DNA of 64,000 nt from positions 62,001 to 126,000 of the forward strand of contig NZ_JANZNR010000001.1 of assembly GCF_025153525.1 (NCBI RefSeq). Reading direction: 5' to 3'. This DNA comes from Psychroserpens sp. SPM9 (GTDB lineage: Bacteria > Bacteroidota > Bacteroidia > Flavobacteriales > Flavobacteriaceae). Positions 1 through 64,000 of the stretch are shown here, one piece after another. Made by a program: the position numbers and the translations under genes. Position 1 is the first letter of the stretch, and the number at the start of each line of letters is the position of its first letter. Under the pieces are notes generated by a model. That model saw nothing but the letters and a program-made list of their open reading frames with translations, searched no databases and was not told the origin of the DNA.

Positions 1-2
1 TC

Positions 3-1769
3 TATATGTACCGCCTGCGACCTACTTATAAAATGTACGCGAGACCTATTGACGACTATCCTTCAAAATCAAAACAAGCCGCTGCAATTATGCTTATGAT
101 TCAGAACAATCTGGATAATGCTGTTGCGCAACATCCTCACGAACTGATTACCTATGGTGGCAATGGAGCTGTATTTTCTAATTGGGCACAATACAGACTC
201 ACGATGAAGTATTTATCTGAAATGACCGATGAACAAACTTTAGTGATGTACTCTGGGCATCCAATGGGTTTATTCCCTAGTCACAAAGAAGCTCCAAGAG
301 TTGTAGTGACTAACGGAATGATGATTCCTAATTATTCGAAACCTGATGATTGGGAAAAATTTAACGCGCTAGGTGTGACTCAATACGGACAAATGACTGC
401 CGGAAGTTATATGTATATTGGTCCGCAAGGTATCGTACACGGGACAACAATCACCGTTTTAAACGGATTTAGAAAAATAAAAAAATCACCTAAAGGTAAC
501 CTATTTGTAACCTCAGGTCTTGGCGGCATGTCTGGTGCTCAACCAAAAGCAGGAAATATTGCTGGTTGTATCACAGTTTGTGCCGAAATCAATCCGAAAA
601 TCACTCAAGTTCGTCTGGATCAAGGTTGGATTGATGAAAAAATTACCGATTTAAATGCGTTGGTTGCTCGTGTGCAAAAAGCAAAAACTGAAAAAGAAAC
701 CATTTCTATCGCTTATTTAGGAAACATCGTCGATGTTTGGGAAAAATTTGATCAAGAAAACATACATATCGATTTAGGAAGTGATCAAACGTCACTTCAT
801 AATCCTTGGGCTGGCGGTTATTATCCAGTCGATATGACTTTTGAAGCATCTAACGAGATGATGGCTAACCAGCCAGAATTGTTTAAAGAGAAAGTCCAAG
901 AAACCTTACGAAGACATGCCGCTGCCATAAACAAACACACCGCAAAAGGGACTTATTTTTTCGACTACGGAAATGCATTTCTACTTGAAGCTTCTCGTGC
1001 CGGCGCTGATATCATGGCCGAAAATGGTATAGATTTCAAGTATCCGTCTTATGTTCAGGATATCATGGGACCTATGTGTTTCGACTACGGATTTGGACCA
1101 TTTAGATGGGTTTGTGCTTCTGGAAAGCCTGAAGACTTAGTACAAACAGATACTATCGCATGTGAAGTTTTAGAAACTATAAAGAAAAACGCTCCGGAAG
1201 AAATACGACAACAAATGGCCGATAATATCCAATGGATAAAAGGTGCTCAAGAGAATAAACTAGTTGTGGGCTCGCAAGCCCGAATTTTATATGCAGATGC
1301 CGAAGGCCGTATGAAAATAGCCGAAGCCTTCAACAATGCTATTTCCAGAGGAGAAATTGGACCTGTAGTATTAGGCCGTGACCATCACGATGTCTCAGGA
1401 ACCGATTCCCCTTATCGTGAAACCAGTAATATTTATGATGGCTCCCGCTTTACAGCAGACATGGCGATACATAATGTTATAGGCGATAGCTTTAGAGGAG
1501 CAACTTGGGTTAGCATACACAATGGTGGTGGTGTTGGCTGGGGCGAAGTCATTAATGGTGGTTTTGGTATGGTTCTTGATGGTAGTATAGAAGCATCACA
1601 ACGTTTAAAAGCAATGCTTTTTTGGGATGTCAATAACGGAATTGCTAGACGAAATTGGGCTAGAAATGAAGGTGCCGTTTTTGCAATTAAACGTGCTATG
1701 GAAATTGAGCCTAATTTAAAGGTGACGATTCCTAATATAGTAGATGAGGACTTATTTAACTCGTTATAA
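3..1769 (+). CDS. hutU: Urocanate hydratase, 5'-truncated by the window edge
   Basis: Converts urocanate to 4-imidazolone-5-propionate in cytoplasmic histidine degradation, using tightly bound NAD+. About 587 residues are visible. Family hallmarks include GGNGAVFSNWAQY near the visible N-terminus, the NAD-binding stretch GLGGMSGAQPKA, FGPFRWVCASG with the conserved Cys, and HNGGGVGWGEV near the C-terminus. The frame is open to the first base and Bacteroidota homologues are usually about 660 residues, so roughly the first 75 residues lie outside the window; the first in-frame Met at 6 is not the true start. No other hut gene is visible on this side. Confidence 0.95.
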   Translation, partial: YMYRLRPTYKMYARPIDDYPSKSKQAAAIMLMIQNNLDNAVAQHPHELITYGGNGAVFSNWAQYRLTMKYLSEMTDEQTLVMYSGHPMGLFPSHKEAPRVVVTNGMMIPNYSKPDDWEKFNALGVTQYGQMTAGSYMYIGPQGIVHGTTITVLNGFRKIKKSPKGNLFVTSGLGGMSGAQPKAGNIAGCITVCAEINPKITQVRLDQGWIDEKITDLNALVARVQKAKTEKETISIAYLGNIVDVWEKFDQENIHIDLGSDQTSLHNPWAGGYYPVDMTFEASNEMMANQPELFKEKVQETLRRHAAAINKHTAKGTYFFDYGNAFLLEASRAGADIMAENGIDFKYPSYVQDIMGPMCFDYGFGPFRWVCASGKPEDLVQTDTIACEVLETIKKNAPEEIRQQMADNIQWIKGAQENKLVVGSQARILYADAEGRMKIAEAFNNAISRGEIGPVVLGRDHHDVSGTDSPYRETSNIYDGSRFTADMAIHNVIGDSFRGATWVSIHNGGGVGWGEVINGGFGMVLDGSIEASQRLKAMLFWDVNNGIARRNWARNEGAVFAIKRAMEIEPNLKVTIPNIVDEDLFNSL

Positions 1770-1788
1770 TTAAAAAAAATTAAACATT

Positions 1789-2343
1789 ATGAAAAAACTA
1801 CTCAAATTATTACCGATAGCTGTACTAACATTAGTTATCGCCTCATGTAGTTCTGTTAGGGTTGCAGCTGATTACGATAAAAATGCTGAATTTAATAACT
1901 ACAAAACTTTTGCCTTTTTTAAAACAGGAATTGATAAAGCTGAAATTAGCGACCTAGATAAACGTAGAATCCTACGTGCTATCGAAAGTGAATTATTAGC
2001 TCAAGGCTTTACCAAATCTGAAAATCCAGATTTATTAGTCAGCATTTTTACAAAGTCTGAACAACGCGTAAACGTTTACAATAATGCCTGGGGCTACGGT
2101 GGCTGGGGCTGGGGAGGCTTCAGACCAGGTTGGGGCTGGGGCTGGAATACGCAACCATCTGTTTCAACGAGAACTGAAGGCACATTATATGTCGATTTAA
2201 TTGACGCCAATAAAAAAGAATTGGTATGGCAAGGCATGGGAACTGGACTTTTGACTCAAAGAAGTGTTGAAAAGAAAGAAGCAAAAATTAAAGAATTTGT
2301 CACTAAGATTATGGAAAGCTATCCGCCTAACTTAGCACAATAA
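1789..2343 (+). CDS. DUF4136 domain lipoprotein
   Basis: A 184-residue probable envelope lipoprotein of unknown function. The N-terminus is a lipoprotein signal with the acylated Cys at about residue 20 (VIASCSS). The body matches the DUF4136 pattern: an early YDKNAEFNNYKTFAFF segment, a central Gly/Trp-rich loop (residues ~103-122) and a C-terminal segment with LYVDLIDANKKELVWQG. It starts 19 bp after hutU on the same strand and is followed by a terminator, so it may be co-transcribed with hutU, although no functional link is known. Confidence 0.8.
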   Translation: MKKLLKLLPIAVLTLVIASCSSVRVAADYDKNAEFNNYKTFAFFKTGIDKAEISDLDKRRILRAIESELLAQGFTKSENPDLLVSIFTKSEQRVNVYNNAWGYGGWGWGGFRPGWGWGWNTQPSVSTRTEGTLYVDLIDANKKELVWQGMGTGLLTQRSVEKKEAKIKEFVTKIMESYPPNLAQ

Positions 2344-2369
2344 AGACCTTTAAACATCTAAAAATAATT

Positions 2370-2404
2370 AAAACGCTAATGTTAATTACATTGGCGTTTT
2401 TTTT
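2370..2404 (+). terminator. Rho-independent terminator after the DUF4136 gene
   Basis: A 12-bp stem with one G-T pair (2370-2381 with 2389-2400), a 7-nt loop and a run of T. It lies 26 bp after the lipoprotein stop codon. Confidence 0.8.
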
Positions 2405-2444
2405 GTAGCCTTAGTCAATATTTTACACTTCATTTCTAAAACGC

Positions 2445-2452
2445 TATATTTG
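2445..2452 (+). promoter_or_regulatory. -7 box for the SulP transporter gene
   Basis: TATATTTG matches the Bacteroidota -7 consensus TAnnTTTG and lies 21 bp before the start codon. No clear -33 TTG was found at the usual distance. Confidence 0.5.
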
Positions 2453-2473
2453 CCGACTTTTAAATGAAGTATT

Positions 2474-4150
2474 ATGATACTAGGCCAAACAACCAGAAAA
2501 AATTTTACCCAAAACCCAAAAAACGATATCCTTTCAGGATTAACTGTGGCTTTAGCATTAGTCCCAGAAGCTGTGGCTTTTGCATTTGTTGCTGGAGTAG
2601 ATCCTCTTGTCGGACTTTACGGTGCCTTTATGATGGGTATAGTTACTGCACTTTTTGGCGGGCGTCCCGGAATGATTTCTGGAGCAACTGGAGCCATGGC
2701 TGTCGTCATGGTGCATTTAATCCAAAAAGGAAATGAGGTTGGTCTGGGATTAGATGTTCCTATAGAAAATCTAGGACTGCAATGGCTATTCATAACCTTA
2801 CTATTTGTTGGAGGCATTCAAATTTTAGCTGGTGTTTTTAAACTAGGAAAGTTTGTCCGTCTCATTCCGCATCCTGTTATGATGGGATTTGTTAACGGTT
2901 TAGCCATTGTTATTTTCCTCTCGCAGTTGGGCTTATTCCCAAATGCTGTTCCTAAAGATATATCGATTTGGAAGAACACTTCTGAATGGTTTTCATACTT
3001 ATTCTCTAATACAGCGCTATGGAAAATGTTAGCCTTCATTGGTTTAACTATGGGAATTATGTTTGGTTTACCAAAACTTACTAAAAAGATTCCTGCTGCG
3101 TTAATTGCTATAATTGTAGTCGCTTGTATTACTATTTTTGGTGGAATTGAAATGAGTACCGTTGGTTCATTTATTCAAGAAGGTGGCGGAAAAGGCCTCG
3201 AGGGTGGACTCCCAACATTTCAAGATCAAATATTTGGTCTTTTCGGAACCTTAGCTGGACATTGGGATCTTATTATTTCTACGGCATTTATTCTCGCTGC
3301 TGTAGGTTTAATAGAATCATTAATGACACTTAATCTTGTTGATGAAATTACCGAAACCAGAGGTAACGGAAACCGAGAGTGTATTGCTCAAGGTAGCGCC
3401 AATATGCTGAATGGCCTTTTTGGCGGAATGGGCGGATGTGCGATGATCGGACAATCGATTATTAATGTAGATTCTGGTGGTCGCGGACGATTATCTGGAG
3501 CTATTGCTGCTGTTGCCTTATTATGTTTTGTACTATTTGGCGCACCTCTAATTGAACAAATCCCGATTGCCGCTTTAGTTGGCGTTATGTTTATGGTTGT
3601 TATCGGTACATTTGCCTGGAGTAGTTTCAGAATTATTAGAAAAATACCATTATCAGATGCCTTGGTTTTAATTGCTGTATCTGCTATTACTGTTTGGAAA
3701 GATTTAGCAGTGGCTGTTATTGCAGGTGTTATTATTTCGGCACTTGTTTTTGCCTGGAAAAATGCAACCATGATTAGAGCTCGTAAACGCATTCAAGCCG
3801 ATGGCACAAAAACCTACGAAATTTGGGGCCCATTATTTTTTGGTTCCATACAAAATTTCAATTCTAAATTTGATGTCAAAAATGACCCTCAAAATATAGA
3901 AATAGATTTTGTTGAATCTAGAGTTAGTGATCATTCTGCTTTGGAGGCTATCTTCAATTTAGTCAACAAATATGAAGCCGAAGGCAAGACCATTAAATTA
4001 AAGCACCTTAGTAAAGACTGCAAGGAACTCATGTATAAAGCTAGTCCTAAATTTAAAGAAGTCATCATTGAAGATATCGATGACCCAAGATATCACTTAG
4101 CCGCTGATCCAGAAAAGTTTACGAAACCTCTTTCTGAATACAACATATAA
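2474..4150 (+). CDS. SulP family inorganic anion transporter with STAS domain
   Basis: A 558-residue inner-membrane anion permease of the SulP/SLC26 family. The N-terminal motif LSGLTVALALVPEAVAFAFVAGVDPLVGLYGAF is the family signature, followed by about ten hydrophobic segments up to residue ~430. The last ~120 residues form a soluble STAS-like domain. Substrate cannot be read from sequence: sulfate, bicarbonate and other anions all occur in the family. It is monocistronic between two terminators. The sulfate assimilation genes at 57.7-63.4 kb are far away, so a role as sulfate importer is only possible, not shown. Confidence 0.9.
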   Translation: MILGQTTRKNFTQNPKNDILSGLTVALALVPEAVAFAFVAGVDPLVGLYGAFMMGIVTALFGGRPGMISGATGAMAVVMVHLIQKGNEVGLGLDVPIENLGLQWLFITLLFVGGIQILAGVFKLGKFVRLIPHPVMMGFVNGLAIVIFLSQLGLFPNAVPKDISIWKNTSEWFSYLFSNTALWKMLAFIGLTMGIMFGLPKLTKKIPAALIAIIVVACITIFGGIEMSTVGSFIQEGGGKGLEGGLPTFQDQIFGLFGTLAGHWDLIISTAFILAAVGLIESLMTLNLVDEITETRGNGNRECIAQGSANMLNGLFGGMGGCAMIGQSIINVDSGGRGRLSGAIAAVALLCFVLFGAPLIEQIPIAALVGVMFMVVIGTFAWSSFRIIRKIPLSDALVLIAVSAITVWKDLAVAVIAGVIISALVFAWKNATMIRARKRIQADGTKTYEIWGPLFFGSIQNFNSKFDVKNDPQNIEIDFVESRVSDHSALEAIFNLVNKYEAEGKTIKLKHLSKDCKELMYKASPKFKEVIIEDIDDPRYHLAADPEKFTKPLSEYNI

Positions 4151-4153
4151 AAA

Positions 4154-4183
4154 AAAGTGACCATTTTGTGGTCACTTTTTTTA
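4154..4183. terminator. Bidirectional terminator between convergent genes
   Basis: A 10-bp perfect stem (4154-4163 with 4169-4178), flanked by A on the left and T on the right, so it can stop both the SulP transcript and the convergent minus-strand gene. Confidence 0.8.
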
Positions 4184-4200
4184 TTTAATTAATACGCTAT

Positions 4201-4572
4201 TTAATGAGCTGTCATCTTTTTGGTATAAAGCGCAAACTGTTCACTCGTTAATACTTTTTGTAATTGCTCATTAGTAAACTCATGAAGCTTTGTTAATTTC
4301 GCCTTTTGCTCAGCAGCATCTGTAATATTTTCTATAGCACTTTTCTTTTTATTTACGACAACAAAAACTTCATAAATCTCGTTTTTTTGATCCGAGCTTA
4401 CCTTCGTCTCACGTTTTAGTAAATTTATGACTTTCAGCGCATCATTTTTAGCGGCATCATTTGTGTTCTTAATCGTTGTATTATCCTTACTAACTGCTTT
4501 TTGAGCAAATGATAGTTGGTTACCTGCAAATAAAAAACACGCGAATGTTAATAAGAGTAGTGACTTTTTCAT
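4201..4572 (-). CDS. Small secreted protein, unknown function
   Basis: A 123-residue periplasmic or secreted protein. I place the start at the Met at 4572, because MKKSLLLLTFACFLFAGNQL is a standard signal peptide ending near FAQ; the open frame upstream to 4608 would put 12 extra residues before it. The mature part is charged and helical, with a heptad-like stretch. The C-terminal LTSEQFALYTKKM resembles the LTxxQ motif of Spy/CpxP-like periplasmic proteins, but the similarity is too short to assign a family. It is convergent with the SulP gene. Confidence 0.65.
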   Translation of the reverse strand: MKKSLLLLTFACFLFAGNQLSFAQKAVSKDNTTIKNTNDAAKNDALKVINLLKRETKVSSDQKNEIYEVFVVVNKKKSAIENITDAAEQKAKLTKLHEFTNEQLQKVLTSEQFALYTKKMTAH

Positions 4573-4640
4573 AATAGTAGTTATTGTATTTAAAGGTTCA
4601 ATATACAAAATTCAAAGAATTAATTTAAATAAATATAGTC

Positions 4641-6707
4641 TTAATAACTTAATAATTGTTTAATCTTAGCTTTTACTTTTTCTGTGGAAGGAATCATTGT
4701 TTCCTCTAAAGTTGAATTTAAAGGAATAGCAGGCATATTTTCACTACCAATGGTCATCACAGGTGCATCCAAATATTTGAAGCACTCTTCCTGAATTTTT
4801 CCAGCTAAAGCTCTTGCAAAACTGTTATTTGAAGGTTCTTCGGTAACTACTAAACATTTACCTGTTTTCTTTACAGACTTCATAATCGTGTCTTCATCCA
4901 ATGGAAATAAAGTTCTCAAATCGATAATTTCAATCTGATCTCGCATATCCAGTTCTCCTGATGCATTATAAGCCCAATGCACACCCATTCCGTAGGTTAC
5001 AATCGTTAGTGTTTCTAATTGCTCTTGCTTCCAGATTTCTTGCAATACCCACGCTTTACCAAATGGTAACACATAATCTTCGCTAGGCTCTACTGAAGTT
5101 GCGCCTTGAGTGCCTTTCACTTTAGACCAATACAAGCCTTTGTGCTCTAATATCACTACAGGATTAGGATCATAATATGCCGCTTTCATCAAGCCTTTTA
5201 AATCTGCGCCATTACTCGGATAAGCAATTTTAATCCCTCGAATATTGGTAATCACACTTTCTACCGATGACGAATGGTAAGGACCACCACTTCCATAGGC
5301 TCCAATAGGCACACGCAAAATCATACTTACAGGCCATTTTCCGTTGGATAAATAGCAACTGCGACTCACTTCAGTAAACAATTGATTTAATCCAGGCCAG
5401 ATATAATCGGCAAACTGAACCTCAACGATTGGTTTTAAGCCGACAGCACTCATCCCAACAGTTGAACCTACAATAAAGGCTTCTTGAATAGGTGTATTAA
5501 ACACTCTGTCGTCTCCAAATTTTTGAGCTAAGGTCGCAGCTTCTCTGAAGACGCCTCCCAAACGACCACCAACATCTTGCCCATAAAGCAAGCATTCTTT
5601 ATGCTTTTTCATCAACTCTTCAACGGCAAACAAAGCACAATCAACCATCACGACTTTATCTGCGCCTTCTGGCGTACGCTCCCCTTGTTCTTCTGTAATT
5701 GGCGTTGGCACAAAATCGTTGGTAAATAAATCTTCTGGTTTTGGATCTTCTGCTTTTAAGGCGTTTTTGAAATCTGCTTCTACTTTCGCTTTCGCGGAAT
5801 TTTCTATCGTTTCAATTTCTGTTTCCGTACAACCAGCATCTAGTAATTGTTGCTTCAAAACCGGATAAGGATCACGTGAACGTGCTTCCTCTAAATCATC
5901 ACGATACCATTCCATGCGAACACCAGAGGTATGATGATTTAATAAGGGTACTTTAGCATGAACCAGAAATGGTCGTCTTTCCTCACGAATGGTTTTAATA
6001 ACGGTTTCAAGCGCTTCATAACTTTCAGTAAAATTAGCGCCATCAATAGAAATGGCTTCTAAACCATGAAAGCCAGCAGCGTATTCTGCTGCATTTTGTG
6101 CTCTGGTTTCGGCTTCATTTGCCGAAATATCCCAGCCATTATCTTGCACTAAATACAAAATAGGCATTTGCTTTAAAGCAGCCATTTGAAAGGCTTCAGC
6201 AATTTCTCCTTCGGTTACAGAAGCATCACCTAAACTACAAACCACCAAAGGTGGCTCTATTATCTCACTCTTGCTGGAATTGTTATGTGGTATTCCTTGA
6301 AGTTCTTTATACTGCATACCCATAGCCACACCTGTTGCAGGAATAGTTTGCATGCCTGTTGCAGAGGATTGATGTGGAATTTTTGGTTTATCGTCATCCT
6401 TTAAACTCGGATGCGAATAATAAGTCCGTCCTCCTGAAAACGGATCGTCTTTTTTAGCCAAAAGCTGCAACATGAGATCGTAAGGCTCTAATCCAAATGC
6501 CAGTAGCATGGCATCATCTCTATAATACGGAAATGCATAATCCTGAGGTTTTAGCTGTAAGCCTAAAGCAACCTGAATCGCTTCGTGACCTCGTGAAGTC
6601 GCATGCACATATTTTGAAACCTGTTTAAAATTGGCTTCGTATAATTCGGCCATAGCCTTAGCTGTGCAAAGTTTTGAAAATCCTTTTTTAAGTATGTTTT
6701 TGTTCAT
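4641..6707 (-). CDS. 2-oxoacid dehydrogenase E1, fused alpha and beta subunits
   Basis: Thiamine-diphosphate-dependent decarboxylase (E1) of a 2-oxoacid dehydrogenase complex, most like the branched-chain type. Residues ~1-330 are the E1 alpha part (TSRGHEAIQVALG; TPP motif GDASVTEGE ending in QDNGW). Residues ~350-688 are the E1 beta part (GQDVGGRLGGVFREA; AYGSGGPYHSSSVE). This fusion is usual in Flavobacteriaceae. The start is set at 6707 (MNKNILKKG); the open frame to 6758 runs into a repeat. It lies 83 bp after the E2 gene. E3 is not in the window and is probably shared. Being last in the phenylacetate cluster, it may act on phenylpyruvate (inference). Confidence 0.9.
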   Translation of the reverse strand: MNKNILKKGFSKLCTAKAMAELYEANFKQVSKYVHATSRGHEAIQVALGLQLKPQDYAFPYYRDDAMLLAFGLEPYDLMLQLLAKKDDPFSGGRTYYSHPSLKDDDKPKIPHQSSATGMQTIPATGVAMGMQYKELQGIPHNNSSKSEIIEPPLVVCSLGDASVTEGEIAEAFQMAALKQMPILYLVQDNGWDISANEAETRAQNAAEYAAGFHGLEAISIDGANFTESYEALETVIKTIREERRPFLVHAKVPLLNHHTSGVRMEWYRDDLEEARSRDPYPVLKQQLLDAGCTETEIETIENSAKAKVEADFKNALKAEDPKPEDLFTNDFVPTPITEEQGERTPEGADKVVMVDCALFAVEELMKKHKECLLYGQDVGGRLGGVFREAATLAQKFGDDRVFNTPIQEAFIVGSTVGMSAVGLKPIVEVQFADYIWPGLNQLFTEVSRSCYLSNGKWPVSMILRVPIGAYGSGGPYHSSSVESVITNIRGIKIAYPSNGADLKGLMKAAYYDPNPVVILEHKGLYWSKVKGTQGATSVEPSEDYVLPFGKAWVLQEIWKQEQLETLTIVTYGMGVHWAYNASGELDMRDQIEIIDLRTLFPLDEDTIMKSVKKTGKCLVVTEEPSNNSFARALAGKIQEECFKYLDAPVMTIGSENMPAIPLNSTLEETMIPSTEKVKAKIKQLLSY

Positions 6708-6711
6708 TGTC

Positions 6712-6786
6712 TTTATTTTGTCATTGTAAGTCGTGAAACGATCTCGCAATCTTTTCAAAGATTCTTCGCTTCGCTCTGAATGACAT
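6712..6786. repeat. Palindromic repeat, family R1 variant
   Basis: A degenerate member of the R1 family, ending in CGCTCTGAATGAC, between the E2 and E1 genes. It contains the nested pair CGAAACGATCTCG-like and CTTTTCAAAG palindromes found in such repeats. Confidence 0.55.
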
Positions 6787-6790
6787 TTTA

Positions 6791-8104
6791 TTAAATTTCT
6801 CTATTGACATCAAATTGTTCGAAATAATCAGCTACACGACGTACGAAGCTTCCTCCTAAAAATCCGTCGACCACACGATGATCAAAAGACAAGGATAAGT
6901 ACATCATACTGCGTATGGCGATTTCGTCACCTTTTTCGGTTGTGATAACTTCTGGTCGCTTTTTAATAATCCCAAGCGCTAAAATTGCGACTTCGGGCTG
7001 ATTGATAATTGGCGTTCCCATAACACTACCAAACGTACCAACGTTTGAAATGGTAAACGTACTTCCTTTGATGTCATCACCAGCCAATTTATTGTCTCTT
7101 GCTTTTCCAGCGAGCTCATTGACATTTTCAGCTAAGGTTTTTAAATCTTTAGTATCTGCATTTTTAACCACAGGCACTATTAAATTCCCACTTGGCAATG
7201 CGGTTGCCATGCCGATGTTTATGTCTTCTTTTACGATGATAGCATGACCATCAACTGAGGCATTAATATTTGGAAAATCTTTAACCGCTTTGGCTACTGC
7301 TTCTACAAACAAAGGTGTAAAGGTTAATCGCTCACCATATTTTTCCTGAAAAGCCTTTTTGTTGGCATCTCGCCAGTTGACCATGTTGGTTAAATCGGCT
7401 TCTACATAAGCCGTAACGTGAGGCGAGGTATGTTTAGAATACACCATATGATCGGCGATCATTTGACGCATGCGATCCATTTCAATCACTTTGCCTTTGC
7501 CTTTATCGAACGACAACTGCGGAATACGATAGGCTGTTGGATCTTGTGCTACTGGCTGTGCAAATTTATAAGGTCGTCCGTCTTCTATATATTGAAACAC
7601 ATCGCTTTTACGCAAGCGACCTTCATGTCCTGTTGCAGGAATACGTGCCAACTCTTCAAAGCTAATGTGATGTTCTTTTGCGATTTTAATAATTAATGGT
7701 GAGAAGAAGGTATTAGAATTTGAAACCGAAAAAGACTTTGAAACTGAAGGTTTTTTTCTTTTTTCACTAGGCTTATTCTCGACTGTGCTCGTACTGACTG
7801 TTTTAGATGCCTTTTGAGTTTCCGATGTCAAATTTGGTTCCGACTTTAATTTCGTATCCTTTTCTGAAACTTCTAGAATTGCAATCACTTCACCAACAGG
7901 AACGACATCTTTTGCCTGAAACATGGTTTTTGTAAGTGTTCCTGAAGCTGGTGCTGGCACTTCATTATCTACTTTATCGGTAGCGACTTCCAGAATGATA
8001 TCACCTTCATCAAAAGTATCGCCTTCATGTATCAACCAATTAATAATGGTTCCTTCTGTTATGCTTTCGCCCATTTTGGGCATTTTAAGTTCGAATTTCG
8101 ACAT
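6791..8104 (-). CDS. 2-oxoacid dehydrogenase E2 (dihydrolipoyl acyltransferase)
   Basis: Core acyltransferase of the complex whose E1 lies downstream: it moves the acyl group from lipoamide to CoA. Residues 1-76 are one lipoyl domain, with the lipoylated Lys in EVATDKVDNEVPAP. A Ser/Thr/Lys-rich linker follows. Residues ~130-170 are the peripheral subunit-binding domain (IAKEHHISFEELARIPATGHEGRLRKSDV). The catalytic domain carries SFDHRVVDG near the C-terminus with the active His. A single lipoyl domain and 437 residues are typical of branched-chain-type E2. A TetR-like operator copy lies at 8111-8130, six bases before the start. Confidence 0.92.
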   Translation of the reverse strand: MSKFELKMPKMGESITEGTIINWLIHEGDTFDEGDIILEVATDKVDNEVPAPASGTLTKTMFQAKDVVPVGEVIAILEVSEKDTKLKSEPNLTSETQKASKTVSTSTVENKPSEKRKKPSVSKSFSVSNSNTFFSPLIIKIAKEHHISFEELARIPATGHEGRLRKSDVFQYIEDGRPYKFAQPVAQDPTAYRIPQLSFDKGKGKVIEMDRMRQMIADHMVYSKHTSPHVTAYVEADLTNMVNWRDANKKAFQEKYGERLTFTPLFVEAVAKAVKDFPNINASVDGHAIIVKEDINIGMATALPSGNLIVPVVKNADTKDLKTLAENVNELAGKARDNKLAGDDIKGSTFTISNVGTFGSVMGTPIINQPEVAILALGIIKKRPEVITTEKGDEIAIRSMMYLSLSFDHRVVDGFLGGSFVRRVADYFEQFDVNREI

Positions 8105-8110
8105 TTGTAT

Positions 8111-8130
8111 TAACTAGCGTTTGTTAGTTT
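8111..8130 (-). promoter_or_regulatory. Second TetR operator-like site, before E2
   Basis: On the minus strand this reads AAACTAACAAACGCTAGTTA. It agrees with the perfect palindrome before paaE at 16 of 20 positions, including the entire left half-site. It sits immediately upstream of the E2 start codon, suggesting that the same repressor controls the dehydrogenase genes. Confidence 0.5.
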
Positions 8131-8157
8131 GTTCTCTCTTGAAAGATGGTTCCATTT

Positions 8158-8238
8158 GCGTTAGCGATTGAAACGGCATCCTTTTTTATTTTTCTTAAAA
8201 AAGATATAGTGTAAAGCGCGACCCTTGCGGTAACGCCC
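8158..8238 (+). repeat. Structured dispersed element, copy A
   Basis: Outer stem GCGTTA (8158-8163) with TAACGC (8231-8236). Inner 8-bp hairpin CTTTTTTA (8181-8188) with TAAAAAAG (8196-8203). It shares GGCATCC, GATATAGTG and GCGCGACC with the other copies. Transcription orientation is unknown; it is drawn on the strand where the consensus reads forward, opposite to the flanking genes. Confidence 0.7.
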
Positions 8239-8240
8239 AA

Positions 8241-8837
8241 CTACGTCTTAAATGTATCTCTTAACGTTTTATAAGCCTCTTCCTGCATTGTCATGTTTTC
8301 TGGCACTTCTCTCAATGGCTCGACAGCTTTTAAAGTGTCATGGCAATCTTTGGGTAATTGCTGATATAATTGCGTTCCTTTTGTTTTCCAGGCAATCATC
8401 TCGTCGCTTACTTGCTTGATGACTTTTGCTGGATTCCCAACCACTAAACTGCGCTTTGGGATGATCGTTTCAGCCTTTATAAAAGCCATAGCTCCCACGA
8501 TAGATTCGTCTCCAATTTCGGCATCATCCATAATGACGGTGTTCATGCCGATGAGGCAATTTCTCCCCAAATTAGCACCATGAATAATGGCGCCATGACC
8601 AACGTGCGCACTTGCTTTAAGCGTGATCGACTTTCCTGGAAACATGTGTATGGTACAGTTTTCCTGAACGTTGACACCATCTTCCAAAATGATTTGTCCC
8701 CAATCGCCACGAATGGCAGCGCCTGGACCGATATAACAGTTTTTGCCAATAATAACATTTCCTGTTACGGCAGCTAGTGGATGCACGAAACTGCTTTCGT
8801 GAACAACTGGTGTGTAGCCTTTGAATTCGTATATCAT
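8241..8837 (-). CDS. paaY: PaaY-like hexapeptide-repeat protein (acyl-CoA thioesterase / gamma-carbonic anhydrase fold)
   Basis: A 198-residue trimeric left-handed beta-helix protein. Repeated [LIV]-G-x4 hexapeptides span residues ~20-150 (GNVIIGKNCYIGPGAAIRGDWGQIILEDGVNVQENCTIH), with metal-ligand His residues as in gamma-carbonic anhydrases. Known PaaY is a thioesterase that rescues CoA from dead-end intermediates of the phenylacetyl-CoA pathway. Length matches E. coli PaaY (~196). Location between the paa genes and the E2 gene supports this role over a generic carbonic anhydrase. Confidence 0.85.
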   Translation of the reverse strand: MIYEFKGYTPVVHESSFVHPLAAVTGNVIIGKNCYIGPGAAIRGDWGQIILEDGVNVQENCTIHMFPGKSITLKASAHVGHGAIIHGANLGRNCLIGMNTVIMDDAEIGDESIVGAMAFIKAETIIPKRSLVVGNPAKVIKQVSDEMIAWKTKGTQLYQQLPKDCHDTLKAVEPLREVPENMTMQEEAYKTLRDTFKT

Positions 8838-8845
8838 ACTATTTA

Positions 8846-8886
8846 TTTATGTTCATTTTGTCTTGAAACAAAACGAACCAAAAGTT
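8846..8886. repeat. Hairpin repeat, family R4, copy 1
   Basis: GTTCATTTTGT, a short loop and ACAAAACGAAC form an 11-bp stem with one G-T pair when read on the minus strand, followed by CAAAAGTTCAAG. A similar layout occurs at 16695-16740. The rest of the 230-bp paaY upstream gap shows no gene. Confidence 0.45.
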
Positions 8887-9067
8887 CAAGTTGAAATGAG
8901 GAATTTTTCAATCTCTTACCGAGTTTGAAAACCAAAAATAAAACCTAAATTTCTTCCAAGGTTTCAGAAATTCTTAACGATTTGATTTTCATATTCTGCA
9001 TTTCAACGATGACCTCCTGCCATCTTGGTTCTTACCCCTAACAGCGTAATGGTCTAATTTCTATCTT

Positions 9068-9820
9068 TTATTTAAATCCTTTCAATTTCTCTTTGGTAAA
9101 GTCTGACAATACTAATCGTCCGCTAGTTTGCGCGCGTTCGGCCAATAGTTCGTCCCAGTCATCAGTGCCTTTCCAGAAGACTTTTTTCATTTCCAGCATT
9201 GCTTCGGTATTATAGGTACACAAATGCTCAGCGGTTGTTTTTACAGCTTCATCAAGTTCTTCAGTACTTTCATAAACATGCGTATAGAGTCCTTTTTGTT
9301 TCGCCCATTCTGCTGGATAAAACGAATTGGCATCAATAGCGATTTGAGACATGGCGCTTAATCCCATTTTGCGCTCAATTGCTGGTCCGACCACAAATGG
9401 TCCGATCCCAATATTCAGCTCACTCAATTTGATGGCTGCAAATGTTGTGGCCATACAATAATCGGTTGATGCGGCTAATCCAACTCCTCCTCCAACGGTT
9501 TTCCCTTGGATGCGTCCGATGATAAATTTCGGACACTTGCGCATGGCATTGATGACGTTGGCAAATCCTGAAAAGAAGACTTTCCCTGTTGCTGCATCAT
9601 TAATACTAATGAGTTCTTTAAAGCTTGCGCCAGCACAAAAGGTTCTGTCGCCTCCACTTTTAAGAACGATGACTTTAATAGCATCGTTTTGTCCTGCATC
9701 AGTAATGGTTTGTGCTAATTTCGCCAATACATCTCCTGGCAAAGAGTTATGAGCAGGATGAAAAAACTCGATGTATCCTACTTCGTTTTTAATGTCTAAT
9801 GTTACGTATGGTTGTGTCAT
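9068..9820 (-). CDS. Enoyl-CoA hydratase/isomerase (crotonase family), paa-associated
   Basis: A 250-residue cytoplasmic crotonase-fold enzyme. The CoA-binding/oxyanion segments are FCAGASFKEL (residues ~61-70) and IQGKTVGGGVGLAASTDYCMA. By position between paaZ and paaY it probably fills the paaF role (hydration of 2,3-dehydroadipyl-CoA), because the other crotonase in the cluster (15893-16678) looks like PaaG. Sequence alone does not prove substrate. Its 63-bp upstream gap holds a short inverted pair of AATCAAGA motifs. Confidence 0.85.
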   Translation of the reverse strand: MTQPYVTLDIKNEVGYIEFFHPAHNSLPGDVLAKLAQTITDAGQNDAIKVIVLKSGGDRTFCAGASFKELISINDAATGKVFFSGFANVINAMRKCPKFIIGRIQGKTVGGGVGLAASTDYCMATTFAAIKLSELNIGIGPFVVGPAIERKMGLSAMSQIAIDANSFYPAEWAKQKGLYTHVYESTEELDEAVKTTAEHLCTYNTEAMLEMKKVFWKGTDDWDELLAERAQTSGRLVLSDFTKEKLKGFK

Positions 9821-9883
9821 GATTTAAGAATCAAGATTTATAGAATCAAGAATCAAGACAATCTTGGTTCTTGATTCTTGTTT

Positions 9884-12427
9884 TTAATTATCTAATAATC
9901 CGAATTGTTCAAAATGATGGTTCAGATGTTTTCTTTCAAGCAAATACGATTCGTATTTATTTAATTCTCCGAACACTAAATTCTTTAGTTTAGCTTCCGG
10001 GTGTTCTTTGAAAAATTGAATATACTTTTCCCTTTGCTCCTTAAACTTTTCTATGGCTGTAGCTAAGTCTGGATGTTTTAAATCATCTAAGGTGTCTTTT
10101 TCCAAATGTGGAAAGTGACTGTTTTTTGGAAACTTATCATAGTTATACAGACTATGATGTACCTTTTCTAATATCTTTTCAGGGGTTGCGATTTCAAAAT
10201 CCTGAATCTCTCCCGACGAAATTTTATAAGTGTATTCTAAATGCTCGATCATGTGTTGGGCAGTCATGATTCCCCATTTTGGTTTTGTATCTTCAGAAAG
10301 CTTAGATAAACATTCATTAATTTTAGCTTCAGTCATCTCCACAAACGTCTCTTGTTTTTTCTGAACCATCGTTAAAATAGTGGCTACAGCTACTAAAGGA
10401 CTGTCTTTTTGATTTTTTTGACTTTCAGGTCTATTCTCAAAGTTGGCATCAAACACTTCGACATGCCATTTTACAATACCGCTTGGATGTTCGGCTGAAG
10501 CGACATCACGATCTACTTTTTCCTTACAGGTGAGTCGCACATCAATGGTGTCGTTATGATACAATGGTCGTAAAAAACGAATACTATCTAAACCGTAATT
10601 TGCGGCTACTGGACCTTTATTTGGGTAGACAAATAATCCTGCAGCTGCAGAAATAATGAAATAGCCATGCGCTGTTCTTTTTTCAAAAATACTTCCGTCG
10701 AGAGACGTGATATCGGTATGCGCATAAAAATGATCCCATGTGACATTGGCAAAGTTGATGATATCGGTATCGGTTATCGTACGCTTATGGGTTTTTAGCG
10801 ACATACCTGGCTGGATGTCTTCCCAATGGTATTTAAATGGATGCTGTTCAGCTTCCTTATACTTTGCATTTTGTTGGTAAATCCCAGTGATTTCGGTAAT
10901 GGTTGTTGGAGATCCTTGAATTGCTGTACGTTGCAAATAATGCTTAATACCACGCATGCCACCCATTTCTTCGCCACCACCAGCACGACCTGGACCACCA
11001 TGAACTAAATATGGTAATGGTGAACCATGACCAGTACTTTCTTTAGCGCTTTCTCGGTTCAATACTAAAATTCTTCCATGATGACTGGCAGCATTAACAA
11101 CATAGTCTCTAGCAATTTTATCATCGTTTGTTGCGATGGAAGATACCAAAGACCCTTTACCCATTTGCGCTAATGTAATGGCTTCGTCTAAATTTTTATA
11201 AGGCATGATTGTGCTTACTGGTCCGAACGCCTCACGTTCATGAATCACTGTATTTTGGAACGGATGATCGGCTCTTAATAAAATCGGACTAATAAACGCA
11301 CCTTTTTTGGCATCTGCACCAATGGTTTCAATTTTGTCTAAATCGCCATACACAATTTGTGCTTCTTTAGCTAAGTCGTTTACAGAATCTCTAACTGCCT
11401 GAACTTGTTGACGGCTCACAAGCGATCCCATTCTGACTTCTTTTAATCGTGGATCTCCAATAGTGACTTTATCTAAAGCGTTTCCTAGAGCTATTTGTAC
11501 GTCTTCAACTACGTTTTCAGGAACAATAATTCGGCGTATCGCTGTACATTTTTGTCCCGCTTTAACAGTCATTTCTTTACGAACTTCTTTGATAAACAAA
11601 TCAAATTCTGGTGTACCAGGAACCGCATCTTCACCCAAAATAGAAGCATTAAGCGAATCGGCTTCCATAGTAAAAGGTACAGATTCCTGAATGAGTCTAG
11701 GATGCGCTTTTAATAAACGTCCCGTTTGTGCTGAACCTGTGAAGGTCACAACATCTTGAGATTCTACAGTATCGAGGATTGTTTTAACCGTTCCGTTTAT
11801 AATTTGCAAAGCACCTTCAGGCAAAATTCCAGAATCGATGATCGTTCGTGCAACAGCCTCCGCCAAATAAGAAGAAGAAGGTGCAGGTAACACCACAGCC
11901 GGAACACCTGCCATCCAATTGACTGCACATTTTTCAAGCATGCCCCAAACCGGGAAGTTAAAGGCATTAATATGTACGGCAACACCTTTTTTAGGCACCA
12001 TAATATGATGCGCCATAAAGCGTCCGCCACGAGATAAATCGATAGCATCCCCTTCGACATGAAAGGGTTGGTTTGGAAATAATTTTCTTAGTGAAGCATT
12101 GGCAAATAAGTTTCCGAAACCACCTTCGATGTCTATCCAGCTATCTACTTTAGTCGCTCCAGTTCTGTAGCTCAAATCATAAAATGCATCTTTACGCTTA
12201 GTCAGATATAATGCTAACTTTTTGAGCATATTACCTCTCTCTTGGAAGGTCATTTTACGAAGTTGCTCGCTTCCTTTGGTTCTTCCGTAGTTTAGTATTT
12301 CGGGAATATCCAATCCTTCAATAGCGACACTTGTAAATGCTTCACCAGTGATTGCATCTAGAATTGGTGTTCCTTCTTCGTTTCCTGTTGTCCAGTTTCC
12401 TTGGACGTAGTGTTGTATTTTGTTCAT
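9884..12427 (-). CDS. paaZ: PaaZ bifunctional oxepin-CoA hydrolase / aldehyde dehydrogenase with an extra C-terminal DinB-like domain
   Basis: Opens the ring of oxepin-CoA and oxidises the resulting semialdehyde. The start is set at 12427 (MNKIQHYVQGNW). Residues ~1-520 are an aldehyde dehydrogenase domain with general base Glu255 and nucleophile Cys294 (GQKCTAI). Residues ~530-685 are an R-specific enoyl-CoA hydratase (MaoC) domain with the catalytic pair Asp565/His570 in WDHFYAHTD. E. coli PaaZ is 681 residues; this protein is 847. The extra ~150 residues (WGIMTAQHMIEHLEY ... KHLNHHFEQF) resemble DUF1569/DinB-fold proteins and keep candidate metal ligands His725, His729 and His834/837/838. 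The extra domain's function is unknown. Confidence 0.93.
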   Translation of the reverse strand: MNKIQHYVQGNWTTGNEEGTPILDAITGEAFTSVAIEGLDIPEILNYGRTKGSEQLRKMTFQERGNMLKKLALYLTKRKDAFYDLSYRTGATKVDSWIDIEGGFGNLFANASLRKLFPNQPFHVEGDAIDLSRGGRFMAHHIMVPKKGVAVHINAFNFPVWGMLEKCAVNWMAGVPAVVLPAPSSSYLAEAVARTIIDSGILPEGALQIINGTVKTILDTVESQDVVTFTGSAQTGRLLKAHPRLIQESVPFTMEADSLNASILGEDAVPGTPEFDLFIKEVRKEMTVKAGQKCTAIRRIIVPENVVEDVQIALGNALDKVTIGDPRLKEVRMGSLVSRQQVQAVRDSVNDLAKEAQIVYGDLDKIETIGADAKKGAFISPILLRADHPFQNTVIHEREAFGPVSTIMPYKNLDEAITLAQMGKGSLVSSIATNDDKIARDYVVNAASHHGRILVLNRESAKESTGHGSPLPYLVHGGPGRAGGGEEMGGMRGIKHYLQRTAIQGSPTTITEITGIYQQNAKYKEAEQHPFKYHWEDIQPGMSLKTHKRTITDTDIINFANVTWDHFYAHTDITSLDGSIFEKRTAHGYFIISAAAGLFVYPNKGPVAANYGLDSIRFLRPLYHNDTIDVRLTCKEKVDRDVASAEHPSGIVKWHVEVFDANFENRPESQKNQKDSPLVAVATILTMVQKKQETFVEMTEAKINECLSKLSEDTKPKWGIMTAQHMIEHLEYTYKISSGEIQDFEIATPEKILEKVHHSLYNYDKFPKNSHFPHLEKDTLDDLKHPDLATAIEKFKEQREKYIQFFKEHPEAKLKNLVFGELNKYESYLLERKHLNHHFEQFGLLDN

Positions 12428-12431
12428 AACC

Positions 12432-12478
12432 AATGCCTGTCTTTCGACTCCGCTCAAGATAAACTCCAGCAGGTATCT
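12432..12478. repeat. Nested repeat: R1 fragment inside an R2 palindrome
   Basis: The R2 arms ATGCCTG and CAGCAGGTATCT are separated by CTTTCGACTCCGCTCAAGAT, which is typical of R1-type repeats. This suggests one repeat inserted into another just upstream of paaZ. Confidence 0.5.
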
Positions 12479-12479
12479 T

Positions 12480-12694
12480 TTACTTATTAATTCTAAACTC
12501 TTTATTATCTAAATTCCAATTTGTACTTAAATCAAACCAACTTGGATTCATATCTACTATTAATTTCACTTTCCATTCACGTTTCCACTTTTTGAATTGT
12601 CGTTCTCTTACTCTTTCAACAATATTATCTGTTACACCATATAAATTACTCCACTTGGTTTATTTGTCATTATATAGACGTACCAATGTTTCAT
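12480..12694 (-). pseudogene. Decayed GIY-YIG nuclease gene
   Basis: Starting at the ATG at 12694, the minus strand encodes MKHWYVYIMTNKPSGVIY, the N-terminus of a small UvrC-like GIY-YIG protein. After Tyr18 a one-base deletion shifts the frame; the second frame then gives GVTDNIVERVRERQFKKWK and onward to MNPSWFDLS, the usual C-terminal segment. About 30-40 residues that normally lie between the GIY-YIG motif and the REKQLKKWxR motif are missing, so there is also an internal deletion. It lies between paaJ and paaZ, bordered by repeats on both sides. Too short for ORF callers. Confidence 0.8.
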
Positions 12695-12707
12695 TCTTCT
12701 TTTTAAT

Positions 12708-12731
12708 GAGATTCCTGCCTACGCAGGAATT
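12708..12731. repeat. R2 palindrome at the paaJ stop codon
   Basis: ATTCCTGCCTACGCAGGAAT. On the minus strand the paaJ stop codon TAG is the centre of the palindrome, so the repeat encodes the last residues of PaaJ (IPA). Confidence 0.7.
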
Positions 12732-13933
12732 CGTTCAATAATCGCAGCATACCCTTGTCCGACACCAATACACATGGTTACCAAGGCATATTTTTTATTT
12801 TGTTCCTGCAATTCTACAGCTGCAGAATAGGCTATTCGTGTTCCTGTGACTCCTAAAGGATGACCAATAGCAATCGAACCACCATTTGGGTTTAATCTTG
12901 GATCGTCATCTGCTAATCCCCAAGCTCTTGTACAGGCTAAGGCTTGAGCAGCAAAAGCTTCGTTAAGCTCGATAACATCCATATCGTCCATGGTTAATCC
13001 TGCTTTTTCCAAAGCTTTGTTAGACGCTTGAACAGGACCAATACCCATAATTCTCGGCTCGACTCCAACCACAGCAGAACTCACAATTCGAGCTAAAGGC
13101 TCAAGGTTATATTTTTTAACAGCATCTTCGGAAGCGATAATCGTAGCAGCTGCACCATCATTTAAACCTGATGAATTTCCTGCAGTGACGCTTCCGCCAT
13201 CTTTTTTGAACGCAGGACGTAATTTCCCTAATACTTCTAAAGAGGTTGTTGGCTTCACAAATTCATCTTTTGAAAATCGGATGGGATCTTTTTTACGTTG
13301 CGGAATTTCTACGGTTACAATTTCTTTAGCAAGTCTTCCGTTTTCTTGAGCTTTGGTGGCTTTCATCTGACTCCAATGTGCAAATTGATCCTGATCTTCA
13401 CGAGAAATATTATATTTTTCGACCAAGTTTTCTGCGGTGTTTCCCATTCCATCTGTGCCGTACATTTCGTGCATTTTCGGATTAACAAAACGCCATCCAA
13501 AGCTTGAGTCGTACATTTTAGAATCGTTGCCAAAACCACTTGACGGTTTAGCAATCACGTAGGGTCCACGTGTCATGTTCTCCACACCTCCAGAAATAAA
13601 CAGATCACCATCGCCTGCTTTAATCGCTCTGTTGGCATGTATGATTGCAGATAATCCTGAACTACATAAGCGGTTTACCGTTTCTCCTGGGACTGTAAAT
13701 GGCAATCCTGCTAACAGTGAAGACATTCGTGCTACGTTACGGTTGTCTTCTCCTGCTTGATTGGCGCAACCCATAATGACATCGTCATAAGCTTCTTTTG
13801 GGATGTTCGGATTACGTTTTACGACTTCTGAGATGACTAGAGCGCCTAAATCGTCTGTTCTAACGGCAGATAGGGTGCCTTTGTAATTTCCTATTGGCGT
13901 TCTTATGCCATCAATGATATATGCTTCTTTCAT
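12719..13933 (-). CDS. paaJ: 3-oxoadipyl-CoA / 3-oxo-5,6-didehydrosuberyl-CoA thiolase
   Basis: A 404-residue thiolase that releases acetyl-CoA in the last steps of phenylacetate breakdown. Motifs are [10 protein letters not shown] with the acyl-accepting Cys (~90), [18 protein letters not shown] with the active His, and CIGVGQG with the second Cys near the C-terminus. The [18 protein letters not shown] start and the full length fit PaaJ/PcaF. Its last three codons and stop lie inside an R2 repeat, so the C-terminus may have been replaced by repeat insertion. It is preceded by 245 bp of repeat DNA. Confidence 0.93.
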
Positions 13934-13938
13934 TTTAA

Positions 13939-13961
13939 ATGCCTGCGAAAGCAGGTATCTT
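13939..13961. repeat. R2 palindrome upstream of paaJ
   Basis: ATGCCTGCGAAAGCAGGTATCT, five bases before the paaJ start codon, so in the mRNA it would form a hairpin over the leader. Confidence 0.65.
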
Positions 13962-13983
13962 TTAATTATTAATATTCTTTTTA

Positions 13984-14102
13984 GCGTTCCCTAAAGGTCG
14001 GGCTTTCCGTTATATCTTTTTTACTTGTTCTCAATTCAAAATTGCTAAAAGCAATTTCACTCGAACGGATGTAAAAAAGGATGCCACATCAATCCCTAAC
14101 GC
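13984..14102 (-). repeat. Structured dispersed element, copy B
   Basis: Read on the minus strand it starts GCGTTAGGGATTGA, has GGCATCCTTTTTTAC pairing with GTAAAAAAGATATA, and ends in GGGAACGC. The loop is longer than in other copies and holds a further hairpin, AAATTGC with GCAATTT. The outer GCGTT/AACGC stem is kept. This copy alone runs in the direction of the neighbouring genes. Confidence 0.65.
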
Positions 14103-14153
14103 ACCTACTTGTTATGTTTTTTTTCTTAGTCAAAATTCATTTTCTTTCTACTA

Positions 14154-14178
14154 AGAGATTCCTGCCTTCGCAGGAATT
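14154..14178. repeat. R2 palindrome directly after paaI
   Basis: ATTCCTGCCTTCGCAGGAAT adjoins the paaI stop codon. In the transcript it is a strong hairpin right after the gene, which could protect the 3' end of an upstream segment. Confidence 0.7.
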
Positions 14179-14583
14179 TTATTCCCAATCTTTTTGAGTT
14201 CTATAGACAACCCCTTTAAAAAGGGCTACTAATTCGTCTCCGCGTTTCACTTCTATGATATTAAAACCGAGCTTATTGTTTACTTTCTCAATTACTGATT
14301 CTGCAACGATATAATCACCTTCGTCTAAAGCTTCAATATGATTGATACTGGTTTCAATAGATACCGCATATTTACCATGCGTATTAGCTGCAAAACCGAA
14401 AGCCGTATCTGCTAATGAATAACTAATTCCGCCATGTGCTTTATTCATACTATTCAACATGTCTTTTCGAATGGTCATAGCCACTTTACAACGTCCGATT
14501 TCACATTCTAGAATTTCGATCCCCAACCATTGGCTGTAGGCATCTTGTGATAGCATTTTATATGGAATTTGTTCTCCTTTCAT
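14179..14583 (-). CDS. paaI: PaaI hot-dog thioesterase
   Basis: A 134-residue hot-dog fold acyl-CoA thioesterase. The family segment NKAHGGISYSLADTAFGFAAN (residues ~47-67) carries the catalytic Asp and the HGG loop. PaaI hydrolyses hydroxyphenylacetyl-CoA-type side products and so prevents CoA being trapped. It lies between paaH and paaJ in the same direction. Length and motif match known PaaI proteins; no unusual residue was seen. Confidence 0.92.
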   Translation of the reverse strand: MKGEQIPYKMLSQDAYSQWLGIEILECEIGRCKVAMTIRKDMLNSMNKAHGGISYSLADTAFGFAANTHGKYAVSIETSINHIEALDEGDYIVAESVIEKVNNKLGFNIIEVKRGDELVALFKGVVYRTQKDWE

Positions 14584-14626
14584 GTTTACCTTCCTCTACT
14601 ATAGAAACTCAGTTTTTATTAATTAT

Positions 14627-14653
14627 GTGATACTGAAACACGTTCAGTATGAC
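14627..14653. repeat. R1 palindrome between paaH and paaI
   Basis: GTGATACTGAAACACGTTCAGTATGAC: arms ATACTGAA and TTCAGTAT. A typical member of the R1 family. Confidence 0.7.
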
Positions 14654-14654
14654 C

Positions 14655-15839
14655 TTATGCTTTATTAAAAAATGTTTTGTTTTCTCTATGCATTTTACGT
14701 AACAACGGACTACAACGATAGCGATCTTCGTGATAGTCGTTATATAATTCATCCATAGTATTGACACACCAATCGATGCCTTTTTCATCTGCCCAAGCCA
14801 ATAATCCTTTTGGATAATTGACGCCTTTGGTCATGGCATTATCAATATCTTCTGCGGAAGCGATATTCAGAAACAACGCATCGGCAGCTTCGTTGATGAG
14901 CATGACTAAAACACGGTTAAAAATTTGTTCTGCCAACTCGGTATTATGAGATTCTGAAACACCTTCAGCATGACGTGATATTAGCTTTCCATTGGCATCG
15001 TAGTCATAATAACCTTTTCCAGATTTACGTCCTAAGTAACCAGCTTCAGCAAAACGTTTTTGAGTGAATGCTGGCTTGTATCTCGGATCGAAATAAAAGG
15101 CTGTAAACACGGTTTCCGTAACGGTATAATTCACATCATTTCCGATAAAATCCATCAATTCAAAAGGTCCCATTCTGAAACCTCCTAAGGTCTTTAAACT
15201 ATAATCAATAGTTTCAAAATCGGCAATTCCTTCTTCATAAATTCTTAAAGCTTCACCGTAAAAAGGTCGCGCCACTCTATTGACAATAAAACCAGGTGTG
15301 TCTTTGGCTACGGCTACCACTTTTTTCCAATCGGAAATGGTCTCAATTGATTTTTGTAGCACCTCTTTAGATGTTTGAATCGCAGGAATCACCTCAACTA
15401 AATTCATTAAAGGCGCTGGATTGAAAAAATGAATTCCGATACAACGCTCAGGCTTCTTCAGTGATGCAGCAATGGATGCAATGGACAAACTGGATGTGTT
15501 TGACGCGATGATACAATCTTCAGACACATAGCCTTCAAGTTCTGAAAAGACCTTTTGTTTGATGTCCAGATTTTCAATAATGGCTTCGATGGTTAAGTTT
15601 GAATCACTTAAATCTTTTAAGCTATTGATATAATTGATATTACTTTGGATTCTGTTTTTTTCAGAAGCATCAATTCGTCCTTTTTCAATTAAACGTGATA
15701 AAATGTTTTCCAATGAAGCTTTTGCCTTGTCTAAAGCCGCTTGATTGGTATCGTATAATTTCACTTGACAACCAGCAGTGGCTGCCACTTGTGCGATGCC
15801 ACTTCCCATTGTTCCACTTCCTATAATTCCTACGTTCAT
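14655..15839 (-). CDS. paaH: 3-hydroxyacyl-CoA dehydrogenase
   Basis: Oxidises 3-hydroxyadipyl-CoA with NAD+ in the phenylacetate pathway. Residues 1-180 form the Rossmann domain (VGIIGSGTMGSGIAQVAA) with the catalytic region ASNTSSLSI ... GIHFFNPAPLMNLVEV. A 3HCDH C-terminal domain follows (residues ~185-285), then a second copy to ~390, giving 394 residues. The start is set at 15839; the frame is open to 15890, but the 17 extra residues (including RHPELDSGSQY) are the translation of an R1 repeat and are not expected in the protein. Confidence 0.92.
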   Translation of the reverse strand: MNVGIIGSGTMGSGIAQVAATAGCQVKLYDTNQAALDKAKASLENILSRLIEKGRIDASEKNRIQSNINYINSLKDLSDSNLTIEAIIENLDIKQKVFSELEGYVSEDCIIASNTSSLSIASIAASLKKPERCIGIHFFNPAPLMNLVEVIPAIQTSKEVLQKSIETISDWKKVVAVAKDTPGFIVNRVARPFYGEALRIYEEGIADFETIDYSLKTLGGFRMGPFELMDFIGNDVNYTVTETVFTAFYFDPRYKPAFTQKRFAEAGYLGRKSGKGYYDYDANGKLISRHAEGVSESHNTELAEQIFNRVLVMLINEAADALFLNIASAEDIDNAMTKGVNYPKGLLAWADEKGIDWCVNTMDELYNDYHEDRYRCSPLLRKMHRENKTFFNKA

Positions 15840-15855
15840 GTGTTTTCTTATATAT

Positions 15856-15884
15856 TGAGATCCTGAATCAAGTTCAGGATGACG
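15856..15884. repeat. R1 palindrome between paaG and paaH
   Basis: GAGATCCTGAATCAAGTTCAGGATGAC, arms ATCCTGAA and TTCAGGAT. It creates a false N-terminal extension of the paaH reading frame. Confidence 0.75.
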
Positions 15885-15892
15885 ATTCAATG

Positions 15893-16678
15893 TTATTTGC
15901 CTTTAAAATTAGGTTTACGTTTTTCTATAAATGCAGCAACACCTTCGGCATAGTCTTCGCTTTGTGCTGCCTCTATCTGCAATTTAGATTCTAAAGCCAG
16001 TTGCGCCTCTAAATCATTGGTCATCGATTGATTGAACAATTCTTTAATCATACCCAACGCCTTGGTTGGCATGTTGGCTAGTTTTACAGCTAATTTTTCA
16101 ATAGTTGTTTCAAATTCTTCTGTAGGAACACACTTGTAAATCATACCCATATCTTCAGCGTCACTTGCAGAAATTTTATCTCCTAACATCGCCAAGGCTA
16201 AAGCTTTCTGAAAACCGATTAATCTCGGCAAAAAGAACGTTCCTGCACTATCAGGCACCAAACCAATTAAACTAAACGCCTGAATAAAACTCACGTTTTC
16301 ATGCGCCACTACAATATCACAAGCCAACGCAATATTTGCTCCTGCTCCAGCTGCTACGCCATTAACTGCTGCAATAACTGGTTTTTTTATAGCACGAATT
16401 CTGGTAATGATTGGATTGTAATGTTCGTCCAGAATTTTTTTAAATCCGGGATTTAACTCTGGGTCTGTGACTTCTTTTAAATCCTGACCTGCACAAAATG
16501 CTTTTCCGTTTCCAGTGAGCACGATGGCTCTCACCTCAGCATTGGTTTTGCAGTCATCTAAAACAGATTGAAGACTAAATGCCATCTCTCGATTGAAGCT
16601 ATTAAAGACTTCTGGTCTGTTGAGCGTGATATACGCTACTTTGTTTTCAATTTTTAAAAGAATTGAATTATTGCTCAT
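15893..16678 (-). CDS. paaG: 2-(1,2-epoxy-1,2-dihydrophenyl)acetyl-CoA isomerase
   Basis: Crotonase-family isomerase that turns the ring-epoxide made by PaaABCE into oxepin-CoA. The start at 16678 (MSNNSILLKIENKVAYITLNRPEVFNSFN) fits the family; the open frame to 16729 runs into an R4 repeat. It has 261 residues. FCAGQDLKEV matches the PaaG type GQDL, and NGVAAGAGANIALACDIVVA is the second CoA/oxyanion loop. It lies upstream of paaH and downstream of paaD. Confidence 0.9.
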   Translation of the reverse strand: MSNNSILLKIENKVAYITLNRPEVFNSFNREMAFSLQSVLDDCKTNAEVRAIVLTGNGKAFCAGQDLKEVTDPELNPGFKKILDEHYNPIITRIRAIKKPVIAAVNGVAAGAGANIALACDIVVAHENVSFIQAFSLIGLVPDSAGTFFLPRLIGFQKALALAMLGDKISASDAEDMGMIYKCVPTEEFETTIEKLAVKLANMPTKALGMIKELFNQSMTNDLEAQLALESKLQIEAAQSEDYAEGVAAFIEKRKPNFKGK

Positions 16679-16694
16679 ACCTATTATTTTTATC

Positions 16695-16740
16695 TCTTTT
16701 CTTTTTTCCATTGATGAAAAAAGAAACAAAAAAATCTAGA
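16695..16740. repeat. Hairpin repeat, family R4, copy 2
   Basis: CTTTTTTC (16701-16708) pairs with GAAAAAAG (16716-16723), followed by AAACAAAAAAATCTAGAC. Same design as 8846-8886. Between this copy and the element at 16901, the 301-bp paaG-paaD gap shows only non-coding AT-rich DNA with an AGCTTTTTAGCT-like palindrome near 16797. Confidence 0.45.
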
Positions 16741-16900
16741 CTGACTAAACCTTGACTAAATTTTTCTTTTGAATTCTTAATCTTCCGACCTTTTCAGCTA
16801 AAAAGCTGAATTCGAACAAGCGGAAGCCTTCAACGAATTCTTCAATTCAAATTTTACGTCAACCTTTAGTAGGTCAATTATTATATACAAAACCATTTTC

Positions 16901-16975
16901 GCGTTAGCGATTGAACGGTTTGTTTGAGCTCCTTGAAAAGAGCGAGTAGTGAAAGCGCGACCCTTGGGTAACGCC
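16901..16975 (+). repeat. Structured dispersed element, copy C
   Basis: Outer stem GCGTTA with TAACGC is kept. The inner T/A stem of the other copies is replaced by GCTC and GAGC around CTTGAAAA. The AAAGCGCGACCCTT block is conserved. Shortest copy. Confidence 0.6.
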
Positions 16976-16979
16976 ATAC

Positions 16980-17480
16980 TTACTTTAAACATTTAAAATA
17001 GTCGAAAGGTTCCTGGCAATCGTCGCACTGAAATTGTGCTTTGCATGCTGTTGAACCAAACTGACTGACGAGTCGTGTGTTTTGCGAACCACAATGGGTA
17101 CACTTTACGATTCGTTTACCGTTTAACAATACCTCCTTATCTGCTTCGGCATCTAAAGGTGCTGCTATACCGTAATCTTCTAATGCTTTTCGACCTCTTG
17201 GAGTGATCCAATCGGTTGTCCAAGCCGGATGCAAAATCAAATCAATTTCAGATTCATAACCTGCATCTTTTAGTGCTTTTTTTATATCATCGCCTATCAC
17301 ATCCATTGCTGGGCAACCACTGTAGGTTGGTGTGATTTCGACTTTAACTTTATTATTTATAATCACAGCAGAACGAACAACTCCCATATCCATAATAGAT
17401 AATACTGGAATTTCTGGATCTGAAACCTGTTCCAGAATTGGAATTAAGATGTTGTCTATATTTTGTTCTGTTGTTGTCAT
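16980..17480 (-). CDS. paaD: 1,2-phenylacetyl-CoA epoxidase maturation subunit PaaD
   Basis: A 166-residue protein of the MIP18/DUF59 family that helps assemble or mature the PaaABCE epoxidase. The N-terminal domain has SDPEIPVLSIMDMGVV and the TYSGCPAMDVI loop with its conserved Cys. The C-terminal ~40 residues are a zinc ribbon with two Cys pairs (CTHCGS ... CDDCQ). Gene order A-B-C-D is kept, although repeats separate each gene. No abnormality seen. Confidence 0.93.
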   Translation of the reverse strand: MTTTEQNIDNILIPILEQVSDPEIPVLSIMDMGVVRSAVIINNKVKVEITPTYSGCPAMDVIGDDIKKALKDAGYESEIDLILHPAWTTDWITPRGRKALEDYGIAAPLDAEADKEVLLNGKRIVKCTHCGSQNTRLVSQFGSTACKAQFQCDDCQEPFDYFKCLK

Positions 17481-17489
17481 AACTTAAAA

Positions 17490-17518
17490 TGAGATTCTTC
17501 ACTTTGCTCTGAATAACA
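17490..17518. repeat. R1 variant upstream of paaD
   Basis: GAGATTCTTCACTTTGCTCTGAATAAC, a degenerate relative of the R1 family, 10 bases before the paaD start codon. Confidence 0.5.
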
Positions 17519-17534
17519 TCTAATTCTTTTTATG

Positions 17535-17563
17535 ATGAGATCCTGAATCAAGTTCAGGATGAC
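17535..17563. repeat. R1 palindrome between paaC and paaD
   Basis: GAGATCCTGAATCAAGTTCAGGATGAC, identical in its core to the copy at 15856-15884. Confidence 0.75.
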
Positions 17564-17581
17564 ATTTCTTTTATCGGCTTA

Positions 17582-17607
17582 TGAGATTCCTGCTTTCGCA
17601 GGAATTT
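17582..17607. repeat. R2 palindrome directly after paaC
   Basis: ATTCCTGCTTTCGCAGGAAT ends a few bases before the paaC stop codon on the plus-strand map, i.e. immediately after the gene in the transcript. Confidence 0.7.
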
Positions 17608-18363
17608 TTACCACTCCATATTTGGATAGGTGCGTTGCATGTATTGCAAGTCGCTTAATAAATACCCTAAATGCTCTGTATGAATACCCTCTTTACCTCC
17701 TTTTTGGAACCATTTAGATTCAGGAATTTCGAGATTTGCTTCTTTTAGAAGCTCATTTACTTGTTTGTAATACTTCTCTTTTAATTGGGTTACGTCGACG
17801 CCAACGCCTTCGGCAACCATGGCTTTATCGGCTTCGGTTTGGTGAAATAGTTCGTCTGTATAGGTCCACAAATCGTTGATAGCTGCTTGCATTTTCTGGT
17901 TACTTTCTTCGGTACCATCACCGAGACGCTTTACCCAATCTGAAGAAAAACGCTCATGGTAACTCACTTCCTTTATGCATTTATTAGCAATGGCAGACAG
18001 GGTCAGGTCATTACTTTTTTGTAATTCTGCAAGGAATGCTAAATGATAAACATCAAATAAAAATTGGCGTCCGATCGTATAGGCGAAATCCGTATTAGGT
18101 TGTTCTACCAGCAATACATTTTTGTACTCACGTTCTTTACGAAGCATTGCGATATCATCTTCGGTTCTATCATCTCCTGCAATTTTGGCTGCATACTGGT
18201 AATAGCTGCGCACTTGCCCAAATAGATCTAAAGAAATATTGGTGCAAGCAATATCTGTTTCTAAAGTTGGTCCGTGTCCACAGAGTTCACCCATGCGCTG
18301 ACCAAGGATGAGGCTGTTATCGGCTATTCCGAGGATGTAGTTGTATAAGTTTTCGTTTTTCAT
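17608..18363 (-). CDS. paaC: 1,2-phenylacetyl-CoA epoxidase structural subunit PaaC
   Basis: A 251-residue ferritin-like subunit that pairs with PaaA in the epoxidase. It has the PaaC features LYNYILGIADNSLILGQRMGELCGHGP, YHERFSSDWVKRLGDGTEES and a C-terminal HTEHLGYLLSDLQYMQRTYPNMEW. PaaC scaffolds PaaA and carries no full diiron site. It sits 52 bp after paaB and 127 bp before paaD, with R1 and R2 repeats in the gaps. Confidence 0.95.
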   Translation of the reverse strand: MKNENLYNYILGIADNSLILGQRMGELCGHGPTLETDIACTNISLDLFGQVRSYYQYAAKIAGDDRTEDDIAMLRKEREYKNVLLVEQPNTDFAYTIGRQFLFDVYHLAFLAELQKSNDLTLSAIANKCIKEVSYHERFSSDWVKRLGDGTEESNQKMQAAINDLWTYTDELFHQTEADKAMVAEGVGVDVTQLKEKYYKQVNELLKEANLEIPESKWFQKGGKEGIHTEHLGYLLSDLQYMQRTYPNMEW

Positions 18364-18380
18364 ATTTAATCTTTAAATAA

Positions 18381-18410
18381 TGAGATTCTGAAACACGTTC
18401 AAAATGACGT
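18381..18410. repeat. R1 palindrome between paaB and paaC
   Basis: GAGATTCTGAAACACGTTCAAAATGAC, R1 family with one arm mismatch. Confidence 0.65.
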
Positions 18411-18415
18411 TAGCA

Positions 18416-18706
18416 TTACATATGTTTTACTTCATCTGGTAAATCATAAAATGTTGGGTGACGATACACTTTATCCTGAGCAGGCTCAAACAATTCGCCA
18501 TTATTTTCTGGATTGGACGCGGTAATGTGTTTGGATTCTACAACCCAAATACTCACACCTTCATTACGTCTTGTATACACATCTCTTGCATTTTCGAGAG
18601 CCATATCAGCATCTGCAGCATGAAGGCTACCAAAATGACGGTGTTCTAATCCGTTTTTACTTCTGACGAAGATTTCCCAAAGTGGCCAGTTTTTTTTATT
18701 TGACAT
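18416..18706 (-). CDS. paaB: 1,2-phenylacetyl-CoA epoxidase subunit PaaB
   Basis: A 96-residue small subunit that bridges PaaAC heterodimers. The signature WPLWEIFVRSKNGLEHRHFGSLHAADADMALENARDVYTRR near the N-terminus is diagnostic, and the length matches E. coli PaaB (95). Lies between paaA and paaC. Confidence 0.95.
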   Translation of the reverse strand: MSNKKNWPLWEIFVRSKNGLEHRHFGSLHAADADMALENARDVYTRRNEGVSIWVVESKHITASNPENNGELFEPAQDKVYRHPTFYDLPDEVKHM

Positions 18707-18763
18707 GATGTTTATTGTTATTCCTATTTAATAGGAGTCTGTTTGTTGTATTTCTTTTTTCCT

Positions 18764-18795
18764 AATGAGATACTGAAACAAGTTCAGTATGACGT
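18764..18795. repeat. R1 palindrome between paaA and paaB
   Basis: GAGATACTGAAACAAGTTCAGTATGAC, arms ATACTGAA and TTCAGTAT. Confidence 0.7.
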
Positions 18796-18803
18796 CTCTT
18801 GAA

Positions 18804-19760
18804 CTAAACGGCTTGTTTTTCTTGGCGTTTTTGTTTCTTTTCAGCGTGAGCCATAGCGGCATCACGAACCCATTCGCCACGTTCCCATGCGCCTACTCTG
18901 GCTTTCATTCGTTCTTTGTTGCAAGGCCCATGACCTTTAACAACTTGCCAGAACTCATCCCAATCAATTTCGCCAAAATCGTAGCTTTGCCGTTCTTCAT
19001 TCCATTTTAAATCGGGATCAGGAATTGTGAGTCCGATTAAATCCGCTTGAGGAACCGTTTGATCTATAAATTGCTGACGTAAGTCATCGTTTGATTTTCG
19101 TTTTAGTTTCCATTTCATAGATTGTTCTGTATGAACTGAGACATCATCGGTTGGTCCTAACATCATTAAACTTGGCCACCACCATCGGTTGAGAGCATCT
19201 TGAGCCATCTCTTTTTGCTCAGGTGTTCCTTTTGCTAATTTCATCATGATTTCATAGCCTTGACGTTGGTGAAAGCTTTCTTCTTTACACACACGAATCA
19301 TGGCTCTGGCATAAGGACCGTACGAGGTGTTACAAAGCGGCACCTGATTGATAATCGCAGCACCATCAACCAACCATCCAATAGCTCCCATGTCGGCCCA
19401 AGTAATGGTTGGGTAATTAAAAATGGATGAGTACTTGGCTTTTCCTGAGTGCAACTGTTCGTAAAGTTCGTCTCTGGACACCCCTAAGGTTTCGGTAGCG
19501 GAATACAAATAGAGTCCGTGACCAGCTTCATCCTGCACTTTTGCAAGCAAAGCGACTTTACGTCTTAAGGAAGGCGCTCTAGTAATCCAGTTGCCTTCGG
19601 GTAGCATACCTACGATTTCAGAATGCGCATGCTGTGACATTTGTCGGATATGGGTTTTACGATACTTTTCGGGCATCCAGTCTTTAGGTTCGATTTTTTC
19701 GTCCCTTGCAATTCGTTCTTCAAATTGCTTTTCTAGATTTTTAATTTGTTCTTCACTCAT
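18804..19760 (-). CDS. paaA: 1,2-phenylacetyl-CoA epoxidase catalytic subunit PaaA
   Basis: A 318-residue diiron oxygenase subunit that epoxidises the ring of phenylacetyl-CoA. Diiron ligands are in EAGHG ([17 protein letters not shown]) and [10 protein letters not shown], with a further conserved [14 protein letters not shown]. The C-terminus ends in lysine- and glutamate-rich residues, usual for this family. It is the first structural gene after paaE, but a 601-bp repeat-filled gap separates the two, the largest spacer in the cluster, so paaA may need its own promoter. Confidence 0.96.
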
Positions 19761-19894
19761 TTTTTTAGCTTTTAGCTATTGGCGTTTGCCTTTAGCGTGT
19801 TGAACTTTTAGTTTTCTTTTTCAATATATTTTAAGGTTCCAATACCAATTTCACTCATACTTAATGATAGTGATGGAACTTATACTTTATTTTA

Positions 19895-20086
19895 ATAATG
19901 TGATTCTGAAACAAGTTCAGAATGACGATTTGATTTACTTTGAGACTCCAATAGTTGCTTTGTAAATTACCACAAACCACCATGGACTCCTGTTTTTAAC
20001 TTTTATGATGCCATTCTGAAATCAAAGATTCATGAATACCTTAATTTACATTAGATATTTATGAATAAACGTGTTCAGAATGACGT
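19895..20086. repeat. 192-bp direct repeat, copy 1 (paaE-paaA gap)
   Basis: Starts with an R1 palindrome (GTGATTCTGAAACAAGTTCAGAATGACG) and ends with another R1 interrupted by ~50 bp. Differs from copy 2 at a single base (C at 20012, G at 20272). No coding capacity was seen in this 601-bp gap. The part at 19761-19894 has a TTTTAGCTATTGGCGTTTGCC stretch but no gene. Confidence 0.9.
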
Positions 20087-20154
20087 CTTTGTTTTTTTAA
20101 GGTTCAAAGGTTAGTTTATAACAAACCATAATGGACTCTTGTTTTTTTACTCTT

Positions 20155-20346
20155 ATAATGTGATTCTGAAACAAGTTCAGAATGACGATTTGATTTACTT
20201 TGAGACTCCAATAGTTGCTTTGTAAATTACCACAAACCACCATGGACTCCTGTTTTTAACTTTTATGATGCGATTCTGAAATCAAAGATTCATGAATACC
20301 TTAATTTACATTAGATATTTATGAATAAACGTGTTCAGAATGACGT
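20155..20346. repeat. 192-bp direct repeat, copy 2
   Basis: Offset of exactly 260 bp from copy 1 with 191 of 192 bases identical. The 68-bp spacer between the copies (20087-20154) is itself a diverged version of the unit's middle part (ACAAACCATAATGGACTCTTG compared with ACAAACCACCATGGACTCCTG), so the locus is an array of at least two full units and a remnant. Confidence 0.9.
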
Positions 20347-20361
20347 TCTTAACAAACACGT

Positions 20362-21435
20362 TTACACATCAAAATCGACCACCACTTTATCTGATGTTGG
20401 TACAGCCTGACAACTCAATACCAGATTCTGACTCACTTCTTTATCATCTAAAGCATAATTGATTTTCATTTCGACAGCACCTTCTTTCACTTCACATTTA
20501 CAGGTACTACACACACCACCTTTACACGCAAAAGGCAAATCGGCTCCAGCACCTAAAGCTGCATCAAGGATATTGTCGTATTCTTTGGTCATGGTGAACA
20601 CAAATTCTTTTCCGCCATCGACAATCGTGACTTCAATACCTTCAACATTTTGTTGCGCCAGACGTTCGGCACGTTTGATATCCTCATCTGACAATCCGGT
20701 AACAAACAATTCAAAATGCACCAATTCTTTTGGCAAACCAGCATTTATTAAATACTCACTTACATAATTGACCATTTGTTCTGGTCCGCAAAGAAACACT
20801 TCGCTGGTATCGGGAATATCAATAAATGTTTTGGTGAGGACTTTCATTTTTTCATCATCAAAACGTCCATTAAACAGTTCGATATCACGACGCTCTTTGG
20901 TTAGGAAATAATAGATTTCCAGTCGTCCGAAATAGGTATTTCTAAGTTGTTCCAGTTCTTCTTTAAAGATAATGGATTTTGCTGTTTTATTGACATAAAA
21001 CAATTTACATGTCGAATTGGGTTCAGCTTTAAGATGCGCTTTTATCATTGACAAAACAGGTGTAATCCCGCTACCTGCTGCAAAAAACAAGTAATTTTTT
21101 GACGTTTCAGCGTTTACCTCAACACCAAAAGTTCCGCTAGGTGTCATAACTTCGAGCTGATCTCCTGCTTTTAATGTATCGTTGATGAAAGTTGAAAACT
21201 TTCCGCCAGGAATTAATTTTACAGCGACTTTCCATTGATTTTCAGATGGACTAGAACACAAAGAATATGAACGACGCACATCTTCGCCATTTATATCGGC
21301 TTTAAGAGTAAGATGTTGCCCTTGTCTGAATTTAAAGGTTTCTTGTAATTCAGATGGAATATCGAAAGTTACTACTGAGGTATCTTCAGTTTCTTTGTAA
21401 ATATCTGCAATTGTTACATTGTGAAATTCTGCCAT
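20362..21435 (-). CDS. paaE: 1,2-phenylacetyl-CoA epoxidase reductase subunit PaaE
   Basis: A 357-residue flavin/iron-sulfur reductase that passes electrons from NADPH to PaaA. Residues ~1-100 are the FAD domain (RRSYSLCSSP), ~105-230 the NADP domain (FAAGSGITPVLSMI), ~255-357 a plant-type 2Fe-2S ferredoxin (CKGGVCSTC with a fourth Cys in LSCQA). It is the first enzyme gene after the TetR regulator. Between them lie a -7 box and a perfect 20-bp palindrome, so this is probably the main regulated promoter of the cluster. Confidence 0.95.
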   Translation of the reverse strand: MAEFHNVTIADIYKETEDTSVVTFDIPSELQETFKFRQGQHLTLKADINGEDVRRSYSLCSSPSENQWKVAVKLIPGGKFSTFINDTLKAGDQLEVMTPSGTFGVEVNAETSKNYLFFAAGSGITPVLSMIKAHLKAEPNSTCKLFYVNKTAKSIIFKEELEQLRNTYFGRLEIYYFLTKERRDIELFNGRFDDEKMKVLTKTFIDIPDTSEVFLCGPEQMVNYVSEYLINAGLPKELVHFELFVTGLSDEDIKRAERLAQQNVEGIEVTIVDGGKEFVFTMTKEYDNILDAALGAGADLPFACKGGVCSTCKCEVKEGAVEMKINYALDDKEVSQNLVLSCQAVPTSDKVVVDFDV

Positions 21436-21454
21436 AACTTGTACTTAAAACAAC

Positions 21455-21474
21455 AAACTAACAATTGTTAGTTT
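21455..21474 (-). promoter_or_regulatory. TetR operator before paaE (perfect 20-bp palindrome)
   Basis: AAACTAACAATTGTTAGTTT is a perfect inverted repeat, 19 bp upstream of paaE and just downstream of a -7 box, where a repressor would block initiation. The adjacent TetR gene is the obvious ligand-responsive regulator. Confidence 0.75.
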
Positions 21475-21480
21475 CGTTTA

Positions 21481-21488
21481 CAAATTTA
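21481..21488 (-). promoter_or_regulatory. -7 box for paaE
   Basis: TAAATTTG on the minus strand fits TAnnTTTG and lies six bases upstream of the palindrome. No -33 box at standard spacing was seen. Confidence 0.45.
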
Positions 21489-21504
21489 CAAAATTATTTG
21501 ATAA

Positions 21505-22074
21505 CTATTTGTTAATTCCTTCAATGAGAACTTCACTTAAATTATCAGCCAAATCGTTTGACTTAAGATCTTCTTTTTTGGGAATCCACAAATACAATGA
21601 ACGTAAAGTGGTTAGCATAGAGAACATGATGATTTCGGGATTACTATCTTTAATTTCTAAGGAAGAAACACCCTCTTTTATGATGTTAAGAAAATTAGCC
21701 TCGTAGTCATTCCGAAGTTGAAGATAGTAGTTCAATTGATCTTCAAGATGCATCCAGTCATTATTTAAAGATGCCATCCCATTAGTGTTGTTTGCTGTAA
21801 TATTCACATGAAGTGTGACGACGCTTTTGAGTTTGGAAATACTCGAATCTTGAGACTGGATAATTGTTTCCATGCCGTTTGTAAACTCTTCAGCAATAGA
21901 AATGATAATTGCTTTTAGGATGTCTTGTTTAGAATTGATATGATTGTACAGACTTGCGGCTTTAATTCCCATAGCTGTTGCCAGGTCGCGCATAGTAACA
22001 GCGCTATACCCTTTTTCTTTAAAGAGTTTTGCTGCGGTATTTATGATTTCGTCTTTACGTGTTTCCTGTTTCAA
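21505..22074 (-). CDS. TetR/AcrR family regulator of the phenylacetate cluster
   Basis: A 189-residue repressor. Residues ~1-50 are a TetR helix-turn-helix domain (NTAAKLFKEKGYSAVTMRDLATAMGIKAASLYNHI). The remaining helical domain would bind the inducer, by analogy to PaaR proteins phenylacetyl-CoA. It starts with TTG at 22074: a TAG stop lies two codons upstream, and no ATG is available before the HTH. It stands at the head of the leftward cluster, 69 bp before paaE. Autoregulation is not evident in the 46-bp upstream gap. Confidence 0.88.
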   Translation of the reverse strand: MKQETRKDEIINTAAKLFKEKGYSAVTMRDLATAMGIKAASLYNHINSKQDILKAIIISIAEEFTNGMETIIQSQDSSISKLKSVVTLHVNITANNTNGMASLNNDWMHLEDQLNYYLQLRNDYEANFLNIIKEGVSSLEIKDSNPEIIMFSMLTTLRSLYLWIPKKEDLKSNDLADNLSEVLIEGINK

Positions 22075-22120
22075 AAACTAAGTATTGTAATTCTTCGTAA
22101 ATTTAAACAAAAAAGACACT

Positions 22121-22426
22121 ATGGGATTTTTAAGTTTCATATTTGGGGCGAAAAAGCGTCAGGTAGAGCAGTATATTGAAAATGGAGCCATTATTTTAGA
22201 TGTAAGAACACAGCGTGAATGGGATCAAGGCCATGTTGAAGGTTCGGTTCATATTCCTTTAAATGAGTTAAATAATCGTGTTGGGGAAGTTAAAGCGCTT
22301 AACAAACCTATTATTGCATGTTGTGAAAGTGGTGTGCGCTCGGCAAAGGCTGCAAAGTTTTTAAACCTCAACAATATAGACGCCATTAATGGTGGCGGTT
22401 GGGTAAGCGTCAAACATAAACTATAA
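22121..22426 (+). CDS. Rhodanese-like domain protein
   Basis: A 101-residue single-domain rhodanese, probably cytoplasmic. ILDVRTQREWDQGHVEGSVHIPL is the N-terminal signature, and the active-site loop is ACCESGVRSAKAA with Cys ~68. It is clearly paralogous to the rhodanese at 57745-58038 (shared DVRT, GHVEG, CC-SG-RS, DAINGG). It is divergent from the TetR gene and overlaps the convergent DUF4230 gene by 6 bp at the stop codons. Sulfur donor and acceptor are unknown. Confidence 0.85.
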   Translation: MGFLSFIFGAKKRQVEQYIENGAIILDVRTQREWDQGHVEGSVHIPLNELNNRVGEVKALNKPIIACCESGVRSAKAAKFLNLNNIDAINGGGWVSVKHKL

Positions 22427-23035
22427 TTTTAACGACTGCAGTTCTTCGGAAGACTCAATAGGATTTTGGTTATATTCTAGTGTCCAACCCATAGAATTGG
22501 TCAGAATATAAAATTTAGCAAGCTCACTAATGAGTCGGTTTTGGGCGTTTGATTTTAAATCGGAAGCCTCAATTTTTTTCATGAGTGATTTGTTGACGGT
22601 TTCTTTGATAGCATTATAATCTTTGGCTTCAAACTGATTGAGAAAATCGGCTTGAATATCGTAGTATTCAAAATCTGGACTGATTTTAATTTCTTCCTTT
22701 GGAATATTTATAATGCGAAGTGTTTTATTGAGTTCGTCAATTTCATATTCTATCAAGCTTAAGTCGTATCCAATGGTCACATCGGCATTGACGATAACAA
22801 TAGCTTGTTTTTTAGCTTCGATTAAATCTGCAAAAACAGCCTTAGAATTTTTATAGGTAAAAACTTCACTAAAATGGCCTTCGGTAACGACCAGTTTACC
22901 AACATTTTTAATCTGTTCTCTGATGAGTGCTGTGTGTTCCTGAAGTATGATTTCATCTTCTTTTTGATCACCACAATATTTAAATGTGAAGAGCACAATT
23001 AATGTTACAACAACTCCAAATAGTATTTTTCGCAT
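22421..23035 (-). CDS. DUF4230 domain protein
   Basis: A 204-residue membrane-anchored protein of unknown function. Residues 1-20 are a hydrophobic anchor (ILFGVVVTLIVLFTF), possibly a lipoprotein signal because Cys21 follows. The body has the DUF4230 pattern: KLVVTEGHFSEVFTY, then AIVIVNADVTIGYDLSLIEYEID, and a C-terminal helical segment ending with a GWTLEY strand. A terminator at 23050-23093 separates it from gldC, so it needs a promoter in that short gap. Confidence 0.8.
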   Translation of the reverse strand: MRKILFGVVVTLIVLFTFKYCGDQKEDEIILQEHTALIREQIKNVGKLVVTEGHFSEVFTYKNSKAVFADLIEAKKQAIVIVNADVTIGYDLSLIEYEIDELNKTLRIINIPKEEIKISPDFEYYDIQADFLNQFEAKDYNAIKETVNKSLMKKIEASDLKSNAQNRLISELAKFYILTNSMGWTLEYNQNPIESSEELQSLKL

Positions 23036-23049
23036 GTGTTAATATACAT

Positions 23050-23093
23050 AAAAAAAACATTAGTTTTCTTCGACAGAGAAGCCTAACTAATGT
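23050..23093 (-). terminator. Terminator after gldB-gldC
   Basis: Perfect outer stem ACATTAGTT (23057-23065) with AACTAATGT (23085-23093), plus an inner CTTC/GAAG pair, followed on the minus strand by eight T. Confidence 0.8.
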
Positions 23094-23179
23094 CATTTAG
23101 TATTGAATTGACAGCAGTTCAAATATAGTCGATTTCTTCTTCAGCTATATTATCTAAGCTTTAACCAATGATTAAATAA

Positions 23180-23518
23180 TTACTTTTGTTTTAATTCTAA
23201 TTTTTCAGCAAAATAATCACAAAAATCTTTCATCGTCGCTGTCATTTTTTCATCTTGAGTTGCTCTGTGAAAAGTATTGCTCATTTCGACAAGGGTTTGA
23301 TGAAAAAACTGCTTCATCTCATCGACAGGCATATCTTTTGTCCATAAATCGATACGCAACGTTTCTTTGGCTTTGGCATCCCAAACGGCAAGCATCATTG
23401 CTTTAGCTTCTTCATTTGAAATTCCGCCATCAGCGGCCGTCCAATGCAATTTTTCAGGAACTCTGTTTTCATCAAGTTCTACGCTTAATTCTATTTTTGA
23501 GGTATGTGTATTTGCCAT
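23180..23518 (-). CDS. gldC: Gliding motility protein GldC
   Basis: A 112-residue soluble protein found with GldB in gliding Bacteroidota. Recognised by IELSVELDENRVPEKLHWTAADGGI and DLWTKDMPVDEMKQFFHQTLVEMSNTFHRATQD. Its start codon overlaps the gldB stop by one base, indicating translational coupling. GldC is thought to stabilise or aid GldB; it has no catalytic motif. Confidence 0.93.
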   Translation of the reverse strand: MANTHTSKIELSVELDENRVPEKLHWTAADGGISNEEAKAMMLAVWDAKAKETLRIDLWTKDMPVDEMKQFFHQTLVEMSNTFHRATQDEKMTATMKDFCDYFAEKLELKQK

Positions 23519-24477
23519 TATTTTGGTGGTTTATAATTGGATTTATTAAATATATCGACTGCATCCGTCTGCAACATTTCTTTTAAAGAAACGTCATTGT
23601 TATTCATATAAGCTCTTACAATTTGCCATCCTATATATTGTCCGAGTCGTCCTGGAGTTTGGTTATCGAGTTCTAAATAAAATTTAGAAAACGGAGCATC
23701 AGCAATAAACCGAGCAGGCAAACTACTATCGGTATCATAAAGCATTTCTTTTTCAACAAATTGAGTCCAAATCATGGCTTCATTTGCTCTTGCGAATTCT
23801 AGCTGCTGAGAGGTATAGCCAATCTTTTCGGCATCAGTTTTAAACGGAATCATAACATCTTTGAAGTACAATTGCTTTCCGAAGTAAATCATCTCATCTA
23901 AAAACGTCTTTTTTTGAGGCTGAAAAATTTGTTGCTCACTATAGGCTTTTGCCATATCTACAACAATTTGTGAAGGCGTCATATTATCTACTAAATACCT
24001 TTGAATTCCTGAATAAATCTCATGATCAGTTCCTAAGTAATTATCAATAGCAATTAGTGCAATCGTATCTGTAACTATTAATTTTTCTCTGTAGTTTACA
24101 AAATTTGTTAGCGTAATAATACGTGGCTCCTGAAAGGTTTTATCATAGTATTTTAAATGCTGAAAAAGCCTTTGAATATCCTGAGTTACACTTTTAAAAT
24201 CACCAAATTTTTCATGCGTAGCCGCATTTAAATGAAGCTGATTGGTATCGCGCATACGCTCTAACCAAAACGAATCTGGAATACTTTTAGAGAATAAAAA
24301 GGGGAATGCAGCCTTTAATTGTGATAAGTTTTCTGGTTTTGCGTTAGCAAATGCACGATCAAAACGCTCTACAGTTACATTGGTTTCTATTTTAGCAATT
24401 TCAGCCTCAATTTTATCATCATCTTTACAACTATATAAAGCGAGTAAAAAAAGGCAAAATGTCAGGATTCTTTTCAT
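23518..24477 (-). CDS. gldB: Gliding motility lipoprotein GldB
   Basis: A 319-residue lipoprotein needed for gliding. The lipobox is LALYSCKDDD (Cys17), with an acidic Asp-rich stretch after the Cys that fits the flavobacterial lipoprotein export signal. The body has the family features VERFDRAFANAKPENLSQLKAAFPFLF and TPGRLGQYIGWQIVRAYM near the C-terminus. It is divergent from nadE, a pairing common in Flavobacteriaceae, and is followed by gldC. Confidence 0.94.
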   Translation of the reverse strand: MKRILTFCLFLLALYSCKDDDKIEAEIAKIETNVTVERFDRAFANAKPENLSQLKAAFPFLFSKSIPDSFWLERMRDTNQLHLNAATHEKFGDFKSVTQDIQRLFQHLKYYDKTFQEPRIITLTNFVNYREKLIVTDTIALIAIDNYLGTDHEIYSGIQRYLVDNMTPSQIVVDMAKAYSEQQIFQPQKKTFLDEMIYFGKQLYFKDVMIPFKTDAEKIGYTSQQLEFARANEAMIWTQFVEKEMLYDTDSSLPARFIADAPFSKFYLELDNQTPGRLGQYIGWQIVRAYMNNNDVSLKEMLQTDAVDIFNKSNYKPPK

Positions 24478-24533
24478 AGGCTTATTAACAAAAACTTAAT
24501 CGTACTAAATTTTTATTACTAACGTGTTTAGGT

Positions 24534-24541
24534 TATTTTTG
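24534..24541 (+). promoter_or_regulatory. -7 box for nadE
   Basis: TATTTTTG fits TAnnTTTG, 41 bp before the nadE start codon. It lies only 5 bp from the divergent gldB -7 box, so the two promoters overlap. Confidence 0.5.
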
Positions 24542-24546
24542 TTACA

Positions 24547-24580
24547 CAAAGGTACTACATTAGATAAAAAAATTCATCAA
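24547..24580 (-). promoter_or_regulatory. gldB promoter (-33 and -7 boxes)
   Basis: Minus-strand TTG (24578-24580), 23-bp spacing, then TACCTTTG (24547-24554), matching the Bacteroidota promoter pattern. The -33 box almost touches the nadE start codon. Confidence 0.55.
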
Positions 24581-24582
24581 AA

Positions 24583-25371
24583 ATGCAAACAGAAAAAGTT
24601 GTTGACCATATTGTAAATTGGCTTAAAGATTATGCGACCAATGCAGGCGTAAAAGGATTTGTTATTGGAATTTCTGGCGGAATTGATTCTGCTGTCACCT
24701 CAACCTTATGTGCAAAGACAGGTTTAGACTTGCTTTGTATTGAAATGCCAATTCATCAGGCTGCCAGTCATGTGAGTAGAGCTCAGGAACATATTACCCA
24801 ATTAAAACAACGCTTTTCCAATGTAAAGGATACGCGTGTTGATCTCACTCCTGTTTTTGAAGAATTTAGAACCGAAGTATCTCTAGAAGGCAAACAAGCT
24901 ACTGTAGATATGGCTTTAGCAAACACGAGAGCTCGTTTACGTATGACCACTTTATATTATCATGCGGGTTTACTCGGACTTTTAGTTGCGGGAACAGGAA
25001 ATAAAGTTGAAGATTTTGGGGTTGGATTTTATACCAAGTATGGTGATGGCGGCGTAGATTTGAGTCCGATTGCCGATTTAATGAAATCTGAAGTTTATGC
25101 TATCGGTGATTATTTAAATGTTCCAGAATCGATTATGAAAGCTGCACCAAGTGACGGACTTTTTGGGGATGCGCGTAGTGATGAAGATCAAATTGGAGCC
25201 TCTTACCCAGAATTAGAATGGGCCATGCAAATGAAAGATGAAGGTAAAACTGAAGCCGATTTTGAAGGACGCCATAAGCAAGTGTTTCAAATATTTATGA
25301 GATATAATCGTTCAAATACACACAAAATGGTTCCGATTCCTGTTTGCGAAATTCCTAAAGAATTAAAATAA
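24583..25371 (+). CDS. nadE: NH3-dependent NAD+ synthetase
   Basis: A 262-residue amidating enzyme that converts nicotinate adenine dinucleotide to NAD+. GISGGIDSAVT (residues ~28-38) is the ATP-pyrophosphatase loop, and GTGNKVEDFGVGFYTKYGDGGVDL carries substrate-binding residues. There is no glutaminase domain, so it is the short ammonia-dependent type. It runs opposite to gldB from an overlapping promoter region. Confidence 0.95.
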   Translation: MQTEKVVDHIVNWLKDYATNAGVKGFVIGISGGIDSAVTSTLCAKTGLDLLCIEMPIHQAASHVSRAQEHITQLKQRFSNVKDTRVDLTPVFEEFRTEVSLEGKQATVDMALANTRARLRMTTLYYHAGLLGLLVAGTGNKVEDFGVGFYTKYGDGGVDLSPIADLMKSEVYAIGDYLNVPESIMKAAPSDGLFGDARSDEDQIGASYPELEWAMQMKDEGKTEADFEGRHKQVFQIFMRYNRSNTHKMVPIPVCEIPKELK

Positions 25372-25507
25372 TCTTTGAATTTATCATTAAAAAAAGTCTG
25401 CTCTATTGTTTTTTTTAGTAATTTTACTGTGCAAATCTCCACATTCTTGAATTTATTTAGAAATAAGTTCTGGCACTCTTTACTAACTAACCAATTAAAA
25501 ATGTATT

Positions 25508-26137
25508 ATGATTAAGGTACTAGTCGTTGACAATCATCCTATCGTAACTACTGGCTTTCAACTTTTATATAACAATCACGATGAAATTCAAATTGTTGGA
25601 ACAGTTGGAAGTGGAGTGGAGATATTTGAATTTGTAAGACGTCACGATGTCAATGTTATTGTTTCAGAAATTGAACTTCCCGAATTAAATGGTATCACAG
25701 CGCTTAGAGCCATTAAAAAAGAACATCCTCATATTAATATCGTCATGTTTAGCTACCATCCCGAAGAAATCTATGCGATTAGCACGATTAAAGCGGGATC
25801 ATCTGGATATGTTTCAAAATCGGAACCAACCGATGTGATCACCAAAGCTATTAAATTGGCGCATCAAGGTGAAATACATTTAAGTGATAAAATGTCTAAA
25901 CACCTCAATTACAACGACACTAAAAATTCTAAAAGCAGAATATACAAACGTTTATCAACACGTGAAGTTGAAGTTTTAAAGTTATTATCTTCGGGTAAAA
26001 AGAATAAAGAAATCGCTCAGGAACTCGATATTAATGAAAAAACGGTAAGTACTTACAAAGCTCGTTTATTTAAGAAATTAAATGTCAATAATCTTATTGA
26101 TTTGGTCAATCAAGGCAAGCAATTAGACTTAACCTAG
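25508..26137 (+). CDS. LuxR-type response regulator with an atypical receiver domain
   Basis: A 209-residue regulator with a receiver domain (residues 1-120) and a LuxR/NarL HTH (residues ~147-205; LSTREVEVLKLLSSGKKNKEIAQELDINEKTVSTYKARLF). The phosphoacceptor Asp is replaced by Glu54 (IVSEIELPELNG), and one acidic-pocket Asp is Asn9 (VDNHP). Asp8, Ser82 and Lys104 are kept. Glu may mimic the phosphorylated state, so the protein may be constitutively active or controlled in another way. No histidine kinase gene is near. It is convergent with dnaG, overlapping by 4 bp. Confidence 0.92.
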   Translation: MIKVLVVDNHPIVTTGFQLLYNNHDEIQIVGTVGSGVEIFEFVRRHDVNVIVSEIELPELNGITALRAIKKEHPHINIVMFSYHPEEIYAISTIKAGSSGYVSKSEPTDVITKAIKLAHQGEIHLSDKMSKHLNYNDTKNSKSRIYKRLSTREVEVLKLLSSGKKNKEIAQELDINEKTVSTYKARLFKKLNVNNLIDLVNQGKQLDLT

Positions 26138-28104
26138 ATTTTGCCTCCAATAACTTTTCCTAGTTTTCTTGAAAGCAGCATTTTTAAACCAACATAATCT
26201 CTTACATCTTCTAGTACACTTCTAGAATTAACACCTTCTTGTAGCGTCTCGTTTTGGTACTCGGCTACTTTTTTATCAATTAAATAACATCTTAAGGTTA
26301 AAATTGTTTGTGTAACCAATTGCGCAATGGTATGCTTTTTTTCTTTTGGAATGATATGATTGCGCTCCCAATCATGTAACCTGTAGCGTTCATCATTCAT
26401 TAAAATGGTAGTTACATCGTTTGCCAATTGCTGATCCAGATTATTCACAAAATTCTTAGTAGAAAATTCTGGTTGCTGATGCAGCGTATCAATGATGGTA
26501 TAGTAAAGCGTTTTAAAATTAGGGTTTGTAAATTGCATTTCATCTTCTTGCAAATCCAAATAAACCTTCTCAAAAACCTTAGCATTGTGAATCACAGGTT
26601 CTAATTGCAATTCACCATCATCTGCCTCTTTAAGTACCAAGTCTTCAAAATCTTCAGTTTCTGTGCCATAAAGCAAAAGAATTTCAATGATTTTCTGCTC
26701 TAATTCAAATTGTAAATCAACTTTAGGTGCTTTGACTTCAGGCTTAACCACATCAAAGGCCTTGTGCAATTGTGTTTTAAAATTTTTATTGGCCTCCTGA
26801 ACTTCTTTTTTATTGATTTGAGCGAGTGTACTAAATAATACATCTTCACTAATATCCATAATGCGAGAACACTCCTGGATATAAATCTCTTTTTTAATTT
26901 GGTCTGGAATTTTAGAGATACTATTCACAATATCTCTAATGGTTTCTGCCTTTTTTATAGGATCATTATCAGCTTCCTTGATTAACAAAGAGGCTTTAAA
27001 CTGAATAAAATCTTTAGAATTGTCGTTGAGATAAGTAGTTAATTCTTCGAGTGTATTTTGTCTTGCAAAACTATCGGGATCTTCACCTTCGGGAAAACCA
27101 CACACCTTCACATTCATCCCTTGTTCTAAAATCAAATCAATACCACGAAGAGACGCTCTAATACCTGCAGCATCACCATCAAAAAGCACCGTAATATTGT
27201 TGGTAAGCCTATTAATAAGTCTTATTTGCTCTGGTGTTAAGGCTGTTCCTGAAGAAGCCACCACATTTTTGATTCCGGTTTGATAAAACTGAATTACATC
27301 TGTATACCCTTCAACCAGATAACAATTATCTTCTTTGGCTATGGATTGTTTTGCATGAAAAAGCCCATAAAGAATTTTACTCTTATGATAAACTTCACTT
27401 TCAGGAGAATTTAGATATTTAGCTGCTTTTTTATCCGTTTTTAAAATTCGTCCACCAAACCCTAAAACACGTCCGCTCATACTATGAATAGGAAACATGA
27501 CACGACCTTTGAAGCGATCGAATTTTTTTTCAGGTTTAACAATGGTGAGTCCTGTTTTTTCAAGAAACTCCAGCTGATACCCTTTATTTAAGGCCTCATC
27601 TGTAAAGGCTTGCCATTCGTCTAGACAATAGCCCAAATTAAATTGTTTGATGGTTTCGTTTGTGAAGCCGCGTTCTTTAAAATAGCTCAATCCGATTGCC
27701 TGACCCTGATCGGTTTTAAACATGATTCGCTCAAAATATTCTTTAGCAAATTCATTGACCAGATACAAACTCTCACGTTCATTAGCTTCCTGCTTTTGCT
27801 CGTCGGTTTGCTGGGTTTCTTCAATTTCGATATTATACTTTTTGGCCAGATATTTTATCGCTTCAGGATAGGTAAAATGTTCATGCTCCATTAAAAATGT
27901 AACGGCATTTCCACCTTTTCCGCTAGAAAAATCTTTCCAGATTTGTTTTACGGGAGATACCATAAAACTAGGAGAGCGTTCGTCACTAAACGGGCTCAAA
28001 CCTTTAAAGTTACTTCCTGCTTTTTTTAATTGTACAAAATCACCAATAACCTCCTCTACTCGAGCGGTTTCAAAGACTTGTTCTATACTGGATTTTGATA
28101 TCAA
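26134..28104 (-). CDS. dnaG: DNA primase
   Basis: A 656-residue primase that makes RNA primers at the replication fork. The N-terminal CHC2 zinc domain has lost all four expected ligands (Ser37, Ser40, Asp58, Ser61 in place of Cys, His, Cys, Cys), although the fold motif PFSDERSPSFMVSP is kept. The TOPRIM core has YLVEGYTDVIQFYQTG and LFDGDAAGIRAS. A DnaB-binding C-terminal domain follows. The start is TTG at 28104, which gives the conserved N-terminus MISKSSIEQVFETARVEEVIGDF. The gene upstream ends in a terminator. Confidence 0.95.
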   Translation of the reverse strand: MISKSSIEQVFETARVEEVIGDFVQLKKAGSNFKGLSPFSDERSPSFMVSPVKQIWKDFSSGKGGNAVTFLMEHEHFTYPEAIKYLAKKYNIEIEETQQTDEQKQEANERESLYLVNEFAKEYFERIMFKTDQGQAIGLSYFKERGFTNETIKQFNLGYCLDEWQAFTDEALNKGYQLEFLEKTGLTIVKPEKKFDRFKGRVMFPIHSMSGRVLGFGGRILKTDKKAAKYLNSPESEVYHKSKILYGLFHAKQSIAKEDNCYLVEGYTDVIQFYQTGIKNVVASSGTALTPEQIRLINRLTNNITVLFDGDAAGIRASLRGIDLILEQGMNVKVCGFPEGEDPDSFARQNTLEELTTYLNDNSKDFIQFKASLLIKEADNDPIKKAETIRDIVNSISKIPDQIKKEIYIQECSRIMDISEDVLFSTLAQINKKEVQEANKNFKTQLHKAFDVVKPEVKAPKVDLQFELEQKIIEILLLYGTETEDFEDLVLKEADDGELQLEPVIHNAKVFEKVYLDLQEDEMQFTNPNFKTLYYTIIDTLHQQPEFSTKNFVNNLDQQLANDVTTILMNDERYRLHDWERNHIIPKEKKHTIAQLVTQTILTLRCYLIDKKVAEYQNETLQEGVNSRSVLEDVRDYVGLKMLLSRKLGKVIGGKI

Positions 28105-28136
28105 TTTTTGAACTAATTTGGAAACGTAAATTTAAC

Positions 28137-28172
28137 AAAAAAGCTCCATTACTAAAGTAAATGAAGCTTTTT
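28137..28172 (-). terminator. Terminator before dnaG
   Basis: Minus-strand stem AAAAAGCTTCATT with AATGGAGCTTTTT (one G-T pair) and a 9-base loop, closing the sigma factor / barrel operon about 20 bp after its last stop codon. Confidence 0.8.
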
Positions 28173-28191
28173 AATTGGAAATGTAATTAGA

Positions 28192-29265
28192 CTAATCCAA
28201 ATCAAATCTAAATCCTAATGATAAATTATTTTGATCAAAGGTTTGGTCTTTAAACATTGGGCTTAAGTCATACTTGGCATAAATACCAATGCCGCCATAA
28301 CCTACATAAGCACTTAAACCATACACAAAAGGTGACGCATTATAATTTCTTCTGATTTTTTGTTTCACACGATCGCCGTCTTCTTCAAATCTCAGTTTTT
28401 GTTGCGTCCCAATATTAAAACCTGCGTAACCTCCAATACCGACTTTAACATGTTTACTAGTGGTATATCTAAAATAATTTTTGCGTTCAATTTTTTTGGA
28501 TGGACCAAATTCAAAATGCACCGGAAACACAAGATTTGTTATTCTAAATTCCGATTCTTTGAGTTCGCTAGGAAAGGTTTCCAGGGTAGTTGTATTCCCA
28601 TTTTGCACAAAATAACGATCATCTTTAGGGGTTAGCTTATTCCATTGCACTGAAAATCCGTACTTTAAACGAACGGCATTATTATCTTCAAACACGCGTG
28701 TTTTCCATGCCCAGCCTAACTCAACAAATCCCGAATGCATAAAATTGTATGCATCCCCAATTTTTTGTCCGTCACCAATAGCATTATTAAAACCCAGTGC
28801 AAATACTAAATCACTGGTGGTGCGTTTATCAAATTTTCTAGGCCTATTTCTAGAGTTAAACGTCAAACCAGTAAAGCTCCCAATACTCACTCCAAAGTTG
28901 AGTGATTCACTTGGATTATCATCATAATAGGCTTCATTGCGCTTCATTAATGCAATTTTATTATCTACAATTGCTAATCGGTTTTCAATATTCAGTGCTC
29001 TTTTTTTAGCGGCTTCCTTTTTTAATTTTTCGGCTTCTTCTTCGGTTATTTGCCCTTTTTCTAATTGTTGATTGATTAATTCAACTTCGGTTTTTAAGAA
29101 CTCGCGTTCTTCTTCTTGAATTTTACTTTTTACCTCTTCTAATAGTTTAATTTTAGATTCTATCTTCTTAATGGATATAGAATCATTTTCAGTTTCTTGT
29201 GCCTTCACAATATTAACAATAAAGCATAAGGTGACCAGCACTACGTACTTTGTGATAGTGTTCAT
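28192..29265 (-). CDS. Outer-membrane beta-barrel protein with N-terminal coiled coil
   Basis: A 357-residue envelope protein. A signal peptide (residues 1-22, ending VKAQ) is followed by a long charged coiled coil (~28-110, rich in Glu and Lys). The remainder has alternating hydrophobic strands typical of a PorT/porin-like barrel and ends with LSLGFRFDLD, a C-terminal strand suited to BAM recognition. It is the third gene of an operon with a sigma factor and a membrane protein, so it may be a target or sensor of that system. Function is not known. Confidence 0.75.
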   Translation of the reverse strand: MNTITKYVVLVTLCFIVNIVKAQETENDSISIKKIESKIKLLEEVKSKIQEEEREFLKTEVELINQQLEKGQITEEEAEKLKKEAAKKRALNIENRLAIVDNKIALMKRNEAYYDDNPSESLNFGVSIGSFTGLTFNSRNRPRKFDKRTTSDLVFALGFNNAIGDGQKIGDAYNFMHSGFVELGWAWKTRVFEDNNAVRLKYGFSVQWNKLTPKDDRYFVQNGNTTTLETFPSELKESEFRITNLVFPVHFEFGPSKKIERKNYFRYTTSKHVKVGIGGYAGFNIGTQQKLRFEEDGDRVKQKIRRNYNASPFVYGLSAYVGYGGIGIYAKYDLSPMFKDQTFDQNNLSLGFRFDLD

Positions 29266-29291
29266 AATGTTTGTTTTAAATTGATGATTGT

Positions 29292-30116
29292 TTAATGGTT
29301 ACGTTCGGCAACTGCAGTTTTTACCGTCTTGTAACTGGATTTTAAAGTTTCAAATACTTTGGTTCTAAACGACCGTTCGAGATCCTCTTCAACGTCTTGA
29401 AGTAAGGCATCTGCATTAACGGTTCGAGTAGTTTTATCATATATTCGTTGCTTTAAAATTTCTTTTTCAGCTTGCTTTAAAAGCGCTTCTATTTCTTGAT
29501 CTGTTGCGGCGGTTCCATCTAAATCCAGTTCCTTGATTTTGTTAACTACATCAAGTACTTTTGCTTCTTCTAACGTTAACTTATTCGTTGCCACAACTTC
29601 ATTTTTACTTGTGTTTTTTGTATCGATATTAGCAACAACTTCTAGTGTTTTAAAATCGTTAATAGGCGTTTCTTTCTTGGTTAAAGGCGTCGATTTTTCT
29701 TCGGAAAGCTGTGCTACTTTAGGTTCGTTTTTGATGGATGATGTTGGTATTGCAGATTTGACAGATGCTACGTTTTCTTTATTCTGAATAGCATCAGAAT
29801 TTGAATTGGCAGTTGTATTTTCAGACTGCGCTGTACTGATGATATCTTCAGACGTCTCAGACTGTGTTTTTAGGTTAGTATCTACAATTTGTGGTGTAAT
29901 GGTTGAGTCTTCCGAAGTATTAAAAAATACGGTCGTTACAAACAGAACACCCACAATACTTGCAGCAATTCCGAGGTATAGAAATAGATGTCTCGAATTT
30001 CTTTTTTTATGAGTATCGAGTTGATTAGAAAGTGTGCTCCAAGCATCATTTGACGGCTGTAACGTTCGTTTTTCTAATTTATCTTTTATGTTATTGTCAA
30101 ATTTAATGGGTGCCAT
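29292..30116 (-). CDS. Single-pass membrane protein, putative anti-sigma partner
   Basis: A 274-residue protein with one transmembrane helix at residues ~43-65 (LFLYLGIAASIVGVLFVTTVFF). The short cytoplasmic N-terminal part (LEKRTLQPSNDAWSTLSNQLD) resembles the start of many Bacteroidota proteins encoded directly after ECF sigma factors. The rest is a low-complexity Ser/Thr/Lys/Glu stretch followed by a helix. Its start codon overlaps the sigma factor gene by 14 bp. No recognised anti-sigma domain (for example FecR) could be seen, so the role is inferred from position. Confidence 0.6.
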   Translation of the reverse strand: MAPIKFDNNIKDKLEKRTLQPSNDAWSTLSNQLDTHKKRNSRHLFLYLGIAASIVGVLFVTTVFFNTSEDSTITPQIVDTNLKTQSETSEDIISTAQSENTTANSNSDAIQNKENVASVKSAIPTSSIKNEPKVAQLSEEKSTPLTKKETPINDFKTLEVVANIDTKNTSKNEVVATNKLTLEEAKVLDVVNKIKELDLDGTAATDQEIEALLKQAEKEILKQRIYDKTTRTVNADALLQDVEEDLERSFRTKVFETLKSSYKTVKTAVAERNH

Positions 30117-30669
30117 AACTTGTTGTATTGATGTCTTTAATTTTTTTCTGAAGCATTTGTCGTGCTTTAAATAATTGTGATTTTGAAGTCCCTAAAGAAA
30201 TCTGAAGCATGTCTGCAATTTCATGATGCTTATACCCTTCGATGGCATACATTACAAATATCATTTTATAGCCTTCAGGCAACTCATCAATGAGTTGTTG
30301 AATTTGCGCCACCTCAATTTGAGATTCAATATTGTTGTATTGCTCCTGACGAACGGGCTCCTCTTCAACCGAAAATTCTATATGCTTTTCTTGTCTTAAA
30401 AAAGAAATAGATTCTCTAGCCATAATGCGTCTTAACCAGCCTTCAAAACTGCCTTCATTTTTAAAATTTTTCAGATTTGTAAACGCTTTGAAAAATCCGT
30501 TTAACATCACCGATTCTGCATTTTGCATATCTCTGATATAATATCTACACACACTCAACATTTTAGGCGCATACATTTCGAATAATGTATGTTGAGCATC
30601 ACGCTTGCCCTTGGCTGCTTTTTTTATAAGCGCTGTGTTATTTTTGTGATGTAGTTGAATAACTTTCAA
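30103..30669 (-). CDS. ECF-type RNA polymerase sigma factor
   Basis: A 188-residue sigma-70 family protein. Region 2 spans ~28-95 (HTLFEMYAPKMLSVCRYYIRDMQNAESVMLNGFFKAFTNL, then EGSFEGWLRRIMARESISFLR). Region 4 spans ~128-178 (LPEGYKMIFVMYAIEGYKHHEIADMLQISLGTSKSQLFKARQML). The start is TTG at 30669; an in-frame stop lies nine codons upstream and no ATG is available. It is the first gene of a three-gene operon with a membrane protein and an outer-membrane barrel. Confidence 0.9.
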   Translation of the reverse strand: MKVIQLHHKNNTALIKKAAKGKRDAQHTLFEMYAPKMLSVCRYYIRDMQNAESVMLNGFFKAFTNLKNFKNEGSFEGWLRRIMARESISFLRQEKHIEFSVEEEPVRQEQYNNIESQIEVAQIQQLIDELPEGYKMIFVMYAIEGYKHHEIADMLQISLGTSKSQLFKARQMLQKKIKDINTTSYGTH

Positions 30670-30895
30670 AATAGCTTTCGTTTGGTCTTCTATTTATAAA
30701 GACGTAAAAGTTAAGTAAATGGTTGCCCAGACTTTAATTTTTTATAAAAAAAATAAAATAAACGATGTATACACCGCTCTATGACACTGAAAATCAATTT
30801 ACAATTATTTTGCCAATACGATATCATGATTCTATTATTTTATATTTTAAATAAAAAACAGCTATTTTTAACCCTTAAATCAAGTCACCTACCTT

Positions 30896-32173
30896 ATGAA
30901 AAACTTTAGTTATATTATATTGTCAACACTAGTATTGTTTTGTAATTGCAAAAATGATGATGACCTTTTCATTGAAGAAGAAGAGGAGTTAATTCTAACT
31001 GAAAACATTGAAACTTATAATGGCGACCTTGTAGAAAACAGTCTTGTTTTTGCAGTAGAAAATGGCGGAAGCAAATCTTATCTTTTAGATAAATCGGGTA
31101 ACAAAGTTAAAGAATGGAGCTTTAGTGACAACTTAGGCAATGATTTAGAATTACTCCCTGAAGGGCAACTCCTTGGCATCTTTAAAGTTGATGATCCTGC
31201 CTTTTTCTTTGGTGGCTATGGAGGTCTTATTAAAATAATAAATGATGATGGTTCAACAGATTGGGAATACGAATATGCCAGTTCTAATTACATTGCACAT
31301 CATGATGTAGAGCTTTTACCCAACGGCAATGTATTATTCTTGGCCTGGGAAAAAATTGACACACCTGAAGCGCAATCAAATGGGGTTAGCACTACCAATC
31401 CTATATATCCTGAAGCGCTTATTGAGGTTAATCCAACAACGAACGAAATTGTATGGCAATGGCGAAGTTTTGACCATATTATTCAAGACCAGAATGCAGC
31501 AGCATCTAACTTTGGTAGCGTTAGTGACAATCCGCAATTAATAGACATCAATTATGATGTTATTGATAATGGAGACCTTATGCATGCTAATGGTATTGAT
31601 TACGACTCAGATAAAGATATCATTTATATAAGTGTTAACTATTACAGTGAAGTTTGGGTTATTGATCATAGTACAACAACGGCTCAAGCTGCTACTAATA
31701 ATGGCGGGAATTACAACAAAGGCGGTGATTTATTATACCGTTTTGGAAATCCGTCTGCCTACAAAAACACCGAAGGTGCACGTTTATTTTACAATAACCA
31801 CTTTCCCAATTTATTAGAAATGAATGAGCCAGGTGCAGGCAATATTTTAGTTTATATGAACGGTGTTAACAACAACCAATCTGTGGTTTACGAATTTGAA
31901 ATGCCTACTAATTTTGATCTCATTTCCAATACAGACAATGAACCTAGTGTTGTTTGGAGTTTTACAGATGCTGAATTGTTTCATGGAAGAATCTCAGGGG
32001 CGGTACGTTTGAGAAATGGTAATACTTTAATTGCTGAAGGTGATTACGGCTTTTGGGAAGTAACTCAAAACGGTGACATTGCCTGGAAATATAATGGTTT
32101 AGGTCCTAATTATTGGCGATGCTATAATTACAACCTCGATGATCAAGAAATTTTGGATCTTAATTTGGAATAG
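30896..32173 (+). CDS. Arylsulfotransferase (ASST)-like lipoprotein
   Basis: A 425-residue surface or periplasmic lipoprotein (signal LSTLVLFCNCKNDDD, acylated Cys16 or 18, with a following Asp-rich patch). The body is a beta-propeller of the arylsulfotransferase family: HHDVELLPNGNVLFLAWE, MHANGIDYDSDKDIIYISV, NNHFPNLLEM and HGRISGAVRLRNGNTLIAEGDYGFWEV. ASST enzymes move sulfate between phenols; whether this one is active cannot be told. The 226-bp upstream gap is AT-rich and shows no gene or clear promoter. Confidence 0.8.
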   Translation: MKNFSYIILSTLVLFCNCKNDDDLFIEEEEELILTENIETYNGDLVENSLVFAVENGGSKSYLLDKSGNKVKEWSFSDNLGNDLELLPEGQLLGIFKVDDPAFFFGGYGGLIKIINDDGSTDWEYEYASSNYIAHHDVELLPNGNVLFLAWEKIDTPEAQSNGVSTTNPIYPEALIEVNPTTNEIVWQWRSFDHIIQDQNAAASNFGSVSDNPQLIDINYDVIDNGDLMHANGIDYDSDKDIIYISVNYYSEVWVIDHSTTTAQAATNNGGNYNKGGDLLYRFGNPSAYKNTEGARLFYNNHFPNLLEMNEPGAGNILVYMNGVNNNQSVVYEFEMPTNFDLISNTDNEPSVVWSFTDAELFHGRISGAVRLRNGNTLIAEGDYGFWEVTQNGDIAWKYNGLGPNYWRCYNYNLDDQEILDLNLE

Positions 32174-32176
32174 GAT

Positions 32177-32200
32177 AAAAAATCAAACAATAGATTTTTT
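32177..32200. terminator. Possible weak terminator between convergent genes
   Basis: AAAAAATC (32177-32184) pairs with GATTTTTT (32193-32200). The stem is mostly A-T pairs, so this is tentative. Confidence 0.35.
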
Positions 32201-32215
32201 AAAAGGTAGAACTTT

Positions 32216-33193
32216 CTATTTTTTTCGTTCAATGACGTAATTCACCATTAATTCTAGAGCCGTTCGGTATTCTGAATCTGGATAGGTATTTAAAATTTCT
32301 AAAGCTTCCGATTGGAATTGCTTCATTTTACCTATCGCATATTCTAATCCGTTGTTAGCTTTCACAAAAGCAATAACGGCTTTCACACGTTTTTTATCTT
32401 TGTTATGATTTTTAACCGAATTGATGAGCCATGACTTTTCCTTTTTTGAGCAATTATTGAGCACGTGAATTAAAGGTAATGTCATTTTTTGCTCTTTAAT
32501 ATCAATTCCGGTTGGTTTGCCTATAGCTTCTTCTCCATAATCAAATAAATCATCTTTAATTTGAAAAGCCATTCCAATGAGTTCTCCAAATTTTCGCATC
32601 GCTTCAACATGATCGGAGTTTGGTTTAACTGAAGCTGCGCCTAAACTACAACAGGCTGCAATGAGTGTTGCTGTTTTTTGTCTGATAATATCATAATAAA
32701 CCGCTTCAGTAATATCTAATTGTCTTGCTTTTTCAATTTGCAGAAGTTCACCTTCGCTCATTTCTCTTACTGCAACCGAAATAATTTTAAGCAAATCAAA
32801 ATCATTATTATCAATAGAGAGCAACAGTCCTTTTGATAATAAATAATCACCAATGAGTACAGCAATTTTATTTTTCCAAAGGGCATTTATAGAAAAAAAT
32901 CCGCGTCTGCGGTTACTATCATCAACCACATCATCATGCACAAGTGTCGCTGTATGGATTAATTCGATGACTGAAGCACCACGATAGGTACGTTCACTTA
33001 CTTCTCCATTATTAACCATTTTAGCGACTAAAAACACAAACATTGGTCGCATTTGTTTCCCTTTTCGGTTGACGATGTAATGCGTAATTCGATTCAATAA
33101 AGCCACCTTACTAGACATTGATAACAAGAACTTTTGTTCAAAAAGTTCCATTTCATAGGCGATAGGTTGCTTTATTTGCTCAGTGATTTTCAA
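32216..33193 (-). CDS. Polyprenyl diphosphate synthase
   Basis: A 325-residue trans-prenyltransferase that makes the side chain of menaquinone. Both Asp-rich motifs are present (LVHDDVVDDSNRRRG and QIKDDLFDYG), with GKQMRPMFVFL before the first. It starts with TTG at 33193; this gives the expected family N-terminus MKITEQIKQPI, and no ATG occurs until Met17. Divergent from the T9SS cargo gene. Chain length (likely octaprenyl or shorter) cannot be fixed. Confidence 0.9.
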   Translation of the reverse strand: MKITEQIKQPIAYEMELFEQKFLLSMSSKVALLNRITHYIVNRKGKQMRPMFVFLVAKMVNNGEVSERTYRGASVIELIHTATLVHDDVVDDSNRRRGFFSINALWKNKIAVLIGDYLLSKGLLLSIDNNDFDLLKIISVAVREMSEGELLQIEKARQLDITEAVYYDIIRQKTATLIAACCSLGAASVKPNSDHVEAMRKFGELIGMAFQIKDDLFDYGEEAIGKPTGIDIKEQKMTLPLIHVLNNCSKKEKSWLINSVKNHNKDKKRVKAVIAFVKANNGLEYAIGKMKQFQSEALEILNTYPDSEYRTALELMVNYVIERKK

Positions 33194-33350
33194 TTATAGA
33201 TAAGATTAGTTTCAAGTTTTTACAAAATTACTAATTAAGTAGCTATGCTTTTACATTAGTAATAATAATTAGTTAAATTTTAATTGTGAGAAAATGACTG
33301 TAAGAAATTTTTGTATATTTATTCGTCAATTAATTAAAAAACACACATTT

Positions 33351-34979
33351 ATGAAAAAAATTACTTTATTACTTATTTTATTATCATTCTCATTTTCTTT
33401 TGGTCAAGTCCTAACGGAAGACTTTGAAGGTGGGTTAACAATTCCTGCAACATGGACTAATGATGATATTGCTGGAGGTGGCGAAACATGGGCTATTGCT
33501 ACTGGAGGTGAGGCTGTTGGCTACCAACCTCCAAACACTATTTATTATACTGACGGACTTATGAGCGGGAACTATGCCTTATTTGATAGTGATGGTTTTG
33601 GCGGAGCTGGACCAGCTGAAGAAGCAGCATTAACAAGTCCGGCATTTAGTTGTGCAGGTCTTACATCTGTTAGGCTTTCTTTTAATCATTTTTTTACTGC
33701 TGGTTATGGTGGAGAAGGATTTGTTGAAGTTTACGATGGAAGCACTTGGGTTGAAGTTGCATATTATACTGGTGCAGCACAAGAAAACTCTTCTTTTGGA
33801 TTTGAACAATTAGATGTTTCAACCGAATTAGCAGGTGTCACTAATGCCCAAGTACGTTTTAGATGGGTTGGTGATTATGCTTGGGGATGGGCATTTGACG
33901 ACGTTATTGTAGAAGAAGGTCCTTCTTGTACAACACCATCTGATTTTGCAGCAGGGACAGTGACCACAACGACATTTGAATTAACCTGGTTAGATTCTAA
34001 CCCAGGATCAACTTCATGGGAAATTGAATGGGGTGATGAAGGATTTACTCAAGGCACAGGTACTCCTGTATTTGGATTAACCACTCCAACTTATGATTTT
34101 ATGGGATTAACTGCAGATACTGCTTATGATGTTTACATTAGAAGTAACTGTAGCGGTGGTAATGGTAACAGTGAGTGGGTTGGCCCATTAACATTTTTAA
34201 CTCCATTTGATTGCACTACCTATGGAATTCCTTATTCTCAAGATTTTGATAATGACAATGCATTTGTATCTTGTTACACTATTGAAGATGTTGATGGTGA
34301 TGCTATCGCATGGATTTCTCAGCAAGATTTAGATTTAGATGGAGACTTAGTTCCTGAAACATTTGCTACAAATGGTAATTCTACAGCTAACACTAAAAAT
34401 GACTGGTTATTTAGCCCAGCGTTTTCATTAACTCAAGGTACTGAATATGAAGTTACAACACGTTTTAACACATTCCAAGGTAATGGAAGCTTAGAAGCGT
34501 TTATTGTAGATTCTCCTTCATCTACTGCAACCGTTCAAATTCCGTTATTTTCGGTAACAGATGTTCCAACTCAAGGTGAGTTCGAAACTCTTGAAACTAT
34601 GGCTTATGAAGAGATCAATGCATTTACACCTTCTACAACTGGAGATTACTATATCGCCTACAGATCTTTTGGACCAGCAAACAGCGGATTTATTCTTATG
34701 TTTAATTCATCATTAGACACATCACTTAGTGTGGATGATTTTGATAGCAATAACTTCAGCTACTCTTACAACAAGACTACGCAAAAGTTAACTATCGAAT
34801 CGTCTAACTTACCTTTTGATGGTATTGAAATTTACAGTCTTTTAGGTCAGAAAGTTATTGATAGAAGATTATCTCAAGCAACTGAGGTCATTGAAATGTC
34901 TCAATTAACTAAAGGCGTTTATTTAGCTACAGTTACAATTAACGGAAATAGTAAAACTATTAAGTTGATCAAACAATAA
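33351..34979 (+). CDS. T9SS type A cargo protein with MAM/anchor-J-like and fibronectin domains
   Basis: A 542-residue secreted protein. The start is set at 33351, where MKKITLLLILLSFSFSFGQ is a good signal peptide. Residues ~22-190 form a choice-of-anchor J (jelly-roll) domain (EDFEGGLTIPATW ... GWAFDDVIVEE). A fibronectin type III domain follows (~195-285), then a second anchor-J-like domain (~295-450). The last ~75 residues are a type A sorting domain (IEIYSLLGQKV ... LTKGVYLATVTINGNSKTIKLIKQ), which directs export and cell-surface attachment. No enzyme motif was seen; likely an adhesin or binding protein. Confidence 0.85.
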   Translation: MKKITLLLILLSFSFSFGQVLTEDFEGGLTIPATWTNDDIAGGGETWAIATGGEAVGYQPPNTIYYTDGLMSGNYALFDSDGFGGAGPAEEAALTSPAFSCAGLTSVRLSFNHFFTAGYGGEGFVEVYDGSTWVEVAYYTGAAQENSSFGFEQLDVSTELAGVTNAQVRFRWVGDYAWGWAFDDVIVEEGPSCTTPSDFAAGTVTTTTFELTWLDSNPGSTSWEIEWGDEGFTQGTGTPVFGLTTPTYDFMGLTADTAYDVYIRSNCSGGNGNSEWVGPLTFLTPFDCTTYGIPYSQDFDNDNAFVSCYTIEDVDGDAIAWISQQDLDLDGDLVPETFATNGNSTANTKNDWLFSPAFSLTQGTEYEVTTRFNTFQGNGSLEAFIVDSPSSTATVQIPLFSVTDVPTQGEFETLETMAYEEINAFTPSTTGDYYIAYRSFGPANSGFILMFNSSLDTSLSVDDFDSNNFSYSYNKTTQKLTIESSNLPFDGIEIYSLLGQKVIDRRLSQATEVIEMSQLTKGVYLATVTINGNSKTIKLIKQ

Positions 34980-35000
34980 ATAGTTGATATATCAAATAAA

Positions 35001-35027
35001 AAAGCGACCAATATGGTCGCTTTTTTT
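35001..35027. terminator. Bidirectional terminator between T9SS cargo and rlmN
   Basis: AAAGCGACCA and TGGTCGCTTT form a 10-bp stem with a 3-nt loop, with T on the right and A on the left. Confidence 0.85.
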
Positions 35028-35028
35028 A

Positions 35029-36069
35029 TTAACTTTTATTTGCCAATTGCCCGCAAGCGGCATCGATATCTTTACCTCGAGATCGTCTTACGGTAACGGT
35101 GATACGATTCTTTTCTAACAGCTCAACATACATATCAATAGCCTTAGAGCTCGCTTGCTGAAACTCACCATCGTCAATTGGGTTGTATTCAATTAAATTA
35201 ACCTTACTAGGTGCAAACTTGCAGAATTTAATCAGTGCATCTACATCCTTTTTAGTATCATTAATACCGTCCCAAACCACATATTCATAAGTGATTTTCT
35301 GTTTTGTTTTGGCATACCAATATTCTAAAGCTTCTCTTAAATCTTCTAACGGAAACGTTGCATTAAAGGGCATTATTGACGTACGCACCTCATTAATCGC
35401 CGAATGCAAAGACACCGCTAAATTAAATTTTACTTCATCATCTGCCATTTTCTTAATCATCTTCGGAACACCAGAAGTAGAGACTGTAATACGTTTTGGA
35501 GACATTCCCAATCCTTCAGGCGAGGTGATTTTATCGATTGCTTTTAACACATTGTTGTAATTCATGAGAGGTTCTCCCATACCCATAAACACAATATTGG
35601 TTAGTGGTCTATCAAAATACAAACGGCTTTCATTATCTATAGCAACCACTTGATCAAAGATTTCATCTGGATTGAGATTACGCATGCGTTTCAGTCGCGA
35701 TGTGGCACAAAATCGGCAATCTAAACTGCAACCTACCTGACTTGACACACAGGCGGTTGTTCTCGTTTTGGTTGGTATCAATACCGATTCGACGACCAAT
35801 CCATCATGTAGTTTTACAGCATTTTTAACAGTTCCGTCTTCACTTCGCTGCATTTGATCGACTTTGATGTGGTTTATCACAAAGTGGTCTTCAAGCATTT
35901 GACGGGTCTCTTTGGAGATGTTTGTCATGTCTTCAAACGCATGGGCACCTTTATTCCATAGCCATTCATAAACTTGATTGCCTCTAAACGCCTTATCGCC
36001 TTGAGCGACAAAAAAGTCTCTCAATTGTACTTTGGTTAAGGCTCGTATGTCTTTCTTTTTGGTACTCAT
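35029..36069 (-). CDS. rlmN: 23S rRNA A2503 / tRNA A37 C2-methyltransferase RlmN
   Basis: A 346-residue radical SAM methyltransferase. The cluster motif is CSLDCRFCATS (CxxxCxxC), with FMGMGEPLMNY and the C-terminal CGQLA that holds the catalytic Cys. The N-terminal FRGNQVYEWLWNKGAHAFEDMTNISKETR is typical. Its 5' flank holds the structured element at 36117-36213 and the queA terminator. Confidence 0.96.
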   Translation of the reverse strand: MSTKKKDIRALTKVQLRDFFVAQGDKAFRGNQVYEWLWNKGAHAFEDMTNISKETRQMLEDHFVINHIKVDQMQRSEDGTVKNAVKLHDGLVVESVLIPTKTRTTACVSSQVGCSLDCRFCATSRLKRMRNLNPDEIFDQVVAIDNESRLYFDRPLTNIVFMGMGEPLMNYNNVLKAIDKITSPEGLGMSPKRITVSTSGVPKMIKKMADDEVKFNLAVSLHSAINEVRTSIMPFNATFPLEDLREALEYWYAKTKQKITYEYVVWDGINDTKKDVDALIKFCKFAPSKVNLIEYNPIDDGEFQQASSKAIDMYVELLEKNRITVTVRRSRGKDIDAACGQLANKS

Positions 36070-36116
36070 AAGTTGAAATGCTGATGCAAAAATAGATAAA
36101 TATTATGACGAAGTCC

Positions 36117-36213
36117 GCATTAGCGGTTGAAACGGCATCCTTTTGTTTTTTTAAACAAAAGATATAGTGTAAAACGCGGCGCGCCGGAGCGCTAGCGGAG
36201 GCGGGAAATGCCC
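36117..36213 (+). repeat. Structured dispersed element, copy D
   Basis: Outer stem is GCATT with AATGC, a compensated change from GCGTT/AACGC in the other copies. Inner stem is CTTTTGTTT with AAACAAAAG, again compensated. The 3' part is a GC-rich insertion (GGCGCGCCGGAGCGC). Located between rlmN and queA. Confidence 0.7.
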
Positions 36214-36221
36214 AAAACAAA

Positions 36222-36249
36222 AAAAGCCTTATCGTTACATAAGGCTTTT
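36222..36249 (-). terminator. Terminator after queA
   Basis: AAAAGCCTTAT and ATAAGGCTTTT form an 11-bp perfect stem, followed on the minus strand by T, 17 bp after the queA stop. Confidence 0.85.
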
Positions 36250-36266
36250 AACTTGATTTTATACGA

Positions 36267-37316
36267 TTATATAATTAACATCGCATCACCATAAGTGTAA
36301 AAACGATATTTTTCTTTAACAGCTTCTTCATAGGCGCGCTTCATGAAATCATGACCTGCAAATGCAGACACCATCATTAATAGGGTTGATTTTGGTGTGT
36401 GGAAATTAGTAATCATACTATTGGCGATACTAAATTCGTAGGGAGGAAAAATAAACTTGTTAGTCCATCCCGAAAACTCATTCAATGTACCGCTTGATGA
36501 CACCGAACTTTCAATGGCACGCATGGCTGTTGTTCCTACAGCACATACACGTTTTTTATTAGCGATACCGTTATTGATAATATCGGTTGCCGGCTGGGTT
36601 ATGAATATTTCTTCGCTATCCATTTTATGCTTAGACAAATCTTCAACCTCAACAGGATTGAATGTTCCTAATCCAACATGAAGCGTCACTTCTGGCAACT
36701 CAACACCTTTAATTTCGAGGCGTTTTAGCAGATGTCTTGAAAAGTGCAAACCAGCAGTTGGTGCAGCAACAGCGCCTTCATTTTTAGCAAAAATGGTTTG
36801 GTAGCGCTCTTCATCTTCTGGTTCTACCTCTCTTTGAATATACTTAGGAAGTGGTGTTTCACCAAGTTCTGTTAATTTTCTTCTAAACTCGCTATACGAA
36901 CCGTCATATAAAAAACGTAAGGTACGTCCTCTTGAAGTTGTATTATCTATCACTTCGGCTACTAGTGTTTCGTCGTCACCAAAATACAGCTTGTTCCCAA
37001 TTCTGATTTTACGTGCTGGATCTACCAGTACATCCCAAAGGCGTTGCTCTTCGTTTAATTCTCTTAATAAAAACACCTCAATACGTGCACCTGTTTTTTC
37101 TTTGTTTCCGTATAAACGTGCAGGAAATACTTTGGTGTTATTTAAAATCATCACATCGCCTTCATCGAAATAATCAATAACATCCTTAAATAATTTGTGT
37201 TCTATAGTTTGATTTTTTCTATCCAAAACCATTAGTCTCGACTCGTCTCTGATATCTGATGGACGTTCTGCTAATAATTCTTCTGGAAGCTTAAAATTGA
37301 AGTGTGATAATTTCAT
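36267..37316 (-). CDS. queA: tRNA preQ1(34) S-adenosylmethionine ribosyltransferase-isomerase
   Basis: A 349-residue enzyme in queuosine biosynthesis that transfers and rearranges ribose from SAM onto preQ1-tRNA. Typical segments are [38 protein letters not shown] and [23 protein letters not shown]. Full length. Well-formed promoter upstream (37410-37441) and terminator downstream, so a single-gene unit. Confidence 0.96.
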
Positions 37317-37409
37317 TAGTTATTGTTTTATTATTTTTAATAAGTCGCACTGAATCTCTTGTCTTGTACTTTTGATTTATTTGCTACGGACTTATTTTTT
37401 TACAAGTTG

Positions 37410-37441
37410 CAAATATACAATCTCAACATAGGGGTTGTCAA
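37410..37441 (-). promoter_or_regulatory. queA promoter (-33 TTG and -7 TATATTTG)
   Basis: Minus-strand TTG (37439-37441), 21-bp spacer, TATATTTG (37410-37417). The best match in the window to the flavobacterial promoter pattern; the transcript would have a leader of about 85 bases. Confidence 0.65.
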
Positions 37442-37455
37442 GTAAATTGCCGTAT

Positions 37456-38682
37456 TTATTTGGAAAATTTAAAACCCAAAGTTTTTAAATCCTCCCAAAA
37501 GGTAGGATATGATTTAGAAACCACCATATAATCTTCTATAAAAAGCGTGGTTTTTAAAGCCAATGGAGCGAAGGCCATAGCCATTCTATGATCGTTATAA
37601 GTAGCGATTTTAACCTGTTCGTTAATTTGAGAACAGGCATCTAAACGGAGTGTGTCTTCTGAAATAGCTACACTAGCACCAAGCTTTTCAAGTTCGGTTT
37701 TGAGAGCAACAAGCCTATCAGTTTCTTTAATTTTGAGCGTGTGCAAGCCTGTAAGATAACAAGCCACACCTAAGCCTAAACAGGTAACAGCGATTGTTTG
37801 AGCGATATCTGGAGAATCGTTAAGCTGAAATTCTAAAACGCGATTACTCACCATTGTTTCCTTTCTGATGGTAATGGAATTTGCTTTAAAAGTTGTTTCC
37901 ACACCAAAGGCTTTATAAATTTCAACTAAAGCGGAATCACCTTGTAAGGATGACTGCTTATAAGATGACAATGTTATTTCGGTATGTAGCGGACTTAAAG
38001 CAACAATACTATAAAAATAAGAAGCGGATGACCAATCAGATTCAACTGTTAAATGGGTTGCTGAAAGTGCATCTGTTTTTGGTTGTACCTTTATCACCTG
38101 GTCTTTAAATTCGGCGTTAATCCCAACCTGGCTCAGCAGGTTAAGCGTCATATTAATATAAGGTACAGATGTGATCTTGCCTTCGAGCGTTAATTCTAAT
38201 CCATTTTCTAAGCGTGACGCAATTAGCAATAATGCAGAAATATATTGACTGCTTACATTAGCGTTTAAACGAACTTTATCGTTTGTGATTTTTGTTCCTT
38301 TGATTTTTAATGGCGGACAACCAGCCGTTTCAAGATAAGAAATTTCAACACCTAATTGATGAAGTGCATCGACAAGAATTGCGATGGGACGTTCTTTCAT
38401 TCGTTGTGATCCCGTAAGCGTCACTTCTCTTCCCTCCTGACAGGCAAAATAAGCTGTTAAAAAGCGCATGGCTGTACCTGCATGATGGATATCTATGAGC
38501 GAATCTTTTGAAGACAAAGCCTTTTGCATCACATTTGAATCATCAGAATTAGATACATTATCGATCTGCAATTCTGGATATAGCGCTTGTAAAAGCAATA
38601 ATCGGTTAGACTCACTTTTAGAGCCTGTAATCGTAATATCAGACTGCTTTTTAAGGGATGATTTGTGAAGCTGTATCGTCAT
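37456..38682 (-). CDS. aroA: 3-phosphoshikimate 1-carboxyvinyltransferase (EPSP synthase)
   Basis: Sixth step of the shikimate pathway. The start is set at 38682 (MTIQLHKSSLK); the five-residue upstream extension MQDFF is read from a terminator hairpin. About 408 residues, somewhat short for the family, with GSKSESNRLLLLQAL (the phosphate-binding loop), NAGTAMRFL replaced by HHAGTAMRFLTAYFA, and YNDHRMAMAFAPLAL near the C-terminus. The U-tract of the preceding terminator runs straight into the ATG. It is downstream of the MazG-like gene. Confidence 0.95.
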   Translation of the reverse strand: MTIQLHKSSLKKQSDITITGSKSESNRLLLLQALYPELQIDNVSNSDDSNVMQKALSSKDSLIDIHHAGTAMRFLTAYFACQEGREVTLTGSQRMKERPIAILVDALHQLGVEISYLETAGCPPLKIKGTKITNDKVRLNANVSSQYISALLLIASRLENGLELTLEGKITSVPYINMTLNLLSQVGINAEFKDQVIKVQPKTDALSATHLTVESDWSSASYFYSIVALSPLHTEITLSSYKQSSLQGDSALVEIYKAFGVETTFKANSITIRKETMVSNRVLEFQLNDSPDIAQTIAVTCLGLGVACYLTGLHTLKIKETDRLVALKTELEKLGASVAISEDTLRLDACSQINEQVKIATYNDHRMAMAFAPLALKTTLFIEDYMVVSKSYPTFWEDLKTLGFKFSK

Positions 38683-38707
38683 AAAAAAATCCTGCATTGA
38701 AGCAGGA
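38682..38707 (-). terminator. Hairpin with T-tract directly before aroA
   Basis: TCCTGC and GCAGGA with a 6-base loop, then seven T and the aroA ATG. The stem resembles the R2 repeats. It would stop the MazG-like transcript or limit aroA expression to readthrough. Confidence 0.65.
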
Positions 38708-38712
38708 ATAGT

Positions 38713-39039
38713 TTATTTTAGTTTGTCATTGTTATGGTGCCTATCGTGATCTCGTTTGGTTTTTTTTGCCATTTTTTTATCAAAAGCACTTTGCAAATCT
38801 ATTCCTGTTTGATTTGCTAAGCACAAAACTACAAAAACTACATCAGCTAATTCTTCACCAAGGTCTTTATCTTTATCACTTTCCTTTTCACTTTGTTCTC
38901 CGTAGCGTCTGGCAATAATGCGAGCAACTTCTCCAACTTCTTCAGTAAGCTGCGCCATGTTGGTCAACTCATTAAAGTATCTTACGCCATGGGCTTTTAT
39001 CCAAACATCTACGTCTTTTTGAGAATCTTTAAGGTTCAT
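38713..39039 (-). CDS. MazG-like nucleotide pyrophosphohydrolase
   Basis: A 108-residue all-alpha NTP pyrophosphatase-like protein. Metal-binding motifs are EEVGEVARII and EELADVVFVVL (ExxE and ExxD). Such proteins hydrolyse aberrant nucleoside triphosphates. It lies 5 bp after a DUF3857 gene and is followed by a terminator hairpin before aroA. Substrate unknown. Confidence 0.88.
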   Translation of the reverse strand: MNLKDSQKDVDVWIKAHGVRYFNELTNMAQLTEEVGEVARIIARRYGEQSEKESDKDKDLGEELADVVFVVLCLANQTGIDLQSAFDKKMAKKTKRDHDRHHNNDKLK

Positions 39040-39044
39040 TATAT

Positions 39045-41069
39045 TTAAACTTTTTTCAAGACAATTTGCTCGCCTTGTTTTTCAACAACTTTTTCAAAAT
39101 AATCTTTAAACAACGTATAATCTGTTGAATTGATAAACGATGAATTCATTTCAAAAGTAATCGTTAATTGCAAATATTTACCATTTTCTTTGATGATATA
39201 TGTTAATTTTGAGTCATTACTTTTAAACTCAAAGGCTTCACTTTTTGGTAAAGATTCTACTTGGTAGCCTTCAGGCAGCATAATATTTATCACATATTTG
39301 TCTTCAAAAGGGAAAATAAAATCAATAGGATATTGACGCTCGTCCAACTTAAAAGGGCTCTCTTTTGTAGCCAGAAAAAATAATGGAGAGAAATATAAAT
39401 TGTCACCTATTTCGTCAATACCATCGTTGAGTTTATAATCGTAGGTTAATTTAACAGGTTCTGTGATATTGATGTCATTTTCAAAATTTAGTTCAGAAAT
39501 TTCGATATCACCTTTATTTTTTTCCAGTTGTTTGATATGCTCTGATTCGCTGGCTCCAGTAAAACTTTTTCTGTAGCTCAGTGCCAAATGATCTGTCAAA
39601 CTTTTTCTCACTTTTCCTTCAAGGCTATAATCGTCGTTAATTTTCACATTTAACATGGTTGTTTCGGTTGCTTTTTCAGAAGGTCTTAACGACACCCAAC
39701 CGGAACTTCCATCGTCTTTAATAAGTCGTCCTTGCCAATTGAGAGTACGTTGTGGTAATACATTAATCATACTATACACTTCGGTAGCATCTAACAAAGC
39801 ATATCCACCTTCACTCTGCACCATACAAATCACATAATTAAAGCCTTTACGTGTTGGAAATAATGGCACACCATTACTTTTGGTACTCACTAAAACCGGA
39901 TTCGCATTAATCCCTTGCGACCTGAGCATGGCAATCAACAACAGATTGATATCTGCAACATTACCTTCGCCATCTATATAAGCTTTTCGTGTCCCGTTTT
40001 GTGCTCTAAATCCGTAAAGCCCATTCCACTTTACTTTAGACTTTACAAAGCTTTGCAGCAGGAATGCTTTTTGAATGTCATTATTAACTGTAGCGACAAG
40101 TGCCGCAACATCATCTTTAAAAAAGTTAAATCGATTAAGTTGGTTTCCAAAATCTGAATCCTCATAAATAGATTTCGACACTTTTTCCCAAGAGGAGGAA
40201 AAAGACTTTTCGACAGCGCCATATTGGTTTAATATAGCTGATAATTCCATACTCATTTTAGCTCTGTAATTATCCATATTGCCAGCAAAAGCTTCGCCTT
40301 TAAGAGCAGGAACATTCAACTCTTCGGAACTAATTACTTGTTCTTCATATGAAAATGATCCTGCAGAAACATTGCTATTAGAAACCGTATTTTTACTTAT
40401 ATAATCTTTTCTATTGGTGTAATGAGCTGTACCTGAGCCTGTCGATTCTTTTAAAGCTGGGTAATAAAACGCTTTGGGATTTATTTCTTTATTATAGCGA
40501 TAATATTCAGGTGTTGCGACTCTAAAATTAAACTTATTCATTGGTATCTCATATTGAAAATATATATCGTCAATATCTAAAAACGGAGAAATAATTTCGT
40601 ACTCCAATTCTATAATACAACCATCCTGAATATTAGGCATTGTAATCGTATTAATTTCTATGAAATCATTAACCTCTTCTTCAAAAATACCATCCTTTCT
40701 TAGCTTGTCCTTAACAGTTTTACCATCTTTTAGATTGAATGTATATCCTTTTAGAGACGTTACTTTTTCCCTTTTAGCTCCTGTTTGTTGGTAGAGATAA
40801 ATCTGCTCGGTTGCCCAATCATAACCTTCTTTATTGTAAATCTTTATGCGTTTATGTACTTCTCTGTGCTGCTCAAATCCGCTACTTTCATTATAGGTGA
40901 AATAAATGTTCTCATTTTTGTACAGTATCGCAGCATCTGCACTCGAATCTAAAGCATGTTGTTTTTCACTCAATTCTTCTTTGGATACTTTTCCAAACTT
41001 AAAATCTTGAGCATTAGCAGATAATACCATACTCAAAATGAGAATTGTTGTGATTAGTAGTCGTTTCAT
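39045..41069 (-). CDS. DUF3857 protein with a degenerate transglutaminase-like domain
   Basis: A 674-residue exported protein (signal peptide 1-20, ANAQ). Residues ~60-230 form the DUF3857 beta domain. A transglutaminase-like domain spans ~300-430, but the catalytic Cys is Val371 (GEGNVADINLLL) and the His is Tyr412 (GFNYVIC), while Asp427 is kept, so it should not be catalytic. The rest is a beta-rich region. It lies 19 bp after a related gene whose triad is intact. Role unknown, probably in the envelope. Confidence 0.8.
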   Translation of the reverse strand: MKRLLITTILILSMVLSANAQDFKFGKVSKEELSEKQHALDSSADAAILYKNENIYFTYNESSGFEQHREVHKRIKIYNKEGYDWATEQIYLYQQTGAKREKVTSLKGYTFNLKDGKTVKDKLRKDGIFEEEVNDFIEINTITMPNIQDGCIIELEYEIISPFLDIDDIYFQYEIPMNKFNFRVATPEYYRYNKEINPKAFYYPALKESTGSGTAHYTNRKDYISKNTVSNSNVSAGSFSYEEQVISSEELNVPALKGEAFAGNMDNYRAKMSMELSAILNQYGAVEKSFSSSWEKVSKSIYEDSDFGNQLNRFNFFKDDVAALVATVNNDIQKAFLLQSFVKSKVKWNGLYGFRAQNGTRKAYIDGEGNVADINLLLIAMLRSQGINANPVLVSTKSNGVPLFPTRKGFNYVICMVQSEGGYALLDATEVYSMINVLPQRTLNWQGRLIKDDGSSGWVSLRPSEKATETTMLNVKINDDYSLEGKVRKSLTDHLALSYRKSFTGASESEHIKQLEKNKGDIEISELNFENDINITEPVKLTYDYKLNDGIDEIGDNLYFSPLFFLATKESPFKLDERQYPIDFIFPFEDKYVINIMLPEGYQVESLPKSEAFEFKSNDSKLTYIIKENGKYLQLTITFEMNSSFINSTDYTLFKDYFEKVVEKQGEQIVLKKV

Positions 41070-41088
41070 AATTTTTAGAGTTGATTAG

Positions 41089-42987
41089 TTATTTGGTAAG
41101 GACAATTTTAGTTTTATCATGTTTTACAATTGCAGACATAAAATCGCGGAAATCTTCGTAGTCTTCTTTTGAATAATATCCCTTGTTTAGAATGTGTGTT
41201 CGCTTGTATACGAGTTCGGTTTCAGAGCGTTTTTCAATTGAAAATTTATACACACCAAACTTATTTTCAATTTCTAAAGGTTTAGGCATGGCTTCAATGC
41301 GAACTTCAGGGTCTATTGTGAATACAAATTCGTCAACATCTTTATAACCGCGTTCAATTTCAAAATCTAAGGTCCGCTTTTCATAACGTGTTGGAATGCG
41401 CTTAATTCTATTAAAAGCATTAGGCTGAACTAATAAACGTTTGCCACTTTTGGTTACAAAACTTGAGGACGACACCTTAACTTTTTCAGTAAAAACCACA
41501 TTATCTTTATCATTATCAAAATGTATATTTTCTACGGAAAGATTATTGATATAATCCCAATATTCTTTAAAGTATAATTCTTGGTCTCTTAATGACTTAT
41601 TTTGAACTCCTTCATGAAGCGCATACTGATAACCCTGAGTAGTGATAGTCACATCTGCTTCAATAAAACCATTAGCAGACAGAGTGATATGAGCTTTAGT
41701 ATCCTGAAGGTTTTCTTCGGTGTCATAGCTTCTTGTGTGAACAATTTTACCACCTTCGGGCGTGATTAGCAACGCATCTCTATCATCGGTAAAATTCGCT
41801 ATAAATCCAAACGGATTTGTTTGACTGGTACATTCTAACCAGATATTATCCTCTTCATTTGGAATACATAAAACAACATGGTTTCCTTCGGTTGCTGAAA
41901 ACTCGTTATCAATACTTGTTAGACTTCTTCCGCCGTAAATTACAGCATAATGAGACTCTACACCTACTTCTTTTAATAAGGCTTTGGTATAATTAGACAA
42001 TCCTTTACAATCGGCATAGCCCAAACGCTCTACGTCTTCGGCCAGCATAGGTTTCCATCCGCCAATACCAACTTGAACACTAATGTAGCGTGTTTTTTCT
42101 TGCATGTAATTATAAACTATTCTAGCCTTTTCTTCATCTGTTGAAGCATTTTGGGTTAATGCTTTGATTTCTTCTTTGACAGCATTTGGCAACGCCTCTG
42201 TACCAGATAACAGTTTGTCATGCATCCACAGTCCGAAATCTTCCCAAGTATTGTTTATGCCTCGAACACCTTCCATATCAAACTCGGCTAGAGCCACTTT
42301 TAAAACTGGCGCAAAGGTTTCAAAAGGCGGACTATAAGCTTCGGGTTTTAAAGCGCTTAAATTTTCAGCTGAATAATGGTAATCATCGTGCTTCTCGATA
42401 TTGAATTTATCAAAATTGACAGATTTCATTTTAATTTCAACATCAGAGTTATTGATGATTTTATAATTAGAATACTGAGTGCTTACATAAAAATCTTCAA
42501 CGGGTTTCCAGCCTGGAAAAAAAGCAGTGCTTTTATAATCTACTTCAACTTCAAACTCTATCGTATACGGATAACTTGTAGGTGTATAGTTTAGGTATTT
42601 TATTCGGTCATCAGAATAAAGTGTTCCGCCACTTACAGCACTAACGTCTTCAAAATCATTTTTTTTAAACTTCTTGATTTCTTTTCCATTTTTATCATAG
42701 ATCCGAGCTTCAAGCGTTTTAACAATTCTGTTCTTGTTGTAAGATACGCCTGCACCTTGATCTGAAATTCCTATTTCATTAAAAACAGTAACAATACGTT
42801 TGTTTTTTAGGGTAAATCTATTGTAAGCATCAACTTCGACAAGCACATCATTATAGCGAACAACAGCATTCGATTTTAGCTTTAATGGCAAAGGAATAGA
42901 GCTCGATTTATAAAGGTCTTTGTCTTGTGCTACAGTTATTGAAGTCAGCAACATGAAGAGCAATAGTAGTATAGGCTTTGAATACAT
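41089..42987 (-). CDS. DUF3857 protein with an intact transglutaminase-like triad
   Basis: A 632-residue exported protein (signal peptide ends near VAQD at residue 20). DUF3857 domain ~50-220, then a transglutaminase-like domain ~270-400 with Cys327 (YADCKGLSN), His370 (GNHVVL) and Glu385 (IWLECTS), the last replacing the more common Asp. A C-terminal beta domain follows. Likely cleaves or ligates isopeptide-type bonds or serves as a protease in the periplasm; substrate unknown. First gene of a run with the degenerate paralogue and the MazG-like gene. Confidence 0.82.
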   Translation of the reverse strand: MYSKPILLLLFMLLTSITVAQDKDLYKSSSIPLPLKLKSNAVVRYNDVLVEVDAYNRFTLKNKRIVTVFNEIGISDQGAGVSYNKNRIVKTLEARIYDKNGKEIKKFKKNDFEDVSAVSGGTLYSDDRIKYLNYTPTSYPYTIEFEVEVDYKSTAFFPGWKPVEDFYVSTQYSNYKIINNSDVEIKMKSVNFDKFNIEKHDDYHYSAENLSALKPEAYSPPFETFAPVLKVALAEFDMEGVRGINNTWEDFGLWMHDKLLSGTEALPNAVKEEIKALTQNASTDEEKARIVYNYMQEKTRYISVQVGIGGWKPMLAEDVERLGYADCKGLSNYTKALLKEVGVESHYAVIYGGRSLTSIDNEFSATEGNHVVLCIPNEEDNIWLECTSQTNPFGFIANFTDDRDALLITPEGGKIVHTRSYDTEENLQDTKAHITLSANGFIEADVTITTQGYQYALHEGVQNKSLRDQELYFKEYWDYINNLSVENIHFDNDKDNVVFTEKVKVSSSSFVTKSGKRLLVQPNAFNRIKRIPTRYEKRTLDFEIERGYKDVDEFVFTIDPEVRIEAMPKPLEIENKFGVYKFSIEKRSETELVYKRTHILNKGYYSKEDYEDFRDFMSAIVKHDKTKIVLTK

Positions 42988-43024
42988 AAGGTAAGTTTAG
43001 GCGCTTAAAATTTAGTAGGAATCT

Positions 43025-43032
43025 CAAATATA
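43025..43032 (-). promoter_or_regulatory. -7 box for the DUF3857 operon
   Basis: TATATTTG on the minus strand, 37 bp before the start codon. A TTG lies 15 bp upstream, closer than usual. Confidence 0.45.
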
Positions 43033-43071
43033 AAATATTTGATTAAACAAGATGTGTAAAAAATCGTAAAA

Positions 43072-43605
43072 TCAAGCAGATTTACCAGATATAGTTGATT
43101 TTTTAAACACGAATAAGCATAGTAAAATGATGCCGCAGGGAATTGCGATATACTGAAGCTCACTTAAAATCACGCGAAGACCCCATTCTGAAAAAAACTT
43201 TTCAATACCAATTGGAGAGACTTTAATGATTCGCCAGGGAAAAAAATATCTTGAATTTTCAAAAGGAATAAAAAATCCAACACCACGTCCTCCAGTGGTC
43301 ATAGCATCTAGCACACCATGCGAAATTGTTGATAGAAATATGACTACCATAAAAATAAGCTTTCTTGTTTTTCCGAAGCAAAAGGCCAACAACGCACTCC
43401 AAATTAAAGCAAACACAATAGAATGTGTCCACCCTCTATGTCCTAAAGGATGCATATAATCAATACCAAATTTAAAAGCAAGCACATCCAAATCTGGCAG
43501 CATAGAAGAACCAATGGCTAAAAACAATAAAAGCTTGCTCGTCTTTGAATCTATAACTTTTGCTGTGGTGTATGCCACTAAACCATGTCCGAAAACAGAT
43601 GCCAT
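43072..43605 (-). CDS. YdjM-like membrane-bound metal-dependent hydrolase
   Basis: A 177-residue inner-membrane protein with about four hydrophobic segments. Conserved polar motifs typical of the family are GHGLVAYT, MLPDLD, LGHRGWTHSI and STISHGVLDAMTTGG, which could bind metal near the membrane. Family members are often called LexA-regulated hydrolases, but the reaction is unknown. The start codon overlaps the dtd stop by one base, indicating an operon with dtd. Confidence 0.85.
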   Translation of the reverse strand: MASVFGHGLVAYTTAKVIDSKTSKLLLFLAIGSSMLPDLDVLAFKFGIDYMHPLGHRGWTHSIVFALIWSALLAFCFGKTRKLIFMVVIFLSTISHGVLDAMTTGGRGVGFFIPFENSRYFFPWRIIKVSPIGIEKFFSEWGLRVILSELQYIAIPCGIILLCLFVFKKSTISGKSA

Positions 43606-44057
43606 CAGACTCTATTTTTGGTATCGATTATGATAGTTACAGGACCATCATTACAGAGTTCAACTTTCATATCGGCACCAAACTCACCAGTTTGAACCGT
43701 TTTGTTTATATCCTGTTCCAATTGCTTTACAAAAGCAGTGTATAATGGCACAGCAATTTCGGGTTTTGCAGCCTTAATGTAACTAGGTCGATTTCCTTTT
43801 TTTGTACCCGCATGCAATGTAAACTGACTCACTACTATGGCATCGCCTTCGGCTTGTATTAAGGACTCATTCATCACGCCTTTATCATCTGAAAATATAC
43901 GGAGGTTTGCAATTTTGTTAGACAACCATTGAATATCCTCTTGAGCATCGTCATTAACAATTCCGAGAAGAATTAATAACCCAGAATTGATATTAGCGAC
44001 TTTTTTTCCTTCAATAGTAACGGATGCTTTTGACACACGTTGAATTACTGCTTTCAT
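43605..44057 (-). CDS. dtd: D-aminoacyl-tRNA deacylase
   Basis: A 150-residue homodimeric editing enzyme that removes D-amino acids (and glycine from tRNA-Ala) from tRNA. Catalytic motifs are SQFTLHAGTKKGNRPSY and the Gly-cisPro loop NDGPVTIIIDT. N-terminus MKAVIQRVSKASVTIEGK is standard. It lies 30 bp after rsgA in the same direction. Confidence 0.96.
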   Translation of the reverse strand: MKAVIQRVSKASVTIEGKKVANINSGLLILLGIVNDDAQEDIQWLSNKIANLRIFSDDKGVMNESLIQAEGDAIVVSQFTLHAGTKKGNRPSYIKAAKPEIAVPLYTAFVKQLEQDINKTVQTGEFGADMKVELCNDGPVTIIIDTKNRV

Positions 44058-44087
44058 TAAATTTTAAGTTTAATCTAATTGGTTTTT

Positions 44088-45038
44088 TTATTCATTATCC
44101 CAGTTATCGGTTCTATAGTGCGCCTCTTCGCCATCTAAGATTTGCAGGTAGCTTCTGTATCTTGAATAGGCAATTTCATCAGTATCTAAGGCTGCTTTAA
44201 TCGCGCATTTTGGTTCTTCGATATGCAAGCAATTGTTGAATTTACAATCTTGCTTTAGTTTAAAAAATTCTGGAAAATAATCCCCTACTTCTTCTTTATC
44301 CATATCCACAACCCCAAAACCTTTAATTCCAGGTGTATCAATAATTTTAGCATTAAAACTCAAATCAAACATTTCAGCAAATGTTGTGGTGTGCTGGCCT
44401 TGACTATGCTGACTCGAAATGGCTTTGGTTTTTAAATCTAAACCTGGTTCTATGGCATTGACTAAAGTGGATTTTCCCACACCCGAATGCCCAGCAAACA
44501 TACTCACTTTATCGACCATAAGTGCTTTGACCTTATCGACATTTTTACCGGTTTCGGCAGAGATCCCTATACATTCATAACCAATTTGTCTGTAAACATG
44601 TGCTAAGTACCTCACCTCATCAAGCGTCTCTTCGGAATAACTATCGACTTTATTAAAAAGAAGAATGGTTTTTACAGAATAAGCTTCGGCAGTGACTAAA
44701 AAGCGATCTATAAAACTGGTAAATGTTGGCGGATTATCAATCGTAATTAGCAAAAACACCTGATCAATATTTGAAGCGATAATATGTGTTTGCTTAGATA
44801 AATTAACCGATTTTCGGACAATATAATTGCTGCGATCATGGATATTATGAATCACACCTGTGGTTTCATCATTATTGGTTTCGAGTTCAAAATCGACATT
44901 ATCTCCAACCGCAATCGGATTGGTACTTTTAATCCCTTTTATTCGAAATTTCCCTTTAATTCGGCATTGATATGCAGCGCCTAATTCGGTCTTAACTGTA
45001 TACCAACTCCCTGTAGATTTATAAACTGTTCCTGTCAT
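44088..45038 (-). CDS. rsgA: Ribosome small-subunit biogenesis GTPase RsgA
   Basis: A 316-residue circularly permuted GTPase that checks 30S maturation. N-terminal OB domain (1-70), then G4 (FNKVDS), G1 (GHSGVGKSTLVN) and G3 (DTPGIKGFG) in permuted order, and a C-terminal zinc motif (CKFNNCLHIEEPKC). Full length, first gene of an apparent rsgA-dtd-ydjM-like operon. Confidence 0.96.
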   Translation of the reverse strand: MTGTVYKSTGSWYTVKTELGAAYQCRIKGKFRIKGIKSTNPIAVGDNVDFELETNNDETTGVIHNIHDRSNYIVRKSVNLSKQTHIIASNIDQVFLLITIDNPPTFTSFIDRFLVTAEAYSVKTILLFNKVDSYSEETLDEVRYLAHVYRQIGYECIGISAETGKNVDKVKALMVDKVSMFAGHSGVGKSTLVNAIEPGLDLKTKAISSQHSQGQHTTTFAEMFDLSFNAKIIDTPGIKGFGVVDMDKEEVGDYFPEFFKLKQDCKFNNCLHIEEPKCAIKAALDTDEIAYSRYRSYLQILDGEEAHYRTDNWDNE

Positions 45039-45119
45039 TTAACCAAAATATATAACAAAATAACGATTTTAATTTTTATGAAATCTTATATTGTGGACTT
45101 AATTTAAAAACTCAACAAC

Positions 45120-45575
45120 ATGAAAAAATTAGTACTATTAATTGCTTTAGGTTTTTTATGTTTTACGGACGCTTTTGCACAAGTAGAATATAAAATCATC
45201 ACAAGTGTAGAATCTATTGTTCCAAATGGTTTAGGACGTTCACGAATTGTCTCAGCTACAGAAGACAGAGATTACAAAGAATTTACATCGTTACGAAGTG
45301 ATGATAAAAAAGAGGATAAGAGAAATAAATCTGACCGAAGCGAGATTAGAGTCAAAAACTTTGAAGAAACCAAACTTTTAAACTTCTATAATTTAGGTGG
45401 TATTCGCTTTCAAAATATTGCAGCTAATGATGCTGTATTAACCTCAAAAGTAAACACGATGATAGAAGAAGGCTGGGAATTGGCTTTTGTAACCAGTGCT
45501 GTAGAAAGTGCCGGAAAAGGTGATGGCAATGGTATTTTTATCACTCGTTTTATATTTAAAAGAAACAAACAATAA
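45120..45575 (+). CDS. Secreted protein of unknown function
   Basis: A 151-residue exported protein with a signal peptide (1-20, FAQ). The middle is highly charged (residues ~50-80, many Lys, Arg, Asp, Glu). The C-terminal half has a short alpha/beta pattern, MIEEGWELAFVTSAVES then GIFITRFIFKR, reminiscent of DUF4177-like small domains, but I cannot assign a family. Divergent from rsgA and ended by a bidirectional terminator. Confidence 0.75.
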   Translation: MKKLVLLIALGFLCFTDAFAQVEYKIITSVESIVPNGLGRSRIVSATEDRDYKEFTSLRSDDKKEDKRNKSDRSEIRVKNFEETKLLNFYNLGGIRFQNIAANDAVLTSKVNTMIEEGWELAFVTSAVESAGKGDGNGIFITRFIFKRNKQ

Positions 45576-45576
45576 G

Positions 45577-45610
45577 CAAAAAAAGACCATCAAATGATGG
45601 TCTTTTTTTT
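45577..45610. terminator. Bidirectional terminator
   Basis: AAAAGACCATCA and TGATGGTCTTTT form a 12-bp perfect stem with a 2-nt loop. It ends both the secreted-protein gene and the leftward Phe/Tyr operon, overlapping the last bases of the latter's 3' flank. Confidence 0.85.
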
Positions 45611-46691
45611 ATCCGTTTATAATCTTTTCCTGGTGATTAATAGATTCTTGGTGAATCGCTTTAAACATACGTAAGATAAACTCTTCACTCAGGCCTCTTT
45701 CATCGCCTTCCAAAACCATTTTTCCTAAAATCTCGTTCCATCGTTTACTTTGTAAAACTGCTACATTTTTCTGTTTTTTAAGAGCACCAATACCATCAGC
45801 AACTTTCATTCGCTTTCCTAATAATTCGATAATCTGGTTATCAACGATATCAATTTGAGCTCTTAAATTATTAAGTTCTGTATTGTATTCGGCTTCAGGA
45901 TCCGATTCTTTTCTAATTCTTAAATCCTCCATAATTTGTACCAATCGACTTGGTGTAACTTGTTGTGCAGCATCACTCCACGCGTTATCTGGATCTGTAT
46001 GGGTTTCAATCATCAATCCGTCGAAATTAAGATCTAAAGCGGTTTGTGACACATCAAAAATCATATCGCGTTTACCTGTGATATGTGATGGATCATTAAT
46101 GAGCGGCAAATCAGGAAACTTATTCTGAAATTCGATAGCCAGCTGCCATTCCGGAATGTTTCTGTATTTAGATTTTTCATAAGTTGAAAACCCTCTATGA
46201 ATAGCTCCTAAATTTTTAATTCCAGCCGTATACAAGCGTTCAATACCTCCAAGCCATAAGGCTAAATCTGGATTAACAGGATTTTTTACCAATACGGTTT
46301 TATCGGTTCCTTTTAAAGCATCGGCAAGTTCTTGCATTATAAAAGGACTAACTGTAGAGCGCGCTCCAATCCATAATAAATCGATATCATGCTCTAAAGC
46401 CAGTTCAACATGGTTTCTATTTGCAACTTCTGTCGCTGTTTTTAAACCTGTTTCTGATTTCACTTTTTGCAACCATTTTAAACCAAGCGCACCAACACCT
46501 TCAAAATTTCCTGGGCGTGTTCTTGGTTTCCAAATACCCGCTCTGTAATAATTGACATCGGTATCTTTTAGCTCATGAGCAATTTTTAATACTTGTTCTT
46601 CTGTTTCTGCACTGCATGGTCCTGCAATTACTAGTGGATGATCTAATTTTAAATCATCTAACCATGTTCTCATTTCTCTTTTGTTTTCCAT
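45609..46691 (-). CDS. Bifunctional DAHP synthase / chorismate mutase
   Basis: A 360-residue fusion. Residues ~1-260 are a KdsA/AroF-type 3-deoxy-7-phosphoheptulonate synthase (VIAGPCSAETEEQV, YRAGIWKPRTRPGNFEGVG, NDPSHITGKRD). Residues ~270-355 are an AroQ chorismate mutase (LNNLRAQIDIVDNQIIELLGKRMKVADGIGALKKQ). It thus catalyses the first shikimate step and the branch to prephenate. Last gene of the Phe/Tyr operon under the attenuator at 49525-49655, which fits feedback at the level of transcription. Confidence 0.95.
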   Translation of the reverse strand: MENKREMRTWLDDLKLDHPLVIAGPCSAETEEQVLKIAHELKDTDVNYYRAGIWKPRTRPGNFEGVGALGLKWLQKVKSETGLKTATEVANRNHVELALEHDIDLLWIGARSTVSPFIMQELADALKGTDKTVLVKNPVNPDLALWLGGIERLYTAGIKNLGAIHRGFSTYEKSKYRNIPEWQLAIEFQNKFPDLPLINDPSHITGKRDMIFDVSQTALDLNFDGLMIETHTDPDNAWSDAAQQVTPSRLVQIMEDLRIRKESDPEAEYNTELNNLRAQIDIVDNQIIELLGKRMKVADGIGALKKQKNVAVLQSKRWNEILGKMVLEGDERGLSEEFILRMFKAIHQESINHQEKIING

Positions 46692-46700
46692 AATTTTCGA

Positions 46701-47552
46701 TTAAGCAATTCCTTTTAAAATGTCTTTTATATGATTGGTGTTTTTCATTTCGTTATATATTTCTTCAAAATCGTCGGCTTCCATTAACGCTTTAAACTGT
46801 TTTAAATTAGTAATGTACTCGTCCAATGTTTCAATAACATTTATTCTATTTTGTTTAAAAATGGGTGTCCACATAGCTGGTGAACTCTTTGCCAAGCGGA
46901 CAGTGCTCTCAAAACCACTACCTGCCATGTCAAAAATATCGCGTTCATTTTTCTCTTTTTCAATAACTGTTTTCCCTAGCATAAACGAACTAATATGTGA
47001 CAAATGGGACACATAGGCAATATGTTTATCATGAGCTTCAGGATTCATATAACGAATACGCATTCCTAAGTCTGAAAACAATTGCAATGCTTTCTCCTGA
47101 AGTTTAAATGTTGTTTTTTCGACTTCGCAAATGATGTTTGTTTTCTTCTGAAACAAATCACGAATAGCAGCTTTTGGTCCAGAAAACTCAGTACCAGCAA
47201 TAGGATGAGTAGCCAAAAAATTACGACGTCGCTTATGCTTTTCAACGGCATTGCATACTGGTAATTTTGTTGAACCTACATCAATCACAAGCGTATCGTC
47301 TGAAATGGCATCTAATACTTTTGGAAGTTCTAAAACAGCTGTATCTACAGGAATAGAAAGCACCACTAAATCGGCCCTTTCTAAATCGGCATAGCTTGCC
47401 TTTTCATCAATAATTTTGAGTTGCAGGGCTTCCTCCAGATGGTTGTTGTTAGAATCTACCCCGAAAATTTTCGCATGGCTATTGAGCGCTTTAATGTCTA
47501 ATGCCAAACTGCCTCCTATCAACCCTACGCCTATGATGTATATGTTATTCAT
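46701..47552 (-). CDS. tyrA: Prephenate dehydrogenase
   Basis: A 283-residue NAD-dependent enzyme converting prephenate to 4-hydroxyphenylpyruvate for tyrosine synthesis. NAD motif IIGVGLIGGSLALDIK at the N-terminus, HPIAGTEFSGP with the catalytic His, and AGSGFESTVRLAKSSPAMW. No ACT domain is present, so tyrosine feedback must come from elsewhere, consistent with leader control. 9 bp before the DAHP synthase gene, 3 bp after the aminotransferase gene. Confidence 0.95.
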   Translation of the reverse strand: MNNIYIIGVGLIGGSLALDIKALNSHAKIFGVDSNNNHLEEALQLKIIDEKASYADLERADLVVLSIPVDTAVLELPKVLDAISDDTLVIDVGSTKLPVCNAVEKHKRRRNFLATHPIAGTEFSGPKAAIRDLFQKKTNIICEVEKTTFKLQEKALQLFSDLGMRIRYMNPEAHDKHIAYVSHLSHISSFMLGKTVIEKEKNERDIFDMAGSGFESTVRLAKSSPAMWTPIFKQNRINVIETLDEYITNLKQFKALMEADDFEEIYNEMKNTNHIKDILKGIA

Positions 47553-47555
47553 TCG

Positions 47556-48701
47556 TTATTTTAATCTTGCCAGTGCTTCCTCTAAATCTTCCTGAGGCGC
47601 ACATAGTGATATTCTTATGTATCGGTTTCCATTAGAACCAAAAATGGTGCCTGGTGTAATGAAAATGGACTTTTCCTTTAGTATTAAATCAATATATTCT
47701 TCGGCATCCAGATAGTCGGGTAATTTCGCCCAAACAAACAATCCTGTTGCCATTTTATCATAGGTGCAATTAAGTGCTTCGGCAATTTGCCAAACAATTT
47801 CTCGGCGTTGCTCGTACACGCTATTCAAACTTAAATACCATATATCTGAACAATTGAGAGCTTCAATCGCACCTTTTTGAATTCCTAGAAACATTCCAGA
47901 ATCCATATTACTTTTCACACGTAAAACCGCATTGATATAGTCGCCTTTTCCAACTAACATCCCAACACGCCAGCCTGCCATATTAAATGTTTTGCTCAGT
48001 GAATTGAGCTCCATACAAACCTCTGAAGCGCCTTTATATTTTAAAATACTTCTTGGGTATTTGTTTAAAATAAAACTATACGGATTATCATTTACAATTA
48101 AGATATTATTCCGTTTCGCAAAAGTGATTAGGTCTTCAAATAGTTTATTTGTTGCAGCAGCACCTGTTGGCATATGTGGATAATTTACCCACATTAATTT
48201 CACTTTTTCGAGACCTTGCTTTTCTAGTTCTATAAGATTTGGAAACCAGTTGTTGTCTTCGGTTAAATCGTAAAATCTCGGAACAGCACCAACCAAATTG
48301 GTGACCGATTTATACGTTGGATATCCCGGATTAGGAATAAGCACCTCATCACCTTCGTTTAAAAACGCCATTGAAATATGTAAAATCCCTTCCTTGCTTC
48401 CCATAAGTGGTAACACTTCGGTTAAAGGACTTAACGGCACATTGAAGTTTGTTTTATAAAACTGAGTGATAGCTTCTCTAAGCTCTGGAATACCTTGGTA
48501 ACTTTGATACTTATGCGCACCATCTTCGTTAAACGTCTCAACCAAAGCATTTAGAACACGCTCTGGCGGATTCAAATCTGGGCTCCCAATGCCTAAATTG
48601 ATTATGGGTTTACCCTGAGATTTGAGTATGCTTACTTCTCTTAACTTTTTAGAAAAGTAATATTCTTCAACGTTTTGTAATCGGTTCGCTAATGGTATCA
48701 T
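47556..48701 (-). CDS. PLP-dependent aminotransferase (probably aromatic)
   Basis: A 381-residue class I/II fold-type I aminotransferase. The PLP-binding Lys is in LNSLSKTFNMAGWRVG, with NPGYPTYKS and VNYPHMPTGA nearby. In this operon it most likely converts phenylpyruvate and hydroxyphenylpyruvate to Phe and Tyr, although annotation by similarity would read LL-diaminopimelate/alanine-type aminotransferase. It overlaps pheA by 4 bp (ATGA). Confidence 0.9.
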   Translation of the reverse strand: MIPLANRLQNVEEYYFSKKLREVSILKSQGKPIINLGIGSPDLNPPERVLNALVETFNEDGAHKYQSYQGIPELREAITQFYKTNFNVPLSPLTEVLPLMGSKEGILHISMAFLNEGDEVLIPNPGYPTYKSVTNLVGAVPRFYDLTEDNNWFPNLIELEKQGLEKVKLMWVNYPHMPTGAAATNKLFEDLITFAKRNNILIVNDNPYSFILNKYPRSILKYKGASEVCMELNSLSKTFNMAGWRVGMLVGKGDYINAVLRVKSNMDSGMFLGIQKGAIEALNCSDIWYLSLNSVYEQRREIVWQIAEALNCTYDKMATGLFVWAKLPDYLDAEEYIDLILKEKSIFITPGTIFGSNGNRYIRISLCAPQEDLEEALARLK

Positions 48702-49525
48702 TGTCTCGCGTTTTTATATTCTCCCAATACTTTAAAATCTTGAGCCATTATCATCATAATGGATTTAGCTTTTTCGAAATCTTTATAGCTTTCAAAAGTT
48801 AAATCTACAAAAAAGGCATACTTCCAAGGGGTTTCAATTTTCGGGAGTGATTGTATCTTCGTTAAATTTAACTTACAATCACTTAAAACATTCAAAATAG
48901 TCGCTAAACTTCCTCTTTTGTGGTCTAATTCAAATTTCACAGAAGCCTTATTGATTTGGTCTTCGGAAATTTCAGAATTTTTCGTCTTCACGATGACAAA
49001 TCGGGTTTCATTATGTTTAATGGTTTGGATACTTTCTGAAATAATATCGAGTTCAAACAATTGAGCCGCCAATCGGGACGCAATAGCCGCTATATGTTTG
49101 GTTTGATTTTTTTGGATACGTTGCGCGACTTCGGCTGTATCTTTATCTTCAATGAGTTTAATGTGCGGATACTGTTTAAAAAACGCTTTACATTGCAATA
49201 ATGCCATTGGATGCGAATACACTTCTTTAATATCACTGATTGTTTGATTAGGCAATGCCATTAGGTGGTGCTGAATATCTAAATAATGTTCTCCAACAAT
49301 ATGTAAATTATGTGAATCGATTAATGCATAATTTGGAATAATAGAACCTGCAATCGAATTTTCTATTGCCATAATTGCAGCATCGGTTTGCCGTTCTAAA
49401 ATACTATCGACCACGCCATCAAATGTTAAACACTCCTGAACGCGAACCGTTTCATCAAAAAATTGCTGTGACACAATATGATGAAATGATCCTTTAACTC
49501 CTTGTATAGCGACTGATGTAATCAT
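48698..49525 (-). CDS. pheA: Prephenate dehydratase
   Basis: A 275-residue monofunctional enzyme producing phenylpyruvate. Residues ~1-180 form the catalytic domain (AIQGVKGSFHH, ENSIAGSI, HNETRFVIV with the Thr-Arg-Phe motif). Residues ~190-270 form an ACT domain for Phe feedback (KRGSLATILNVLSDCKLNLTKIQSLPK). First structural gene of the operon; its ATG directly follows the terminator T-tract of the leader attenuator. Confidence 0.95.
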   Translation of the reverse strand: MITSVAIQGVKGSFHHIVSQQFFDETVRVQECLTFDGVVDSILERQTDAAIMAIENSIAGSIIPNYALIDSHNLHIVGEHYLDIQHHLMALPNQTISDIKEVYSHPMALLQCKAFFKQYPHIKLIEDKDTAEVAQRIQKNQTKHIAAIASRLAAQLFELDIISESIQTIKHNETRFVIVKTKNSEISEDQINKASVKFELDHKRGSLATILNVLSDCKLNLTKIQSLPKIETPWKYAFFVDLTFESYKDFEKAKSIMMIMAQDFKVLGEYKNARQ

Positions 49526-49554
49526 AAAAAAAGTCCCGATTTACATCGAGACTT
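49525..49554 (-). terminator. Attenuator terminator before pheA
   Basis: AAGTCTCGAT and ATCGGGACTT (one G-T pair) with loop GTAA, then seven T. GTCTC in its 5' arm can alternatively pair with GAGAC in the leader peptide coding region, giving an antiterminator. Confidence 0.8.
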
Positions 49555-49577
49555 ATATTAAATTTATAGTTTATAAA

Positions 49578-49655
49578 TTATACATACAACGTCTCTCTCT
49601 TTTCGCTAAAAAAGAAATAAAACCAGTTGTAATATGTATGATTTAATGTGTTCAT
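49578..49655 (-). CDS. Aromatic-rich leader peptide of the Phe/Tyr operon
   Basis: A 25-codon ORF on the minus strand: starts MNTLNHT, continues YYNWFYFFF (residues 8-16) and ends SEKRETLYV. Eight of the nine residues at 8-16 are Tyr, Trp or Phe. It is followed 23 bp later by the terminator before pheA. Codons Arg20-Leu23 contain GAGACGTT, which can pair with AAGTCTC of the terminator. This is the layout of ribosome-mediated attenuation: stalling at the aromatic codons would free GAGAC to block the terminator; full translation would hide it. Too short for ORF callers. Confidence 0.82.
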   Translation of the reverse strand: MNTLNHTYYNWFYFFFSEKRETLYV

Positions 49656-49781
49656 ATCCTTAAATATGCTGCTAATGTAATTATTATTTTAAGAAATCAA
49701 AATTGTTATAACAAATTTTTGCTTATTTCGTTTCAGTTTTAAAGAATTCCTAAATTAAAGTAGCGCATTAGTAATAATTAC

Positions 49782-49789
49782 TATTTTTG
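49782..49789 (+). promoter_or_regulatory. -7 box for gldA
   Basis: TATTTTTG fits TAnnTTTG and lies 17 bp before the gldA start codon. Confidence 0.5.
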
Positions 49790-49806
49790 AGTAAATAAAT
49801 TGATAT

Positions 49807-50700
49807 ATGTCTATTGAGGTTGAAAACATATCTAAAATCTACGGCAAACAGAAAGCTTTAGATCAAATTTCCTTTTCGGTTAGCAAAGGTGAAATTGTCG
49901 GATTCTTAGGTCCGAATGGTGCAGGAAAATCCACACTAATGAAAATCCTTACCACTTATATCAAAGCTACAGAAGGTCTTGCTAAAGTAGACGGTCATGA
50001 CGTTGAAAACTATAAAAAAGAAGTTCAAAGTACGATTGGTTACTTACCAGAACACAACCCTTTGTACCTCGACATGTTTGTTAGAGAATATCTCGACTTT
50101 AATGCTCGTATTTACAACACGCCTCAATCGAGAATCAATGAGGTGATTGATCTTACCGGACTTACACCCGAATCTCACAAAAAAATTGGGCAATTATCAA
50201 AAGGTTACAGGCAGCGTGTTGGACTAGCCAATGCCTTATTACATAATCCATCGGTATTAATATTAGATGAACCTACAACAGGATTAGATCCAAATCAATT
50301 GGTGGATATCAGACATTTAATTAAAACCATTGGACAAGATAAAACCGTATTTCTATCGACGCATATTATGCAGGAGGTTGAAGCGATTTGCGATCGTGTT
50401 ATCATTATTAATAAAGGTCAAATTGTAGCCGATAAAAAGCTAAAAGACTTAAGAGATGATAAAGAGCAAACAGTTATTGTCGAATTTGACTATCGTGTTG
50501 AAGATGCATTTTTACTAAAACTACCTCACGCCAAAACTGTTAAAAACACCCATGATTTTAGTTATGAAATCACCTTTTCTACAGGTGAAGATATGCGATC
50601 TCATGTATTTGATTTCGCCCATGATAATCAGTTAAAAATACTTCAGCTCAATCAAAAAAATGCCAGCTTAGAAAGTCTGTTTAGAGAGTTAACCTCGTAA
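49807..50700 (+). CDS. gldA: Gliding motility ABC transporter ATPase GldA
   Basis: A 297-residue ABC ATPase. Walker A GPNGAGKST, signature LSKGYRQRVGLA, Walker B LILDEPTTGLDP and the H-loop STHIMQ are intact. The C-terminal ~80 residues (from ~218) form the DUF4162-like regulatory extension of GldA. The membrane partner genes gldF and gldG are not in the window. Divergent from the pheA leader and convergent with the GIN-domain gene. Confidence 0.92.
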   Translation: MSIEVENISKIYGKQKALDQISFSVSKGEIVGFLGPNGAGKSTLMKILTTYIKATEGLAKVDGHDVENYKKEVQSTIGYLPEHNPLYLDMFVREYLDFNARIYNTPQSRINEVIDLTGLTPESHKKIGQLSKGYRQRVGLANALLHNPSVLILDEPTTGLDPNQLVDIRHLIKTIGQDKTVFLSTHIMQEVEAICDRVIIINKGQIVADKKLKDLRDDKEQTVIVEFDYRVEDAFLLKLPHAKTVKNTHDFSYEITFSTGEDMRSHVFDFAHDNQLKILQLNQKNASLESLFRELTS

Positions 50701-50704
50701 TGAG

Positions 50705-51454
50705 TTATTCGTAAATAAGTGTTCCTGTATAAAACTCCTCTACAGCAACCACTATTGGCGTATTAACCAAAATAACATCGCCTGTGCTTCTAATTTCGCC
50801 TGTAAGCGATTGCTGTGCATTGATAATCATATCATTACTACTACGCTGAAAAATATTGACGTTCTGAGCGATTAAGTTTCGTCCTTCAAAACGTGCATCA
50901 CCCGAAAAAAATCGTACCGAAAGCGAATTAACCTGCCCTGAAATAAAACAGGAAGACAAATTATTAACCACCACGCTAAAAGACTCGCCATCCAATTCCA
51001 AAATAAAATCGCCGTCGGTATTAAAAGCATCTTCTTCATTAAAATCTTCAGAGATCACTTGTAAATTATCATAGCTCAAAACACCATTACTTCGTACTGG
51101 TAACCCAGAGGCATTACGAATTTCGGTGATGTTTGGTGCGCTCACAAAAACTTTAGTCAAGCCATAATCTCTGGTCAAATTACAAGAATTATTATTGTAG
51201 AGTTCTAATCGGCCATCAACAACTCTCACTTCAATATCGTCCATTAAATATTCTCCCGTTTGCACTGTAACGCTTTGCACTGGCGCATCGGTCACAATTA
51301 ATTCGACACGCTGAAAAGCCGTGATTTTAGTAAAAGCTTCAACTGCAAACTCCTTTTCAATAATCGCACCTGAGTTTTGAAAACAATCGGGAACGTTCTC
51401 ACCGCTACAGGATACTAATACAATAGTTAATATGGTAATTAATAGATGTCTCAT
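50705..51454 (-). CDS. Head GIN domain (DUF2807) lipoprotein
   Basis: A 249-residue lipoprotein (IVLVSCSGE, Cys16) with a putative auto-transporter adhesin-like beta-helix, DUF2807: FTKITAFQRVELIVTDAPVQSVTVQTGEYLMDDIEVRV then repeated short strands (SFSVVVNNLSSCFISGQVNSLSVRFFSGDARFEG). Function unknown, cell-surface or periplasmic. Its start overlaps the upstream PagL-like gene by 4 bp (ATGA), so they are co-translated. Confidence 0.82.
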   Translation of the reverse strand: MRHLLITILTIVLVSCSGENVPDCFQNSGAIIEKEFAVEAFTKITAFQRVELIVTDAPVQSVTVQTGEYLMDDIEVRVVDGRLELYNNNSCNLTRDYGLTKVFVSAPNITEIRNASGLPVRSNGVLSYDNLQVISEDFNEEDAFNTDGDFILELDGESFSVVVNNLSSCFISGQVNSLSVRFFSGDARFEGRNLIAQNVNIFQRSSNDMIINAQQSLTGEIRSTGDVILVNTPIVVAVEEFYTGTLIYE

Positions 51455-52548
51455 AGTCTAATGCCTATTCCAAATTCTACAGCTTCAGCTTTCGCACCAT
51501 GCGATTTTAAGGTAATCGCTCCAAATAGCTTATCACCAAAATAACGTTTCAATCCGATACGATTATAAACACGTCCTTCAAAATCATAAGGATAATACAC
51601 ATAGTATCCCAATTGTGAAATGAATGACATTTTATTAATAAACAGCTCATGGCCTACAAAAACACCAACGCGCTTCCAGTCTTCATCACCACTAACATCC
51701 AATTCAGGAAAAGCCACCGAATAAAAATAAATCAATTCTTCCAGAAATTTAGAAAAGAACACGTCGGTTCCAAATTGAATGGCACTTTTTCGGTTTAAAC
51801 GTTTATCGGCATAGGCTGATACAATATAAAATGGATACTGACCAACATCGATAATATCGCTTTCATTGACACCACTTCTAAACGCCAGATTGTATTTAAT
51901 TGCTTCTTTATAAGTTTTCTCTTCGGAAGACGGGATATATTCAGGTTTATTTTGGTAATCAAATAAGTAATTGGTTCCAATATTAAAAGCAAATGTATTA
52001 GTAGAATTGTTTGGTGCTCTAAAATTTGCATTCGAATAATGCACAATTGAAATACCTGCCTGAAGACCAAATCCTTCAATTATATTTTCTTTTTTATAAT
52101 TCAGCATGACATAAGTTGAACTGAGCAAATCTGAACCATAGGCATTATTTTGAAAGTTCTCAACCTTATGATAGGGTTTTGTAGCATAGGAAATCCCTTG
52201 TGCGATTCTGAAGTTTAAATGTCGTTTAAGAAAGTAAAAATTATAATGTGCATAAAGCCCATAATGCTCCCCCAAAAACTGGTCTTTCATATCCTGATAA
52301 ACAAATGAAAACCCCCAATCTGGGTAATTATAACGGCTTTCCCAAGCTTTAAACCCGTATGTTTTTTTACTGAAACTTAAAATCAATCCTGTGGGATGAT
52401 CGGTAATTAAATGTGAAATATCTGGATTGTGTTCTAAGATTGTTCCGTAGAAAAGATTAACATCCAGCGTAAATAAATTAGGCGTTTTATCTTGCGCTAT
52501 TGAAGACAAACTAAACAAACAAAAAAAGCAGGCAAAAAATCGAATCAT
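51451..52548 (-). CDS. Acyloxyacyl hydrolase / PagL-like lipid A deacylase
   Basis: A 365-residue outer-membrane beta-barrel enzyme with signal peptide (1-18, SIAQ). The PagL active-site signature HYSNA is at residue ~170 (ISIVHYSNANFRAPN), on a strand ending in an aromatic girdle. It would remove an acyl chain from lipid A, changing LPS. The N-terminal ~100 residues and the C-terminal strands (GAITLKSHGAKAEAVEFGIGIRL) complete a barrel larger than PagL itself. Coupled to the GIN-domain gene. Confidence 0.82.
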   Translation of the reverse strand: MIRFFACFFCLFSLSSIAQDKTPNLFTLDVNLFYGTILEHNPDISHLITDHPTGLILSFSKKTYGFKAWESRYNYPDWGFSFVYQDMKDQFLGEHYGLYAHYNFYFLKRHLNFRIAQGISYATKPYHKVENFQNNAYGSDLLSSTYVMLNYKKENIIEGFGLQAGISIVHYSNANFRAPNNSTNTFAFNIGTNYLFDYQNKPEYIPSSEEKTYKEAIKYNLAFRSGVNESDIIDVGQYPFYIVSAYADKRLNRKSAIQFGTDVFFSKFLEELIYFYSVAFPELDVSGDEDWKRVGVFVGHELFINKMSFISQLGYYVYYPYDFEGRVYNRIGLKRYFGDKLFGAITLKSHGAKAEAVEFGIGIRL

Positions 52549-52626
52549 AGGTCTAGATAGAGCGTAAAAGTATGTAATTAATTTTAACGCTTTAAAATCT
52601 ATACGTAAAAATAAAAGCCTGAGTTT

Positions 52627-53583
52627 TTAAAACAACGAAGAAGCCACTGCTTTTATATTATCGCTTTTTCCCATCGAATAATAATGCAAGACAGGAATTC
52701 CTGCTTTTTGAAGCGCTTTAGATTGTGTAATACACCATTCGATACCGACTTGTCTTACCTCACTGTTATCTTTACATTTTACAATCTCGATAATTAAATC
52801 TTCGGGCAAATCGACATGAAAACGATGCGGAATTAAATTTAACTGTTTTTTGGTTGCAATAGGCTTTAACCCAGGAATAATAGGTACAGTTATGCCTTCA
52901 TTTCGACATTTTTCTACAAACTTAAAATACTTATCATTATCAAAAAACATTTGCGTCACGATATAAGACGCTCCATTTTTTATCTTCTTTTTCAAGAAAT
53001 GAATGTCGCTATCCAGACTTGGTGCTTCCATATGCTTTTCTGGATAAGCACCAACACCAATGCAAAAATTCATTTGGGAAGTATTCTTCAATTCTTCGTC
53101 TAAATAGTTGCCTTTATTTAATTCAGAAATTTGACTCACCAAATCACTGGCATAGGCATGCCCTTCTTTTTCAGGTTTAAAATAAGTTTCAGTTTTAACG
53201 GCATCTCCACGAAGTGCCATTACATTCTCAATCCCTAAAAAATCGAGATCGATTAGAAAGTTTTCGGTATCCTCTTTTGTAAATCCGCCACATAAAATAT
53301 GAGGAATTGCATCCACTCCATATTTATTTTGAATGGCCGCACAAATCCCAACCGTACCAGGTCGTTTTTTCACAATTTGCTTTTTCAACAGACCATTACC
53401 AACATCTTTAAAGGTATATTCTTCTCGGTGATACGTCACATCAATAAAAGGCGGTTTAAATTCCATTAAGGGGTCTATATTATCAAAGATAGACTGGATA
53501 TGCTGTCCTTTTAAAGGTGGTAAAATCTCGAATGAAAACTGTGTGTTTCCGTTGGCTTTTTTAATATGTTCTGTAACTTTCAT
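52627..53583 (-). CDS. metF: 5,10-methylenetetrahydrofolate reductase
   Basis: A 318-residue FAD enzyme making 5-methyl-THF, the methyl donor for MetH. FSFEILPPLKG carries the conserved Glu, and NVMALRGDA and QMFFDNDKYF are family motifs. Last gene of the methionine operon that begins with the SAM riboswitch. The 228-bp gap before it holds a possible small membrane ORF. Confidence 0.96.
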   Translation of the reverse strand: MKVTEHIKKANGNTQFSFEILPPLKGQHIQSIFDNIDPLMEFKPPFIDVTYHREEYTFKDVGNGLLKKQIVKKRPGTVGICAAIQNKYGVDAIPHILCGGFTKEDTENFLIDLDFLGIENVMALRGDAVKTETYFKPEKEGHAYASDLVSQISELNKGNYLDEELKNTSQMNFCIGVGAYPEKHMEAPSLDSDIHFLKKKIKNGASYIVTQMFFDNDKYFKFVEKCRNEGITVPIIPGLKPIATKKQLNLIPHRFHVDLPEDLIIEIVKCKDNSEVRQVGIEWCITQSKALQKAGIPVLHYYSMGKSDNIKAVASSLF

Positions 53584-53642
53584 TTTAGTTTTATAAATGG
53601 GTATTTATGACCTTGAGCGACCTTATTGATCAGCACAATAAG

Positions 53643-53735
53643 CTAATTTTTAATTAGCCCTGCCAAGGTTAGAGCGACTGCTGTTAAAAGCAATAGCTGC
53701 AAAACAAACCTTATTTCTAATTTATACTTTTTCAT
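53643..53735 (-). CDS. Possible 30-residue membrane peptide between metH and metF
   Basis: A 31-codon ORF with an ATG start preceded by an A-rich leader (CTCAAAAAAA), typical for Bacteroidota. It encodes a Lys/Arg-containing N-terminus (MKKYKLEIR) and one hydrophobic segment (FVLQLLLLTAVALTLAGLI), so it looks like a single-pass small protein. It lies inside the methionine operon, 60 bp before metF. It might instead be a chance ORF or a leader; no Met-rich codon run is present, so attenuation by methionine is unlikely. Confidence 0.4.
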   Translation of the reverse strand: MKKYKLEIRFVLQLLLLTAVALTLAGLIKN

Positions 53736-53811
53736 TTTTTTTGAGTTTAGAATTTTATACAAGAGTATTGTATTAGCATATCTAAACCATTAGTTTATGT
53801 CTAACAAATTG

Positions 53812-56496
53812 TTAAGTTTCTGCAAGATTTGGGTTAAGCCATTTTTGGGCTGTATCTTCATCTATAGCTCTTCGCTTTGCATAGTCTTTTAATTGGTCTT
53901 CAGTAATTTTTCCTAAGCCGAAATATTTAGCTTCCGGGTTTCCAAAATAGTAACCACTTACCGATGCTGCTGGCCACATCGCCAGACTTTCAGTTAATTG
54001 TACACCTATATGCTTTTCGACATCTAATAGCTGCCACAAGGTGCGTTTTTCTAAATGGTCTGGACAAGCAGGATAACCAGGAGCAGGACGAATGCCCTTA
54101 TAGCTTTCGTTAATTAAATCGTCATTTGTTAAGTCTTCATTTTTAGCATAAGCCCAATGCTTTGTTCGTACTTGTTTGTGTAAATATTCGGCAAACGCTT
54201 CCGCTAAACGATCGGCTAATGCTTTAATCATAATCGCATTATAATCGTCATTATCGGCTTCAAACTGCTCTGCTAACTCTTGAGTACCAAAACCAGTAGT
54301 CACACAAAAAGCTCCGATGTAGTCTTGAATTCCGGAGTCTTTTGGTGCAATAAAATCACTTAAGGCATAATTGGGAATACCGTCTCTTTTCTTTAATTGC
54401 TGACGAAGCGTAAGAAAGGTCGCCTGAACATCTTGTTTGTCATCATACACTTCAATATCATCATCATTCACTGTATTAGCAGGAAATAACCCAAACACCG
54501 CTTTGGCTTTTAACAGTTTTTCATCAAAAATGCGTTTTAATAAGAACTGAGCATCTTTGAATAAGTCTTGAGCCTGAACACCAACAATATCATCTTTTAA
54601 AATGTCTGGATATTTTCCGTGGAGATCCCAACTTCTAAAAAACGGACTCCAATCGATGAAGGCTTCTAATTCTCGAATATCAAATTTGTCAATCACCTGA
54701 ATGCCTAATTGCTCAGGTTTTATAATTTCAGAAGTCGCCCAGTCGATTTGAAATTTATTCGTTCTGGCCGCTTCGATAGACCTGTATTCTTTACGTTTTC
54801 CTCGTGTTAAAAATTGCTCTCGAAACTTATCATACTCTTCCCTAATTTGTGCTTTATAAACACTATTATCTTTTTGAAGCAAATTTCCAACTACAGTTAC
54901 AGCTCTAGAAGCATCATTGATATGCACTACAGTATGATCGTAATTTGGTGCAATTTTTACAGAGGTGTGTGCTTTAGATGTAGTGGCACCTCCAATGATT
55001 AACGGAATGGTTAAATTTTCCTTTTTCATCGCTTTTGAAAGATATACCATCTCATCAAGCGATGGTGTTATCAAACCACTTAAACCAATCACATCAACCT
55101 GTTCTTTGACGGCTGCTTCTATAATTTTTTCTGGCGGAACCATCACTCCTAAATCGATGATTTCATAGTTATTACATCCTAAAACGACACTAACGATGTT
55201 TTTTCCGATATCATGTACATCGCCTTTTACCGTTGCCATTAAAATTTTACCTGCAAACTCTTGTTTTCCGTCTTTTTCAGCTTCAATAAAAGGCTGTAAA
55301 TAAGCCACTGCTTTTTTCATCACACGTGCCGATTTGACTACTTGAGGTAAGAACATTTTTCCGCTTCCGAAGAGATCACCAACGACATTCATTCCAATCA
55401 TAAGATGGCCTTCAATAACCTCAATTGGCTTTTCAGATGCTTTACGAGCCTCTTCAACATCTTCAATAATAAAAGTATCAATCCCTTTAACAAGGCTGTG
55501 TGTAATTCGGTCTTGTAAAGCTTCGTTTCGCCATTCTAAAACCTTAGCGTTATCCTCTTTTTTATTGCCTTTTACGGTTTCAGCAAAGTCTAAAAGGCGT
55601 TCGGTAGCATCATCTCGTCTGTCGAACAAGACATCTTCGACATGTTCTAATAAATCCTTCGGAATTTCATCGTAGACTTCCAGCATCGTCGGATTTACAA
55701 TGCCGAGATTCATGCCGTGTTGAATGGCATGATACAAAAATGCAGAGTTAATCGCTTCACGAACTGTGGTGTTTCCTCGAAATGAAAAAGACACATTACT
55801 AACACCGCCAGAAACATTAGCATAAGGCAAATGTTCGCGAATCCATTTCGTAGCCCTAAAAAAGTCCAAGGCATTTAAGCGATGTTCATCCATCCCAGTA
55901 GCCACAGGAAAAATATTGGGATCAAAAATGATATCCTGAGGTGGAAAGCCTACATGATCAACCAACAGCTTATACGAACGCTCGCAAATTTCAATTCTGC
56001 GTTCATAGGTATCGGCTTGACCAACCTCATCAAAAGCCATAACAATCACTGCAGCACCATAGCGTTTAACGAGTTTTGCCTGACGTATAAATTCGGTTTC
56101 GCCTTCTTTTAAACTAATTGAATTAACAACACATTTACCTTGAGCAACCTGAAGTCCGGCTTCAATAATTTCCCATTTAGAGCTATCAATCATTAATGGA
56201 ATACGAGCAATATCAGGCTCAGAAGCAATCAGATTTAAGAATTTAACCATGGCGTATTTACCATCGAGCATGCCTTCGTCCATATTGACATCAAGAATTT
56301 GTGCACCACCTTCAACCTGATCTCTGGCAACACTTAAGGCTTCGTCGTATTTTTCGTCTTTAATTAATCTTAAAAATTTGCGCGAACCTGTCACATTGGT
56401 GCGCTCACCTACATTGATAAAATTACTTTCTGGTGTTACCACTAAAGGTTCTAATCCAGATAAGGTTAAATATTTTTTACAGTCAGATTCTGCCAT
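53812..56496 (-). CDS. metH: Methionine synthase, C-terminal part (folate, cobalamin and activation domains)
   Basis: An 894-residue piece of split cobalamin-dependent methionine synthase. Residues ~1-300 are the pterin-binding (methyl-THF) domain ([17 protein letters not shown]). ~330-540 are the cap and B12-binding domains with [10 protein letters not shown] (His ligand of cobalt). ~560-890 are the SAM-dependent reactivation domain with [12 protein letters not shown]. The homocysteine domain is encoded separately and overlaps by one base (TAATG). Split metH is known in Flavobacteriaceae. Confidence 0.95.
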
Positions 56497-57497
56497 TATG
56501 CGTAAACTTTAGTTGATCGTGGTTGATAATTCTGAGCGACTTCGGCAATCGCTTTGATGTGCTCAGGATTGGTTCCACAGCAACCTCCAATAATATTAAT
56601 CAATCCGTCTTTAAGGTAATCTTCAATTAATTGCTGCATTTGTTTCGGACTTTGATCATACTCCCCAAAAGCATTAGGCAAACCAGCATTAGGATGCGCT
56701 GAAGTGTAAAAATCGGTTTCGTTAGACAAACGCTGTAAATAAGGTTTGAGTTGTTCGGCACCAAGTGCACAGTTAAAACCGACACTCAATAACGGCACAT
56801 GTGAAATAGACGTTAGAAAAGCTTCTACGGTTTGGCCAGACAATGTTCTTCCCGAAGCATCCGTAATCGTTCCTGACACCATAATTGGAATATCTATTTG
56901 ACGTTCTTCTTTAACTTCTTCGATTGCAAACAAGGCTGCTTTAGCATTAAGCGTATCAAATATGGTTTCTACTAAAAGCACATCAACGCCGCCATCAATT
57001 AGAGCTTCAACTTGTTGTTTGTAAGCGATGCGTAATTCTTCAAACGTAATGGCTCTGTACTCGGGTTTATTGACATCGGGAGACATACTTGCCGTTTTGT
57101 TGGTTGGGCCAATACTACCAGCAACAAATCGAGGTTGATTTGGTGTTGCTTTTGTAAATTCTTCAGCTACTTGTTTGGCAATTTTTGCAGATTCGTAATT
57201 GAGCTCATAGACCAAATCTTCCATGTTATAATCTGCCATTGCGATTGTGGTTCCTGAAAAGGTATTGGTCTCGACAATATCGGCTCCAGCTTCAAAATAA
57301 AGCCGGTGCACATCAGCGATAGCCTGAGGTTGTGTCAAAGACAATAAATCGTTATTCCCTTTAAGAGAGGTTGGATAGTCCTTAAAGCGTTCGCCTCTAA
57401 AATCTTCTTCAGAAAATTTATAGCGCTGCAACATGGTGCCCATGGCGCCATCTAGGACTAAAATACGTTGTTGTAAACTTTGTAATAAATCTGACAT
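56496..57497 (-). CDS. metH: Methionine synthase, N-terminal homocysteine S-methyltransferase part
   Basis: A 333-residue barrel that binds homocysteine through zinc. Ligands are Cys in [11 protein letters not shown] and the CysCys in [13 protein letters not shown]. The N-terminal [15 protein letters not shown] is standard. Needs the downstream 894-residue protein for folate and cobalamin. It is directly under the SAM-I riboswitch. Confidence 0.95.
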
Positions 57498-57548
57498 TTT
57501 AATAAGTTATAAAATGTCATCAGGAAAGTAAGAGAATTACTTCTGTGT

Positions 57549-57668
57549 TGTTTATCTGTCCTAAACTTCTGAATCTAATCAGATATAGGTAGAATTTAGC
57601 ACCTTCTTTAAAATAAAGGGTTGCTAAGGCTTCACTGGGTCTATTCCCTCTGCCTTTCATGATAACAA
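57549..57668 (-). ncRNA. SAM-I (S-box) riboswitch
   Basis: On the minus strand: P1 strand GTTATC, then AAAGGCAGAGGGA, GAAGCCTTAGCAACC, AAGGTGCTAAATTC and the closing GGACAGATAAAC, all in S-box order and spacing. It lies 52 bp before the metH start. No strong terminator follows: the 3' part holds a small AAGTAA/TTACTT hairpin, so control may act on translation or a weak structure. Confidence 0.9.
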
Positions 57669-57744
57669 ATCAATAATTATATGAACTAAGGTGTAAATTA
57701 ACGCATTAAATTTTAAATATAAAAATTTAAAAGTCTAAATAAAT

Positions 57745-58038
57745 TTAGAGATAGCTTTTCACATTTTGCCAAGGGCCTCCATTAATTGCATCGATTTCAT
57801 AATCTAGTAAAAGATCCTTGGCGTGTTCGCTTCGTGCGCCACTTCTACAACAGGTAATAATTGGTTTTTGTAGCGCTGTTAATTGCTCTATTTCATCTTC
57901 CAACTCATCTAAAACAATGTGTAAGGCGCCTTCGACGTGACCTTCATTATATTCGGCTTCTGTTCTTACATCTAAGACAATAGCACCTTTATCTAAGTAT
58001 TCTTGAATCTGTTCAAATTCTTGGTTTGATATGCTCAT
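57745..58038 (-). CDS. Rhodanese-like domain protein in the sulfur operon
   Basis: A 97-residue rhodanese with ILDVRTEAEYNEGHVEGALHI-type signature (VLDVRT) and active-site loop ITCCRSGARSEHA. Paralogue of 22121-22426. In this operon it may carry sulfane sulfur between sulfide production and its users, but the acceptor is unknown. 24 bp after the reductase gene; last gene before the SAM riboswitch. Confidence 0.87.
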   Translation of the reverse strand: MSISNQEFEQIQEYLDKGAIVLDVRTEAEYNEGHVEGALHIVLDELEDEIEQLTALQKPIITCCRSGARSEHAKDLLLDYEIDAINGGPWQNVKSYL

Positions 58039-58062
58039 GATTTTACGATCTGCTTTATGAAA

Positions 58063-59112
58063 TTAGACGATGGCTTTTACTACGGCTTTAGGGGCTTCTT
58101 TTTTAGAACCATCAAATCCGTTAATACCACTTACGGTTGTATATTTTAAGACAAATTTCTTATTGGGATGAAGCCGCTTATAAGCTGACTGACACATTAA
58201 AGTCGCTTCGTGGAAACCACAAAGAATGAGTTTTAATTTCCCTTCGTAGGTATTAACGTCGCCAATGGCATATATCCCAGGGATATTGGTTTGATAATCT
58301 AAGGTATTGACTTTTATAGCATTCTTCTCGATATCCAATCCCCATTTTCCTATTGGTCCCAATTTTGGTGAGAGTCCGAATAACGGAATGAAATAATCGG
58401 TTTCCAGTAAAACTTGTTCATCACTTTTAGTAACAGTGACTGCTTCCACATGATTATTACCGTGAATTGCGGTTACTTCAGCAGGAGTCATCACATTAAT
58501 TTTCCCCAGTAATTTTAATTCCTGAACACGTTCTACGGAATCTAATGCGCCTCTAAACTCGTTTCGTCTGTGAATCAAAGTGACTTCTGAAGCGATATCA
58601 GCTAAAAAAATACTCCAGTCTAAAGCAGAATCACCACCTCCAGAAATCACCACACGCTTATTTCGGTAGCGCTCAGGGTTTTTAATGAAATAAGCTACGC
58701 CTTTATCCTCAAAATTTTCGATAGTATCAATAAGTGGCTTTCGAGGTTCAAAGCTCCCTAAACCACCAGCAATAGCAACAATTGGTGCTTGATGCTGCGT
58801 TCCTTTATTGGTCGTAACCACAAAACTCCCATCAGCTTGTTCTTCAATGGTTTCTGCACGTTCTCCCAAGGTAAAACCTGGCTGAAATTGTTTTCCTTGT
58901 TCTAAGAGATTTTTGGTTAAATCACCTGCTAAAATTTCTGGCAATCCAGGAATATCATAAATAGGCTTTTTGGGATATAACTCAGAACATTGACCTCCAG
59001 GTTGTGGTAAAGCGTCTATGAGATGGCATTTTAACTTTAATAAGCCTGCTTCAAAAACTGTAAATAAGCCTGTTGGTCCGGCACCAATAATTAATATATC
59101 TGTATGTATCAT
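58063..59112 (-). CDS. Ferredoxin/flavodoxin-NADP+ reductase (thioredoxin-reductase-like)
   Basis: A 349-residue FAD/NADPH oxidoreductase. FAD motif IIGAGPTGLFTVFEAGL at the N-terminus, NADPH motif VISGGGDSALDW near residue 165, and GIYAIGDVNTYEGKL near the C-terminus. There is no CxxC redox pair, so it is a reductase of the Bacillus YumC type rather than thioredoxin reductase. The gene order with cysI suggests that it feeds electrons, via ferredoxin, to sulfite reductase. Confidence 0.88.
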   Translation of the reverse strand: MIHTDILIIGAGPTGLFTVFEAGLLKLKCHLIDALPQPGGQCSELYPKKPIYDIPGLPEILAGDLTKNLLEQGKQFQPGFTLGERAETIEEQADGSFVVTTNKGTQHQAPIVAIAGGLGSFEPRKPLIDTIENFEDKGVAYFIKNPERYRNKRVVISGGGDSALDWSIFLADIASEVTLIHRRNEFRGALDSVERVQELKLLGKINVMTPAEVTAIHGNNHVEAVTVTKSDEQVLLETDYFIPLFGLSPKLGPIGKWGLDIEKNAIKVNTLDYQTNIPGIYAIGDVNTYEGKLKLILCGFHEATLMCQSAYKRLHPNKKFVLKYTTVSGINGFDGSKKEAPKAVVKAIV

Positions 59113-59113
59113 T

Positions 59114-59689
59114 TTACTTTTGTATTAGATTTTCAGTAATTTTATTTAAGGCTGAAACTTTAGCCTCAAAATCCCCTTTGATTGTTTTTCGATATGCATT
59201 TAAATTTTGAACCATATGATTAATATCTTCTGGAATAACCGCTTCAAAAAACTGCCTCAAGCGTTTGGCTGTTGTTGGCGATTTTCCGTTGGTAGAAATA
59301 GCAATTTTCACATGGCCTTTTGTTACAATTCCTCCGAGATAAAAATCACATAATTCTGGTGTATCTGCCACATTAACTAGCAAATTTCTACGTTTTGCAT
59401 CTTTATAAATTTGATGATTCACCTCAGGTCTATCAGTGGCAACAATCGCTAAATCCTTATCACATAAAAAGGATTCTTCATAGGCGAGATGGAATAATTT
59501 AATATGATAGGCTTTAGCAATGGTTAGGACTTCATCTTTAAAAGATGGCGCAACCATTGTGATGTTAGCTGTAGGGCTTGATTTTAGCAAAAATGTTAAC
59601 TTCTCCAAAGCCACGTGTCCGCCACCAACAATAAGCACTTCTAAGGCGTGCATTTTTAAAAATATGGGATATAAGTTGTTACGTTCCAT
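59114..59689 (-). CDS. Precorrin-2 dehydrogenase / sirohydrochlorin ferrochelatase (CysG N-domain type)
   Basis: A 191-residue bifunctional enzyme that oxidises precorrin-2 and inserts iron to give siroheme for CysI. Motif VLIVGGGHVALEKLTFLL binds NAD; FYLGGIVTKGHVKIAISTNGKSPTTAKRLRQFFE is the second signature. It corresponds to the CysG N-terminal part; the methyltransferase is a separate gene upstream. Overlaps closely (6 bp apart) with cobA and is 1 bp from the reductase gene. Confidence 0.92.
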   Translation of the reverse strand: MERNNLYPIFLKMHALEVLIVGGGHVALEKLTFLLKSSPTANITMVAPSFKDEVLTIAKAYHIKLFHLAYEESFLCDKDLAIVATDRPEVNHQIYKDAKRRNLLVNVADTPELCDFYLGGIVTKGHVKIAISTNGKSPTTAKRLRQFFEAVIPEDINHMVQNLNAYRKTIKGDFEAKVSALNKITENLIQK

Positions 59690-59695
59690 GGAATT

Positions 59696-60475
59696 TTATT
59701 TAGTTACTTGTGTTTCAAATTGTTTACAAATCGAACTGAGTGCTACACGTTCATTCACGACAGCTCCAATAACAATAATTGCAGGTGATGACAATTGTTT
59801 TTGAGCAACTATTGATTCGATGGTTCCTATGGTTCCAATTCCGACATTCTCACGTTCGGTCGTTCCATTTTGAATTACAGCCACAGCAGTATCGCTTTTA
59901 TTTTCCGAAGAAAAAATCCGAACAATTTCAGTCAGTTTCCCCATGCCCATCAAAATCACTATCGTTGCAGATGACTTTGCTGCCAATGCAATATCTTTCG
60001 ATATCTGATGTGATTTGGTCGTTCCGGTGATGACCCAAAAACTTTCTGATGTACCGCGTTTTGTTAGAGGAATTCCCTGATAAGCCGGAACAGCTATCGA
60101 AGAAGAAATACCTGGGACAACATAGGTTTCGATATCAAATTGTCTGGCGTATTCGATCTCTTCGGCACCACGTCCAAAAACAAACGGATCACCTCCTTTT
60201 AGTCTTACAACATGGCCATGACTTTTGGCTCTGCTTACAATAAGCTCATTAATTTGATCTTGTTGATAGGCATAACATCCTTTTCGTTTACCTACAAAAA
60301 TGAGCTCAGCATTAGGCGAAGCATGGTCTAATAAATCGTTATTTATGAGTGCATCGTATAAAACCACATCAGCAGATTGAATGGCCTTAACACCTTTGAT
60401 TGTGATGAGTTCTGCATCACCTGGACCTGCACCAACTATGGTTAATTTTGCTCTAGTACTCATAATATGTTTCAT
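59696..60475 (-). CDS. cobA: Uroporphyrinogen-III C-methyltransferase
   Basis: A 259-residue SAM-dependent methyltransferase making precorrin-2. Motifs VGAGPGDAELITIKG, LKGGDPFVFGRGAEE and GISSSIAVPAYQGIPLTKRG are intact. The start at 60475 forms an ATGA overlap with the cysI stop codon, which favours it over the second ATG at 60463. Supplies siroheme to CysI. Confidence 0.95.
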   Translation of the reverse strand: MKHIMSTRAKLTIVGAGPGDAELITIKGVKAIQSADVVLYDALINNDLLDHASPNAELIFVGKRKGCYAYQQDQINELIVSRAKSHGHVVRLKGGDPFVFGRGAEEIEYARQFDIETYVVPGISSSIAVPAYQGIPLTKRGTSESFWVITGTTKSHQISKDIALAAKSSATIVILMGMGKLTEIVRIFSSENKSDTAVAVIQNGTTERENVGIGTIGTIESIVAQKQLSSPAIIVIGAVVNERVALSSICKQFETQVTK

Positions 60476-62562
60476 TTTTCACTAAGGTCTTGAACTCTAA
60501 ACGCTCGTACGACTTCTAAAAATTCTTTTGCATTTTGAATGTATGCCTCTGCAAACTTTTCGGTAGGTGCATGTACTTTAATTTGATAAATCACATCTGA
60601 AAATGACAGACCTAAATTCACTTTTTTAGTAGCAACAAAACCGTCGTCAAATTGTTTGATTATTGCTGCCTGAGAATTGGTTGTAACACCTTCAGATAGT
60701 AAAACAGCTTTGGCAGAATTCACCATAGAACTGTAAGCATAATAAATGGCACTTGAGTAAACTTTATTAGAAAATGCTTGCTTTGCAGCATCTATTTTCT
60801 CTTCGCTTTCTAAAAACAATGTCGCAATAAGATCTATAACAACACCAGCACATTCACCAATTCCGATAGCTTTGACATAAGCCGTTTCGCTACCCCAATC
60901 TATAAAGTCCTCTTGTGTTAGATTTTCTATACTGGACAAATCAGTCAGGAGCTCGTAGAAGTATTTTTCGCCTTTTTCAGCATAGTAATCTTCGAACTTT
61001 TTATGGCTGGCAAATTGCTCATAATCATTGAGAATTCTGCGTAAGGCTTCCGGACCTCTTTTACTTGGCACTTTAACCACTTTGTCGGCAAAAACACCAT
61101 GTCCGTTCCCTTTATTACCACCACCCAATAAAACCTGAAGTGCTGGCAGAACTAATTTATCTTTGGTACGAATAGACATCCCTTGAAAGCCTATGTTTGC
61201 CATATTATGTTGCCCGCATGCATTCATACAGCCACTAATTTTAATGACTAAATCGTCGTTGTTTAAATAGTGAGGATATTCCGTTTTTATGATGCGCTCT
61301 AGCTCTTCGGCAATTCCTGTACTACTTGCGATTCCAAGGTTACAAGTATCGGTTCCTGGGCAAGCTGTGATGTCAACGGCTTTATTATAGCCCAATTCTG
61401 TAAAGCCAAGTTTTTTTAATTCGGTATAAAACAGAGGCAGTAAATCTATTTTTACAAACGGGATCAAAATATTTTGACGTAAGGTCAATCTAATTTCACC
61501 AGCAGCGTATTGATCTACCAGATCTGACAATAATCTCGCCTTGTCTGTATAGAAATCGCCGAGTAACACTTTGATTCCTATGGCTACGTATCCGTTTTGT
61601 TTTTGCGGAATGGTATTCGTTTCTTTCCATAATTCGAAATCAGATGGATCATCAATATCTATGTTTGGAGCACTAACCGACACTGGCGTTGAAGTCTGAT
61701 AAGCTTCAGCATCAATGGCAACCGACTTAAATTCAATGGCGTTTTGTTCCGCTTCTACTAAAGTTTTAAAAGCCTCTAAACCTATGGATTTAATTAAGAA
61801 TTTTAATCTGGCTTTCGCTCTACTTTTTCGTTCGCCATGCCGATCAAAAATTCTTAAAACACCTTCCATCACAGGAATAATCTTATCACTAGGTAAAAAT
61901 TCATATAAAACATCAGCATGTCTGGGCTGAGATCCTAAACCACCTCCTAACATGACTTTAAAGCCTCTTTCTTCATTTTTGATTTTAGCAATAAAGCCCA
62001 AATCATGCATGTAAGAAAGTCCGGTATCTTCATCTGAAGCAGAGAAAGACACTTTAAACTTTCGGCCCATTTCCTGACAAATCGGATTACGCAAAAAGAA
62101 ACGAAATAAGGCATCGGCATATGGTGACACATCAAAAGGCTCGTTAACATCGATGCCAGCAGTTTCACTTGCGGTTACATTACGAACCGTATTGCCACAG
62201 GCCTCTCTTAAAGTTACCTGATCACGTTCTAATTCGGCCCAAAGTTGTGGTGTACGATCTAAATCGACATAATGAATTTGAATATCCTGTCGAGTGGTAA
62301 TATGTAAGCGTCCGCGAGAGTACTCATCAGAAACATCTGCAATTCTTCGCAATTGATTGCTTAGAACCTTACCATAAGGCAACTTGATGCGAATCATTTG
62401 CACACCTTGTTGTCGTTGCCCATACACACCTCTTGCCAATCGAAGACTTCTAAACTTTTCTTCATCGATTTTACCATTATGAAACAGCTCAATTTTGTGA
62501 GCTAGTTCGATAATATCTTTCTCAACAACAGGGTTTTCTATTTCGGTTCTAAAACTTTGCAT
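60472..62562 (-). CDS. cysI: Sulfite/nitrite reductase hemoprotein with C-terminal HEPN domain
   Basis: A 696-residue siroheme/[4Fe-4S] reductase. The cluster-siroheme ligands are ACPGTDTC (CX5C) and SGCMNACGQH (CX3C). Duplicated ferredoxin-like domains carry YGQRQQGVQMIRIKLPYG and ITTRQDIQIHY. After residue ~565 it continues with a ~130-residue helical HEPN domain (AKQAFSNKVYSSAIYYAYSSMVNSAKAVLLSEG). The RxxxxH RNase motif is not seen, so the domain is probably for binding or regulation. Six-electron reduction of sulfite to sulfide is the likely reaction, given cysH next to it. Confidence 0.92.
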   Translation of the reverse strand: MQSFRTEIENPVVEKDIIELAHKIELFHNGKIDEEKFRSLRLARGVYGQRQQGVQMIRIKLPYGKVLSNQLRRIADVSDEYSRGRLHITTRQDIQIHYVDLDRTPQLWAELERDQVTLREACGNTVRNVTASETAGIDVNEPFDVSPYADALFRFFLRNPICQEMGRKFKVSFSASDEDTGLSYMHDLGFIAKIKNEERGFKVMLGGGLGSQPRHADVLYEFLPSDKIIPVMEGVLRIFDRHGERKSRAKARLKFLIKSIGLEAFKTLVEAEQNAIEFKSVAIDAEAYQTSTPVSVSAPNIDIDDPSDFELWKETNTIPQKQNGYVAIGIKVLLGDFYTDKARLLSDLVDQYAAGEIRLTLRQNILIPFVKIDLLPLFYTELKKLGFTELGYNKAVDITACPGTDTCNLGIASSTGIAEELERIIKTEYPHYLNNDDLVIKISGCMNACGQHNMANIGFQGMSIRTKDKLVLPALQVLLGGGNKGNGHGVFADKVVKVPSKRGPEALRRILNDYEQFASHKKFEDYYAEKGEKYFYELLTDLSSIENLTQEDFIDWGSETAYVKAIGIGECAGVVIDLIATLFLESEEKIDAAKQAFSNKVYSSAIYYAYSSMVNSAKAVLLSEGVTTNSQAAIIKQFDDGFVATKKVNLGLSFSDVIYQIKVHAPTEKFAEAYIQNAKEFLEVVRAFRVQDLSEK

Positions 62563-62571
62563 ACCACTAAT

Positions 62572-63192
62572 TTATTGGAGATGAATCCCACACTCTCTAT
62601 TTTTCAAGGCTTTTATTGGGTCAAAATAACTATGATTTTTAGGTAAATTATGTGCTTCTAAATAATTGTCTAAATCATAGTCGGTCCAGTAATAAAACGG
62701 ACTGATTTTTAAAATTCCGTCTTTGCTATAACTTAAAATGTCTTTTTTATTTCTCAACTCGGTTTGGCGTACTCTAATATTTGTAAACCATAAATCTGGT
62801 TGATGTTCTTGTAAAGCACGCCTGAAAGGTTCTAGTTTTACAACTTCTGAAAACTGCGCATGATTATCGTCTTCCAAACTAGGTAAACCAATAGTGGCAT
62901 CAATATCTTCTTTACTCATTAAAGATTGATACTGATGTATATTCAAATCATATTGATCAATCAAGTGAGCAGCATGTTTGTAGGTATCTGGCGAATTATA
63001 TAAGGTATCACACCAAACCACTTTTATCGCCTTATCATGCTTGCTCATAGTACTGAGCAAAATAGCAGAATACACCCCAAAACTTGTGGTTACGATTCTG
63101 TTTTCTGAAAGCGTTAAAGCCCATTTAATAATGTCGTCGGGCGTTTTATCTCTTAGCGACTTATTTAAAATTTCTAGATCTAAGTGTTTCAT
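62572..63192 (-). CDS. cysH: Phosphoadenylyl-sulfate reductase
   Basis: About 206 residues, reducing PAPS (or APS) to sulfite. The start is set at 63192, giving an ATGA overlap with the DUF2061 stop; an upstream in-frame Met at 63201 is possible. VTTSFGVYSAILL binds the nucleotide, and the catalytic Cys is in RECGIHLQ at the C-terminus. The Cys pairs that hold a [4Fe-4S] cluster in APS reductases are absent (SEVVKLEPFRRAL at that place), so the PAPS-type is favoured. ATP sulfurylase genes are not adjacent. Confidence 0.92.
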   Translation of the reverse strand: MKHLDLEILNKSLRDKTPDDIIKWALTLSENRIVTTSFGVYSAILLSTMSKHDKAIKVVWCDTLYNSPDTYKHAAHLIDQYDLNIHQYQSLMSKEDIDATIGLPSLEDDNHAQFSEVVKLEPFRRALQEHQPDLWFTNIRVRQTELRNKKDILSYSKDGILKISPFYYWTDYDLDNYLEAHNLPKNHSYFDPIKALKNRECGIHLQ

Positions 63193-63449
63193 TTTCCCCA
63201 TGTTATTTTATTCCATGTACGTTCATGAACATAGTACAACACTAATTTTGAAACCAACTCTATAAAGCCAATTGAAAATGCCAACGCCAAGGTGCCTGTA
63301 ATGATATAGGAAATCACGACTGTTGAAAGTGTTCCTAAGGCTCTCCAGCTTATAGTTTTAGCTAAAGTTCGTTTTATTTTTTCTCCAGAACCAATGTCTT
63401 CAATCTGGTTCTTATTTACAATTTCAGTGTTTTGTATGACTGTACTCAT
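63189..63449 (-). CDS. DUF2061 small membrane protein
   Basis: An 86-residue protein with two hydrophobic segments (LGTLSTVVISYIITGTLALAFSIGFIELVSKLVLYYVHE). DUF2061 signature: RTLAKTISWRALGTLST and YVHERTWNKI. Often found with sulfate assimilation genes in Bacteroidota; possibly a transport or membrane-anchoring partner, not proven. First gene of the sulfur operon, overlapping cysH. Confidence 0.85.
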   Translation of the reverse strand: MSTVIQNTEIVNKNQIEDIGSGEKIKRTLAKTISWRALGTLSTVVISYIITGTLALAFSIGFIELVSKLVLYYVHERTWNKITWGK

Positions 63450-63476
63450 TAGTAATTTATTTATTATTATAATTAC

Positions 63477-63493
63477 CCTATCGACTTAGTAGG
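63477..63493 (-). promoter_or_regulatory. Candidate Rrf2 operator before the sulfur operon
   Basis: CCTATCGACTTAGTAGG is an imperfect inverted repeat 28 bp upstream of the DUF2061 gene and 10 bp downstream of a -7 box, where a repressor would cover the start of transcription. Confidence 0.4.
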
Positions 63494-63502
63494 ATATTAT
63501 TA

Positions 63503-63510
63503 CAAACCTA
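63503..63510 (-). promoter_or_regulatory. -7 box for the sulfur operon
   Basis: TAGGTTTG on the minus strand fits TAnnTTTG, 53 bp before the DUF2061 start codon. Confidence 0.5.
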
Positions 63511-63574
63511 TAGTATATTATTTAAAAAACTAGTGTTAATCTGTTAAAAATTCTTGGTTTTTGTTGCGAATATG

Positions 63575-63985
63575 CTAATTCGCAAGATCTGCTAATGTGG
63601 TATTTCTGAACACTTTAAGTGAATTATCTCGTATCTGAATCATTAGTCGATGTACAGCACATGTACCTTCATCGGGACAATCATCACATTTTTCATAATA
63701 GTTTAAACTCACACATGGCACCATCGCAATCGGCCCTTCTAAAACCCGCATTACTAAAGTCATAGGCACATCTTTGGGGTCTTTAAGTAAATAATAACCG
63801 CCTCCTAAGCCTTTTTTTGATCCTAAAATGCCGTTCTTTTTAAGTGTTAACAATATACTCTCTAAAAATTTCACCGAAATATTTTCACTTTTTGAAATCG
63901 TAGCAATCTGAACAGGCTTCCGACTATTTTGTCTCGCCAAAAAAGTTAGTGCTTTGATACCGTATTTTGTTTTCTTTGAAAGCAT
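63575..63985 (-). CDS. Rrf2 family transcriptional regulator
   Basis: A 136-residue winged-helix regulator, likely of the sulfur operon. N-terminal HTH (KTKYGIKALTFLARQNSRKPVQIATISKSENISVKFLESILLTLKKNGIL) and GSKKGLGGGYYLLKDP wing. Four cysteines in PCVSLNYYEKCDDCPDEGTC could hold an Fe-S cluster (IscR-like) or sense thiols. It lies 125 bp upstream of the sulfur operon in the same direction, with a candidate operator between. Gene complete; only 15 bp of its upstream region are visible. Confidence 0.92.
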   Translation of the reverse strand: MLSKKTKYGIKALTFLARQNSRKPVQIATISKSENISVKFLESILLTLKKNGILGSKKGLGGGYYLLKDPKDVPMTLVMRVLEGPIAMVPCVSLNYYEKCDDCPDEGTCAVHRLMIQIRDNSLKVFRNTTLADLAN

Positions 63986-64000
63986 ATGTCCAAAGATACT

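Follow-up and report, generated by a model that had tools for sequence, protein, structure and literature searches.

In the pheL-pheA attenuator of Enterobacteria, a short leader peptide precedes a terminator that lies before pheA, an alternative antiterminator can form, and the leader is usually described as using Phe codons only. Leader-peptide attenuation of this kind is best known from Proteobacteria and Actinobacteria. The trpL and hisL attenuators, with which the element described here appears to share mechanism and anatomy, differ from it in sensing a single amino acid. The nearest mixed leader, judging from the available text of its description (PMC11802643), is AroR of Corynebacterium glutamicum, which carries Phe-Tyr-Phe before a DAHP synthase operon (aroR-aroF) and is reported to respond to Phe, not to Tyr. 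It is likened to our element by description only: both are mixed leaders, but aroR belongs to another phylum and has a short run. Closer by taxonomy, structured 5' elements before pheA, hisG, and other genes were described in 2021 in Flavobacterium psychrophilum, conserved in other Flavobacteriaceae and matching no Rfam family, and the available text presents strong indications that amino-acid operons are attenuated by leader peptides (PMC9723704). The pheA element of that study and ours are very probably the same, since they share the family, the gene, and the lack of an Rfam match; in the available text no leader sequence, arms, or spread beyond the family are described. Long 5' UTRs of Bacteroides thetaiotaomicron contain short ORFs that resemble the leader peptides of attenuators, according to the available text of PMC7366714. 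A search of the literature on attenuation in Bacteroidetes, Bacteroidota, or Flavobacter, beyond whose reach lie many subscription papers, showed no account of the mixed aromatic leader or of its arms among the papers listed and the text available. The initial annotation, which knew of no described example in Flavobacteriaceae, is only partly borne out on novelty: a structured element 5' of pheA in this family is already in print, as far as the available text of PMC9723704 goes, whereas the anatomy, the covariation, the class-wide spread, and the constant mixture of Phe and Tyr are what the sequences compared here add to the available text.

The element lies 5' of pheA in a stretch of 64,000 nt (the window). 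Sequence comparison and fold modelling argue strongly that it is a ribosome-mediated transcription attenuator controlling the operon pheA-aminotransferase-tyrA-DAHP synthase. Its features and the genes that follow are these:

49671..49702, minus strand: putative promoter, with TTTTG (49702-49698), an 18-nt spacer, and the -7 box TACATTAGC (49679-49671), read from the sequence.
49578..49655, minus strand: leader peptide ORF of 25 codons, MNTLNHTYYNWFYFFFSEKRETLYV, from sequence and translation, conserved and with frame-preserving indels.
49608..49634, minus strand: putative control codons 8-16, Tyr Tyr Asn Trp Phe Tyr Phe Phe Phe (YYNWFYFFF), from the translation and the stall model.
49584..49595, minus strand: arm 2, GAGACGTTGTAT, overlapping codons 21-24, from GAG bias and covariation with arm 3.
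49548..49595, minus strand: predicted antiterminator hairpin, arm 2 plus 49558-49548, from folding energy.
49531..49554, minus strand: intrinsic terminator hairpin AAGTCTCGATGTAAATCGGGACTT, with arm 3 (49554-49545), loop (49544-49541), and arm 4 (49540-49531), from a terminator search and from pairs kept in the alignment.
49526..49532, minus strand: terminator T-tract, abutting the pheA ATG at 49525, read from the sequence.
48698..49525, minus strand: pheA, prephenate dehydratase (Pfam PF00800, E 8.7e-56).
47556..48701, minus strand: class I/II aminotransferase gene (Pfam PF00155, E 3.2e-56), with a 4-nt overlap with pheA.
46701..47552, minus strand: tyrA, prephenate dehydrogenase (NCBIfam NF006307 above cut-off; Pfam PF02153 and PF20463).
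45609..46691, minus strand: DAHP synthase/chorismate mutase fusion gene (Pfam PF00793 and PF01817).

As in pheL-pheA, there is a short leader peptide, a terminator before pheA, and an alternative antiterminator; unlike in pheL, Tyr always and Trp sometimes accompany Phe in the leader, and the operon also includes tyrA and the DAHP synthase gene. The Rfam model of the former (RF01859, Phe_leader) aligns over its full length at the leader, weakly, with 19.6 bits (E 0.93), which does not reach the gathering threshold of 55 bits and is no better than the chance matches alongside.

The 25-codon ORF, the run YYNWFYFFF at codons 8-16, and the T-tract ending at the pheA ATG had been given correctly, to the base, by the initial annotation. 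With both strands searched and nested starts taken as separate ORFs, the window contains 3231 ORFs of 8-45 codons; none but the leader ORF has 8 aromatic in 12 residues, and four others reach 7. Of 3000 shuffles of the leader region that keep its dinucleotides, 8 give 8 or more in 12. The codons of the end products are thus clustered at the window maximum, in an ORF whose indels keep the frame. Between this ORF and the first structural gene stands an intrinsic terminator: the hairpin at 49554-49531 is the sole terminator-like site in 49400-49900 (mean of 0.2 in shuffles). The fold of the leader region beats that of 200/200 shuffles (z -4.4), and the imperfect antiterminator hairpin at 49595-49548, which draws on the same 5' arm as the terminator, is predicted at -11.7 kcal/mol vs -3.9 in shuffles (z -4.5). 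The proposed pairing of GAGAC(G)TT (49595-49588) with AAGTCTC, with one bulged G, is present and extends further than first stated; codon choice, persistence in leaders with early stop codons, and covariation at distant loci all support it.

We propose the following sequence of events. Transcription would begin just 5' of the leader ORF, with a ribosome following RNA polymerase and translating the leader. Given ample charged Phe-, Tyr-, and Trp-tRNA, this ribosome would reach the stop codon and cover arm 2, arm 3 would pair with arm 4, and transcription would terminate before pheA. When a charged aromatic tRNA is scarce, it would stall within codons 8-16, and arm 2, left free, would pair with arm 3, such that no terminator would form and the operon would be read. 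A shortage of Phe, of Tyr, or of Trp should each suffice, since arm 2 would be freed wherever among the aromatic codons the ribosome stalls.

Close relatives were taken as the best 80 of 208 PheA relatives from one scan. The aromatic run, on whose conservation the initial annotation had staked its reading, is present together with arm 2 and the terminator at all 80 kept loci (73 by rule, 7 by eye). The automatic rule, a leader plus a terminator, selected 73 of the 80, which with the window makes 74 leaders. The seven loci accepted by eye comprise three with variant terminators (L017, L067, L071), two in which the element lies further upstream (L019, L022), one whose contig starts inside the leader (L029), and one whose leader lacks an ATG (L052). 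The two displaced elements belong to Gelidibacter; their attenuator hairpins begin 541 and 434 nt 5' of pheA (L019 and L022, respectively), so that there the element acts, if at all, at a distance. Gene order is shared as well, with PheA-aminotransferase-TyrA-DAHP synthase/chorismate mutase complete in 76 of the 80 relatives and partial in the other four. The PheA of the window is 92% identical to that of Psychroserpens algicola.

An alignment of 53 of the 74 leaders separates coding from structural constraint. From codon 8 onward, gaps in the ORF are only of 3 or 6 nt (40 and 2 of 42 gaps), and in the spacer 3' of the stop codon they are of 1 or 2 nt (45 and 25 of 70), counts that include shared gaps and are not of independent events. 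All ten pairs of the terminator remain standard pairs in 53/53. Among the aligned close relatives codons 14-16 almost always read FFF, and W is swapped for F or Y in several of the close relatives. The arm 2 motif is encoded in 70 of the 74 leaders: 69 have Glu at the arm, written GAG in 69/69, and the remaining one has GGG. Elsewhere GAG makes up 421 of 1548 Glu codons (27%) in pheA across the 80 loci and 4 of 23 in the rest of the leaders. The codon after this GAG varies, and its first two letters change only to ones preserving a standard or a G-U pair. Four leaders stop before arm 2, which is retained in all four. The exclusive use of GAG against 27% in pheA, together with this retention, argues that arm 2 is conserved as RNA, although both counts carry no probability, because the sequences are related. 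Arm 3 is almost invariant among these relatives, where it shows little covariation with arm 2, and the covariation signal consequently comes from distant loci; RNAalifold on the antiterminator alone recovers only the five outer pairs.

Upstream of the leader, relatives share a promoter-like motif, TTTG-N-TAC[AT]TTAGC. A -7 box of the TTAGC type occurs at 73 of the 74 leaders, and where the box is TAC[AT]TTAGC or a near variant, TTTG lies upstream in 69 of 73, with a spacing of 18 nt in 55 cases and of 13 nt in the other 14. The distance from the box to the leader ATG is 9-18 nt in 69 of 73 and 33-38 nt in four. The sigma A -7 consensus given for F. psychrophilum is TAnnTTTG, in the available text of PMC9723704. 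The putative leader promoter resembles this flavobacterial consensus and may be a promoter of the Bacteroidota type. The initial annotation had made its reading depend also on a transcript starting upstream of 49655, for which this motif is a candidate promoter.

The distant set consists of 119 further loci from the family, the class, and the phylum, taken only from the matches listed and including some near kin; PheA was located in 118, the exception being L122, where none was found. When at least 6 of 12 residues had to be aromatic and the terminator stem perfect, 59 of the 118 passed; 50 are without a leader (30 of them being L161-L190), and nine have leaders with bulged terminators, two of these (L142 and L144) having 5 aromatic in 12. 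The 59, the window, and six close relatives gave 66 loci for a pairing test. Arm 3 varies in this sample, with variants that include GTCTCGAT, AATCCTGAT, GTCCCGGC, GCCTCGT, and AGCCCTG, and arm 2 matches its changes (CGAGAC, GTCAGGATT, GCCGGG, ACGAGG, AGGGCT) although the encoded residues differ. The mean pairing score of arm 2 with arm 3 is 17.4, vs 13.0 (SD 0.34) when arms are re-dealt among loci, and is reached in 0 of 5000 permutations. Retaining one locus per arm-3 label gives 0 of 2000 in each of 20 draws; the label is the first six letters of the arm, and some of the 20 labels represent the same core shifted. Pairing of arm 2 with arm 3 also agrees at the nine loci with bulged terminators, which are supportive and not an unbiased test, since the choice of terminator at each was made by eye with the sequence in view. 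The covariation of GAGAC with GTCTC that had been suggested as a check is therefore found among distant loci and hardly at all among close ones. Between conservation and pairing, the original reading as a pheL-type attenuator is well supported by the sequences.

We then considered ranks. Leaders with at least 6 aromatic residues occur at 15 of 15 loci of the own family in the rank table, and at 31 of 49 class loci outside it (24 with strict terminators), a figure rising to 33 of 49 if the bulged ones with L142 and L144 are admitted by eye; no such leader is found at the remaining 16 of the 49. They occur at neither of two order loci, and at one of 33 phylum loci outside the class (L227). No leader was found in the family f13 (six loci) or in f2 (two loci). 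The own-family loci L112-L131 sit outside the rank table, and 19 of these 20 have the leader. A PheA protein search over the class found PheA in only 52 of 198 genomes, and Pfam PF00800 was then used over the phylum (172 of 198). With E<=0.01 as the limit, a model of the element, R1, matches in 310 of the 397 genomes from the family, a number that overstates certainty, as second and third matches in ten re-searched genomes, probably due to chance, have E values of 1.4e-4 to 8e-3. Twenty of the weaker listed matches (E 2e-12 to 6e-8) were fetched, and 19 precede pheA with an aromatic leader. The sequences thus indicate that the attenuator recurs across much of the class Bacteroidia, with co-varying arms. 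In L227 (genome G600, same phylum, other class), the leader MKNNYYTGFGFYYFYLTRPSCRD is accompanied by a terminator and by an arm 2 with a 5-nt match; this element could be of old origin or have been acquired by transfer. In L207 (family f25), a terminator-like hairpin lies 5' of pheA with no recognisable aromatic leader, and is possibly the remnant of an attenuator.

On balance we lean towards an ancient Bacteroidia attenuator that may have been inherited together with the pheA-tyrA-DAHP synthase operon and was kept while every one of its arms changed. One leader peptide would read charged Phe- and Tyr-tRNA, and in many lineages Trp-tRNA, responding to a shortage of any of them, in bacteria from which Shine-Dalgarno sequences are reported to be absent. 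The comparative evidence suggests that, in much of a Bacteroidota class, the synthesis of aromatic amino acids is under classical leader-peptide attenuation. It provides leaders that differ naturally both in the amino acids sensed and in their RNA arms, makes the integration of three aromatic tRNAs by one leader directly testable, and yields search rules for attenuators absent from Rfam.

The effect of a stalled ribosome was explored with a fold model that assumes a 12-nt ribosome mask and is evaluated before arm 4 is made. In the window, the modelled probability of the antiterminator is 0.34 without a ribosome and 0.987-0.993 with a stall at codons 8-16, and a ribosome at codon 18 onward covers arm 2; the freeing of arm 2 by a stall and its covering at the end of the leader are thus model predictions. 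Stalls at codons 6, 7, and 17 give 0.98-0.99 and those at codons 3-5 give 0.63-0.72; the model therefore defines where the run must end downstream, not where it begins upstream. Across loci, the predicted probability exceeds 0.5 upon stalling in 64 of 66, L141 and L159 staying below. A 1:2 protector hairpin folds in the window, and in 40 of the 66 loci no ribosome is needed for the antiterminator to be favoured; in the model this protector is weakly supported and not general, and the Phe and Lys/Glu codons may account for part of its pairs. The last aromatic codon is 8-21 nt from arm 2 (median 13, 66 loci), with 95% of spacings within 10-17 nt vs 73% in permuted pairs (SD 2.2 vs 7.2), a moderate tightening only and a clustering that is partly built in, because permuted arms also fall there in 73%. 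Within the 12-residue run, Phe and Tyr are both present in 66/66 leaders and Trp in 31/66. A general role specific to Trp was considered and is not upheld, as Trp is present in fewer than half of these.

What is sensed is where an alternative carries most weight. An attenuator of the same kind might respond only to starvation for Phe (or for Phe and Tyr), Trp and some of the Tyr codons being tolerated neighbours. The near-invariance of FFF, the presence of Trp in only 31 of the 66 leaders and its exchange for F or Y among close relatives, the separate WWW leader 5' of trpE in the same genome, and AroR, whose Phe-Tyr-Phe brings no Tyr response in the available text of PMC11802643, all fit such a narrower sensor. 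It accounts less well for Tyr within the run of every one of the 66 leaders, in an operon that includes tyrA, or for a modelled read-through that is the same for stalls at Tyr, Trp, or Phe. We regard it as possible, if unlikely, and retain a response to any of the three amino acids as the prediction of the model.

Other explanations dispense with attenuation by stalling. The stem in the window ends 5 nt 5' of the pheA start and its T-tract abuts the ATG, so the hairpin could hide the start codon and control translation of pheA instead of transcription. This is improbable given that the terminator ends 0 to 174 nt from pheA among the 74 leaders while stem and T-tract remain constant, and that in the two Gelidibacter loci it starts hundreds of nucleotides away. 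A T-box, a riboswitch, or a protein-bound leader would also produce a structured leader, which is nothing specific to them; the features conserved here are codons and arms, with frame-preserving indels, and an Rfam search at gathering thresholds found no family (T-box, riboswitch) matching the leader region, which makes another cis-element very improbable. Least credible of all is a chance ORF next to a terminator serving another gene. Short ORFs are indeed frequent in the window, but this one is conserved at 80/80 kept relatives, and the next large gene 5' of the leader (49807-50700, plus strand) is divergent, so no upstream transcript needs the terminator. Transcription attenuation by a translated aromatic leader thus remains our preferred reading.

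Other regulatory elements were noted in the window and in the genome. Flavo-1 RNA (RF01705) has three Rfam matches in the window, at 8153-8227 (plus strand), 13992-14110 (minus strand), and 36115-36185 (plus strand); the F. psychrophilum study could not clarify its function, according to the available text (PMC9723704). Elsewhere in the genome, a leader MNTNLNHTWWWNSRNNNFVN with WWW precedes trpE (L232, G000:C39, upstream of 76653), followed by a hairpin GGCTTGTC..GACAAGCC with a T-tract recognised by eye, likely a trp attenuator. Likewise, a leader MTFIQLHHHHFHTGTQAS with HHHHFH and a hairpin AAACCGTTTGAGTAAATCAAACGGTTT, also seen by eye, lie before hisG (L231, reverse strand, G000:C33) and are likely a his attenuator. 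These two leaders of the same genome add to the case for attenuation at pheA. A quick look 5' of ilvD, thrA, and hom in this genome gave no convincing attenuator. Finally, a SAM riboswitch (RF00162, 75 bits) lies at 57549-57668 of the window on the minus strand, just 5' of the minus-strand gene 56496-57497, which looks as if it may encode part of a methionine synthase.
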